DNA of 64,000 nucleotides, taken from the NCBI GenBank assembly GCA_032622095.1, contig CP136069.1:47406194-47470193 (forward strand). The letters are read 5' to 3'. A program made the translations under genes and the position numbers. Below the pieces are notes generated by a model. It saw nothing but the letters and a program-made list of their open reading frames with translations, searched no databases and was not told where the DNA came from. Positions within the stretch are counted from its first letter, which is position 1; the number at the start of each line of letters is the position of its first letter. Source of the stretch: Siphonodentalium dalli. Its lineage: Eukaryota; Mollusca; Scaphopoda; Gadilida; Siphonodentaliidae. Below are positions 1 through 64,000 of this stretch, in pieces.

Positions 1-1836
1 GTATTTCAATTGAAATTAATTGAACATCCATCTCAGCATTCAGATTTGCGATCTCAATAACGTGAATGAATGGTAACGCGATGCCTTCATCACACGCACG
101 TGAATGCTGCCGTTCGCATGCATGCAGCTAATCGGATATTCGTTTACTATTAACATGCTTGGAGTTTGTATATAGACCACACATGCCGGACGACACGCTA
201 CGGCGTATCAGCGATTTGTTATAATCATGTTTATTTTACAGACTTTATGACTCGTTTCCACTCGAGTAGACCGTTACGCGACAATGAAACCGAATCATCT
301 TATCGAATATATATATATATATCATATTGCTCCAAATTATGCAATTCTGGCTTTTTTAAGAGTCATCAGATAAAATTGAAACGATTCTATGTTAACACAC
401 TAAACATCCGAACATATATGAACAAACACACAACAAAGTTACTGCTATTTATAATAAACACTTCACTGTGGATCATGTATATACTGCCATGATTGTTATG
501 TGCACATGTAAATTACACAATGTTTATAACTTTTCTAATTTAGCCCATAGGACCACATATTTTGTGGGCATAATATTTACACAAGACTTCATTATGTTAT
601 CGTATAGGTTGCATATACTGTAATTGATATGTATTTTTAACCGAAATGAATCTTATCAGGGTCTCCGTCCTGAGTTTGGTTTATGGTTCTAACCAAAATT
701 GTTATGGATGTTCAGCGTCACGATGACTTTCAATTCGTATTGTTCGCAGATTTAGTTTTCGGCTTGTTAAGTTCTAGAATTATTCTTTTTCACTTATTTT
801 GAAAAAAAGTAATATAGCTAAGATTTGCACACAACAATCTAAATGAAATTATGCATAAATCGCCATCATCTTGGGAACTATTACATGAGGTCATCGTACG
901 GGATATACATGTGTTATTGTTTTGGTAGATTCAATATTTTAACGTTATCATTCTTAGTTTAACGAGGTCAGAAATGACTCTTATTCGATTAATGGTCTGC
1001 AGTTATAACCGAAAAGTTTGAAAACAAATTATACAACGCACAGCCGGTTATATGGCAAATTTGTCTTATAACTGCATAGGCTTAATATGAATATTTATTT
1101 CTTATAATGCCACGCGTTATTTCACAAGATAACCGCCAAAGTAGACAGTACAATTAAAACGACCGCAAAAGTTTTATATTATTTCCGACAACCAAGTCAT
1201 ATACAGCCGTTGTGACACGTTGTCACTCAAAACAATCACATTATCGTTTAATCAAATAACGTCATAAGTTCGTCGAGGTTGATTGGCCAGTGGACCTGTA
1301 TGCACGCACTGTTCAATTGATAAACATTTGCAACACGTGGTCTTGTTTGTTTCGACTGTATCACGAGTTGTTGGTTTCAATTTCAATAATATGCACGTGT
1401 TGAAATATCTTGGTACTTATTGTACTTGGTACTTGGTAGTGATGAAATATGTTCGGATGTTACAATTTTATCTAATGACTCTTAAAAAAGCCAGAATTGC
1501 ATAATTTGGAGCAATACGATATATGTATATTCGATAAGATTATTCGGTTTCATTGTCGCGTAACGGTCTACTCGAGTGGCAACGAGTCATAAAGTCTGTA
1601 AAATAAACATGATTATAACAAATCGTTGATACGCCGTAGCGTGTCGTACGGCATGTGTGGTCTATATACAAACTCCAAGCATGTTAATAGTAAACGAATA
1701 TCCGATTAGCTGCATACATGCGAACGGCAGCATTCACGTGCGTGTGATCAAGGCATCGCGTTATCATTCATTCACGTTATTGAGATCGCAAATCTGAATG
1801 CTGAGATGGATGTTCAATTAATTTCAATTGAAATAC
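1..1836. mobile_element. DNA transposon or foldback element with long inverted terminal repeats
   Basis: Positions 1 to about 405 are the reverse complement of about 1443-1836, at roughly 97% identity by eye. The outer tips read GTATTTCAATTGAAAT in both arms. The left arm has a short extra stretch near 380-405 and a longer AT run near 308-323. The ~1 kb interior is AT-rich and I find no transposase in any frame, so the copy is non-autonomous. The element begins at the first base of the window, so the left boundary and target duplication cannot be seen. The family is not assigned. The high arm identity suggests recent insertion or arm homogenisation. Confidence 0.8.
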
Positions 1837-2848
1837 ATTCATAATATAATATGCACACATTATTTCGAATATGTTATGGATTCATATTTCAGTTGACATT
1901 CGCAGTCCAATTGATCAGTCTCAGACACACATAAAAACACTCGAAAACTCATCAGAACTCCTTAAGTAATACGCATATTTACTGCACAGAAACTCGGCGT
2001 TTGGCGCATCTTCATCTGTGCCGTTCGCATCTTTCTGGACCGACAGTGGTCCCTTCATATCGCGCGGATATTGAGAACGACAAAGATTTATTAAATTCTG
2101 TCAAATCCTATGCTTCATTGACAGATTCAACTATATACCGGTATTTGTTTTGGAAGCGTGGAAGTCCAGGAACTATACTAGTGAATGGTTGTTCTCGAAA
2201 ATTTGAGTTAGCAAAAGCAAAAACACCATTGAAAAAATTCGCCAAAACAAAATTAATGGTCTGATCTGGGAAAACTGATTGACAACTGGTGGATAAATAC
2301 TCATGCTTCGTGTGGACATACACATACGATGCTCGATGTCTGTATTACGGTGAGAAACAAACATATCCCCATATCATATACGTGAAAATGACTTTCCCAT
2401 ATTCTCGGTTTTGGCGATACCCTCGGTTTTGGCGATACCACGTACACGGGGGTGATTATCTGGTATCGCGATAACCATTATTTGTTCTGTCACAACACTA
2501 TTTGTATAGTATAGAACATTACTGTATGCATACTTTTAAGCAATACTAAACCATTACCATTAGTCATGCATATGCTTTGTTACATCGATAACACACATGT
2601 TTGTGTCATATAATTGAAACCGTGCAGTGGCCGTCAGAATCCTGAAATTTTGCCCGGTTTTGATGCATCCCGGTCCTGTATTTGATGCATACCGGACCAA
2701 AATGGGTCGATAAATACTCTAAAGATTAGATATACAATTCGACACAGCAAAACCAAGATATATATACGTTGTATACATACCCGGAATTAATTAGATCGGA
2801 TCCACGGTCCCGGTAATAGGAAGATACCGACTTTTTAAAGTGGAAGTT
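1837..2848. other. unannotated AT-rich stretch with one 18-bp tandem duplication
   Basis: I see no supported gene. An 18-bp unit starting CTCGGTTTTGGCGATACC is directly duplicated at 2404-2421 and 2422-2439. A frame open on + from about 2001 to 2264 (87 codons, TTG rather than ATG start) has a lysine-rich end and matches no family I recognise. I do not annotate it as coding. Confidence 0.5.
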
Positions 2849-3403
2849 TTAACCCTTTCATGACGGGAATACCATGTGCCAATGCATTGTCTTATATATT
2901 TGAGTCGACTATAGGTCGCCTCGAAAACGTAAGAGAATGCAGTGGCCTAACAAATATTTTAATATTTTTTTATAATTGTTTAAGAATGTAACAAAAAATG
3001 AAAAAAAAGTGATAAACAATGGTTAAAGAATGTAAGAAATAATTATAAACATGATAAAAACTGAGAAAGAATGTAAGTATATGATAAAAATTTAGAAAAA
3101 TTGATTAAAAAAAAGAAAATTGTTTTAGAATATAAGACACAATCATGATAAAAACTGTTATAAAATGAAAGAACAAATTGTTCAAAACGATAACAATTGT
3201 TAAAGAATGTAAGGACCAATTATAACCAAAGATAAAAATTGTTAAAGAATGTAAGAAAAGTTGATAATTTTTTTTTTTTTAAATTGTTAGGCCAATGCAT
3301 TCTCTAATATATGCGACTATGGTCGACTCGCATATACAAGAGAATGCATTGACACGTGGTCGTTAATGTTGGGGCAGAGCAGGTTCCTTCGTGAAAGGGT
3401 TAA
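2849..3403. mobile_element. piggyBac-type MITE with TTAA target duplications
   Basis: The body runs 2853-3399. It starts CCCTTTCATGACGG and ends TCGTGAAAGGG, and is flanked by TTAA at 2849-2852 and 3400-3403. A TTAA target and CCC...GGG tips are the hallmark of the piggyBac superfamily. Inside each tip is a second inverted module around CCAATGCATTCTCT with a tatatatgcgagtcg stem. The middle (about 2960-3280) is an AT-rich array of degenerate GTTAAAGAATGTAAGA units. There is no transposase, so it must have been moved in trans. Confidence 0.8.
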
Positions 3404-5815
3404 CATGTTCCGAATTTGTGTCAGCCTACTACACAACTATCGTCTCTTACAAAGAGCGCCTATGCTTATATCGTCCAAACGCAGACGATAATACCGATCG
3501 TTATCAATTAACTCTTTAGCGACGGAAGCTGCGCTGGTGCAGCATTAAGACCCTGTGCAAGTGCGTTCTCGTATATGGGTGAATATTTGAAAAGTGTACA
3601 ATTTGATGTTACAACCATTGGTCATATAATACAGAAGTGTGTGCAACAGGAGAAAACCAGACAGTATTTTTTCTAGGTACCATGATAATTAGGATGATAT
3701 TCAGGCAAAAAAACTGAACCAATGTCTGAGCTGTTGGATTTTTGCAGAGCCAACACGAGTCCGTGTCATGAATTTCTGAATGTTCCTTTTCTACACTGAA
3801 CAGTATAGACTATATTTTTTCCCTGAAGAGATCAGATAAATCTCACATATTCAATCTAATTTGAGTCCATGAAACTTGGAACAAAACGACTATAACTGGA
3901 AGATGCACTTTCTTCATTCAAACATGAAAATATAGATATCATTGCTCCTGTTAGCAAATTATGTGTTACTCCTGTTACTTATAGTATAACAAGGAATTAT
4001 ATGAGGGTCCAAAGTAGCCTTCTAGAGAAACCTGCCACCAGAGGGAATGTCACCAAATAGGTAATCCCATCAAAAGTCGAAATAGTGGTGATTTGAAATC
4101 ATTTATGCATACCGGAGCACACGAATGAACAAATGGGGCGAGTAGGTTATTTGTAAGTCAATCCTGTTACCGCAATATCATTTCTTTCATCATTGTCCAT
4201 GTATCAGGAATACTTTTTTCATATTCTAGAATGAGTCTTGTATGCAAAACATGAGTGTTTAGTTTTCAAATCCAGATACATTTTTAGAAATTTGTCATTA
4301 ACTGCCATATATGTCACTCCTGTTACTGTCACTCCTGTTACTTTTTTGGTAACTGGAGTGACAGTAACAGCTGCAACAGATATGTGCAATGAACATTTAT
4401 TGCCAACAACCCTTTGATTGGCCAGTTTTTGTCAATGAAGATGACCACATGTCAATAGTCATCACTTTTCATCACAAGAAGGAAATTCAATATAATCCAT
4501 TTGACAAAACAATGAACTAATATATGTTTTATATTTGTTGTTTTGTATCTTGCAAGCCCCCCCCCCCACATTCAGGCCACGGTCAATTTCATTAAATTGA
4601 TAGCACAGTTCTGTTCAAAATAAAGACCCGAAGAAACGAAGTCTTTATAGAGCTTCTAGCTAAGTCTTAATGGAAAAAGTCACATGTGTCCTACTAGTAT
4701 GGAAGAGTCAAATCGATATGAATGATTTGGTATTCCGGTTTGATTCAAAATAAGATTTTATACTATATTTCACAAGAGTCACATTAGAGATGCAAGGACT
4801 AGTTTTGGTGGCTACAGCAAAATATTTTGATATTTATTCCAAGTTATACCACCAACAAGCAAAACAGTTGCACACTTTTATAAATATTCTTAACTCTCAA
4901 CATAAACTACAGACAGACTAATTTATACAGGGTGAAAACCATAACCTAATCTTTATCTGAATCAGCATATGAGTCCGGTTGTATCCATCTGTTGATGCCC
5001 ACCAGTCGAGTGCCAGCCAGAGTGTCGACCTTGCCTAACATGGTTTGAGTTTTTGCAGAAGATGATCACATAGAACAGCAAGATTCTTTAGCGACATAAC
5101 ATTATTGTGTACCAAAATTCACCGTATATGGCCACACTGTGAAAACCAGGAGGGTAGTTCCTGTTACCAAAAATGTCACTACTGTTACCGATGTCACTCC
5201 TGTTACAGTGCATATTTATATTTTGTTTAAAAAATACTCATACAAAAAACACAGGTATTATTATATTGTGTTTGGTATAAAGTGTCGATACTTATGCAAA
5301 TATGGTCAACTTGGAGCTCTTGCGTTCATGTCCTGCAGAGTATTCAGTTTTGTACTTTTATGCAATAAATGTGTGACCCATGCTTATAGAGATTTTAAAC
5401 ATATTCGCTATGATGAGCTTATTCAAGCTCAATTATTTCCAAGAAGTAACAAAAGGTAATAACAATAAATATAATTTAGTTGGATGAAATGACTGTTATT
5501 GGTGTAAGCTGATTGTTGTTTGTTGGTAACAGGAGTGCCATAGTTTACTTCTTTGCATAATTAAATCATGTTGCCGTGGCAATAGGAATAAAATTCCAGC
5601 GCTCCGAAGCAAACCCTAATTCATTGTGAGTCATCAGGTTCGACATGGAAATGTTTTTTTTTGTGAATTTGAACTTTGAATTTCACGTAATGCAATCCTC
5701 CAAATTGTACTGTTTTCAAATATTCACCCACATATACGAGTCGCCTCGCATATATGAGCATGAACTGGTTTACAATATCAAGGTAAATATTGTTAGGCCA
5801 ATGCATTGTCTTATA
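3404..5815. repeat. inverted-repeat-flanked region with recurrent GTCACTCCTGTTAC motif
   Basis: A segment at about 3562-3606 (CTCGTATATGGGTGAATATT then an AATTTG-ending part) is the reverse complement of about 5690-5731, which suggests the ends of one ~2.2-kb mobile unit. A left-edge TTAACTCTTTAGCGACGG at 3510 resembles the neighbouring piggyBac-type MITE tip. Between them the 14-mer GTCACTCCTGTTAC or a close variant recurs: near 3965, 4170, 4314, 4329, 4360 (inverted), 5155, 5170, 5190 and 5525 (inverted). I see no protein of known family. A poly-C run lies at about 4557-4567. Confidence 0.45.
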
Positions 5816-6117
5816 TATGTGAGACAGAGATTAATCTTCGCCGCACATTATGTTTACCCCACCCCACCTCGCCAAATGTTTACTTTGTTTGCAGCGGCGT
5901 TTTTCCTCGAGCTGCATATGAAACATGGGTGTATGGTTGAGGCGGCGAATTGCGTACGGCTTCGTCCATTTTCAATATTAATTGTTGTATGATTTAGTTT
6001 GGTAATCCTGCAAAATCAAATACTTAGAAAGTATAATACGTAATGCATGTAAAGCACGTTGAATTTATCATATTATTGTAACAAATAGTGTAATCGAGTA
6101 TATTATATGTAGCTATA
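5816..6117 (-). repeat. dispersed repeat, copy 1 (inverted partner at 10786-11066)
   Basis: This ~300-bp segment is the reverse complement of about 10786-11066, with scattered substitutions and indels. Both copies carry, in the same relative place, an ATG followed by a short frame beginning MDEAV.NSP. In this copy the frame is read on the - strand from about 5973, and in the other on the + strand from 10922. The frames diverge after about 15 codons. It may be a transposon family including a short exon-like piece, or chance conservation in a young repeat. Confidence 0.55.
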
Positions 6118-6330
6118 CAATGTCATGTACCTGGTGCTGCATTAAAGACCATGTGCCAGTGTATTCTCGTATATATGCGAGTCGCCCATTTGGGCCTCGC
6201 ATATATAAGGGAATGCACTGGTTTACAATATCGGGGTAAATATTGTTAGGCCAATGCAATCTCTTATATATGTGAGGCGCCCCATGGGCGACTCGCATAT
6301 AAAAGATAATGCATTGGCTTAGGGTTTTCG
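6118..6330. repeat. hairpin modules related to the 2849-3403 MITE
   Basis: Two nested inverted modules are seen. One is built on TATATATGCGAGTCGCCC with partner GGGCCTCGCATATATA. The other has CCAATGCAATCTCTTATATA and a partner ending AATGCATTGG. The same modules occur in the piggyBac-type MITE at 2849-3403 and at about 5735-5830, so this is probably another, more decayed member of that family. The tips are not clean. Confidence 0.5.
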
Positions 6331-7186
6331 CAAGCATAGAGTAAGCTCCAGTCATTGATGGGTTACGAACTATTGTGGTGATCGTTTCAATTCATTGTAT
6401 GGAATTGGCTTAGAGCATTTGGGAAACGTTAACTCTCAGCTTACTGGGCAAAGACAAAGGAAAATTGCTTGCACTTGCCATCATTCGTATGCGCGAGCAT
6501 TGCCTAAATACTAAAAATAATCCATACGTTTCCGTTGAAAACGAGTGCAAAACACCATAATTGAAAACGCTCCTCCTTTGGGCTACGGGAACATGAACAG
6601 TCGTCATAAGAGACGGATATTGAGTATTTGCATGACCGACGCAAATCAAAAGCATGCTAAACTTTCTCTTTTGGCATACATGGCTATCAAAACCTCATAT
6701 TAATCGGCTCAGGGATCCGATCTAATTACGAGCTGGTATAAAGAAGAAGTATATATGGAGGTTTTTGGTGTGTCACATCGGGCAAGGCATCTTTATATAC
6801 TAACGTGGTCTACGCAGTTGCAAGCTACAAAACATAGTTCCGTCCCCTCGCTACGCTATGTCTGAACGCTGCCGGCATGCGCATTTTCTTAATTAAATCT
6901 AACAATTTTTATTGAAGTGTTTTGTCAGTTACAATTCATCAAATTAATATGGACAGTTCAAAACAATGCAGAATGAAGTTTAACCTGCAAATGTCTCAAA
7001 TAAATAAATGTGACATTTATTCACATTACGTGTAGGTGCGGGCAGCGGTAAGTCATGCGTATGGGGGGGGGGGGCTGACATATGCACGGAGCTTGACGCT
7101 GTTGTGGTCTTACTTCGTTCGAGTTTAATGATGAACACAAATATTTAATATCAGAATGATTCTTTGGACCACGATTCTCAATAACA
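6331..7186. other. no feature recognised
   Basis: AT-rich sequence without a supported gene. A poly-G run of about 12 lies near 7062-7073. Confidence 0.5.
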
Positions 7187-7406
7187 TTATGAAGCTATGT
7201 TTTATCCAATGTTAATATATATTATAGTATTTTACAGATATAATTATGTTCACTCTAAATGTGCACATATTTAAGGCCTCCGTGTACTAAATTCCGTTAT
7301 GAAGCTATGTTTTATCCAATGTTAATATATATTATAGTATTTTACAGATATAATTATGTTCACTCTAAATGTGCACATATTTAAGGCCTCCGTGTACTAA
7401 ATTCCG
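7187..7406. repeat. perfect 110-bp tandem duplication
   Basis: Copy 1 is 7187-7296 and copy 2 is 7297-7406. Both start TTATGAAGCTATGTTTTATC and end GTACTAAATTCCG, and I see no difference between them. An exact duplication of non-coding DNA implies a recent event, or an assembly artefact. Confidence 0.9.
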
Positions 7407-9996
7407 TCCAGTTTGATAGTTTATTGATATTTGGAAGGAAATCAATTTCTCAAATGTAGCAAAATGTGGAAATTAAAGGCATATGCTCTGTGCATTTGCC
7501 ACAAATTGTGGCATGGAAAATTCTTAAAATTACACTGATTCCAAGTTTCAGAATATTCGTATGCAGAGCTTTTATACCTTTGATGTCAAATTTAAAGATC
7601 GTCAGAAGGCACGTAATAGTTATTGATTCCAGAAATCTCATTACATATTCATATGGTGAACTCACAAACAAGTTCAGCACTCTCACATATACTATAATTC
7701 ACAGCTACTAGAATCAATATATTACGAAAATGGTTGCTGATAACGTTTCCAGTACTGGAGTTGATTTGGCCAAGAAATCAGCTTTTACGTCAAAATGAAC
7801 TGTTAACACTTTCTATGATAAATGTATTATCAGACCCAGTTATAAAAGTAAATATTGTAATGGTTGATTAATCATTTTGATTGGTGTTTAAAGAAATGTA
7901 AGCATATACCAGGCAGGCGCCAGATAATAGAATTGCAGAAGGATTCATTTTCATGTGTGGGAAATGTTCATATATAGTCGTTTGTTGAACTTATTATCTG
8001 AACATTACGCAAGGGAACTACCCATCACTGGGTATTTAGCATAGAATTGGTGAAAGATAGTGAATATCTTCCTCGTAAGTTTCAGATAGATTCCTGGGTA
8101 TAAAACTTAGATATCGAGTACACCTTCGCGGTATACTTCTATCAATCAATATCAATTTTATTTTAAGAATCGCAATCTCAAAAACGTTCCGAAACCGTAC
8201 CAACGGAGACAAATCTATCATGTTGGTACACTCAGTCAAGGTAAACTTCGTTTCAGTTATGGGGTAACACTGTCAGTTACGCTTGGCCTTAACTTTAAAG
8301 ACAAATACTATACCCAATATTCAGTTTTATCTGAATATTTTATTCATAAACAGAACTAGATATTGTCTTGAAGCGGTTTTTTTGTACGAATTATATCGGT
8401 GTAAATGTGGCTCATAAGAAAGACACTATTTCTGCTATCTCGATATGGATCTGTTCATGATTTATCTGAAAGAAGAAGTTCTAAATTGGTACAATGTGAC
8501 ATAAAAAGTTCCATATGACAAGGACAATCTTTAAAATTTCACTGTTCCCAAGTATCAACAATGTCAGACCATGTACTCATATCATACCTGAAGTTCATAA
8601 CATGGAACTTAATCTCTCTTGATTCAAGCCATCTTATCATTATTGGGGAATATTCATGTCATGCTTCTTGCTCATGTGAGTTATTTGGGATGATATATGT
8701 GATAGGTCACATGTGGATGACTTACATTATCTGCCATGTTTCGTTACTATCACACATTTCTCAAAACTAAAGATGACAAATCAAGACTTTTGTATAGTAA
8801 TTATGTCCGAAACGGTAGTCAGTTCCAGTTTTGAGAAGTGTGTGAATAATGGCAGAAATCATGAACACAGTTAATCCGGAATATACTTAGGTGGACAAAG
8901 AAAATGGATTGCAACACTTAAAACTACGCTTGTTCTATTGTTTAATTATGCAAGTTCTTTATACCTGAAAACAGTAGTATTTTCAAATCCGCAATGGTAA
9001 AGAAAGTATTATTTAAATTTCGACCTGATTTCATATTCTTAAATTTTGTCTGAATTAAAATCACATTGCGACTACTGCATTCAAGAAATTAGTTTTCACC
9101 AAATCTCCAGAAACGCTCTTTCAAACTAGAAGGCATTTAGGCAAATCGTACATCGAGGCCTTAACTAATAAACACGCTTTAAGTAAACATAATCACTCAA
9201 ACTAGATAATTAAATCTTAAATATATTTTCGTCTTTGGTCGTAAAAGAGACCAGACGCCAAGGTTATGTAATACGATGTTTTCTGACGATATTAACGACC
9301 ATTTAATGTTCGAGTCAACGAATATTTTTTTATAGCGCCTTGCTGTACGGATTTAATAACAATCTATGACATACCATATGATTAAAAACTATAATTCATC
9401 ATATTTAGAACGGCTGTGTCCCAGAATGTGCCAGTAGAGTAATAGAAACAAATCACCAAAACATTTCCCCAGTTCGCTCCCAGAATGGAACATATTTCAA
9501 ACTTAGATATAGTTATTCCCCTTCCATTCCACTAATAGACTCTGCGGTACTGCCCAGATTAAACTTATGCACAGAAAACACGTCAGTACCTCAACAAAAA
9601 CATGTTCGCAGTTTATTGCATAGGATAAATTTATAATACAATGTTTTGGAGCTTCCTCTTTCAAATGGTATATCATATGGCATATATTTGATATGTGATC
9701 TGGGGGTTCGAAAATTATGCGGGCATTTAAACACATCAGTTTCACTGAGAATCGTGATTATTTTATGATAATAAGCAATGTATGTAATCAGCGAGTAAGT
9801 TCCTGCCACAATATGATGTGAGGTAATAAACAATAGGATGAGTGTAACTAATGGACTATTTCTGAATATCTCATTATTTCACGTTACTATCACGTCCACC
9901 TCGACCAGAAAGTTATGAATCACCGACCTGTACGGCGTACGGTGTGAAATGTGCATATCTATTGCTCAGAATGAAACTTTGTTGGTGCCGCGGAAG
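7407..9996. other. upstream flank of the lectin gene, no gene recognised
   Basis: AT-rich. No coding segment is supported. A short dispersed repeat (7965-8035, shared with 62715-62830) lies in it. No convincing core promoter for the gene starting near 9997 can be named. Two small upstream ATGs, near 9916 and 9971, open frames that stop before or just past the chosen start. Confidence 0.4.
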
Positions 9997-10030
9997 ATGG
10001 AAACTTTAAAGTTCTACGTTATCGTCGCTG
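9997..10030 (+). CDS. C-type-lectin-like protein, exon 1 (signal peptide start)
   Basis: The ATG at 9997 sits in a strong start context (A at -3, G at +4). The 34-nt exon encodes METLKFYVIVA plus one base of the next codon, the start of a hydrophobic secretion signal. Splicing at G|GTATCG (10031) leaves phase 1, which exon 2 requires. The joined signal would then run through TTVAS, with a plausible cleavage before NIDER. The donor is weak. Reading through instead gives a longer hydrophobic run (IVIVWANV) with an alternative donor at AAC|GTAACC, but that donor is phase 0 and does not fit exon 2. I chose this start for phase, position and hydrophobicity. It is the least certain exon of the model. 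Confidence 0.4.
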
Positions 10031-10785
10031 GTATCGTTATCGTTTGGGCTAACGTAACCATTTCACATTTGCCTTAGTTCTGCATAAAATATAGCGATTC
10101 CTGCTTTTAACGGTAGCTCAATTATGTATCGCGGTGACGATTTTACAAATAAAATGAGGTATTTCGAAAACATGTAGAAACATAATGCATATCGTATGGG
10201 CGTTTGGGAAAATAATATTGTGTACGGCTTATCGATCATGTCAAGTATATATAGTATATACAGGAATTAACCGAAATTTGACTTTTCGTTCAGTAGTATT
10301 GTCTCCAGTGTGATCAATTATAGAAGAGTGAACATTTGGGCAAATATTTTAAAAGAATACACAACTACTTGTCAATAAAGTCATATATATTGACCGGGGT
10401 ACAGATTTTTGCACATGGGGGTTGTCCCATTTGAACACAATACAAAATGTGTCAATATCCGAAAAGTAATTGTTTATAATAAACGTGTTCTTGACCCTGT
10501 TGTTTTTTCTCGAGTTCTTTGGACTTGTGGGTCCTATACCTAAATCACCATGCATCTGTATTCAGTTCCATACCATTTGGTCGCAACACAGAGCTATTGT
10601 GGGTTATCTGTGAATTACCCAAGTACATCTTTAAAAGTTTCGTAACGCTAGTCGCAGATATGACACTTGAAAATGTTCATCTTGAGTCGTCTGAAAACAG
10701 GACGATATTTGATGTACAAACCACACACAACGAGGGATGGGGCAATATCGTGTGATTATGACAAATTATTTGTAGTCAAAGGTAT
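10031..10785. other. intron 1, first part
   Basis: No gene is recognised. This is AT-rich intronic sequence upstream of the dispersed repeat at 10786. Confidence 0.4.
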
Positions 10786-11066
10786 AGCTACTTAGAATAT
10801 ACTCGATTACAGTAATTGTTACAATATGATAAATTCAAAGTAATTTACATGTAAGTATTATATTTTCTAACTATTTGATTTTGCAGGATTATCAAACTAA
10901 ATCATACAATTAATATCGAAAATGGATGAAGCCGTACAAAACTCGCCGTCTCATCCATACACCAATTTCTTATACAGCTCGGGGGAAAACGCCGCTGCAA
11001 AAAAACATTGTTGTGGGGGTGGGTAAATATATAACGTGCGGCGAAGATTGATCTCTGAAGAGAGTA
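10786..11066 (+). repeat. dispersed repeat, copy 2 (inverted partner at 5816-6117)
   Basis: Reverse-complement homologue of 5816-6117. It contains an ATG at 10922 starting a short frame MDEAVQNSPSHPYTN that ends at a TAA after about 34 codons. A TTTTGCAG stretch precedes it, which resembles a splice acceptor. I would not call it coding on this evidence. Confidence 0.55.
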
Positions 11067-11700
11067 TCCACATATAATAGTCAAAATTATTTACATGGAA
11101 CGTTTTGTCCTTGGTGGTAAAGCCGTAATTAAAAAGAGCTAAGCATAAACATAGACCAACCTTCACCATGGAAATCGAATGCCGTGTCGGCGTCTGGAAC
11201 AACCTCTGTCTGTGGTTTCCATCGCATACACCAAGGGCCACGGAATGAGTGAAATGAATGAGTTGTTGATGTGTTGTCAGTGTCTACTGTTTGTTTACAA
11301 TCGTACAATGAAACCGCCTCAACAATAACCATACTCGCCGATTAGTGTAAATAATAATTTATTCTCAATAACAAGTGTGTACATACATATACAATTTGAA
11401 TTACAACACATATATTTATCTAAAAATGTTAACACGTGTGTCCCAGCATATAAGCGATGAGAAAAGGATCTGACTGTAAGCTTTGTAATCTTATATTTGT
11501 AATTTCCCCATTGGATATTTACATGGGTGATAACTGGTTTATCATTAATATCTAATTGAGTTATGTTGACTGCCAATTATTAATTGATATGTATAGCTTC
11601 CTGCGTGCCCACTCATCAGCGCCTATAGGACCCCCATCAATCCGTTCAATAAGACAAGGGTTACCGCATTGTTGATAGCATAGTTCGTTTTCTCTCATTT
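11067..11700. other. possible 3' flank of the downstream LINE, nothing definite
   Basis: The 3' untranslated part of the minus-strand LINE at 11700-13195 probably extends into this stretch, but I can see neither a poly-A-like tail nor a target duplication that fixes the end. Confidence 0.3.
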
Positions 11701-13195
11701 AGTCGCGAATCTTTTTGTAAGTAGAATATATTTATGTACTCTTGCGAAGATGTCAATGTTATGATATATTGGTAATGATTGTGATCCTTTAATAAGATCA
11801 TCTAAACATGGTCTGTCGCGAAGACATTGACAGCATATCGTTTGTTCGTGAACTTTCGACAACAAAAGAAGTGTTCTGTAGTCTCTGTCAGGCCACAATA
11901 ACTACAATCTGAATTATCCTGTAAGTGATTTTGGTGCAAGTGATCATTCATATTACTGCATTCGAGACGTATTCGACAGTGGATTGTGTGACTCTGCCGT
12001 GTAAATGCATACCCGTATAATTGTGGAGGTTCTATGCAATCTTTACTCAGGAATTGTTTAAATTCGGAAACCGTTTCGCACATTTTCGCTTTGTCTGATA
12101 ATTCATTCCAAAGTTTAATAGCTTGTGGTATGAATGATTTGTGTAAAGAGGTAGAAAAGCAAAAGGGAGATCTTAAGTTATCGTGCCTGAATGGGTATAC
12201 ACTTGAAGTTCTTGAATCCCTTGGGACATAGTTATATAAATATTGTGGGGTTGATTTTTTCGTCATTTTATAGAATTGAGCAAGATATGATTTTTCTCGC
12301 CTTTTTGATAGCTTCTGCCACCCAATTTCTACAAATAATTCATCCCTATTACAACTCCAAGTAGCCCCAGTTATTATAAGTGCTGCTTCATATTGTATAT
12401 CTTCTAATAATTGTGATTCTTCAGCCGTGCAATTGCCCCACACAGAGGAAGCATATTCCAAGGCATGGCGTATAAATAATAGATAATTCGTTCTAATGTT
12501 CTCCTATCTACTGCATATTTATTCTTCCTAAGTATGTATAATCGTTGTGAGGCTCGCTCATCAATATCTTCGATGTTATTTTTCCACTTCCCTTCATCAT
12601 TAAATGTCAGTCCTAGATGCTTATGTTCAGTCACCTCTATGATATCTCCCCCTGCCAGCCTAAGGGGTGGATGATCTTCAATAATATTATTCCGTGATAC
12701 CATGATAGACAGTTTTCAATGGATTAAATTTAGCGGCCCATATTTGCGACCATTCATATATTCGCCGTATAGCTTGGTTAATTACTTTGGCAGCAAGGGT
12801 GGGGACTTCAACGGCAAGAAAAATGGAAGTATCGTCCGCAAATAGGCGAATATTGCTAGTTACCCCTCCAACATCATTTATGTAGACAGCAGAGGGCCGA
12901 GTAAAAACCCCTGGGGGACTCCAGCTGAAACAGGCATCCAGTTAGAGCTCGCCCCATTGATTGTAAGTCTCTGCACTCTAAATTCAAGGTCATTACTCAA
13001 GTCAAGAAGTTTATATATATTTCCTATTATTCCCATTCTTTTCAATTTAGAAAGCAGTCCTAGATGCCAGACCTTATCAAAAGCTTTACTAATATCGCAA
13101 AAGACATATCTCCTTTCTTTCCCCTCATCTAGCGACGATATATAGTGATATATGTCGATTAATTGAAATACGGTACTCGCCGATTCCATACACTG
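11700..13195 (-). mobile_element. 5'-truncated non-LTR retrotransposon, Jockey/CR1 group
   Basis: A minus-strand copy holding the reverse transcriptase from just before motif A to the C-terminus. The LINE-like sequence starts near 13195 (STV.QLIDIYHYI, the conserved step before DISKAFDKVW) and continues to a cysteine-rich tail near 11900. The first ~1 kb of RT and any endonuclease are missing, as is typical of truncated target-primed insertions. It lies in intron 1 of the lectin gene in antisense orientation. The group is inferred from motif spelling, not from a tree. Confidence 0.8.
11802..13195 (-). pseudogene. LINE ORF2 remnant: RT palm, thumb and C-terminal zinc-knuckle-like tail
   Basis: Three frames carry consecutive pieces. 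From 13195 to about 12878: motif A CDISKAFDKVWHLG, then motif B SAGVPQGFLLGPLL. After a frameshift, the catalytic LFADDTSIF lies at about 12831-12845 complement, an FADD variant of the YADD box. From 12703 to 12404: the HLGLTFND thumb segment. From 12461 to 11802: YASSVWGNCT, FIPQAIKLWNELSD and a tail with CSYCGLTETTEHFFCC. At least two frameshifts separate the parts, so no RT can be made. The same tail signature (HCR.R..CSN) occurs in the LINE at 17.5-21.1 kb, so both belong to related families. Confidence 0.8.
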
Positions 13196-13742
13196 ATAAA
13201 CGTTAAGATAGAGACTGGAACATTTAGGATGTGAGTTTGCCATATATCATTATACGAATAGATTATAATATGCATTACTGATAACTCCAATCTATATAAT
13301 TTGATTGAGATTCTTAATGTGTGTGTCACATTAATCGCTTGTACCAAATTGCAAGAATAATTTCCAGGCATAACATCCATGTTGTTATATCAGGACCTAC
13401 GTCATATAATGCAATTAACACGACAATGACTAATATAGGTATAATTAATGATGTCCACCAAAAACTCTAGATACCATATACACACTTATCCCTAAAACTA
13501 GTTTGCGTCGATCCGTGTGACCGTCCATCACATCCGCACGTCATGGTTGAATATTCTGTATTATGCTCCTGATTCAATATGAATGAACAATATCCACATG
13601 CAACAGGTTTTATCCAGTCACCGCAGACCGCATTAAGACATATTTCGTCTTAAGCCACGTTAAACAGTTACTAAACCTCAGTGGAAATGTAGCAGCTATG
13701 GTGGCGGGGAGTATTATTTAATCGTTTTTAATTTTCCGTCAG
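13196..13742. other. intron 1, last part
   Basis: No separate feature is seen. The end forms the acceptor of exon 2, with a T-rich tract and CAG at 13740-13742. Confidence 0.4.
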
Positions 13743-13805
13743 GTACTACTGTGGCTTCGAACATCGACGAAAGGAGTTACGTCGGTGATCCGCCAAGATC
13801 TGTAC
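13743..13805 (+). CDS. C-type-lectin-like protein, exon 2 (linker after signal peptide)
   Basis: A 63-nt exon with an excellent acceptor (TTTTTAATTTTCCGTCAG) and a perfect donor GTAAGT at 13806. Its base composition is visibly more GC-rich than the surroundings. Read in phase 1 it gives TTVASNIDERSYVGDPPRSV, a polar N-terminal linker, with 2 nt completing the first codon and 1 nt starting the last. The end phase matches the start phase of the CTLD exon at 35807, which in phase 0 would hit a stop within ten codons. I know no family match for the linker itself. Confidence 0.6.
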
Positions 13806-15956
13806 GTAAGTATATTTTAAAATAATTTTAAATGTTTGATATTTACATTTATACGTGTCGATGTCGATGGCCACTTCTATTCGCTGATATAAATTGTTTT
13901 TTTACTGTGCAATGCACATACCTATAATTTATCATGGCAAGGACATAAGGACATGTTGATATATGCTGGACAAACAGTTCTTATTGTATACTTATCATTG
14001 CTTAGTTAGCTTCATTTCTGTGATTTACTAAATTCATGGCTAAGACAAAAAATAATGTATTGGTACATATTTGTGTTGAGTACAAGCCGAACATGTCGAT
14101 CATATTGAAAAATGGCGACCATTTTGAATATGTTTAATATTTTTCATTCTGATCATGTTTGCCGAATGTCATGCCGGTATCACTAAGTGAACTATTTTTT
14201 CTCGTTTTGACACTTTTTGAAACATTGTTACAAGTACAAATATAAGAACATTACGACTAATGCTGGACAAACTCCTCTCATTTGTACATACGTATAACTG
14301 CTTAACTTTATAGTTGTGATTTACTAAACTTAAGTGACAAAACAGAACACAATTCTGTTTGATATATCGTATATGTTGAGTTCAAGTTGAAAAAGACTGT
14401 TATTGTGAAAAAATGGCGGTCATGCTGAATCTGTCGACCATTCTGATTAATTTGTCACCAATTATTGTTCAATACTTCACAATGATCATGCACGCCAATT
14501 TTCATGCTTGTGTTACATAACAGGCAATGTAACAACCGGGTCTGATGTGATAGTGTACTGACGAGAGACGAGTTGGTAGTACTTCAGTGGAGATGATTTC
14601 TTTATCTGATTTAGTAACATTATTTGAACAACAGCGGCGAATGGACAAATACAGGTGGAGACACACAGTTGTGTACATTAGAGTCGGGAATTTAATGTGA
14701 AAATACATACACACCCTCACTCTCAATCTCCGGAATCGCCCATAGTTCCCAAGTCACAGGGTTTTGTATTAGATTATCGGAATGCGTATGTGAATATTAT
14801 TAAAATATCATACCACTCTGCAACGGACTTGGAAGAGGATTTCTTATTAGTATTATGTAACAAGACATTCCATCTGAGTCGAGCTGACCAAATATCCAAG
14901 GATAAGATATACGGACAGTTAGTAAGCTAAATTCCGTGGGTTTCATTCCTTGAGTGTTCCTATCCGGGCTGTTACCGGTAGGTGTGGTATTATGTAGCAC
15001 TACTCCTTCCTTCATGTAAACAAAATTGCGCCCGGCCGATGTACAATTTTTTTGTTTTTCAGTGGAGTGGAAGAATGGATATTGGGAATGTATAGGCTAT
15101 CAATTGTGTTAAATTGCGGCGACTGTTGAGATTCTAAGCTATTTGACTATCATGTCATGATTTTTAATAGATATGAGGAAGGCAACAAACAATAGTGAGT
15201 CAACGCGTTAAAGGTGAACATAACTGAAATAAAATACATAAGTGTTGGTATGGAATAAGCAAATTGTCTCCTTTTACTTGTAGACGTTTAATTACGTTGA
15301 TCAGGCGGAAATGAAACATATATTTACACATACTGGGAAATCGTGTGTGCTAAAGGCAAACAATTTTACCGTTAACGTGTTTCTCGACATTTCTTATGGA
15401 AGCAATGCTTCTGCGGAAACCAATGCCCAACTTAGCGTTTTATCATTTATATCTATGATAACATTACGTCCTCGTGTTTGAATATAATATATAATAGTTA
15501 TGTTCATAACTGGAGTTGCTCCATTATGATCGCCCGGCGTCTGCTCCAAATGAAGTCTGAATTAAACCGTGAATAAAGTTAATTAATAGTATACAGTTAT
15601 CGCCCGCGATTGAATCAGACACGGGTATTTGTCGCCCGCTCGAGACCTGGAATGCAATCACTAATGTTCCTAGGTTTCGCAAAATATGGGGATGTCATTG
15701 ATTCATATGTAAAAAAAAGAAGTAATCTTGACAAAGATTGGTTCGGCGCTGTTCTCGAAAGTTAATTGTCATTAGTAATTAAAGTATTTAAAATATTAAT
15801 ATTACGTTGATGGAGCATAATTATTTCAGGAATCTGCTTGAATGTCGTCTGATTTCAGAAAGATTAATTATCTGAGTCGTCCGTGATGATCGGTTGACAC
15901 TTTCAGTGTGTATCTTTTGATGGTAGAGCAGTGTTTCCTATATGTATATGACTATA
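13806..15956. other. intron 2, first part, with one unexplained open frame
   Basis: Mostly AT-rich with no recognised repeat. A + frame from 14697 to 14930 (77 codons from an ATG, stop TAA at 14928) contains ISYHSATDLEEDFLLVLCN and ends DKIYGQLVS. It reads somewhat protein-like, but I recognise no family and see no splice or polyadenylation context. It is left as a possible fragment only. Confidence 0.3.
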
Positions 15957-16524
15957 CAGTAATGCCCTAAATAATCGACTCCTTAACCACAGCATAATTC
16001 TATTTTAAATATACTTAAAATTCTTCGAAATACAAACTAAAGCAGTTGTCGAATTTCGGGCATCAGACTGGTCAAAACACTAATTATACAAACCACGTGA
16101 TTCCTGGTAACCTGCAATAATTCCATGATTCTCATTTCCAGTGTTCTTCAAAGCTATCTGGGACCTTATGGTGACCAAGTTCAATGAGTGGAGATGTTGT
16201 TTCTTCAATAGTGGTAGGTTCACTCAACTTCATTGAGAGCGCAATGTGTTCATTATGACTACCTTAGGATTAGTTACAAGCATTTGGGTTTAATGTGACT
16301 AACCATGATCTTAGTCGTCATGACTAACAACATCATTTCCATTATTTCATCGCTGGATTGAAAATATTACAACAGGTGGTACCCCAGACTGTCCAACTGA
16401 ATATCTTTCATTTTCCGTGTCCTGAAAATCTTCCTGTAAATTTAGAATTTAATGTGGTATCACCAGTTTGATTTAAAACATAGTCCTTGTGAAACCTAGG
16501 TTCAACATATCCTCGAGAAAAAAC
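15957..16524. repeat. single transposon end resembling one at 62369
   Basis: ACAGTAATGCCCTAAATAAT followed by CGACTCCTTAA at 15957-15990 is nearly identical to 62369-62400. CAGT-type tips with TA beside them are seen in Tc1/mariner-pogo elements, but I find no matching opposite end in either place. The remainder up to 16524 shows nothing recognisable. Confidence 0.35.
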
Positions 16525-16846
16525 GCACATAATCGACCTATAATGTGAAATAGGTGCATAATTAGATTATTTGATTCAGAAATAAGCAGATAATGGACTC
16601 TTATCCGTTATTTCGTTTTATGACGCGGGCCACAATGAAGACACTAGTTGAAGAGCGTACACCTGAAAAGTCGTGAGTTGGCATATTTAGAAAATTGTCC
16701 GCACATAATCTGCTTAGAATTGCCTCATAACAAGTCGATAATGTGACTAAAATGAACTCATTTACAGCATATTATCGACTCAATATCAGACAATTCTAAG
16801 CAGATTATTTACCTAAAACACGTTCAATTATAAGCAGATAATGTGC
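16525..16846. mobile_element. MITE, intact copy A
   Basis: Starts GCACATAATCGACC and ends GCAGATAATGTGC, so the tips are inverted repeats of GCACAT(A/T)ATC. Inside are further inverted pairs such as ATAATCTGCTTAGAATTG against CAATTCTAAGCAGATTAT. It is homologous throughout to the split copy B (17347-17473 plus 26545-26742), and serves as the empty-site reference for the LINE insertion that broke copy B. Confidence 0.65.
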
Positions 16847-17346
16847 TGATTTTTGAGATATCAGGCTGTCATGTTACCTTTAAACAACCATGGCACAAGA
16901 GTATACTTTAGTAATACAAGTCCTCATTTTGCAGTAATCGATACCTATGGTACAACAAAAACATGACATTTAAACCACAATATGCTGTGGTAATAGCTGC
17001 TAGTGTAAAACAAATTACCCGGCATACTCTATCTAGGCCAATGTGAATTGTCAATATCTAAACAGCTATTACATAATTCAGCCATCAGTTTTCATTGCTG
17101 ATTTGCATTCCCTTGCATATATAAATATTATTCTACATGCACGTGCTTGTGTGTTGACTGCATAATCAGAAAACCATCAAAATGACATGCATGCCATATT
17201 ACCAAAGAGTGCCGCTTTTGAAACAAAGGAAGGAGTGAACACCTATACCTATATACTCTGATGGTAGGGGTAATGAGTGAAGAGTACATTACTATATGGA
17301 TGAATATATACAAATGTGTGGTCCTGTGGGCTCCAGTAGTAATGCC
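16847..17346. other. no feature recognised
   Basis: AT-rich intronic DNA between the two MITE copies. No gene is supported. Confidence 0.4.
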
Positions 17347-17947
17347 TTACATAATCGACCTATAGTATGGAATAGGTACATCATGTGATTATTGGAATCC
17401 GAAATAAGCTAATAATGAACTCATACCCGTTAATTAGTTTTATGGCTTGGGCCACAGTGACAACACATGTTAATTTAGTTTAAACATATTTATTTGTCTA
17501 ATTTCAATAACACATATAGGAAATGATACATACATTTTTATAGACAATGTGATTGGAGGACTCACTTATGAGTACATCCTCTCCCATTTGATATTACACT
17601 GAAAAATAAATAAAGAATAATGGCATTGCAACATGACTACCAAAGGCAAGTTGAACTTATATACATGTACATATCACCGGTCGTTTCCCTCCCCCGAGTC
17701 AGTCTTGTGTTTATATATGAATTACTTGAAAGTCGTCTTTGTTTGAGTCATTTGCTGGCTTGTATATGTATTTGCTAGACTTAGTCAATAGAATCTAGAT
17801 TTGTCTCACGGATGAATGATTGTACAGCTAAGAACATATTGTCATTGTCGCAATCGGGTAGAGCCGGGTCTCCAAATAGCAGAATTTTTAGTGAGTAAAT
17901 ATTATAAGGAAGTAATTTATTCAATAGGCGAATTCTTGGGATCGAAT

Positions 17948-20900
17948 TTAGGTAACAATCAAAGAAATAATGGAAGGCATTTTCTTCTCCGTTTCCACAT
18001 GAGCAGTCTTTGCAATGTAATTTTGAACCTTATCTGATAGGAGGTTGCTACATTTACATCGTAATCTGCAGTGATATATATTTTCAGTCCGCTTTCCTAC
18101 ATTGTAATATTTGGGGGTTTTGCGTATTTCAGGTTTAAATGTGTTCAGATAACATTGTAGGTTAAGATCTTGAGTCTTAATTTTGGTTGCATTCCAATTT
18201 TTTACACACGTGGGCATGAATGTTGACTCCATTCTTTTTGTATTAGGTTTAAAATGTATAAAGTTTGATGCAAATCCAGTACCGTGGTCGCTTATATCTG
18301 ATAATTTTGGGGGAAGTAAGTCAACTAAATATTTGGGCACTTTGTGATTGACAATTTTATGAAAAGTGAAAGTCTTTTTGTTTGTCTTCTTTCTGAAAGT
18401 GTTTCCCAACCCATTTCGGTTAGTATTCGTTTGCGGGATACAGATCTCGTACATCCACTTATAATGCTTGCGGCTTCATATTCTACATCATCTAGTTGTT
18501 TGAGTAACGTGTCTGGTGCTCCTGCCCAGACACTACTAGCATATTCCATGATTGGGCGTACGTGTGACAAATAGAGGATTTCAAGAGTTTTGCGGTTTTG
18601 CGGTTTAGCATAAGCTCTGGTACATACATTTTCTATATAACTGTCCCATGTCCCTATATAACTGTCCCATGTCCCTATTTCCATGCCTAGATGCTTGTGC
18701 TGTTTAGAGTAATCAAGTCTCAATCCATCAAAGGTTATGAGCGGTCTCTCAAGGGTTTGAGAACTTGTGAAAAATAGTAATTTTGTCTTAGAATTATTAG
18801 TTTTAACTATCCATGTGTCCGCCCACTTTCTAATTTTCTCCATGTCGTTATTTACACTATGGTCAAGGCATTGTATGTCAGTATCAGATTTGATGAGGCA
18901 TGTGTCATCGGCGTATAGTCTGATTTGTGATTCCATGTTGTCAACAATATCGTTTATATATATTAAAAATAGCAGGGGGCCGACTACGGAGCCCTGAGGG
19001 ACCCCTGCTGTTACTGGCGAATATTTAGAAAAGCTAGAATTTATTTGCACCCTTTGCTGCCGCCCGTCAAGATAATGTGTGAACCATTTATGCAAGTTGT
19101 CTGTTATTCCATAGCGTTTTAATTTGAGTAAGAGACCTTGTGCCATACTTTGTCAAACACTTTCGAGATGTCACAAAAAAACAGCACACGTGCTTTGTTC
19201 ATTGTCTACAGCGTGGTGTATTCTATGAAAAAGTTCAACAAGTTGAAGTTCGGTACTGTGGCCTGGTATAAAACCGGATTGGTATTTATATAATAAGTTG
19301 TTTATATTTAAATGATTAAAGACTTTGTTGAATACCACTTTTTCTAATATTTTACCAATACAGCTTATTAGTGAGATGGGGCGATAGTTATTTGGATCAC
19401 GGCGGTTACCATTTTTAAATATTGGTATTATGTTTGCTCTTTTCCATGCCACAGGGAAACAACAGCTCTTAAAAGATTTATTAAACATATAATATAAGGG
19501 TTTACTGATGGAGCTGCAGTTTCCCTTAGCAATTTATTGTTTATCCCATCAGGACCGTTTGCCTTCTAAACAGGAAGGCATTTTAGAATGTCGAATATAT
19601 CTTTCTCATTTGTTTTAATTTCTTTTAAAAACACATTGGTTCTATCTGCAAAGATCGGGGGCTCCATTTTATTAGTTTCTAGTGTGCCATTTTTAGTGAA
19701 TATCTCATTGAGGAGTTCTGCCTTTTGAATCTCATCTTCAATATCCGTATGACCTGATTTCAGTATAGGAGTTGTATTGTCGGTCGAAAAATTGTTGAGA
19801 AGTTGTTTTACAGTGTGCCAGAATTGTTTTGGTTTAGTATTCACACTTAAATTTTCGTCTAGATCGCTCATGTATCTTTCCTTTGCTGCTTTTTTAAATT
19901 GTTAACTTTGTTTCGAACACACTTATATTTGTTCCAATCATACTCCATATTTCTGCGAACTGCCAGTTTTTTCAATCGGTCGCGTTTTCGGATATGTTTT
20001 CTGATGATACCGTCAAACCAGGGTTTATCATGGTTTCGGATTATTATCTCATGGTATGGGATGTGTTTTTTGGAGACCTCTAAGAAGGTTTCAGTGAATT
20101 TGTCAACCATTTTATCTATATGCATCGAGTCGGCTTCGGTGTGTAACATGTGTTTCCAGTCGATATTGGAGAGTTCCAAGTTTAATCTCTCATAGTTGCC
20201 CTTTGAATAATTCCAAACAGAACGTTTGTAGGATTTTGGTTTATATATTGGGACACACACTTCAACCGACGTTGCAAGGTGGTCTGATACTCCGAGATCA
20301 TAAGTAGAGGGTTCATTGATTTAATGATGTCACTTATTATGATCGGGTCTAATAAAGTTTCCGAGTTTCCTGATATTCTAGTTGGTCTGCTTATGACATT
20401 TTTGAGAGTAAATTTTGTCATGATTGACTGAAGAGGACCTGATCTTGTCAGCAAATCGCAATTTAAATCGCCTACTATCACCAGCGAAGAATTATGGACA
20501 AGGGAAGTTCGATAGCTTCATCTAGTTTGTTCCAATATGTCTCAATACATTCGTTATCTGAACGGTACGTTACGCAAAGAATAAATTTGTGCTTGTTTCC
20601 CACCTCAAACCATAAAATCGCATCGTCAAAGCATAAAAAGTCTAGCAATTTAAAGGTGATATGAGTCGAAAAATATACGGCAAGTCCACCACCACGTTCA
20701 TTCCTATCAAGTCGAATTGGAGGTTGAGTTAGATAAGGTAATGTTTTCACTGGAAAAGTTTGCATGTAGGTGTGTTTCGCTAAAGCAGATGATATGATAA
20801 TCATCTATTTCCTCTGCAATGTGTGAGAATTTGTTTCTGATACTTCGTATATTGTAGTGAAAAACTGAAAGAGTTTCTTGTTCAAAGGGTCCAGGTTTCT

Positions 20901-21086
20901 TGCTGTGTCATTTGATAATATGATAAGGAGGGAGAGCAGGAGGAATACAGCAATGTGTCTACAGCGACGAGGGGCGAATGCCAGATTTGTTGGTTTTAAA
21001 ATGTTGAGTTTGGTGTTACCAGAACGCCAGCGTACTTTGAATAGACCGATCGCCTGCCTTTACTGCATTAGTGGTACATTCATTGA
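17948..21086 (-). pseudogene. LINE ORF2: 2A-like leader, endonuclease, reverse transcriptase, C-terminal domain
   Basis: Order on the - strand: a hydrophobic leader (HIAVFLLLSLLIILSNDTA) ending in a degraded 2A-like box at about 20889-20916. An apurinic-type endonuclease follows (FHYNIRSIRNKF, CFSETHLHANFP, GDLNCDLL near 20455, SDHLAT near 20270). Then a basic linker and the RT: NNYRPISLISCIGKILEK, SGFIPGHSTELQLVEL, motif A near 19160, TAGVPQGSVVGPLLFLIYIN, and YADD at 18904-18915. Then a thumb with HLGMEIGTWDSYI and a tail with HCRLRCKCSN. A 21-bp tandem duplication at 18634-18675 repeats GTWDSYI in frame. Several frameshifts (near 19150, 19500, 19870, 20260, 20490) inactivate it. Motif spelling fits the Jockey/CR1/L2 group. 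Confidence 0.85.
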
Positions 21087-21589
21087 TAATATAGTAATTT
21101 AGACATGTAGTATAGGCTTGCGATCGTGACTGGTGGTGAACGGACTTTCATGAAATGGTAGAACATGACATCGATGGGTTCGATACGGCCGGTACAACAA
21201 AAATAATTATACAATAAGAGTAAACAGAAAATACAAAATGTTGTTCGTTGGAGCATTGGTAGATCATCCGGAAGACGGCTGGCTACCCAGCCGAAGAGAA
21301 GGTAATTTGTATAATATCTTCAGCGCCAAGGACCTAGTTTGAAAGTGTCCACTGTTTAGTGTGGTGTTATTGGGCACTGCAATTTAGTGCTATAAAAGTT
21401 TGATCTTAACGATCAGACAAACATTTTATTGACGTAACATCAGGTTGGTCAAAGCTAAAACTAATTTGTGGGGGGTGTAATTTTTCAAGATTTCGGCTTT
21501 GAAAATGATTAGACTATAAAAGTTCCGTGAATTTTTTTATCCAAAATAAGTTTCGTTTTTATAATAGAGTTACCTCCTGTTCGGAAGCT

Positions 21590-21595
21590 TTTATT
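21590..21595 (-). promoter_or_regulatory. AATAAA polyadenylation signal
   Basis: AATAAA on the - strand, 134 nt after the stop of the exon-like segment 21845-21729, in the expected position for a 3' untranslated region. It is the best support that the segment came from a real mRNA. Confidence 0.4.
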
Positions 21596-21728
21596 TAGAA
21601 TAAGTTTTGCATTAAAAAGCCTGTTTTTGCTTTTGTCAGCTGTCCAGACATACATTGGTCACATAGTACACATTTCTACATTTAAAATGTCCATACTTAT
21701 CAACGAGGCAAAGGCGCCTTGTCAGACC

Positions 21729-21845
21729 TCAGTGGTCCACTTCCATCTCCGGAGTTAGGATGCTGATGTAAGGTGTCATCAAGGTCAAGAAGATGCAGCC
21801 AGCGACCAGCCACGCGATGGGCGATATAAATATTTGCTTTGGATT
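21729..21845 (-). CDS. exon-like 3' coding segment ending in a transmembrane helix
   Basis: From a CAG at the - strand equivalent of 21848-21846, 38 codons run to TGA at 21731-21729: NPKQIFISPIAW, then hydrophobic LVAGCIFLTLM, then TPYISILTPEMEVDH. Codons are rich in C and G at third positions, unlike the AT-rich surroundings, and an AATAAA follows 134 nt later. It looks like the last exon of a membrane protein whose final helix is followed by a short acidic tail. The frame is also open upstream to about 21922 without an ATG, so the acceptor is not certain. I cannot name the family. It lies inside the LINE insertion in the same orientation, so it could be captured host sequence rather than a working exon. 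Confidence 0.4.
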   Translation of the reverse strand, partial: NPKQIFISPIAWLVAGCIFLTLMTPYISILTPEMEVDH

Positions 21846-22429
21846 CTGGATATTTAAGACATTAAGTTGTATTTTCGTTTTGTCATTTTGCGAAGGATGA
21901 TTAGAAATTTGTTCGACCGTCTAGTAGTTACATGTTCTGTTTCTTATTTTCGTCTGGAAATTGGTGCAAGATATTCATATCCAATGACAATATTCGGTGT
22001 ATCGCATTGGAGTCAAATCAGTACAGTACAGTATTGACCAAAACAAAATATCAATGTTAAAGTTATGAATTTATTTTCGGGGTCTTTGCTGAAGATTTTT
22101 GGTGTACGATACAGTGTTGTCCCAAAGTACGGTGAGAACATGATCTTTCGATATGGTGATTGATTTATAATAGTTTCGATTGTTAACAAATTTGGGAATT
22201 TGTGACTTCTCGATAAGGAGTATCCTGAAATGTAATCAATTGTAGATTTATAGCAATATATATGGAAACCAAATCCTTTGTAATACTGAGTTGATTCACT
22301 GATTATTCAATGTCTGAAAAGTTGGTGATGTTGGATTTGGTGAGTATCATAGTTAAATTTGTTTACTTGTTCAAAATAATGTTTTAGTGTTGAAGTGACA
22401 AATCCGCATATCTGTTGTGGAATTTTTTA

Positions 22430-22461
22430 TTTTTTTATTTATTTATTTATTTATTATTTTC
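22430..22461. repeat. TTTA microsatellite
   Basis: A run of T followed by about six TTTA units. Confidence 0.8.
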
Positions 22462-23584
22462 AGTATCCGATCAAATATCAATATTACTCAAGATGCACAC
22501 ATATTTGCCTTGGTTATTTCTGCCATTCGCATAATATAACAATGGACAATTGAAATTTGAGGTGCTATTATACCGGTAAGAGTAACCTTACTTGATGAAT
22601 TAGTACTATTTCATTGTGGATTTAGATTGATATCTCTATAATTTAAAAGACTGGTACCAGACTACCAGTACATATGTACTGTAAGTCATGGAACTTTTAA
22701 CCAGCAATATTAAACAGATATCGGGTCTTAATCTTGGACGTACCAGTACATGCAAAAGTTTGGTTTCCATATACTTATAATAATACAGGTACAAATAAGT
22801 CTCATCAGAACAATATACAATATGGCAGATAACAAAGTGGATGCCACATGATTTTAAAGCATACAATAAATAAGAACTTATAACAATTTCATAAACATGA
22901 ATATGTCTATATTATAGTAGCTTGCAGATGATCGACATGTATCTCTTCCCCGCAACCCTTGCTGTAATGATGAACACAGATGAACAAACAAACAAAAAAC
23001 AAAAAAAGTTTCCTTGAAGGAAAAAGAAAATGTTTGGTGTCACATATTTTTGATATTATCACAATCTTGTATTAGAAGATTTAGAATTTGTGCAAAAACA
23101 AGTGAAATTTGAGGTTTGTATCTGTACCTTTTTGGTTCGAATTTTTTATTTTTAATTGATTTTTGTTTTTCTGTTTTTCGTCTTCTTTAAATCCCTTTCA
23201 CATAAAGAAAGGACAGGGAAGAGATACACCATATTTGAGATTTTTGTAAGGCGTTGCTTGTTATATCATACTTTATTACAAATATTACCATACCAAGGAA
23301 TGCAATTTCATGTGGCGGGGGTGGTGGGAGCGGGCTTTTACTATTACTTCTCTGACATTTACCTGATTGTGCATGTGTCCAAGCCTTTATCTGGAAGCTA
23401 GTTGGGTGTATATTATAAATGTGCACCAGTTGGTACATACTTTTGCTTATGGGGGGGGGGGGGCTTTGATATTTTCATTTTCGTCATAGCTGATTATGCT
23501 TTGTAGATAAACTGAATGTATCTAGAATTTTTTATAATTTATACCACAATATTACAAAGGTTGCTATATACATGTGGGGGAGGG

Positions 23585-24020
23585 GCAGCATGCATTTGGA
23601 GCATTGGAATACTAAACATATTGACACAGGTCATGTCCAAAATATCTTGAATAACTGTCTGTGAGGTGCATACGGCTATTTCTTTATGAGTATGTGCATA
23701 TCTGTAGTATACTAATTGTGCACACGGCACAGGTCAGTGCTTGAAAATTTCCACTTTCAGCATTTACCCGGTTATGCTTTTAATATCCGTGATCTAAGTG
23801 TATCTGGTAATTTAATAATTTATACTATATTGTTACATAGATTGCTAAATACCTTTGCATATACATGGTGGGGTGGGTGTAATCATGTATTTGGAGCATT
23901 AATTTATAATACTGCATGTGTTGACACAGGTCGTTTAAAAAAAATACCAAAACAATATCTTTAATAACTGCCTGTGTTATGCACACAGCTATTTCTTTAT
24001 GTGTATGTGCATTTTAAGCG
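23585..24020. repeat. diverged ~300-bp tandem repeat with poly-G tracts
   Basis: Two units share TTTGGAGCATT, TTGACACAGGTC and AATAACTG.CTGTG, followed by GGCTATTTCTTTATG or the matching AGCTATTTCTTTATG, at about 23594-23698 and 23893-24010. The period is about 300 bp and divergence is substantial. Poly-G runs of 10-14 lie at about 23450, 24108 and 24326. The block is part of the spacer inside the 17474-26532 insertion. I see no gene. Confidence 0.55.
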
Positions 24021-24426
24021 ATTTACATGATTGTGTTTGTCCATACAAATATCTGGAAATTTTGGTTCGTATACTAATGAAAAGCAGGTTGTTAAATAAT
24101 TTTTGAAGGGGGGGGGGGGTATCAAAAATTGTACATGCACCTGGTAGTGTATTTATCAGTACATATACCTTATCTGGAAAATTTGGGTGAATATTAATAT
24201 ACTGTTGAATTTGGATAATTGTATACTTTTGTATGTGAATGGGGTGGGGTGGGATGGGCGCCGATGGAAAATTTTAATGCATATATTGGTTGTATCCAGG
24301 TTGTTATATAATTTTGTTTCTGATGTGGGGGGGGGGTTGAAACTCAGCATGAATGGGGGGTGTATTTTGATGTTTCAAGACTCAAACTATACCTGATTGA
24401 GTATGCGATTGGCTGTTAGGGTGCCA

Positions 24427-24429
<3 letters not shown>

Positions 24430-24475
<46 letters not shown>

Positions 24476-24980
24476 TTTTTTTTTTTATTAGACATAGTTC
24501 TGAAATATTGGTTGGATTTTGCACACTGCTATTTGTGTGTGTGTGCTGGTATATGCATTATATTTATAATCAATTATTTCCTCTCCATTCTCTTAGGTGT
24601 ACTAGACTCCGCATAGATCATGGGTTTTGCGAGAAGTCAAATATGAAATTCACATGATTTGGGCCTATATGCAGTTAGTAATCAATGTTTTTATTATTTT
24701 ATTTATATATTTATTTTGTTATATATATTCATGAGTTTCAATTGATAGAGTATATAAGATAATGATTGATTATAATTATAAAAAAGAAAGATTTATTTGT
24801 GTTCATCAGCTGTGGTACCCATCATAAATGATAGTGGTATGACATGGCGGAATAGCATACAATATTAAATAGTTTGCGAATTTTGCAGTTCGTGGTATAC
24901 CGTGGTGTGTTAGCATATATATAATACATATATATATATATACATTATAAGAAAATAAATAGTTCATATATATGGACTGC

Positions 24981-25015
<35 letters not shown>
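24430..25015. repeat. TA microsatellites and ~290-bp direct repeat
   Basis: (TA)n runs at about 24430-24472 and 24975-25015. The segment starting ATTCATGAGTTTCAATTGAT at 24727 recurs from about 25016 to 25215 with the same order of landmarks (GACATGGCG.AATAGCATAC, CCGTGGTG), giving a tandem pair with a period near 290 bp. Confidence 0.65.
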
Positions 25016-25019
<4 letters not shown>

Positions 25020-25308
25020 TGAGTTTAAATTGATAGAGAGCGTATAAGATAATGATGAATTATAATTTGTGGTTGCAAAGAAAAAGAAGGATTTATTTGA
25101 GTCCATTAGCTGTGATCATGGAGGGTGGTGCTATGACATGGCGAAATAGCATACAATATTAATAGTTTTTTGTGAATTTAGGCAGTTTGTGGTTTGCCGT
25201 GGTGGGTTAACAAAAAATGTTTCATATATAAATTTAACAAAATTAATAGTTCATATATATGTAAGTGCTTCATTAGCACCATGGATGCATCATTGTGGAA
25301 CACTGTTT

Positions 25309-26307
25309 CTAAGAGTCCATTTCTGGCTCCTCAAAGTCAGGTGGATGAATGGGAAGCTGGGGTTTGATTTCTTCATCCATGTTTATCTGCAGCCCTCTCA
25401 TTTGTTCGGTAAGTTTATAGTATATTTTGCCATTGGGAGTCCAGAAGGAATGTAAAGCTCCTGTTTTTCTGAGGTCTGCAAGTTCTTTCATTATGGATTG
25501 CCTCTTGGGTGTTAAATCTTCAACGATTAATACCTTTGATTTGGATTTCAACAGTTTTTTTGCAGCAAAGAGATTTTTTTTTAGTGTCATATCTTGAAAA
25601 GCGCACAATTATATCCACAAAGCTGTAAGTGGTTCCATTGTTTCCATTTCCCTTTTGTTGTTGAGACCCACGGCGTTTTGTTAGAATTTTGTCTGACAGG
25701 GGGTGGGATTTGTCAATATCTTCTGGCAGAATTTGAATTCTAAGAATTTGTCACATAATTTGATGACTTCAGTGCTTGAATCGAAGTTTCGCATTTCCTT
25801 TATTCCATTTGGTATTGGAAAATTGAGGAATCGCAGACTGTTTCCCCTGCCATGCTGTTCATATTTTTCGAACTTTGTTTCCGTACTTTTTTCGAGAGCA
25901 TCCAGTCTTTTTTCCAGTTTTGTATTTCTGTCCTTCTCCCTTTTTAGTTCATCTTCCAGGTGTCTCATTTTTTCTTCATGTACTAGCATAGAGTTATTTA
26001 CAGTTTTGGTGACAGTTTCAGATAGTGTTTTTACTACCTTGTCGATGGCATTACAAACACCTTCCTCAACCATGGCTTTTATCTCTTTCCCAAAAGCTGA
26101 ATATGCAAAACTGGGATCATCAGAGTCTTTCCTCTGTCTCAATTGTCTCAGTTCAAAAGGGGAGATGTCAGTTCTATGTTTTCGTTTTTTGTCCAGGATT
26201 AATTTCTCTAGTTCATCAACTGAAATGTTAGTTCCTGAGCTAGCATTATGGGTTTGTTGAGTTGTTTCATTGTTCATATTTTGTTCGGCTTGAGCAGAAT
26301 CGGCCAT
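25309..26307 (-). pseudogene. LINE ORF1-type nucleic-acid-binding protein, frameshifted
   Basis: Starts MADSAQAEQNMNNETT at 26307 (GAAAATGG context). A charged region follows, then a predicted coiled coil (HEEKMRHLEDELKREKDRN..LEKRLDALEKS), then the step YEQHGRGNSLRFLNFPIPNG. A frameshift near 25735 moves the frame to one carrying DIIVRFSRYD, and another near 25600 leads to VLIVEDLTPKRQSIMKEL and LHSFWTPNGKIYYKL. The stop is at 25309. Coiled coil, then an RRM-like core, then a C-terminal basic segment is the classic ORF1p plan of LINEs, which binds element RNA as a trimer. It lies about 220 nt inside the 5' end of the 17474-26532 insertion, so it is probably that element's ORF1, separated from ORF2 by 4 kb. 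Confidence 0.75.
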
Positions 26308-26842
26308 TTTCAGTACCACGACAATAGGCTACTTGGTGCGAGCAGTATTATTTTACTGGTATTTTGTGGTTATAATATATTATACTACATCTTAATGGAC
26401 TCAGATAACTTATCTGGACATTTGTATCCGATCAGCGCCCCAATCACTTAGGTTACAGTAACGAAAATCGGCTGGGTAGTCTGCGAGCTTTGTTTACAAA
26501 TCCACTCCGGATGCCGCCATTTATTTATTATTAACACATGTTAAAGAGCGTACACATGCAAAGTCGTGCGTTTGTTTATTTGCGTCATTAATCTGCGCAG
26601 AATCGCCTCATTATGAGTCGATAATGTGACGATAATGTGACTAAACCGTTCTCATTTTTTTCAGCACGTTATCGACTCAAAATGAGGTGATTCTAAGCAT
26701 ATTATCTACCGGAAACAATGCTTTTATAAGCAGATAATGTGCTTATTTTGGGAGAAGGCTGATTTTATTGATAACGTTCCTGTGTAGAGAGTGTAGTGCG
26801 CCCCATACTATAATATGCATGTTTTATCATGCTACACTCATA

Positions 26843-29782
26843 GGCCGGATTCGTCATCTCCGGTTTAAACCTCCGAGTTTAAACCTGGTTTAAACCTACA
26901 TTGACGGCCCAGCCAAACCGGGTCTAGGGGGCGTTTTTGTCGTTCAGTTGCAGCTAATTGACAACTCGATTCGGTGACATGAGCATGCAGTCAAACACTT
27001 CCCTCTTACCTATCGGACAAAATACCGATATAATGGTTATTGACACGTCATAAATTATCGTGAACGCGTGCACGCTCAATGGATTTATTCATTGATAATC
27101 CAGTATCGCTCATGGACCATTGATCCGATCTCAGTCTGGGTTTAAATCAATCTGACAAAGGGCATGTCTCTCAACACGAGTTTCACGCGCTGTTCATCAC
27201 TTTGTGATAGATTTTCTGCAAGATGCTTTACCCACAAAGACAACACTTGGTGTATTTACATGTATATCTGTATATATTAAAAGGTATACGAGCAGTCTAT
27301 CTTTAAGTCCGATTGTCTGTTCGCAACTTTTCTCCAATACCCCTGGACCAATTTCAATCAAATTAGGTGTAGTGACTCGGATGGTTAACGGCGTTAGGTT
27401 TAAAAACATTTGATTTAAAACAAAATTAAAAACTTGTGTTGTTAAATTGAGTAATGCAGAGTTGAATCTAACAAGAAAACAAAAATTTAAATTTAAATTA
27501 ATATTTGTTTGTTTTAAATTTAATTAAATCTTTTTTTTAAGTAAAATGTTCAAATGATCAAAATGCCCAAAGGCGTCACATGCTGCTATCGCAGGCCCCT
27601 CTGAATAAAGGCTCCATGATCGAGTCAATCCTGGACCAAGAGGTCAGTCAAGTAAAGGCAATTTGCTTATGGGTGCACACCAGAAGCGCATCTGAACTGT
27701 TGGAAGTGGGCAACCATGCATAGGGACAGCTTTTAATAAAGAAATATATTACATGCGTTGCTTTCTTTCCAATGTCATAAATTTCCCGTTATGTAGAAAA
27801 TCAAAAAGTTCACAGGTTTTGAACTGGTGAAATATTATGGGAATTTATGGGCGTAGCCAGAGTAGAGCTTTGTGGAATGATCTACATCAAAATAAGTTAT
27901 CAAATTTGATTCATATAGCAATAAAAGTTTAGGATTGCGAACTGTGTGTATATCATAGCATATTTGGTCATGCAGTGGCATCGTTTTGTTCTCAAAATTA
28001 AAACGTTGAACCCTTAATTCAAATGAATTCGTAGAAAACACCAGTATTTGTGATTGCCACGAGCCAAAAAAAAACACACACAAGATAGTTGTAATAATCA
28101 TACGGAAGGAACATGTCCATATCTGAGCAAAGCTCGCGGGCGAATGAATCAACTGTGACACCAGTCGCCACTTAGACACACCCTCACTCGATATTATTTA
28201 GAGCTCCACCCTTTGACTGATTGTTTGACAATTCAAAACCGCGATGAAGAAAAGACGGATTCGTCATCTCAAGTTTAGCCTCGGTAAAACTGGTTTAGCT
28301 GGACCGCCTAATTAGATGGTTTAGTTCTTTCACTGCCATGCAGCACCGCAGACAGATCTGCCACTGCCAATCATTCTATATATATCATATTCCTGCTATT
28401 AATATGGATTGGGTATTTTTCAATAACTTTCGTATCTGCGGAGCTATTATCATGAAACTTGGTATGCATCTAGGTATTGGTCTGGGTAATCGTAAACACG
28501 CCCAGTCCACCGCAGTCACGTGACCATGATCACGTGACTACAAACAAGATGGCCGCCACCCCAAAATATAAGAACATTTCAGTTTTTTCTCAATAACTTT
28601 TGTATTTGTAGAGATATTTTCACGAAAGTTAGAATGTAAGTCTGTATCAGTATTGGGAATAGAACATATGTTCTAGTCCGCCAATGTCCCGTGACCACGA
28701 TCACGTGACCACAAAACAAGATGGCCACCATCCCGAAATATAAGAAAATGCTAGTACTGGTATATTGCTGCAAAATACATATGGGTATTTATCAATCACT
28801 TTTGTATCTGTAATGGTATGTTCGTGAATCTTGCACATTTAGGTATTGGACTTGCGAATTTAAAACACTTCCCAGTCTGCCATGGGCACATGACCGTCAC
28901 CACGTGATCACAAAACAAGATGGCCGCCACACCGAAATATAAGAAAAAATCATTATTTCTCAATAACCTTTGTATCTGCGGAGATATTTTGACCAAATAT
29001 GGTACGTAAGTTGGTATTAGTATTGAGAACCAAAAAAAAAAGTATATTTCTGCTACATACATATATTATTGGGTAATTCTCAATGACTTTTGTATATGCA
29101 GAGGTACGGTATATACCTGAAACTTGGTATGCAGGTATACATAGGTATTGGTCTCTGTGGAATGGAAAACACTTCCCATTCCATGAGGGTCACGTGACCG
29201 CGACCACTTAATCACAAAACAAGTTGGCCGACATCCCGAAATTTAAAAAAGAAAATAAACCGGTAGTTTCTCGTTACAAAACTTATTACATCACGTACAC
29301 TATTTTCACAGAATAATATAGAGTTACTCCTCGTGGATTTGTGTTACGGGACGAATGTGTCCGGGTTCGACTCAAGTCGCGATCGGCAGTGTACGGGTAA
29401 TTCGACTCAAGTCGCGATCGGCAGTGAAAAAAACGCAATTTTTGTTTCGAAATTGACAAAATCTTATCTCCACACGCTTTATAGGTGTGAGTGCTTCTCG
29501 CTTATAAATTTCCAATCAAAATATGCTCCCTGTCGTAACTATTGATTTTCGCAATCAATAAAACGAGATGGTCCTCATTAGGACATAACGATTAATTATC
29601 ACGATACAGAGACACTACTGTTAAACCACTGGTCTGGCTGGACCAGGTTTAAACCAGAGGTGACGAGTGCGTCACTTAGACCTGCGTTCTCGGGTTTAGT
29701 CCACGGAGTTTGCTGACTCACGGCGGTTTAAACCTAGAGGTATACGTAGACCAGGTTTAAGCCTGATATCACGAATCCGGCC
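26843..29782. mobile_element. DNA transposon with ~29-bp inverted repeats
   Basis: The left tip GGCCGGATTCGTCATCTCCG matches the reverse complement of the right tip at 16 of 20 positions, and both continue into GGTTTAAACC or GGCTTAAACC motifs. ATA lies outside both ends (26840-26842, 29783-29785), a possible 3-bp target duplication. A further tip-like copy (GACGGATTCGTCATCTC) lies inside at 28257, suggesting a nested or rearranged member. No transposase is visible. Short tips with a 3-bp duplication recall PIF/Harbinger, but ATA is not its usual target, so I leave the family open. Confidence 0.6.
28380..29260. repeat. tandem repeat with CACGTG and CAAGATGGCC motifs
   Basis: At least four diverged units lie inside the 26843-29782 element. 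Each has TCAATAACTTTTGTAT, a GATATTTT.AC..AA step, one or two TCACGTGACC sites and then CAAGATGGCCGCCA or a variant. The CAAGATGGCC anchors are at about 28545, 28717, 28916 and 29219, so spacing is irregular (about 170-300). A separate 26-bp piece (TTCGACTCAAGTCGCGATCG then GCAGTG) is duplicated at about 29364 and 29399. Confidence 0.7.
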
Positions 29783-29854
29783 ATACACTTCTTCCTTACA
29801 TAAGTATGTATGTTTTACATGTATCATATATTACTTGTATATTATTAGCCGCAC

Positions 29855-29900
29855 GGGTTACCCTGCGTTGCTCGGGTAAATAATTCGTAAATGTTTAGTC
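29855..29900. repeat. retroposon-tail-like segment
   Basis: GGGTTACCCTGCGTTGCTCG followed by GGTAAATAATT resembles the GCGTTGCCCGGG-type segment repeated in invertebrate retroposons. A related stretch (GACGTTGCCCAGGCTATACA) lies at about 59979. Too short to classify. Confidence 0.3.
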
Positions 29901-29925
29901 CCTATCCACGAGACACCCCGGAGAA

Positions 29926-31146
29926 TTAACCCATTCAGTGCCGGCGACGTATAAATACGTCGCCCAGAACGCCTCGCTTAAAATATGCTGTGCTGGGTGA
30001 AAAACTCGCAATTTCAATCTTGGTGTACATGTGTAGAATACTTCGGATTACAAGTTACATTTTGAAACACGTGTCTGTTTAATTATCATCGGAGGGTCTG
30101 ATATATGCGCAAGCGCATATGTTGTATTCAGCATGTACACCATTGTGTAGCCGAGGATGTCCTCGTTCAAACGATGTATCGGGCAGCTCCACAGGTTGAA
30201 GCGTCCAGGAGATACAGTCGTCTGAATATACGTAGTGAAAATTGATGTGCTTTGTGGGCGTGTCTTGCAGAGATCAAACTCTCGGAGAGGGCAAATACAA
30301 CGTACAGATCTGTTAATTGGAAATAAAGTCGGGGATGCCCTAATCCATCGTAAACTTGGTTTGACGCCAAACGACCGAGGAACGCTAAGTTGAACAACGT
30401 GCACATCACGTTAATCAAACTCTATACCCTAAAGGGTTCGCCAAATGCCAATGAGAATTTACTATAGACAACTTTGTCGATAGATCGCTCTTACATTTTG
30501 TATGTAGGTTTTTTTAGACGCACTGAATCAGATATAATTATAACGGAGTTACTTCGATGGCTCAAAAGGTGCCATTGACGCGGTAGCTACCACACGAACG
30601 GGAAGTATGTCTCACCGCCGATAGTGCGATTGTTGTAGGCCTATAGAACTAAAACAATAGAACTAAAACAATTGATTTTCAACCTGTTTTCAGCTTTGAC
30701 ATCTGCTTTTTCGCAGATTGCTTATTGTAAACGTGATCCCATTTACACAATTCGTTAGGTTACACTGATCACCCCTCCCCATATAACAACATGATATATT
30801 TTATTTCACCAGCAAAATGTTTAAAACACTACAGAATATACTATTTAGATGGCCACAGAAAAGAAAAGATTTGAAATTGTACGCAATCTGTTTTAATTTT
30901 AAGTCCTCATTCGTTGCCATGGCAACATTACATTGTGAGCTATGATGACCCTCTAGTATCGGACATGGTGTTTCAAAGCAGTTCATGAGTAGGGCACATA
31001 CTAGCAGTACCAACGGTAAATTCGATTATGCCTAATATCGGATATTGAAACTAAGTTATCTAGTTAGTGTAAATAATGGCTTTCCCCCAGAAAACAAGGC
31101 ACATAAATATGGTTTACCCCAGGAAACCTGGCACTGAATGAGTTAA
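29926..31146. mobile_element. piggyBac-like element with TTAA duplications
   Basis: TTAA at 29926-29929 and 31143-31146 flank a 1213-bp body. The tips are CCCATTCAGTGCC (left) and, read inward from the right, CTCATTCAGTGCC: 12 of 13 identical. The minus strand is open in two overlapping frames over about 30048-30418 (one contains RLYFQLTDLYVVFALSE), with better GC than the neighbourhood. I cannot match them to a transposase, so whether they are remnants of one is unknown. Confidence 0.6.
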
Positions 31147-31224
31147 TGAAAATATAATAATTCATAGCCCCTTTCCTCTTACACGCCGATAAATATGGGA
31201 GGCCAAATTCACATTTATTAATAA

Positions 31225-31460
31225 TTGCGCTGAAGCGCAATCCAGCTTGATTCATATCAATTGCGCTGAAGCGCAATTATTGTTACAAGCTTACACCCCT
31301 GAATAGATAGGTTATTCCATTATCATCAATTCATATGGGATATCCACCAATTGCGCTTCAGCGCAATTAAAAATTAATTGCGCTGAAGCGCAATTAATTT
31401 TTCACATACTACCCAAGCAATTCAATTGCGCTTCAGCGCAATTCAATTGCGCTTCAGCGC
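31225..31460. repeat. cluster of 20-bp hairpins AATTGCGCT-GA/TC-AGCGCAATT, left side
   Basis: Copies at about 31224, 31259, 31350, 31376, 31422 and 31442, plus a half-copy at 31703. Orientation, judged by the two central bases, varies. Adjacent copies in opposite orientation form larger palindromes, for example about 31350-31398. The flanks are AT-rich. Confidence 0.9.
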
Positions 31461-31959
31461 AATTATTATTATTAAAGTTGGGTTGAATAGGTGCAGGAAG
31501 AAAATTAACTGGTATCGCATCGCAATTTGCTACCCAAATTTGGACAATAGCTATGCAATTTGGTATGAATTTTATATGATTTCAGAACAATGCTATCTAA
31601 TTATGTCATTATGACGTTATTTGCTAATCAAAATTTCAAAAGTAATTTGCTCCCTGAATAGGTGGGTTATTCCATTATCATAAATTCATATGCGATACCA
31701 ACCAATTGCGCTTCAGACTGCTTCCTTGCCTCTTATCAGGAGCATTATGAGTTAACTAAAGACAGTAAACAATCATGAGAGCACCCCTACCTTTTACATT
31801 AAGGGCTGAGAGGATAATATCAAATGATTTATGGACTGAGTCATTTTATATTCGTTTAAAACCACATCTCAGAAAAATCTTTAGAAGTCTTCAGTCACAT
31901 ACAGAAGGAATAGAGGCAAGGAGACTAAGTTTCCCCTGCCGCACCACATAATAGCATTC

Positions 31960-32760
31960 CCTTCAGGGCGACTCACAAAACATTTCCTTCTGTTTTAGTC
32001 GGTGTGACTCTCGATAGCATTACCTTATGTATTAGTCGGGGTAACTTGCGACACCGGTACCTTCTGTTTTAGTCGGGGCAACTCATGATAGCATTATAAT
32101 CTGTATGAATCGGGCCGACTCGTGATAGAATGCCTTCTGTATTAATCAGGGGTACTCACAATAGCATATTTCCTTCTGTTTTAGTCGGTGCTACTTGTGA
32201 TAGCATTACATTCTCCATTAATCGTGAAGACTCGCAATAGAATTAGCTTCTGTTTTAGTCGGGGCTACTCGTAATGGCATTATCTTCTGTTTTAGTTGGG
32301 CTGACTCACGATAGCATTATCTTCTGTATTAGTCGGGGTGATTCACTTTTGGATTATCTTCTTTATTTGTTTGGGCTACTCTCGATAGGATTGATTAGTC
32401 AGTGTCATGGCGACTTGCAATAGCATTATGTTCTGTTTTAATCAGGGCAACTCGTGATAGCATTACCTTCTGTATTAGTCGGGGTAACTTGCGATACCGG
32501 TATATACTTTCTGTTTTAGTCAGGGTGACTCATGATACCATTAACATCTGTATGAATCGGGGCGGCTCCTGTCCTGATGCCAGTGATGGCATTGCCATTG
32601 CCTTATGTATTAGTGATCAGGTCAATTCACGATAACATTTCCTTCTGTTTTATTCTTTATGTTCTCTATAAATCGTGGAGACTCGCAATAGAATTACCTT
32701 CTGTATTAGTCGTGGTGACTTGCAATACCTCAGTGCCTGTACCTTCTGTTTTGTCCGGTA
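31960..32760. repeat. minisatellite with ~37-bp unit and higher-order pattern
   Basis: The unit is approximately CTTCTGTTTTAGTCGGGG followed by YGACTCRYGATAGCATTAC, with about 20 degenerate copies here and a few more at about 33525-33665. A longer pattern (GTAACTTGCGACACCGGTA ... ATCTGTATGAATCGGG) recurs from 32041 to about 32487, a higher-order period near 446 bp. The same TTCTGTTTTAGT unit abuts hairpin copies at 33650-33790, so unit and hairpin moved together. Confidence 0.8.
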
Positions 32761-33659
32761 CGAAAATTGCATTGGCTAAGCTAGTAAGCATTGTACATAA
32801 TAAATATTGGCATTATTATTTCCCGACGCAAATCTGAATACGTTCGTCGTGATGCTCGTCTGTTATATTTGAAGTTTCTATATGTGGTTGTTTGGGTAGC
32901 CTTTATTGTCGCGTTGGGCGACTTCTTTTTGCAAGAATACCGGCACTAATCGAAATTATTTTTCTGTGTGGGCGCTGGGTTTCCCCGGCGATACAAATAA
33001 TATCTGGAAAAAACAGTTGTTCTAAAAACTAGCACCGGAATATGGCGGAAGGTTATAGATATTTTTCGATCGGGGTTAATGTCGTGGCATTTTCTGAAAA
33101 TCTTATCAAATTAATTTTGTTGCGTAAATTGTGTTTATCAGCCATGGGTGTAGTATTTTTCTCCATTCCTCACAGTGGATCGTGAGACTAATAACAGGCA
33201 GTGTCATACATCTGCATTTCGTTTCGGTTGCTGTTGTACGATGTAGGTTTTGGAAATTCCGGTAATGTTCGAAATAATTGACAGATTTCTTCAGTTCTGT
33301 TCACACAAAAATTACAGAAGATAGCACTGATAATACAGACGTACCAGCAAACAAGATTTTTTCCATGTAAATCGGATGATAGACTATTACTAGTAATATG
33401 GGCAATAGCATACAGAGAAATAATATGTCAGGTGCCATTTTCAAATGTCAGGCACCACTCATATGGTACCTGACATTTTGTCCTGCACTCAAATAAAAAT
33501 TGGATAGAATTATATTCTGAATACTTCAGGGTGACTCGCGACTTCTGTTTTAGTCAGATAGAATCACAATATAATTATCTTCTGTTTCAGTCAGGGCGAC
33601 TTGCAATAGCATTAGCTTCTGTATTAGTTGGTGCGACTCGCAATACCAGTACCTTCTGT

Positions 33660-33935
33660 TTTAGTTGGGAAAATAATTGCGCTGAAGCGCAATTGAATTG
33701 CGCTGAACCGCAATTGAATTGCGCTGAAGCGCAATTATTTTTCTATTGGATTTATTCATACCGGTACCTTCTGTTTTAGTTGGGAAAATAATTGCGCTGA
33801 AGCGCAATTATTTTTCTATTGGATTTATTCATTAATTAACTGGGGGGTTTAGCCATATATGAAAAATTAATTGCGCTTCAGCGAAAGTATTTATGAATTG
33901 CGCTTCAGCGCAATTGAGTTGAGCTTCAGCTCAAT
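33660..33935. repeat. cluster of the same 20-bp hairpin, right side
   Basis: Copies at about 33676, 33697 (one arm mutated to CCGCAATT), 33717, 33794, a half-copy at 33869, 33896 and a compensated variant GAGCTTCAGCTC at 33918. The last keeps base pairing despite changed letters in both arms (GC to AG and CT), which hints that folding matters or that arms are converted. Confidence 0.85.
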
Positions 33936-34089
33936 TATTAATAAATGTGAATTTGGCCTCCCATAGATAAAAGCAAAAGTTATGTATGCTAGATATTAGA
34001 ACTGTTTCCAAAGGCGATATATTAGAACTGTTTCCAAAGGCGATATTTAGTTATATACATTGTTTTAACAGTAATGTTGGCATACCGTT

Positions 34090-34735
34090 GTAATTATGTG
34101 TGGAAATGCAAGGCTGAAATCACTAGGGTGAAAACACCATGGTAATATGAGAGATTATACTATTTCATATTAACACATTATGCATCTGTGGTATTTTGTT
34201 TTTTGTTTTCGCAAAAAAATGGAGGACACGTCGTCATATCAAAATATAACAAACTGGGGTAAAAATATTGTTATAGCTATATATGCGAAGTCATGCAATG
34301 TTTAACACATTACATGTGTGTAATCACATGTGTGAGTCATATAACCTCCATAAATGTTCTCATATGTATTTTAGTAGCTACCATGGTTTACCAGCGCAGT
34401 TAAAACTACTATGGTATACCTACCAACTCACCAAGTTGAAAACATAAGACTGAAATCATCAGGGTGAAAACACACGGTAGGAGTCACTAGGGTAAACATG
34501 AAAGGATAAATATACTTGTGTGAAAATATATGGCTGAAATCACCATGGTGAAATTACAGGGCTGACATTGGCGAGTTGCACGTATGGGAGAAAAACTACC
34601 AGGGTGTATGGGGTGTTAAAACACCTGGGTGACTTTGTAAGTTGAAAGTGGAGCAAAACACCAGGGTTACTTTTTGTAAAAAATACCAAGGTATAACTAC
34701 TTGTTACCAATTCGTCTGGGTGAAAGCTACACTAT
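34090..34735. repeat. degenerate short repeats based on ACTAGGGTGAAAACACC
   Basis: Stretches such as GGCTGAAATCAC.A.GGTGAA, CAGGGTGAAAACAC and AAACACCAGGGTTAC recur at least ten times with irregular spacing from about 34105 to 34730. No gene and no clean period. Confidence 0.5.
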
Positions 34736-35806
34736 GTGAATGTTCCGATTACCCACCGAACGAATTTATATGTATTTTATCGCAGTTTTTGTCAAAATAT
34801 CATCGATAAATCCACACTATTACAGAGAAACGATGACCTATATAGCGGCTTTATCTGGATAAAAGAAACAAATTAATTATGAACCAGTTTTGTATTCATG
34901 CGACTGCACCGCGAAATAGTCAGCTTTATCATTGCTTAATTATGCCTGAAAAATACCATAGCATGGTGTTATTTATAATACAATATTACTGGTTCACGAA
35001 ACGTTCACATTTAAAACTGAAGTGTAAGAGAAAAGCGGGCGTGTGAACTTTATTGTTGGTGTTTGAAACATAATGAAATACCGAACTTTAGGCCTAGCAC
35101 TGAGATTGGTAGTGAAGGTGCACCAGCTCACGGAATAATAGCGGCAAACAATTTATTGTAACAAACTGTCGATTGCTTAATCAAGTTTTAGACTTGACCA
35201 ATTTTGTAACTAAACATTTGAAATTTTCTATTTGAGACTTGAGTGCGTTTTGTGCCGCATCGTTCGATCGTTTAGAAAAGGAGTCGCGATCGATTGCAGG
35301 CACGAAATACATGTACGCTGACGTTCCAAAAAAAAACGCTGTCGCTGTCAATGGTAACCAGCAGGGTGCATTCGAATGATGCTCCGTAACGTTGTGACAG
35401 ATTCAGTGACGTCACTCAGAAACTGTTGGAGGTCAACTGGCCCAAGTCGTGGTAATATTTCTTCCTCGAATACTATAAAGTGTATCTATCTCGCAGATGA
35501 TGCTTTAGCTGTCCAGTAGACGGATGAGGCGTGGTTTATATGATGTGTTTTATTTGTATAGTATAGAGGGGTGGGATGTGGATTAGTAAATGGTTGTGCT
35601 GGGTAATACAAGTGTACATATTAACTGTTGTTATTGTTGTTGATTTTTAGTTGTCTCAGCTTTAAATCCTGAATTCCCGGGGCAACTATATATACATGTG
35701 ATATATCAGAGTCAGCTCTTTCTGAACTATTGCTAACTGCGTTTCATGACAAGGCTTATCATTCGTCTTTGTTCCATCCCTATAGGTTATTATTCCTTTT
35801 TTATAG
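34736..35806. other. intron 2, last part
   Basis: No repeat or gene is recognised apart from the acceptor tract of exon 3 (TTATTCCTTTTTTATAG at 35790-35806). Confidence 0.4.
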
Positions 35807-35968
35807 GATTCAAACTCCAGTGTGACGCGTGTATGAAAATCGTTGAGGATGATGGAGAAAGCTGGGACGCACACTTATTGTCATGCCAAGCAGGCGGTGA
35901 TAGTCTGCTCAGGATAGGGACACAGGAACAGTTTGATTGCATCGAGGCCCTCCTTCAGAATATCACAA
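35807..35968 (+). CDS. C-type-lectin-like protein, exon 3 (first half of CTLD)
   Basis: A 162-nt exon with a strong polypyrimidine acceptor and a perfect GTAAGT donor at 35969, phase 1 at both ends. It encodes an N-terminal Cys pair (CDACMKIV), then the hallmark first half of a CTLD: SWDAHLLSCQAGGDSLLRIG then TQEQFDCIEALLQNIT. The W..A...C...GG.L..I...E pattern is the first beta-strand and two helices of the fold. The SC cysteine is expected to pair with the final cysteine of exon 4. GC content is higher than the flanking introns. The protein would be extracellular. Neighbouring exons lie 22 kb upstream and 14 kb downstream. Confidence 0.8.
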
Positions 35969-36651
35969 GTAAGTCAATAAAATTCTCCTTAAAGAGTCGA
36001 CGATACTATTATCATATTTACGTTTATATTTCATCCCTAGTCAGATCACTATTAATGGTAATCCAATGTAAACATTGATTATGTCAGTTGCTATTAGTAA
36101 TTTCGTTTGTGGCCACGTAGCAACTCATACCAAGTCTGAATCACGTCTCTTTAAATAGCTTATGAAAATTACAACAACAGCTTCATGCTTGGTTATATTT
36201 ATGTCAGAAGGTCAGTTCAAAGTCTCAATGACATATATGTTTATGATTGGCGACGCACAGTCGCACACTTCACGGGCAGGGTCTATTACTCATATATCAA
36301 TACATTCACTTAAAGCATAATTATATTCATCAAAGCTGCTACTCTAAGTATTTATTATATTGCAACCCTACATTTGACTGCAAACTGAAATAGGGAACTC
36401 ATGCAGTATTGATTTAACCATAAACTACATACTGTCTGGTGTAAGTCGGGATAATAAAACACTATCCATAAGCTGCATCTTCAGTTATGTCATCGAATAT
36501 CCGAAGAGAACTAAGCGACGCTTCAACAACATACTCTCCTGTTGACATCCAACTAGTCGGCGTTCTCTCTCGAGCTGATCTCCTGATGTCAGTAGTTTGC
36601 TGGTCTCAGACTGGGATTGAAAATCTGAAATATTAATGTTACCAGAGGCTC

Positions 36652-36682
<31 letters not shown>

Positions 36683-37000
36683 TCATTTATTTTCGTGACA
36701 TGTCCATGTACATGCAGATACAACATAATGGAGAACATAAATAAACACCCGGCCAATAAGGCTTATATGTCACGCTTAATACCAATCAATTTGAATACTT
36801 ACCAGGAATATTTTGCGTATCAATTCCTGCATGAAACAAAAATGTCCTCATATTGTGAAATGTAAATGCTAGTTTACTCATAAGATACAGGGATACTTGG
36901 TGATAATGAACATGAACTCCAAGCATCAAAGGTATACTTTAAAACAACTGGAGGAACTGTACTTTACAGATATACGAGCCTGACCAACGGACAATGCGAG
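35969..37000. other. intron 3, first part, with GA microsatellite
   Basis: A (GA)n run lies at about 36655-36682. Nothing else is recognised. Confidence 0.5.
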
Positions 37001-37660
37001 ACTAGTTTGTAGACTGTGACCACCCGTGAATACTGATTGTGCTAATATCGTGAGTGAGCGCTTGCCACACTGGGTAGGAAACAAGGGCAATGAAGAATAT
37101 AGTGTTTATATCGCAGGGTAGGATAGGCATAGGATATTCCCCGAGCTGTCTGGCATTCGGAAAAAAATAATTCAACGAGGCGGAGTTATGTGGCCGAATA
37201 CCCATCAGCGGAAATCCAGTTCGAGCATATAGTGCAGGGGACGTGCATGTACATTCGTGCGAACATAGACTCCAAACCATTAAACAACAAAGCTACAACT
37301 ATGTCTGGTCTGTCCTGGCGAAGGCCGTATTCAATCTGATGTGAGTTGTCAAAGCCATGTATGAACACTCACTCAGTTGTCATTAACCAGTGAGAATAAA
37401 TGCAGGTCAGTTTATGCAGCTGATTGTGGAGATAACGGGACGAGTATATGCTCTTGCACGAATGATTGGATATCACGTGGAAGGTATTTCGTCAGATCCA
37501 ATTGAAATAGCCATGTACAACATCGAGCCATAAACCAAACATATATACAAACGGAAGATATAACGGAAATGTGGGGACAATTCCATCTTACCGAACTGAG
37601 AACAAAGCTGCACGTGCATGGTGAGCAAACTGATATTAAATGCCAAATAAATTTCAACTC
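37001..37660. other. GC-richer stretch open in several frames, both strands
   Basis: Frames of 60-90 codons are open on the - strand (for example 37368-37186 with GLRQDRPDIVVALLF, and 37657-37412 ending DIQSFVQEHILVPLSPQSAA). On the + strand, an ATG at about 37414 starts MQLIVEITGRVYALARMIGY and ends at TAA about 41 codons later. None matches a family I know, and the frames conflict. This could be a decayed gene or just richer base composition. Confidence 0.25.
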
Positions 37661-39482
37661 TCCTTAATTTTGTAAAAACAATGTGTATATACCGAGAAAA
37701 CCAAAGTCATTCAGGGGCAATATCATGCATGGCAACGGGGGTGTGTGGACGGGCCACCAACGACCGACCCCTTTTTCAACAGTTGAAAATCTCAGGTCTG
37801 AAACAACATTAAATTTAGCTGGATACTTCAGGTCACAAAGAGGTTAACACTGTTTTGATAGTTTTTCCAACAAATATCTAGTGCGAGATTATTTGTTTTT
37901 AGACCAAAAGTCTATTTCCCTAATATTTGACAATTTTATGTTGGGACTGACACATACGGTATGTAAAGGCCCAGTTGGACAATTTTCATACAGCCATATG
38001 TGGTTAATTTATCATGTTTAAAATTTGTGGTACTATTATAGTTGGAAAACTTCGGCCCACGGGGGTGGGAGTGTCAAATAACGAAATTTAGAAAACTGGT
38101 TCAAGGGGTGTGGTTGTTGAAAATTATAAGTGGGGCACCAGCAACGGAGCCCACAAAGCGCGTCACTGAAACCACATAAATTCATCAGCTGTTATCAGTT
38201 TCCCACACATGAGTGAAACAATAGCTCTTTATAGGTATCATGTATAGCAAATATTCATGTCTTAATATGTAAGTTCCATGATGAATGATATTTTACTCAA
38301 TTGTTGCCCATAACATAGGAACGGCCATGGCGACTAACGTTTTTAGGGACGTGAGCACGGGGTTGGTTTTTCACCATAAGTATCTGGAGACCCCAAGTTT
38401 TTGCTAGGAATTTAAGTGTGCAATATTCCTCATACTTTGCTGCTGTGCAAAATGTTCACTATATTTCCGAATGTTGGAAGGTTTTATGACCCAGTAATTC
38501 GAAAACTATCCAATCTAACGGCGTGATGCAAATATAATTTACCAATTTCGGTATATATATATATCTAGTTGGTTCGTGCCTCAGTGAGAAATTTATAAAT
38601 CATCACTAAATATAACGTCCATTCGATTCTAATAGCTTTTGGTCGTTATATTAGCATTTAAGTCCACCTTGGGGTGTCCACCTGGAAATGTCCAACTGCA
38701 CCTCTTGAACCAGATCAAACTTCCAAGTTCGCAACAAATCCATTTGCACACACCATGCATATTCAACTGATACCTCGAGCTTTCCAACTTTTTGAAAATT
38801 ACAAACGAACACGCCCCTAATTACTACGACCCATTTAGCATATTAATATTAAACCAACAATTTCAACCTATTGTTTGTATGACATTGTCAGCTCAGACAT
38901 AGAAATTCCGACTGCTGAAAATCGTGACCAAGGTTGGGGTTGGGTGAGACAAGTACCGCCCACTCCAATTCCCCATCTGCCCACAAACTGTGATGAGAAC
39001 GCTCAACTGTTAGAAATTTCCCCAACAGCAGCTAGAACTTCCAAACACTAAATACGACATTTTGTGTTATCATTTTAGTGTTTGCTTTTAACGATGCCAT
39101 GTCCGGCATGACGGCATGAAACCACCATATGTATGTGTTCGACAGCATAACATAATTACGTCGGACCCATGATCTCATTGACCCATGATCTCATTGAAAT
39201 GATCGTCTTTTATAAAGAGCGGTAATGCTGCTGTCGACGATAAAGAGCGTTAACAGTTATGGGCTTTTTTAGATGTTTTCAATGTATTACAGTATTACTC
39301 ATGGAGTATTGTGTGGATTTATGTGATACTTGTGTATAATAATAATGTCATAGCCAACGTTCCTGGTATACCGTCTTAAATACGCTGAGTGGTGTCATAT
39401 AATTCTGCTCTTGGTGCTCCTAACCTCTTGTTCGAAGCGGGTTACTGTCAGTTAATGGGTATGGCATGCATGCTTACAATAT
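37661..39482. other. no feature recognised
   Basis: Intronic AT-rich DNA. A 16-bp direct duplication (CCCATGATCTCATTGA) lies at about 39165-39197. Confidence 0.4.
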
Positions 39483-39556
39483 AGCTGGTGATTATCTTAA
39501 CAATAGCTGGGGAATATTTTAATATTTCCCGGTTATTGTTAAGATAATTACCAGCT
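39483..39556. repeat. 74-bp near-perfect hairpin
   Basis: AGCTGGTGATTATCTTAACA at the left is mirrored by TGTTAAGATAATTACCAGCT at the right, continuing to the centre with few mismatches. It could be the remnant of a foldback MITE. Confidence 0.8.
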
Positions 39557-40100
39557 CTTGTTTGCAGCGGATTTTGGTCTAGGTAATGTACAAGGGATAA
39601 CAATGGGAAACATGGCGTCTGTGGATTAAAGGAAGATATTGATTAAGTAGGACGGGAAATGTAATACTTTCGCGGCGCGGGAAATAAGCTGCGGCAACCT
39701 GTTGCTTTTGTTATTACTACTGAATAATGCGATTCTGGCAAACATTTATTACACAGGGAATGCGCTCTATACAGTGTGTCTATCGCGAATTTAAATGAGC
39801 CCAAGATTCACGGTACACCCTTCGCGGGGTGTACCAGGTCAATCGCGACCACTATTGGATTGCGATTGGAAGCGTCGCGGGTCGATATATAGTGGGATTC
39901 ATCGCGGGCTGGTTCATCGCGGGGCCCGCGAAACTGCAAAATTGTGTTAATCTAATTACATTGTCTGGAGCGGATGTCCACTATTAGATCGCATGTCTGC
40001 GATAGAGACTATATTGATTACAAGAATTGTGCCGATATATTTGTACAGTCTTGGTGAAAGCGAGTGCGTAGTTATGTTGTTTGGGAATGTATAGTATCAT
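39557..40100. other. intronic stretch with a GC-rich patch
   Basis: A CGCGGG-rich patch at about 39790-39940 contains GGTACACCCTTCGCGGGGTG and repeated ATCGCGGG. No RNA or protein gene is recognised. Confidence 0.35.
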
Positions 40101-40565
40101 GAATTGCCATAGTATATATATATATATATATATTTTTTTTTTAAAGTTTTTATTGATCAAGATTAAATGTATATAAATATTGTAACAAGATTTGCAAAAA
40201 CAGATCCCACACAAACTCTTTCATCCCCAGTCTATCAGTAACTTGCATACATCCTTTCGCTCGCATGCTCTTTCACTCATCGCGACAAGTTTATAATTAT
40301 ATACGTTTCTGGTATGGGTCCCGTAAGCTCTGTTAGACATAGGTTTAGTCAAAGAGCTAATATCGGTAGGTTCAATGCTTATAAGATATTAATTGTGTAT
40401 ATATAGCTCTTTGCTGAGTATAATGGGATTTTGATTGGTGTTGAAATAAGTTTTTTCCCTTTCTGGTGGATCAACTCGGCGGTTTTTCGGCACTTATTCC
40501 TCTGGTCAATACTTGTGAGTTTAAGAGGTAAATTTGGTTTTTGGTGGGAACGATATTTTGATACG

Positions 40566-43500
40566 TCATGGTTTGTTTGCTTCTGACGTTTTGTTAAGAG
40601 CTTCAATGATTAAAAACCAGTTTTTCTCAAAAGAGGGTAATTTCATTTGGCACTGTGCCAACAATTTCTCCTGTAAATATCTAGATTGTAGTTCTGATAG
40701 AAAGGATTTTAGTGATAACATATCAGGATTAAATTTAGTTTTATATATGTATTGTTTTATCAGTAGCCAAAACAGATTCATCATAGAGTTACCGCCCATT
40801 GATAGGGATCCAATAATTGCAATCTTTCTTGTGGCTAACAAGGCGATACCATTTGATTTGCACCAAATAGTAACATCATTTATAAAGTTTTTTACAAGCG
40901 GACAGTCCCAAAAAATATGGGATATATCTTCATATGTTGTGCCGCAGCGATTACTTAAATCATTTTGTTCTAGGTTGACCATTTTAAGAAATTTCCTTGT
41001 GGAAAGTATTCTATGATTAATTCTATATTGTAACCACCACATTTCCGTGTCAGGCGTCGTGGTGAAAGCAAGCCGGTTGTAGTTTTCCCATTGAATGTTA
41101 TTATCCTCAAATTCAGCCTGCCATTTTGTATGGGATTTTGGTACGATATTCATTGAATTTAAAATTTTGTAGAAGTCCTGTCCATCATGAGTATTGTTCA
41201 ATGGGATGACAAAATTACTTGGAAGGAAATGGCTTTAAATACGAAATAAGGGTTGGTTGAGCTTTTGTGCCATAGCTATTATTTGTTTCCAGATGCTGTT
41301 CATTGTCAGAAAATCTGTACGTATATGATAACATTCGAATAAAGACTGTTCTGTGTGTAATATGCCATCTCTTTGAAACAAGTCATTTATATATATAATT
41401 CCTTTTTTTCGCCATGAAAAAAATTTAATGGTGTGTCCTTCCAGTTTTATATCGGGGTTGTTCCAAATAGTGCATTCCTGAAATCGATTTTGTTTCTTAT
41501 TTTTTTCTAACATATTTGCAAAAGCCAGTAGTACGTCATGCCAGAAAGGATTTTTCACGACATTAGCTTTGTTTTTTAGAAAAGCATGGTTGTATGTCAG
41601 AAATAGGTGGTCTTTGGTGATAGGAAGGTCGGTTAGGGGTGTCCATTTTGAACTTTTCAATAACAATCGTCTCACCCAAGTTATTTTCATTGACATGAGG
41701 AAATTGTTTACATCTACCATTTTCATTCCACCGTGAGAGTGGTCTTGACAGACGAGTTTTCTTTTTACTCGGTCCCGCTTGGAATTCCAGAGAAAATTGA
41801 ATAGTATTTTTTCGAGTTTGGTCATGAAATTGTTGTTGGGGTTAGGCAATGCGATGAATAGGTGAGTTAATTTGGGGATAATGATGGATTTTATAACTGT
41901 TATACGACCAAATGGGGTAAGTAGTCGATGATTCCATGTTTCTGTTAATCGTTAATTTCATTCAGCTTATTTTCAAAATTAATCGACATTTTGTTTAAAG
42001 TAGTATTAAAGTTGATTCCAAGAAGATTAAATGAGTCAGCAAATGTGAGATGCAGGTCCGGACATATATTTTCTTGCCGCCCCACCATGGATCCAATCCA
42101 CGACGCCTGACACTTACTCGCATTGAGATTGAGTCCCGATATTTTAGCAAAGGCATTTAGGGTGGAATAGGCCTCACTCAGACTACTTTCGGAACCGTCT
42201 AGAATAAGTGTCGTGTCGTCTGCGTACTGCGTTAACTTAAATTCAAAACCATCGAGGGTAATTCCTTTGATTTTTTTAATTATTTCTAATCATGAGAGCT
42301 AGGATTTCTGCGCAAATCAAAAAAATGTACGGAGATATAGGATCGCCCTGCCGACAGCCTCGACCTAGTGTGAAATGTTGTGATATGTGCCCATTTATGA
42401 GTAAGGAAGAGTTAATATTCGTATAAAATATTGAAATCCATTTTTTTATCGTTTCACCAAAGTTGAAAAATTCAAGACATTTGTGCATGAATTTCCACGA
42501 TACAGAGTCAAATGCTTTCTCAAAATCTAAAAGTAGTAAGAGGCCAGGAATTTTCTTCAAGTTAGTTTGGTATATAAGATCATAAATCAGTCGTGTATTG
42601 TCTCCTATGTATCGGCCCTTCAAGAAACCCGTTTGGTCCTCGTTAATGATATGGGGGAGAACATGTTTCATCCGCTGAGCTATACATGCAGATGCCAGCT
42701 TATATGAGCTGTTCAATAAGGTAATCGGTCTCCAATTTTTTAGAAGATGTCTGTCTTTGTCTTTTTTGGGGAGAAGAGTTATAATTCCTTGTTTTTGTGT
42801 AATGGAGAGCTCTCCTGATTTATAGGACTCATTCAGAGATTCACATAAAATAGGCCCAGCTTTCGCCAGAAAAGTTTCCAAAATTCATACGGAAATCCAT
42901 CCAATCCACATGTCTTACCATTCTTTGTTTGTTTTAATACTGCAGACAGTTCATGTATGGTGATTGGCCCTTCTATACTATCTGAAATATCTTTATTTAG
43001 TTTCAAAACGTTATTGTCGAAAGTGGCAAAATGTGTCTCGGACTGAGTAGTGCATTTTGAAGTGTATAAAGTTTGATAAAAGTTACGAGCTTCTTTAATA
43101 ATGTCATTTTGGCAGGTTAGTAACTTCCCATTTGAGTCTATCAGTTTGGTCAGGGTTTTGGATATATAATTACGCTTTTCCAAATTTAAGAAATATTTTG
43201 TTGGTTTCTCGCCATCCTCGATCCATTTTGCTCTAGATCTTATCATTGCACCCATTGTAGCTTCCTTTCTCATATCCATTAACTCGTTATCGACTTTTTG
43301 TATCTCTTCCAGAAGTTTCACCTTCTGTTCAATGTCCGACCCATTCCTATCAACCAATTCGGTAAGATCATATTTAGCTTTCTGTAGAGATTCTTCTTTT
43401 GATTTACGCTCTCGTTTTCTGTTTGAAGAGTAAGCAATGGTAGCCCCTCTTATATCCAATAAAAGTGAATATAGAAAAAGTCTTTTGCTGATATCACATT

Positions 43501-43956
43501 TACATGTATGATGAGGGGAACTATCTAATTCGTCTGTAGTGTAGTTGTATCGAATCTTATTGGTTCCAATGAGCTCATTCATCATATCGATATATGTTTT
43601 GTCTCGTAGAAGTGAAAGATTAAATTTCCAAAAACCCTGACCCTTCTGGTGAGTATTTAATGTTAGTGATAATGTTATAATCGAGTGATCGGATCTACAT
43701 GTATATCCCGGCAGTATATTTGGTTTCTCTCCAATTAGGCTTAAGATATCATCTGATACGAGGAAATAGTCCAGCCTCGCCATTTTTATAGGTGACTTTC
43801 TTCTCCAAGTGAAACGCTTAAGTTCTTTATTATTGGATCTCCATACATCAATTAGGTCGAACCTATCGACAAGACTATGCACCGCCTCTTGTGCGCGTGG
43901 ACTGTTTGTATGTTTATAGTTGAAAGTATCGGACGTTTGATTTTGAACCAAAAGAA
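40566..43956 (-). pseudogene. L1/Tx1-type ORF2 remnant: endonuclease C-part, RT, C-terminal domain
   Basis: Reading on the - strand: VQNQTSDTFNY and FDLIDVWRSNN of the endonuclease, RLDYFLVSDD, then CRSDHSIITLSL (catalytic SDH). A long basic linker with KWIEDGEKPTKYFLNLEKR follows. RT block 1 has GLDGFPYEFWK, LKNWRPITLLNSSYKLAS and DQTGFLKGRYIGDNTRLIYD. Then motif A LLDFEKAFDSVSW, motif B GRGCRQGDPISPYIF, and YADD at 42215-42226. Then the FLWNSKRDRVKRK thumb and GGMKMVDVNNF, and a C-terminal knuckle RCGTTYEDISHIFWDC. Frameshifts near 42880, 42270, 41850 and 41220 break it. This spelling is diagnostic of the L1/Tx1 side of LINEs, distinct from the other two copies here. Confidence 0.88.
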
Positions 43957-44069
43957 AATGCGCCACGGCCGCGAACGCAGTGGGGACATCGAGGCGACCG
44001 GACCCGAAGGCCCGGCCGATCGAGGCGTCCACCTTCTCGCTCGGTCGGCCGAGGCTGAATTCCCCGGAC
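43957..44069 (-). other. GC-rich 5' chimera segment resembling 28S rRNA (D2 region)
   Basis: On the - strand this starts GTCCGGGGAATTCAGCCTCG and ends GGCGCATTTTC at the join with LINE sequence. It is far more GC-rich than anything around it. At 43995-44018 it folds into a fully paired 10-bp stem (with G-U pairs) capped by a TTCG tetraloop, typical of structured RNA. GGAATTCAGC near the start and GCGCAYTTTC near the end recall the D2 expansion segment of animal large-subunit rRNA. The rRNA identity is my recognition from memory and needs a search. That it is foreign to the LINE is clear from position, composition and the flanking duplication. Confidence 0.55.
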
Positions 44070-44497
44070 GAATTGCCATAGTATTTAGTGCTAGGTGTAT
44101 ATGGATACCAACGCCAAAATCGCACCATCATGTTATTGGCATAGCCGTACTTACCAGACGGTGGTGACAGAAGGGGTGTTAAAAACTTGGTAACTCATTT
44201 TGTTTTTAAATATGAATTATAATACACAGAATATATAAACATAAAATACAGTTTAATATGCCAGTTATTCAAGTTAATCTAGGTAAAATTTTTATATATT
44301 AACCGGTAAAAAATTCAAAATTTGCAATATGTGTGTCCCATAAACCCATAAAACATATATGTAGAATTGGTCATGAGCTATGGGGATAAGAGACAGTGTA
44401 CACATTTTCAATTTTCAATATTGAATCGGGACCCGTTTGTTTAACAGCTATTAGATACGATTTGACCTGAGTTAACTACATCAACTGATATGGTACA

Positions 44498-44965
44498 CAT
44501 ATAATCACCCGCGGCTGCTTCGGGCGATTATTTGGCCTCAGACACTTCACTCAGTCATATAATTTACATAAAACAGTTATATGGCTACATGTTTTTGTCA
44601 AGCTTACATTGTAGCACATTGCATAGATGTCAGTACCATATAATTAATTATATGCTACATGTGGAGAAGGTCTGCACTCCATTATATAATCACAATTTGC
44701 GTGCGTTGACGACAGGCGTCTTTGCGTAATATCGGCGTGTTTGTTGATGGAGAGTGTTCTTGTAAATATGTACCAAGCCGTCCCGAATTAACTGAATTAG
44801 ATCACTTAATGACTAGCAAAATAATTACCACCTCGGCGAGCTAACACCTCGACGTCTTCTGTGAAAGACAATCGACGACAGGGTTAATGACTGAGTGAAG
44901 TGTCTGAGGTCAAATGATCACCCAAGGCAACGACGCGGTCCATATGGTGATTATTTGTGTCTCAG
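44498..44965. mobile_element. small inverted-repeat element (MITE-like)
   Basis: GCCTCAGACACTTCACTCAG then TCAT near 44533-44557 is the reverse complement of 44888-44912, and the match extends outward through GGGCGATTATTTG against CAAATGATCACCC. A second GTCTCAGACACTTCAC follows at 44960. No target duplication was identified. Confidence 0.55.
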
Positions 44966-45674
44966 ACACTTCACAATCTAAATCGAACTAAAATCGAAAA
45001 ATAACGATCATTTTCGTGCGAAATGACTTTCAAAATCTAGTATGAGTCGTGTTGCACTTCATAGATATGAAGGATCATCAGTCAATTTGTTTAGATTTGC
45101 TACAGTGTCTGCAGTGTTTGTTATATATGTGATCAAATTCGAATTTGTACCTCGTGCTCTCGAGTTAGGTCATAAAGGCCATACTTTATATACCAGGGAG
45201 TACTATCTGTGAAATTTAACATGAATTTGTATTTGTTAAACATTTATTTATAAGGCAATGCAGGAACAATAAAACAACTTTAACTATTATATACATTTCA
45301 AATGAACCAAATGACATACGTAACATATACATGATTTGCTGTAGTAGATTAAAAAAAATTCTAGTAATTCACAAAAACAATTTACATGGTCCCGAATGTA
45401 CGTCATCAAAATAGTGTCAATTGCAATCACCTTAACATTTATAATTGAGATTTATTCGGATATCCACTGTGTCTTAAGTAACATACCGTACACTGCCAGA
45501 AAAGATTGTATTATATTAAGAACAATTATCTCCTCTCACTCCCTAGAAATAACATTTGTCGAGTTTATCCTAACTTTTATTTATTAACTAAATTAATATC
45601 CATGCAGCAAACATAAACGATGATGCTATGAGTGGTGTAAGAATGTTTATTTTAATATATATTTGAAAGTTCCA
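44966..45674. other. no feature recognised
   Basis: AT-rich intronic DNA without a supported gene. Confidence 0.4.
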
Positions 45675-46068
45675 TTTAGCAGTTAAAATTTTGAAGTTGT
45701 CTACATTCGAGGTAAAATGTTGACATGAGCCTGGAAATTGGGGCCCCATAGTTATAAATAAAAGGAATTCTGTTTGTTGGCAGTGTATATGCAAAAAGTT
45801 GTACTCTTCTCTTTTTGATTCGCCTCGTTTAGTCGCCAGTCGAGATATAGAATCACCGAACGCAATGATGCAACTTTAGCAGTTAAAATTTTGAAGTTGT
45901 CTACATTCGAGGTAAAATGTTGACATGAGCCTGGAAATTGGGGCCCCATAGTTATAAATAAAAGGAATTATGTTTGTTGGCAGTGTATATGCAAATCTTT
46001 TTACTCTTCTCTTTTTGTTTCGCCTCGTTTAGTCGCCAGTCGAGATATAGAATCACCGAACGCAATGA
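45675..46068. repeat. 200-bp tandem duplication
   Basis: Unit 1 is 45675-45874 and unit 2 starts at 45875. Both begin TTTAGCAGTTAAAATTTTGA and contain GGAAATTGGGGCCCCATAG. They differ at only a handful of positions (for example AAAAAGTTGT against AAATCTTTTT). Confidence 0.9.
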
Positions 46069-47595
46069 TTTCTCAATCGTCTTCGTCTTCTGGGCAAAAC
46101 CCCCACTGACTACGAACCACGTCACCTTTAGAAATCACACCATCACACAGAATGTATCGTATCGACAGTATCGTAACCAATCGGTATTATGTGATAAATT
46201 GCACTAAGCAATGGCTACTTCTTCGAACACGCTTAGACATCACGGAAACTCTCAAAAATACATGTACGTTCCTCAGTGAAGAACATAATGTTTATAGATT
46301 GTCCGTGTGTGCTATCCAGTATATACAGCCACCGTATGAATAGTTGTCTGCTCATCGTATTGCTTCTATTGTGGAAGATTGATATACATTGGTTAATACA
46401 ATCCGTGAAGTTACTCATGGTCCTATATGGGATGCTGAATAGATTCCGGAAATTAAGTTGAGTAACTTCGCTCTAACAGTTGTATAATTCATACACAGCG
46501 CACACGGTGTAACACCTTTGGTCAACGAAATGACATTGGTCGCCTGTGGTTTGTACCGGCCTCTGATCTGGGGCGTGAACATTAAACATCCGCGAAAGTG
46601 TCATGTTACCCGCCGTCTGAAGGTTGCAACTATAGTGCTGGTAATTGTGAAAGCATAAGGCGAGATCTATGGATTTCTAAATACAAACTCAAACAGGAAA
46701 ACACATGATCAATTTTATACATAGCATGGTCCAAGTAAATTTGCAAACAACTGCATCAAAGCAATTGTCCCATTCATTGCTAAAGATATACCTTAAAATG
46801 TTCTATGCTTTATGTGTGTGATTGTTCTGGTGATACAAGCCAAGGTGAATATAACAAAGGTAGCTTCATGGGTCCTCATTCATGTGTAAATGTGTTCATA
46901 TAATTAGCACAACCAACATGCAGCATATGGCTGTTTGTTGCAATTATTATCTGAACATCACTACAAATGAATGAATGCTAATCAATCAACCAACTACTTG
47001 TCAGCGAGTATACATTCATCAAAGTCTTCAAATGATCTGCAACCCCGCGTTACCATGCAGTACCAAACTTATTATGAATGAACTTGTGATAACACTCAAC
47101 AGTTTTGATAGATATATCGTGGTCAATATATGCGATATGAGAAACATATACACCGTCGTAGCCGTAGGCGTGATGACATAACTTGCCAATTTACTCATTA
47201 TTAATGGCAATAACGGAGGAGTCGCGTTTGGTGGGCCCCACTTCTGGGCCACTATTGGGCGAATCGCATATAATGGTGGGCGCTATTGAAACGTGATATT
47301 TTCATTTAATTTCGCGATAGACGCACTGTATTTGGAAACAATGTATTACGTCAGCACGAGAAAGGTCCGTCGTCCCAGAATACTAAATGTTTTAACGATA
47401 CGGGTGGCCCTCGTGATGAATATTGCTGTTGAAATAGTCACATCAGTTGGAACCACCATAAACAGAACGAATATTAAAATATAGACAAATTTTGTTCTTA
47501 TGCCAATCATAAATATCGCGTAAATAGCATGTTATTGTCAAGATCATACGCAGTGTTAATAAAAAAAAGTGCCATGTTATGGTACAGTAGAGTAC
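46069..47595. other. no gene recognised
   Basis: Intronic DNA. A short dispersed repeat with GTTTGTTG.AATTATTATCTG lies near 46930-46960. Confidence 0.4.
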
Positions 47596-47598
47596 GCT

Positions 47599-47771
47599 AA
47601 GAGTGTGTGATAAGCAAAACACTCAACACCTGGGATATCCTAAAGGGGCGAACTTTGGTTAAAAATGTACCAAGTTGTTTACAACATATCGTTATAGCAC
47701 TCTAATCCTCGTCACTCAATCTATCGGTGTTAAATGGGTCACCGAGTGTGTTTTGCTTATCGCACACTCTT
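47599..47771. repeat. inverted repeat, 28-bp arms
   Basis: AAGAGTGTGTGATAAGCAAA then ACACTC at 47599 is mirrored by GAGTGTGTTTTGCTTATCGC then ACACTCTT ending near 47771. The loop is about 118 bp. Confidence 0.7.
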
Positions 47772-47965
47772 TATGTGCTTTATATAAACAAACGCTCGGC
47801 TCGCACAAGTGTGTTTTTGGATAATATCCTATTCATACTATCATTAGACTATACCATTAGTATATTCTTGATGACATTTTCATAATTTGGTAACTTTTAA
47901 TTCTAAATTATAACATACAACAAAGGCCATCCCTGCCTTTAAGATTATCGTCGGCTATTTGAAGT

Positions 47966-48027
47966 GAGTTTGATTGCATCGAGGCAATATTACAAGCATA
48001 GGTCACAAATAAGCCAAGTAAGTCAAT
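47966..48027 (+). pseudogene. decayed duplicate of lectin exon 3 with its splice donor
   Basis: AGTTTGATTGCATCGAGGC is a 19-nt exact match to the 3' part of exon 3 (35932-35950), and AAGTAAGTCAATA is a 13-nt exact match to the exon/donor junction (35967-35979). Between them the relic has about 30 unrelated or diverged bases where exon 3 has about 16. The order is the same and the donor GTAAGT is kept. Upstream similarity (GATTATCGTCGGC against GATAGTCTGCTC) is weak. It lies in intron 3 in sense orientation, so it is best read as an old tandem exon or gene duplicate in decay. Confidence 0.65.
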
Positions 48028-50215
48028 AGGAGCTTGCAGCGCTGACAAGATATCTTGCACCCGCCATTGGATTATTGACCTTCCGCACAACAGTGACGCA
48101 GAAAGGGTAGTTATCCGTAAACGTTTAGTACGCGACTCTGCCCCTTTGCACTGCACATGCACAGTATGTACCGCTCGAAAATTAAACGTAATTAACGACT
48201 TCCACGATATTAATATTCATCCTAAGCGAACAGAACCACAAAGTGTCTTGATCAGACACACGCATGATACATAATATACCCCACCTACCAGTAACACCCC
48301 TGATCGCACGGAATTTACCTTCGGTATTTCTTATACTGATGAGAATCTATCTATTGTTAACCTTACAAATGTCCGTGTACTTTTAACCTTAGAAATGTCC
48401 GTATACATTTAACCTCACATATATTTGGTCCGTTAGATGTCTTATTGCGCAACAGTAATTATCCTTCCTCTGACCCACAAAGGCAATTAGCCATCCTCTG
48501 ACCTCTGCCGTGTCCATCGCAGTCTGGTATGTTAACGAGTTTCAGCGAGGCATTCCAAGGATGATATAAAACCATGGGTGATTGGGAACTCGGGTGAGAC
48601 CCGAGATTGGAGTATCGCTCCTTATGACTCATGGATATTCACCATGAAGTCCGACTCTAATTTAAACACGTGTTGGTCTCCATCTGTATATTTATATTAT
48701 CCGCTGTTGTTCACATGATGTGCTATATCAAATAAAGAAATAATCTCCACTGATTACCAGGTCGTCATAATCACTGGTGTAATTGCCACCAGACGATCAC
48801 ATCGGCCCAGGTTGTTATATACAGCCATCATGTAACACGCAACACACTAAAATAGTTTGTGTAAGGTATGTAATTTCGATCACTATGTTGGGAAACCCCA
48901 ATAAAACCGAAGAACTGTTTCGGGAAATATCATTGGTTTTCCGATTAGTTTATGAACACAAATGTGTAAACGCACATGGAAAACAGAACACATGGCAAAT
49001 ATCAGTCACATTAAACAATAGCTTTAATTCGCTGCCATTTTGCTGAATAGTATGCAAACATCGTCAACGGGACAAACCGCTCTTAATTTGCGTTCTGCCA
49101 ATTGGTATTTATTGACATAGTTCAACACAAAGCACGTTATATGACATTTAAATTTGGGGGGGGGGGGGGCGAGTTTGCCTTTTTTGCTGAACAAAATCCG
49201 CGCTAAATATAGCAAATCAGACTGGTACCCATGTGGTGACTGAGTTAGAAAGGAGGTACGACTGGTACCTTCTGGTTGAGATTGGTTGTTGGCATTCTAT
49301 GTTATATATCTTTATTATCCTCCATAAGTGAATAGTTACATACAAACTCACAATAAAATGTAAACATATATACAAATAAATTGCCTCAAACAAAAACCTA
49401 ATTTATACAGGAATGCATAAACACATCATGCCAGCTTATATTGACTGAACAACGCAAGAAAATCGAGACAGCAGAAAAATTAAAATCATGGAAGGAATGA
49501 AAAAAAACTTAAACGTTTAGACGCAAGAAGAAAACATAAAATAAATTAAATTAAGATATGGCCTTAATTGTTATTCAACATGACAACATCGTTTGCATTC
49601 ATGTATATATTTCACATCACGTCCCATCAGGACGAGCGCTGCTGCACGGGAGTTCCAGATATCCAATAATGCCATATTTGCGTGGCCTGTATCACATACA
49701 AATCTACTATGGTGGGGGCATCTTCAGCTATGTGCCCAATAAACATGAGCATTTGATTGGAGGGAGGAATTATATCAATAAACATATAACAGTCTATATG
49801 AAAATGGGAAAAAACGACACCAAGCGTCATTTCTTGAGTTGATTAGAAAGTCGGTCATGAAATACGTGGTACCGTAATATCTTTCATCCTGCAGTCGCTC
49901 TATTGCCGTTTGTGCTGAAATTGCAGCTGATGAACATTGAATTTTGAACAGCTGTCCGAAATTTCTGCACAGTTTTGTCCATGCAGATCAGTTTATTTTC
50001 AAGTGAATTTTGTTTTGCCTTCAACTTTGGTTGATCGGACACGACCTTTTAAATTTAGAATGTCAGCTTTACTCTGAATCCGTTTAATTGGACATTCAAG
50101 ATGGTGGCCCGATGCATGTTTGTAAACAGTATAGTATTATAATTTGTAAATATTAAAGAAATATATTTTATCATACAATAATCAATATTTACAACATTTT
50201 TTGTTTCTCGTTTAG
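48028..50215. other. intron 3, last part
   Basis: A poly-G run of about 13 lies at 49156-49168. No gene is recognised. It ends with the exon 4 acceptor (TTTTTTGTTTCTCGTTTAG at 50197-50215). Confidence 0.45.
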
Positions 50216-50439
50216 ATATAGACAATACCCACTTTGACGTGGATGGGCGTGATAGCGTAAATGAGACCGTATTTGTGGACGTTAACGGCGACCCATCTTA
50301 TGTGGCCAACCTGTTGGGCAATGCTGAAGCTCGGGACTGCTTGACAGTGAAAATGCCCGTTTCTCCGGACTATGCAATGGCAACTACGACTTGTGCAGGG
50401 CCGTATGCTGCTCCACATGGTTATATTTGCCAAACTTGA
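50216..50439 (+). CDS. C-type-lectin-like protein, exon 4 (second half of CTLD, stop)
   Basis: The first two bases complete the codon left by exon 3 (giving Asn), and the frame runs to TGA at 50437-50439. Landmarks: HFDVDGRDSVNETVFVDVNG, then GDPSYVANLLGNAEARDCLT, and finally TTTCAGPYAAPHGYICQT. RDC and TTTC should form the inner disulfide, and YIC should pair with the cysteine of exon 3. The Ca2+/sugar triplet (EPN or QPD) and the WND triplet of classical mannose- or galactose-binding lectins are not present, and the WIGL core is replaced by FDVDG. Binding specificity is therefore unknown. The modelled product is 160 residues, the usual size for a secreted single-CTLD protein. Confidence 0.8.
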
Positions 50440-50463
50440 TGGATCAGCTCTTCACTGCGGACG

Positions 50464-50469
50464 AATAAA
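50464..50469 (+). promoter_or_regulatory. AATAAA polyadenylation signal of the lectin gene
   Basis: AATAAA lies 25 nt after the stop codon of exon 4. It implies a very short 3' untranslated region, unless a later signal is used. Confidence 0.65.
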
Positions 50470-51795
50470 GTAATTCGTTATATTATCGTCAACTGTTTCT
50501 TCAACCATAAAAATAGTATCCCAATCCTTGAAGATATGGACAACACAGAACACACACATCTATAACCCGATAAATATGTGTTTCTTGGGAGTGCCTACAC
50601 ATAAAAATGGATGAAATATGTGATTCACCATATCACGGGGAAGGAAGCCTTTGCATGTTCGTAGGCAATTGACCGCAAACATTATTAAATGTAATTTCGC
50701 TCAGTTTTGAATTCGCGCATTTGAAATTTGCGCACCTTGGTGAGCGAAATATTTTCACAAACTTCATGTATCCGATGGCAATTGTACAGCCAATTAAAAT
50801 ATAGCTGTTACATATTTTGTTCCGATGATGGTTATTTCTACTATTATTGTCCAATAATCATATAAACAAGCTGCTTCATTGCGTCAGAAAAGTAATCAAG
50901 TAAAGTTTAAAGTTGAGTAATATATTAAACTCTATTAATCACCCTCCCCTCCCCCGAGGATTCGCCGAACTTTTTGAATTGTACTAGTTTTCGCTTAGAT
51001 TTAAATTCGCGAACGTTTAGGTGCGCGAAAAATAGTACTACGCTAATTTAAAACCGAATAAGGTATTTGGTGACCATATATCTGCGATCACACCATCGCT
51101 CAGATGCCGTAATGTTGACAAATTCTAACCACACCATTTGATTATCTATGTTATGGAGATGACTATACATAAGTTATACATTAGGAAAACATGTTAGGGC
51201 ATAAACACGGACCTGTGGCGATCCAGTCGAGCAATCCCAAACACGTTTCGGGGCGTTAGCCCAACTGATGTGCAACACCTACACAACAGCTATGTCATTT
51301 ATTGCGACAAGAAAATACTGTAGAACAAACTTCATTTTGCAGCAAAAAATGTATCTCCAATATATATTGTTCCCTTATTCAGCATTGTGTCGTGTTGTTG
51401 TTTGTGGATATCCCGACCAAAAATCCGTCTGACTGCTATATGTGGTGTTGCTTGTGGTTCGTACTGTTAATGGCACACAGCTATATGCATCAGGCCGACC
51501 AAGAATCCGGTTGCTTGTTGTATGTAGTGTGATACGTGGTCCATACTGTCAGTGGCACACAGCTCTATGCATCAGGTATTAAACCTACGAGGAGTGAATA
51601 AAATAAATTTAGATCAAACAAATTGATGGCATAGCGGAATTAATTAGTTGTAGATCAAATTCGATAACTTAATAAGGGTTCGGAGCGTGTCATATACGGT
51701 TGCTACTCATTACGCAGGTGCGCTCAGTTTCATATATTGACTAGCAACTAATAATAAGTCCCTGTTATCAATCAACTTACAGCATCCGCTTCTAT
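50470..51795. other. 3' flank of the lectin gene, no gene recognised
   Basis: Mostly AT-rich. A short diverged tandem pair (GGCACACAGCTATATGCATC and GGCACACAGCTCTATGCATC) lies at about 51472 and 51553. Confidence 0.45.
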
Positions 51796-51799
51796 ATCT

Positions 51800-52055
51800 C
51801 CCGCATTCTGTAATATCTATATGTTGGAGGTTGACGCCAAGCAACCACCGATTTTGGCTTTGAAAATGTATTTTGAGTTGCGTTCCTCCCCAAATAAGTG
51901 CTGCATGTCGTTTGCAATATGGCGACTGTTGTTTAAATTGGGATTATATGAGAGCATCAATGTAAAGCTCTAGAACATGATCCTGCAAAATAGACATGAA
52001 CAGATTTGCATATTGTGGCGCCACGCGGCTCCCATCGCTATGCCCAAAGTTTATC
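51800..52055 (-). pseudogene. Penelope-like element reverse-transcriptase fragment
   Basis: On the - strand a frame near 52033-51930 reads GSRVAPQYANLFM followed by SILQDHVLELYIDALI and a stop. (G)(T/S)..AP.YANLFM is the highly characteristic RT motif of Penelope-like elements. The residues before it are disturbed (the GTAMG step is broken). The sequence below about 51930 contains fragments that could be further RT sequence in other frames. A short, dead copy with no visible GIY-YIG endonuclease or repeat ends. Confidence 0.6.
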
Positions 52056-52659
52056 TCAATCACTTTTACAAGGTATACATTAGAACGGTATATTATTCAT
52101 TTAGAGAGGCGTTCATGTAATAAAAGCAGACAGAAAAACAGTTACTACAAGAGCTGAATGATTCATAATAATTGGAGGTAACTGTTCACATAATAAGTTC
52201 AACAAAATTCGATACAATCGATACATTCCATATAGATATTATTTACACTGAATCCGTGTTACTGTTGTGACTACCCCATCTAAAACCTAACTCTGAATAT
52301 TGACCAACTGATAAGCACAATGAAATTGTCTATTCAAAATGTACTGCACGAACTATGAACGAATGTTGTACATGCTCACATCTCATTCAACAAACTATCC
52401 GTATCGAAGAGGCGGCCGTACCTTTCATCACGTCTTATTCAAATACTGATTCAAAACTGCCCATTATGCTACACACGAAACGGAGACGACTTTTGGGGAA
52501 TCCAGAGACCAAAATGGGTCAAAATCGACCTGTTCCAGAAAAGTCACAACATTGTGTTCATATGCACTTCATAACATACATGGGTGGTCAATTAAATATG
52601 TTCTATATACACATTAAAACCGTTATTCGTGTGAGACCGTACACACTAAATAAACGTTG
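52056..52659. other. no gene recognised
   Basis: A + frame from 52355 to 52663 (102 codons) has no family resemblance that I recognise and no splice or polyA context. It is not annotated as coding. Confidence 0.35.
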
Positions 52660-53010
52660 CTAAATTAACCCCAAAAGTAGTTAATTTTTACTACTTTTGG
52701 TAGTTCGTATTCATCCCGCTACATTGGGAGGTTAATTTTACTACCTGGCGGGTAGCTAAAAAATTAAATACCTTTGGTAGTTAAAATAACTACCTTCAGT
52801 GGTTGAAATAACTACCTCTTGGGGCTATTTTAACTACCCAAAGGTAGGCTAAATTTTAACTACTTTATTTAGTGGGATGAATATGAACTACCCAGTATTT
52901 AAATTTACTACCTGCGAGTGGTTGGAATTTTTGCTACCTGCGGGTAGTTAATCTGATAACTACTATTGGTGGGAAATTATTCTACCTCGAGTGGTTGTTC
53001 TAGCTATTTT
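52660..53010. repeat. array of inverted GGTAGTTAA/TTAACTACC units
   Basis: ACTACC and GGTAGT words alternate about every 15-30 bp, for example GGTAGTTAAAATAACTACC at about 52773. ATTCATCCCGCTA (near 52710) is mirrored by TAGTGGGATGAAT (near 52872). The whole block can fold on itself in many registers. Likely a decayed MITE or a palindromic minisatellite. Confidence 0.6.
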
Positions 53011-53427
53011 AATAGGTATTCAAAGGGGTCCAATCTAATCACTCAAAGTAGCTATTTAATTAACTTTTAATGGATAATATTGCCTCTAAAGATATTAATG
53101 ACATGTGGACCACAAAATATGACAATGGAGAACATAATTTCAATATTTATTCAAAATAAACAAATATATATAGTTCAGAGCATTTGTGCTTTTAGCTTAA
53201 AATAAATTGCAACACAAGGCCTCTTACCAGGAATAAGTACATTAGCCTACACACAAAAATAACAATGTAAATTTCGTTAAAATTTGACCAAGGGAATCTT
53301 ATCAGACATCAGACACTGAAACTTATTTTATCTAAATAATTGATAATGTACCCAAAAGGGTTGCAATCTGGGTCGTCAAATTTTAAAAACAGCAATAAAC
53401 TGAAATGGAGTGTCATTTCGTAGATTC

Positions 53428-53975
53428 TGAGCAATAAAGAGCGTTCCTTATCACATTAGAAAATATGTAGAAAAATTGCGGGTAACAATGCCTTTGACCC
53501 CCAGATGACTAAGGGGTGGGGGATTTCCAAAAATTATATAACCAATAAAGAGCGCTTCTTATCAGTTCAAAAGATATGTGTGGAAAATTGCACAAATGTA
53601 AAATAATGCATGGCTAATGTCATGGGATAGGTGATGTGGGCATCAAATTATTGACAACTATATCACACTGTGGCAGTGTCATTTCATCGATGCTGTTGAC
53701 GTCTTAAGGACACAATAAAGAGCGTTCCTTATCACATTAGAAAATATGTAGGAAAATTGCGGGTAAAAGCGCCTTTGCCCCTCAAATGAAGTGGGGGTGG
53801 GGTGGGCAAAAAAAAAATGTGACAAATAAAGAGCGTTTTTTATCAGTTCAGAAGAAGTGGGGAAAATTGCACAAAAGTCAAATAATGTATGGTTAATATC
53901 ATGTGATTGATGCTGTGGGCATCAAATATTTAAAGATGCACTACCAATCAGCAATAAAGAGCATTTATTATCCAC
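53428..53975. repeat. ~280-bp tandem repeat containing AATAAAGAGCGTT.CTTATCA
   Basis: Copies of the ~50-bp core occur at about 53433, 53541, 53714, 53825 and 53952. They alternate between two subtypes (TATCACATTAGAAAATATGTAG and TATCAGTTC.AAAGA..TG), so the true period is the dimer, about 282 bp. GGGTGGGG and TGTGGGCATCAAA landmarks repeat with the same period. Confidence 0.7.
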
Positions 53976-56900
53976 TTAATAGATGTATCTTTATCCGGAG
54001 TTATATTGCAGCTGCTGTTTATCCCAGATACTGGGTCTTTATTCTATTCCAAAAAATGTCGTATTGGGACATTTTGATCTATTTTAGAGATATTTATTTG
54101 TTCAAAGATATTTATATATAAACAGAAAAGTTCACTTTGTTGGCTTTGCAATACTAATGGGAGTGCATGAACTAATGGTTGTGTCGTTTATATGGGGTTG
54201 TGGACTACACAAGACTCTATAAACAATTCCAAAGAACATACATGTACATGTTCAAACTATTGTTTTATAACTTTAACCGACAATAAAAAAGACGTAAGCA
54301 CCATTCGGACATGATATCAGTCTTCAACCAAGAGAACATTGCGGGCATGGATTAGTATCCCTTGTCACCACTGGGCGGAGCCACCCTCCCGTATCATGCA
54401 TTAAGAGCATCGAAACACCAGGTGCGTGGCATCCGAAATAGTATTATAGTCTATTTCATACCATTTCAGTTGAGTAGAGTCACAACAGCCCTCGCACCTC
54501 GCATAGCCATTAGCCAAAAGATAATTTTATAATTTTGTGTAGTCCACTTGAGGTAAAACACACCACTCTAGTTGTTATATGCAGTGAAAAAAATATTATT
54601 TACCAAATTGCCTTAATGTTTACAAGGAAAACATACTTTTTTGCCAACAATTGCACAGAGGCTGACATAATTTCATTATGATATTTAAAATTTAGCAATG
54701 GATAAAAATAATACCCATATAGTTTAACAAGATACAAGGCTTATTTTCACTCGTATATATAATTCACCAAATGGGGACCTTGCTAAAGCTTGGTTCCCCA
54801 TTTGGCATTTGCTGAATCTTACTCGCGAAAACAAACCTTGTATCTCATAAAACTGTAGGGATATTCTATATTTAACCATTCAACCAACTCACCGATGCGC
54901 TACTCGGGAGTGACAACAGTCGTACCTCTCTCCCCTTGTGTCGCTATTCTCTGGGGATGAATTACGCAGGGTACAGATTCGCCAACAAGTAAATGTATAA
55001 GGGCAATTGAACATCATCACCAATCACCATTATCAAAAGAAAACCGTTTCCACATAAATGGGGCCGACCTAACCAGCAAGCGACTCAATTGTTGTCAGTG
55101 ATCCGACATCTGATAGTAGAGCGAGATATCTTGGAGATCCCAGAATTGTGGACAATAGATGTAAACGAGGTAATTGGTCCAGGTAGAGGACACCTTTAGC
55201 ACCATATTGGTCAATGACATGGTACCACACGTCATTCCGAAATTTAACAATGACTGGCAGTCTAAATATATGACTAGATGTGTTTTAATTCATGCTAGGG
55301 ACAATGATGACATAGCCATGTCGTTTTCACTAGCCATGTATATTTCACTCAAACCAATTAACCAAGCTTGTGTGGGTATCGTGCTTTGCTTTTCCAGTAT
55401 ATACCAAAATCATCAAATAAAATCATAAATGTGACATCAGATTTCTCCCCTGATGTACCGTTATGAAACTACTGAAATGTGCCAAAATTGGGTATAAGAC
55501 AAAACACTGAGTATGTGGCTCTTGGGTTTGGGAGAAAAATAATCCATGACATGGTATGTTGGCATAGAAAAATCTCATCTTCGGGACCAGCTATTGGGTC
55601 CGGACAATCGGCCGAAATATCTTGCCTCTCGGGGTGAGATCTTTCCATCCCCACACCTCAGGTCAGGAAGAATAATATTATTTTTATCTCAATCTAACTT
55701 CAGCTGAACATGCACTGCGCCCATAATGTTTTGCATTCAGAATTTTTTATTTCTGGTATAGTTACAAAGAGCTTATAAAGTCAATGAAAATGTCTTCTAA
55801 AGATTCTAATCAGATGTTCATGACATGCATGTGCTATCACTGATACAGATGACAATCAGCCATGACATGAGGATACACCTGTTGCGTCTTGTCAATACAA
55901 AAGCACGATCAAGTTTTACATGTGTATATCACCTGGATACACATGTGTATAATCAGTTCTCATTAAAATTAGGCTCTCAGGCTGGAATAAGCTACACATA
56001 ACAGTCCTAATGAATATACACATGTAACTATAAGTCACATAACCGCCACTATAAATAGTTTATGCATGCAATTCCTGTTGTATAACATCAAAGCGCAGTT
56101 TTACGATTGACAGAATGTTATCTCCTGTTACTTGAATTTTGGCGAATAAGAAAAACGGGTGCTAACTGTTGAAATTCTCGGAAATACTTAATTATATTCT
56201 CCTTGATGGCTATTATTGATAATTTCTGGACTCTTCAAATGGACACACACTAGTGTTAAATTAGTTGTAATCACAAATTTGTGAACACTGAAATAAGCAT
56301 TGTGACCAGATATGACAGGAAACTTATTATGCTATTTTAGCTATGTGTCGAGAAACTCTGGAGCCGATGAAAATCGTCAATATACTGATTGGCTTCATCA
56401 CTTTACTGTTAAATGTTGTGATTGACTGACATTGATGTAAAGATTCTTGGGGATAATGGAAATACCAGATATTTTCTTCATGAATCTTTAATGCATATAT
56501 AGCTTGTTCAAGAGTGTAATTTAGTTAGAACTGTTGTATTTATGTAATACACACGCTTCACACATCTCGATGATACTGACATTAATATATGAAATAATAG
56601 AAAAAAACTCTTCAAGGTGACATGCAACAGTTTCAGAGTGATCTGGGCCCCCACATCTGATCCCAAAAAGTGGAAAAGTGTAGGTTGTGTTTGTGTAACT
56701 ACCACACTTTTCAGTTAGATGAGAATCCATCCCATATTTTATGAGTTCAGGGAATACTATTTCACATGCGGAATATCCATGTCGCACAATAGGCCCATAG
56801 CCCCATAGGGGATAGCCCCAAAATTGTCTATTTGATCATATCAGATTTTGAAAACAATTTTGAGACAGTCCGTAAACTCTTCCTTTTCTGGTCAAATCGT

Positions 56901-57175
56901 ATCATTGGCTCTGTATTCAATTAGAATTATAAGATATACTTTGTAAAAGAATGAATACATGTATCACTTGACTTTTCATTTTGCAGTGGCAACCAATTAA
57001 ATTCATTATTTAGCCAAACCGGTTGCATATGTCACCTTTAACTGTAGATTAAAGATCCAAACATTTTCAACGTATTGTTCAGGTTTCTAAATCTGAGATA
57101 AATTGAACACATTGTATGCATTCAATATGTGATTACATGTTATTTTGAAAACTTTCCTGTATTAATATAAGTTTA
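53976..57175. other. no gene recognised
   Basis: AT-rich. One small hairpin (CCAAATGGGGACC against GGTTCCCCATTTGG) lies at about 54769-54805. No coding segment is supported; the frames seen have no splice or family support. Confidence 0.45.
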
Positions 57176-57311
57176 GTTGTGGTGTATTGATGGTAACATG
57201 GCGTGACATTGACAACTTCGGGTTTATGTTCAACCGATTCACAAAGCGACAAGGTTGAACACAGGCTAAAAGTGGTCAATGTCATGACATGTTACCATCA
57301 ATCCACCACAA
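57176..57311. repeat. 136-bp hairpin (foldback MITE-like)
   Basis: TTGTGGTGTATTGATGGTAA then CATGGCGTGACATTGAC at the left is mirrored by GTCAATGTCATGACATGTTACC then ATCAATCCACCACAA at the right. Inner TTCAACC and GGTTGAA also pair. Confidence 0.8.
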
Positions 57312-57466
57312 TGGCGTACATGTATTTGTTCTGCCAACAGTCCTGGTCATTCACATTAATTTGGCACTTATTCCGCATAATGATCAGCAGAAAATGTCAA
57401 AATCTCCTAAACCTCTCTCCAACATATGACATGAAACGGCCATCGAGAGACGATGAAGCGGTCTTG

Positions 57467-58045
57467 GTTTCCGTTATGCTAATGGCTCCAGACGTAAACA
57501 TGGGATATGTTGCACGACTGTCTGACCAATCAAAGATGCGGTTTCTTACTGGAAGCAGAACATTGTATGATTTTCATCCTGGTCAGCACATTAGAAAATT
57601 TCCTTCAGTATAAACACATGTACATACTAGTAGATGCAACCTGTGGGTACGACGCTGAACATTTTATTCTTAGTACGAACATCAAACTCAAGCTCAGGAT
57701 CATATTAGGCGTTTGCGCTGAATTTCTTCTCTGTAGTTCCAAACATGTTTCCGTTATTTTGATGGCTCCAGGCGTAAACATGGGATATGCTGCGCGACTC
57801 TCCGATCAATAAAAGATGCGGTTTCTTACTGGAAGCGGAACATTGTATGAATTTCATCCTGGTCACCACGTTAGAGAATTTCCTGCTGTATATACAGAGG
57901 TACATGTACATAGATGCAACCTGTGGGTATGATGCTGAACTTTTAATTCTTAGTACGAACATCGAACTACACTACCTGAAGCTCAGATCGGGATCATATT
58001 ATGAATTATTCTCTGTAGTTCCAATGTAGTTCCAAACATGTTCCT
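57467..58045. repeat. 280-bp tandem duplication
   Basis: Unit 1 is from 57467 and unit 2 from 57747. They share GTTTCCGTTAT, ATGGCTCCAG.CGTAAACAT, AAAGATGCGGTTTCTTACTG, TGCAACCTGTGGGTA and AGTACGAACATC in order, with about 10% differences and small indels. Parts are open on either strand, but neither unit keeps one frame through its length, so I do not call it coding. Confidence 0.75.
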
Positions 58046-58198
58046 GCACTGTACCTGCAAATAACGGGCCAAAAGAGATGATATAGATTAATAAAAGTGT
58101 TAAGGCCAGCGAAAAAATTAGGGTAGGTAGGTAAGGAATTTTTATTTTTATTTTATTTCGATATTTGTTATCCAACTGCAGAAATACCTCGACTGATG

Positions 58199-58353
58199 TT
58201 GCCCAGTTGAGGGTCAGCAAGATATGGATATATGACGATCCACATCATGCTGACTCCCAAATGGGGTGCACTCAGCCTGGTGTAGGCATAACCTCGTACG
58301 TGGCTGTCTTCCTGCTGACCCCATCATAATATGTATTTTGTCAACTCCGGTTA
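58199..58353. repeat. ~155-bp direct repeat, copy 1
   Basis: Starts TTGCCCAGTTGAGGGTCAGC and ends GTCAACTCCGGTTA. About 93% identical to 60439-60599 in the same orientation, including CACATCATGCTGACTCCCAA. The copies are separated by about 2.1 kb. Confidence 0.85.
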
Positions 58354-59329
58354 CATAAAATGCTAACCCATGCTGTGGGGAAAGTATTACTTGATTAACA
58401 GTGGAAATATACATTAAGATTAAACTTACTTCATGCTTAAGTAAGTTTTGTATTATTCACATACCACATTTTTTTAATAAATTTTGCTATAAACTTTTTA
58501 TAAGAATTTTACCAATAATACCGCCATTATACCGTACTTGTATTGTGACAACTACATCCCTTTTTCTGGGGGTAGCCAGTACGCCCACCGAGCATGCCTG
58601 GTTTGTTACAACAGTAGCTATACCCCTAACATATGTGGTGATAACCTATATACATGTATATATACAGATACACACCCACCATGTCTGTTGATAGTGTTCC
58701 AGAAGTCCCAAAACAAGACATAAAGCAGGCAGGAGATCAACTCTCAGGAAATTAAAATTGAAAATGTATGCCCATTAATCCACAACCAAACATACACCTG
58801 GGGCTTTTGAGACAGCTGTCACTTCGTGGTACCTTTTCACAGGGATATGTTAGAAAACATGTGTTTTGCACACTAAAGGTCATCAATATTTATGAGCATT
58901 AAATTTTGACTTTTTCTCAAAATATCAATAAAAAGTTTAGGGTCGGCGGGTTATTTTTAGGTTCGGTCGATGTACGGAAACATAGTATCTCTTTTTTGGC
59001 CTAATGTAGCTCAGCTTGGACATGAGATATAATTCTCACAGAAGTTCATGGAATGATGTAGGAAAGATGGAAATTTCCAGTGATGGATTGAAGAGTATAC
59101 CCTCTGTTAAGCGGATTCATGATATATCACACACGGTTCTAGTCCTTATGCCGACCCGTTATAATAAGTTTGGGTGCCCGGAGCCTGGGTTCCCAAAATT
59201 AAGTATAACCGAACCGTAATATTCAGAATATGTCATGCTTTTGTACATTAATTTTATTTGGGAAAACGCTGAAAGATCTAATTAAATGCGAAAAAAGCAT
59301 TGGACGTAACAATAAACAGTGCCATTGTA

Positions 59330-59960
59330 GCTATATATAACACTAGCAGGTGGACCCGACTTTGTCCGGGCTGTTTCCCCTCTGCTTTTTGGCGAATTGC
59401 GCGATTTGAATTGTCCATTTTGAAGGTCAAGGTCAGGTGGGGTCACGATTTGACCCGTCCAAAACACTGGCCGGACAAAAGTACCCCACTAAAGTACCCG
59501 TCGAAATCCATCCGGTTTTACCCGATTTGACATTGAATTGATCATTTTGAAGGTCAAGGTCAGGGTCACAATTTGACCCGTCCAAAACACACATTGGACA
59601 AAAGTAACCCTATGTATAAAATTTCGTCGAAATCCCATCAATATTCGCGATTTGACCTTGAATTGACCCGATTTCAAGGTCAAGGTCATGTCGCACGGGC
59701 AAACGAATAGGCTTACGACACTCCCCATACTAAAGTATCACCAGACACTAATTTTCATCGAAATCCCGTGATACTCGGGCGATTGCCCTTGAAATGACCC
59801 GATTTCAAGGTCAAGGTCATTTCACACGGGCAAATTAATAGGCCCATGCCACTCCCTGGCCGAAAGTATCCCCACATACCAAGTTTCATCGAAATCGGTT
59901 CGGTCATTTTCGAGTCCATCGCGAACAGACAGACAGACAGATTTCACAAAATATATATTA
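59330..59960. repeat. tandem retroposon-like units with AAGGTCAAGGTCA
   Basis: At least four units with AAGGTCAAGGTCA, TTTGACCCG or GATTTGACC, and TCGAAATCC are spaced about 100-140 bp apart (cores near 59430, 59551, 59672, 59806). The block ends with ACAGACAGACAGACAG and ATATATATTAGACTAG. Such tails occur on non-LTR or Penelope-type retroposons of invertebrates. No coding part is visible. Confidence 0.6.
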
Positions 59961-59969
59961 GACTAGTCG

Positions 59970-60375
59970 ATGAGCCCGACGTTGCCCAGGCTATACAAAA
60001 ACCAAATTTCAAGTCGATAGCTCCACCCGTTTACGAGATCAGGTAACCAAATTTCAAGTAGATAGCTCCACCCGTTTCCGAGATCTGGTCTGCGCATGCG
60101 CGAAGCTGGCGTCGCACGGGCTCGGCGACCCGATAAAATTCGTATCCGGGGCAAGATACATTCACATAGCAAATTTCAAGTCGATAGCTCCACCCGTTTC
60201 CGAGATCTCGTCTGCGCATGCGCGAAGCGGGCGCCGCACGGGCTCGCCAATACTACAACGACGACTGCCTGGTCAAAATACACACACGTACCAAGTTTCG
60301 TCCCGATCGGTCGAGAATAGTAGATTTGTATAAATGACATACATACAGACAGACAGAGGTCTTCAAAATACAAGA
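59970..60375. repeat. second retroposon-like block (TTTCAAGTCGATAGCTCCAC units)
   Basis: Begins GATGAGCCCGACGTTGCCCA. Three units share AATTTCAAGT.GATAGCTCCA then CCCGTTTCCGAGATC (near 60003, 60050 and 60171). CTGCGCATGCGCGAAGC and CGCACGGGCTCG follow twice. It ends ACATACAGACAGACAGAGGT near 60357. Same style of tail as the previous block, different body. Confidence 0.6.
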
Positions 60376-60438
60376 ATACAGGATATAGAAAAATAATCAT
60401 AAATAAGATTGAATCATTAAGTGCATAAGATCAGTTAC

Positions 60439-60599
60439 TTGCCCAGTTGAGGGTCAGCAAGATATGGATACCGGTATATGACGATCCACATCATGCTGAC
60501 TCCCAAATGGGGTGCACTCAGTCTGGTGTTGGCATAACCTCGTCCGTGGCCGTCTCCCTGCTGACCCCATCATAATATGTATTGTGTCAACTCCGGTTA
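60439..60599. repeat. ~160-bp direct repeat, copy 2
   Basis: Partner of 58199-58353. It carries a 6-bp insertion (CCGGTA after ATGGATA). The two copies bracket the retroposon-like blocks at 59330-60375. Confidence 0.85.
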
Positions 60600-62330
60600 T
60601 GTCAACGATTAAATGTGATACTTATTATATAGGAGACATACGGCATGTGTATTTTCTTCGTAATTTGACGGACCCGAGGGAGTGTGGCATGTGGTCCCGC
60701 GGGTTTCTTAAATAGAGATTTATGTAAACCAAGGTTACCCTCATTTTTGAAGAAACCCGCCAGGCCAGTTAGATGAGATCCAAATAGAACGCTAAAACAG
60801 TATATTGTTGAATGTGATGGAAGGGGGTGGAGTCACTGCACGGTGCATACGGGTTTGAAGTGTCACGCATATACTAAGTAGCAAATCGGGATCAACAAAT
60901 CTAAAACGAACTGTGCTTGCATTCAGAATTTAAGAGTTATAGTGCCATCGTTAACATGTGCAATCTGGGCAGTATGGGTTATTACAAGTCACTGACTTGG
61001 GATATGAATCGATGAATTTACTGATCATTTTTTTTTTAAATTGCATCTTGTCGTGTCTTAATCACGAGGAGAAATCTCTTAGCCACGAGAAGATATTTGC
61101 AAATAGTGGATAAATATGCCCAAAGTCGAGGTAGAACAAAGGAGCTAGATTTTAACAATTGAATAATTATTAATCAATAATTATATTGATATCTGTTTGG
61201 TTTATAAAGCACAATTGTTTGAGCATTCACATACTAATATAATAGAAGTAATGTGCCACACACATATGTGAAACTTTTGACATAAAACATAGTAAATAAC
61301 TCATTAAACATTGCCATTAGCAATTATTTTATGTTCTGCCCTGCCAGTGTGAACCAATTTACATCAGCGTGAATTAAATTAAATAAATTAATCAAATAAA
61401 AATGAAATTTAGAGACATTATTTATCGGAAATTTGAGTCTATATATATACTCCTTAATATTACCAACTTAACTGTGAAGTTATTTTATTTTATTTTTTGT
61501 AAGTATCATTGTTAATTGATATATTGAAAGCCATTGATAATAAATCAAATTTTGGGAAAATGAACAATTTGATGATACAACTTGAGTATAATATTATGAC
61601 ATACTGAAAAGAATAATAAAAGATACTTTAGTAAATATGTGACAGAATTGTTTGGGTCTTGTTAATTGAGAGTACCACTTATCATAATTACGCAATGACT
61701 TACAATGCGCATCAATGACATTGCAAATCAAATGGTGTTATTTCTTTGTGTGTCAAAATGACGCTGCAAGAAATTATGGCTAAATGTTAGCTGGAGGGAA
61801 TAACTTTGGTCATATGTGCATTGGGTTTTGGGTTAAGAATTTGCTATCTAAAATATGACAATCTACCAACATAATAGCACAATATACTTTTAAGGCTTTT
61901 GAACATACACAGATTCACCGCCCTCCCCCAACCACAAGCCATCACCATTTCTGGGCATAGGACTGTGGCCATCGGGACAGTACCTAAATGGTGCCCAAAC
62001 ATGAAACCTGGATCATTGCCTATATATCCAAAAATGTTTTTCAATTTTAATGACGATATATTCTTCGAGAATAAGTTGTATATAGTTTCCAGGGCATAAA
62101 ATAATAAACATTGAATCAAAAACATGACAACATATCCGACCACTAAGCATCTGTAACTTATAATATGGGTAGAATAATACATCAATAATTATGTTTTGTA
62201 GTTACTAATTATATTGTTGAACATCATTATTCGGACAAAGTGATAGCTACACAGATATCTGTTGTCGACATAAATTCAATAGCTATTCTGACAGTACAAT
62301 GTGACCACAACACTCTGAATATAAGGGAAC
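60600..62330. other. AT-rich, no gene recognised
   Basis: Around 61918-62010 is a patch of more GC-rich sequence (GGCCATCGGGACAGTACC). It is open on both strands for 30-60 codons, with no splice or family support that I trust. Confidence 0.4.
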
Positions 62331-62400
62331 TTAACCCATTCATGGCGGGAGCTGCGGTGGTACAGTAATGCTCTAATTAATCGACTCCTTAAACACAGCA
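62331..62400. repeat. piggyBac-like left tip plus CAGTAATGC end
   Basis: TTAACCCATTCATGGCGGGA at 62331 resembles the tips at 2849 and 29926 but no right end is seen. It runs directly into ACAGTAATGCTCTAATTAAT at 62369, a near copy of 15957. Two element ends abut here, so one probably inserted into the other and was then truncated. Confidence 0.45.
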
Positions 62401-62573
62401 GAATTGTGGGTAACGTTTCAGGATTTAGTCGGAAATATGGTTTGTTGCCATTCATCGGAAAGCTCTCAGGCATATATTTGCTCCATTGCTAGTAGACCAA
62501 GAATTTGTTGATGATTTTGGGATTTGACATTAAAGTCAATTGTTAGTTGTTACTCAGTATTATTTGCAGACCA

Positions 62574-63344
62574 TTAACCCTTTCTATACTAATGTCTTTT
62601 CCCTAATCAGTTATGAAAGTATACATTGGAATTCCTTGTTATTAATCTGGAGGGGTGTTCATGAATAATCATCACATAATAACAGATAATATCAGTGCCA
62701 AAATAGTTATTTAATAGAAGGAAATGTTCAGATAATAAGTTCCAACAAACCAGATGTTGTTTATTGACATTATCTGTATATTTTCTAAGGGAACTATTCA
62801 TCAATGAGTATTTAATATAACAAGAGGTAAAGCTACCGGTGGTGTGCCTGTCCCAATTAAAGTATAAATGTATACTTACTGTATGAAAACTCAAAAACAA
62901 GTCTACAATCCTTTGATCACATTCTTTAAAATGCATGCAGCTTCAATTTTGGAACAACTAGGGATATAGCACATGTGTCCTTTCTCCTGGAAATAACAAA
63001 GGTCAAACATTCAAACATTTCGCACTCTTCAAATTCCCCCTTCAATTCAACACCATAGAAACTACTCTATTTTTTCATTTTCACTTCCTACTATTTCTCA
63101 CTATAAATTGAAAATACTCAAACCTGATTGAATGAGGGTATGTGTTTGCCATCTTGACACAAATTCATGCCATATAATTTGATTCTTGACTGGGGAGGTA
63201 AGCATGTACCATTTGGCACCCAACTCATCTACTTCTTTGTAATTTTAAAAACTCCAAATAGTTGATTTTTTTTTTAAACATAATATGAGGAAACTACTAC
63301 TAGTAGCTAGTGAATATTTAGTATAGAAAGGGCTGAATTAAAAT
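62574..63344. mobile_element. piggyBac-like element with 15-bp inverted tips
   Basis: TTAA at 62574 is followed by CCCTTTCTATACTAA. The exact reverse complement TTAGTATAGAAAGGG ends at 63332, followed by CTGAATTAA, so the right TTAA is displaced by five bases. No transposase. It contains the short dispersed repeat shared with 7965-8035. Confidence 0.55.
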
Positions 63345-64000
63345 GGTTTCAAGTATGACTATGAGGAGAATAATTATGTGTGTTGTAGTTAATGAGTGAT
63401 GAGGGATGTGGCTTGTTGGGTGTGCCAATGAATTTAGTCATGAAAAGAGTAAAATCCAAGATGGTCACTGGCGACCATATTCTTTAACAATTTTCGGAAG
63501 CTATCATTCGCTCCCAACTAGAGATAATGTCCAGGAGATCATTATGATGTTGGTGCAAAATATCTCAGATCGAAGTACTTAATACACGTGCCGATCAGTC
63601 ATCATCTATATTATTTACTCTGACAGTCAGTGTTTTAATTACAGTGGTGCCATACGGATAGGCCTGGTTCAATCTGAGGTTGATGTCGCAATCATTTTTG
63701 ATTAAAAATAATAGGTTTCATTTATTCCTCCCAATACATGTGCGATATGCCCATGCAGCCCAATTGTGTCCAGTTATATACTTTGTGCTGCCATGGGCAT
63801 ATTTTTCAGAATGAATATATTCCACAATCCACATATGATCTTATTGTGGTCGTTTCCAAAAAACAATGAAACAATTGAATTCCACCTGCCCTACTTTTCT
63901 ACCATATGTTACCGGAAACAACAAAATTTTGTTTTAGGCCTATGTAGCTATACTTACACTTTGGCAACTTTTCGCAATTTGGGCTATGATTGTCATTTTC
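63345..64000. other. window end, no gene recognised
   Basis: AT-rich. Nothing supported in any frame. Confidence 0.45.

Follow-up and report, generated by a model that had tools for sequence, protein, structure and literature searches.

A truncated L1-like LINE headed by a 28S rRNA fragment, both enclosed by one pair of target-site duplications

Results

Organization of the insertion

The window, that is, the whole 64,000-bp stretch of DNA analyzed here, carries a composite insertion in which a GC-rich block adjoins the 5′ end of a truncated LINE. The features of the insertion are as follows.

40101–40115, no strand: target-site duplication, copy at the LINE 3′ end, identical to 44070–44084
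40116–43952, minus strand: 5′-truncated L1-like LINE with a broken reading frame, starting inside ORF2, 5′ of the reverse transcriptase
40116–40142, minus strand: A-rich tail at the LINE 3′ end, terminating in (TA)n, read directly from the letters
43952–43953, minus strand: 28S/LINE join, with no added base and no overlap; 28S ...GCATTTTCT is followed by LINE TTTGGTTC...
43953–44069, minus strand: 28S rRNA fragment, D2 region, 117 bp, sense to the LINE, assigned by similarity to 28S pieces
44070–44084, no strand: target-site duplication, copy adjoining the 28S fragment on its 5′ side; TTC (44070–44072) is common to 28S

An exact word search found only two occurrences of the 15-bp duplication, GAATTGCCATAGTAT, in the window, starting at 40101 and 44070, and this single pair encloses the 28S fragment together with the LINE, with no copy of the duplication between the two parts. 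When random 60-bp pairs were drawn from the window, a shared word of at least 15 bases appeared in 1 of 20000 draws, a total that also counts the skipped pairs lying less than 100 bp apart. An earlier note on this DNA, made from the letters alone, had described a LINE bordered by identical 15-bp target duplications, and this was borne out at 40101–40115 and 44070–44084. A 453-aa stop-to-stop frame (42833–44194, minus strand) runs through the target, the 28S fragment and the LINE, and the 28S block is without stops in the LINE reading frame; this is probably a chance effect of GC-rich DNA.

Similarity of the GC-rich block to 28S rRNA

The G+C content of the block (43953–44069) was 69%, compared with 37% for the window. 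Among the 63883 stretches of this length in the window, 11 were equally G+C-rich, all of them on the 28S block. A 10-bp stem with a UUCG loop was predicted in the block, and the whole fragment had a predicted folding energy of −64.1 kcal/mol (z −2.96). These values agree with the earlier description of a very GC-rich block containing a paired 10-bp stem capped by TTCG and oriented in sense with the LINE (both are on the minus strand); the length of ~113 bp given there is corrected to 117 bp.

A search of the genome with the block plus 19 extra bases matched 11 places, including the block itself. The 10 other places showed 85–97% identity over 35–124 bases, and four of them started exactly at 43953. 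One locus, L001 (C5:9407500-9412500), matched the entire block at 93% identity, with a 4-base insertion. The Rfam family LSU_rRNA_eukarya matched positions 941–2060 of L001 with 416.8 bits (model positions 1–1148); the first bases of this match look unrelated to 28S. The block homologue in L001 falls in a variable region, in inserted and poorly aligned columns between clearly aligned conserved cores, and the homologue in L006 likewise lies within an LSU match. We take the region to be the one named D2. When the block was aligned with eight other pieces and counted by eye, it departed from their consensus at 3 of its 117 positions.

The fragment alone had no rRNA match in the Rfam scan of the window, and at a lax threshold the segment 43900–44120 gave only miRNA and snoRNA matches, far below the cut-offs, and no rRNA; hence, the 28S identity runs through L001 and its relatives. 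A complete 28S gene was not found among the best 40 of 3301 candidates, and may exist elsewhere or be unassembled. A search for the 5′ part of 28S with L006:1-660 returned mostly a dispersed repeat (65–97%, best 40 of 4657 candidates). Judged by these similarities, the block is a fragment of 28S rRNA from the D2 region. The resemblance to 28S D2 suspected in the earlier note is thus supported by the 10 other 28S pieces and by the LSU match surrounding the homologue in L001, and the comparison it proposed with the genome's own 28S led to dispersed 28S pieces, though not to a complete gene.

The LINE and its boundary

The ORF2 pieces of the LINE matched the Pfam family RVT_1 in two parts (3e-25 and 2e-8) and zf-RVT below the curated cut-off, and no Pfam family was found for the 372-aa piece adjoining the join or for one further piece. 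Hand translation of other LINE copies gave VICGDWN just upstream of the cut, which would fit a putative apurinic-type endonuclease at the ORF2 start. Of the solved proteins, the LINE-1 ORF2 protein was the most similar to the reverse transcriptase, with 88.5 bits against 54.2 bits for the best R2, and by this similarity, rather than by a tree, the LINE is L1-like; the Tx1-group membership given in the earlier note is putative.

The boundary was located with window positions 41000–43956 as the query, for which the best 40 of 1520 candidates gave 42 alignments, 41 of them non-self. Of these 41, 31 started exactly at query base 5, that is, at 43952, and none started before it. Upstream of 43952, six other copies read ...GTGGTGATTGGAA, which is ordinary LINE sequence and not the GC-rich block; the join region was readable in all six, the N letters of L010 lying much further upstream. 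The alignment of other copies suggested as a check in the earlier note therefore shows a normal 5′ sequence that differs from the block, and with the similarity to 28S pieces, neither outcome that the note had named as refuting was observed. The 5′ truncation stated there was confirmed, with the cut inside ORF2, and the truncation point moves from ~43956 to the join at 43952/43953.

The LINE differed from the aligned other copies at 3 of 393 columns. Other copies also end in A-rich tails, that of L026 likewise in (TA)n. An exact repeat of 13–15 bp was present at the LINE edge in three of eight truncated copies, with up to five repeat bases running into the LINE, and none was found at the edge in the remaining five, one of which is L033/L034, whose 3′ end was not located. 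As a separate observation, the upstream sequences of copies L011–L015 diverge near position 2915, partly by indels, right before a common ...GTTTTTCTTTCAGC, which resembles a 3′ splice site.

Empty paralogous sites

The target of the insertion is part of a dispersed repeat. A search with the joined flanks (best 40 of 48 candidates) gave 59 alignments, of which two were the insertion's own flanks, 38 were other places matching across the join, and 19 were further downstream pieces of these 38 places. All 10 repeat copies that were aligned from the 38 had an uninterrupted target and lacked both 28S and LINE, and no gap appeared where the flanks meet. Each contained one copy of the target 15-mer, which was identical in L054 and differed at one or two positions in the other nine. 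Over 71 columns around the empty join, 60–64 were identical in nine copies and 47 in L051, which is without downstream sequence. The sites compared here are thus paralogous repeat copies rather than alleles of the insertion locus. Since one pair of duplications surrounds both parts and the empty sites contain neither, the simplest explanation is that 28S and LINE entered together, and the insertion is almost certainly a single-event 28S/LINE chimera.

Edges of the 28S fragment

Across the join point, three of four 28S pieces read ...GGCGCATTTTCT/GCCGGGC (L006 differs further in) and six other LINE copies read ...GATTGGAA/TTTGGTTC, while the window reads GGCGCATTTTCT/TTTGGTTC, with zero shared and zero extra bases. 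Neither the GATTGGAA before the join in the six LINE copies nor the GCCGG after it in the four 28S pieces has anything in common with the partner sequence, and the TTTTC/CTTTT microhomology previously placed at this join is thus not there. At the outer edge, the target ends in ...CAATTC and 28S reads ...AAAGTTC/GTCCGG, giving a 3-nt overlap (TTC), which alone is weak evidence.

Other rRNA sequences in the genome

A 32-base pattern spanning the join, searched with up to three mismatches, had one occurrence in the assembly, at the insertion itself. Beside other LINEs, rRNA-like sequence was found in 0 of 14 loci in the sequence examined; these loci comprised eight truncated copies (~700–800 bp upstream) and six longer copies, including one whose upstream sequence is mostly N. 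In a tblastn search, in which distant LINE clades could be missed, a relative of the LINE protein was found in 0 of 17 loci with 28S pieces, that is, in 17 of 20 rRNA-bearing loci, L016, L017 and L020 being left out. As there was no recurrence in the LINE loci or in the loci with 28S pieces, a regular mechanism has no support; the insertion is one accident, with no habit demonstrated.

Short pieces of 28S lie scattered across the genome (L002–L009, L018, L019 and L041–L046). An exact direct repeat of at least 8 bp near the ends of these bare pieces was found in 0 of 18 alignments (16 loci), and one of 7 bp in three, by a crude test in which the match to L001 defined the ends, although L018 and L045 seem to continue as 28S. 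Our guess is that the bare pieces are repair filler rather than LINE products.

The genome also contains repeats built from rRNA, at L016 (C5:163008500), L017 (C9:87011600) and L020 (C6:11298500); in the C9 cluster, the repeated units lie ~2.5–3 kb apart. A 28S-like stretch (Rfam, 179–233 bits; 81–83% like L001) was present in four such units, preceded in three of them by an 18S-like stretch of ~320 bp (71–79 bits). This 18S-like/28S-like repeat does not look like ordinary rDNA.

Discussion

Origin of the chimera

The reverse transcriptase probably switched from the LINE RNA to 28S during target-primed reverse transcription, and we infer that the join was made at this stage rather than between RNAs beforehand. 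The LINE enzyme would have nicked the target and copied the LINE RNA from its 3′ end by target-primed reverse transcription, left this RNA after ~3.8 kb, inside ORF2, and resumed on 28S rRNA, whether intact or fragmented, at an internal site in D2. After 117 nt of 28S had been copied, the end of the cDNA would have been attached to the far side of the target, perhaps aided by the 3-nt TTC overlap, leaving the insertion within the 15-bp duplication. The sense orientation and the 5′-truncated LINE make a template switch consistent with the published class of such events.

The same structure could be produced if a piece of 28S had first been ligated end to end to a broken LINE RNA, for example by an RtcB-type ligase, and the resulting chimera had served as one template for retrotransposition. 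A seamless join without microhomology fits this order of events, as does the combination of an internal 28S end with an internal LINE start, which suits joined fragments, and a study of human chimeras gives two routes to chimeras in sense orientation, one of them RNA ligation, with RtcB named (PMC13174262). Ligation requires, however, two cleavages with compatible ends in addition to the ligation itself, and we consider it a somewhat unlikely origin. The earlier note had presented the insertion as an rRNA–LINE template-switch product; the single-event 28S/LINE chimera stands, on the evidence of the duplications and the empty sites, but the seamless join fits RNA ligation equally well and does not single out the switch.

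Two further histories appear highly improbable. Because the genome contains scattered bare 28S pieces, one of them might have been present before the LINE inserted beside it, but the duplication encloses both parts with no copy in between, and both parts are absent from the empty paralogous sites; the same observations led us to reject the idea that the block is an older rRNA insertion next to the LINE. LINEs are also generally known to be able to carry upstream sequence along, and the insertion might be the daughter of a progenitor LINE that already had a 28S head. Against such transduction, the assembly yielded a single occurrence of the join pattern, and a parent cut inside ORF2 would be defective.

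A template switch is our preferred reading. The insertion is a clear example of its kind: paralogous sites without it exist, its boundaries are exact to the base, and its rRNA source is recognizable; its exact ends are usable for comparing template switching with RNA ligation. The 28S of the host seems lophotrochozoan, and if the host is an invertebrate, the insertion supports the generality of rRNA capture during LINE insertion. It is conceivable, though doubtful, that non-mammalian L1-like LINEs capture internal rRNA like human LINE-1, which would make this an ancient enzyme trait, and that the repeats of 18S-like and 28S-like units at L016, L017 and L020 originate from captured rRNA.

Comparison with known chimeras

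Chimeras of 28S and LINE are already known from human LINE-1, and the present insertion adds a case in an L1-like LINE. For the human lineage, the published study (PMC13174262) gives 18 28S/LINE-1 chimeras, 83% of them in sense orientation and with a median of 269 nt; as their origin it proposes either RNA ligation or template switching. They resemble the present insertion in that 28S lies at the LINE 5′ end, mostly in sense; the human lengths are 50–482 nt. In that study, duplications are described for U6 and tRNA chimeras. The human 28S fragments often start near position 3,636, whereas the fragment here is from D2, near the 28S 5′ end, and the human partner is LINE-1, whereas the LINE here is L1-like by similarity.

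Chimeras of U6 with LINEs of the L1, L2 and RTE clades have been described in vertebrates, with template switching as their origin (PMC4476161), and share with the present insertion a 5′-truncated LINE, a sense RNA at its 5′ end and flanking duplications. In that report, internal entry was never seen for U6, whereas entry here is internal, as reported there for U5. A 28S/LINE chimera in an invertebrate was not recognized in the open literature among the matches listed.

The process had been regarded in the earlier note as one of vertebrate L1 mainly, a view that is too narrow in light of the L2 and RTE clades (PMC4476161) and of a fungal LINE (PMC2104539). In the fungus Magnaporthe grisea, LINE chimeras including WEIRD-MGL have joins without microhomology (PMC2104539). 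These are similar to the present insertion in involving a non-vertebrate LINE and in lacking microhomology at the join, and a tripartite chimera is flanked by 14-bp repeats. They differ in number, with 33 bipartite elements against a single case here, and in the switch motif GCC*A/U, which is absent from the LINE context GATTGGAA/TTTGG. HaSE3 of a moth is a 5S rRNA/SINE chimera family for which template switching has been proposed (PMC3272025). It is similar in its invertebrate host, its rRNA part and the proposed template switching, but it combines 5S with a SINE in a whole family, whereas the present chimera combines 28S with a LINE in one insertion.
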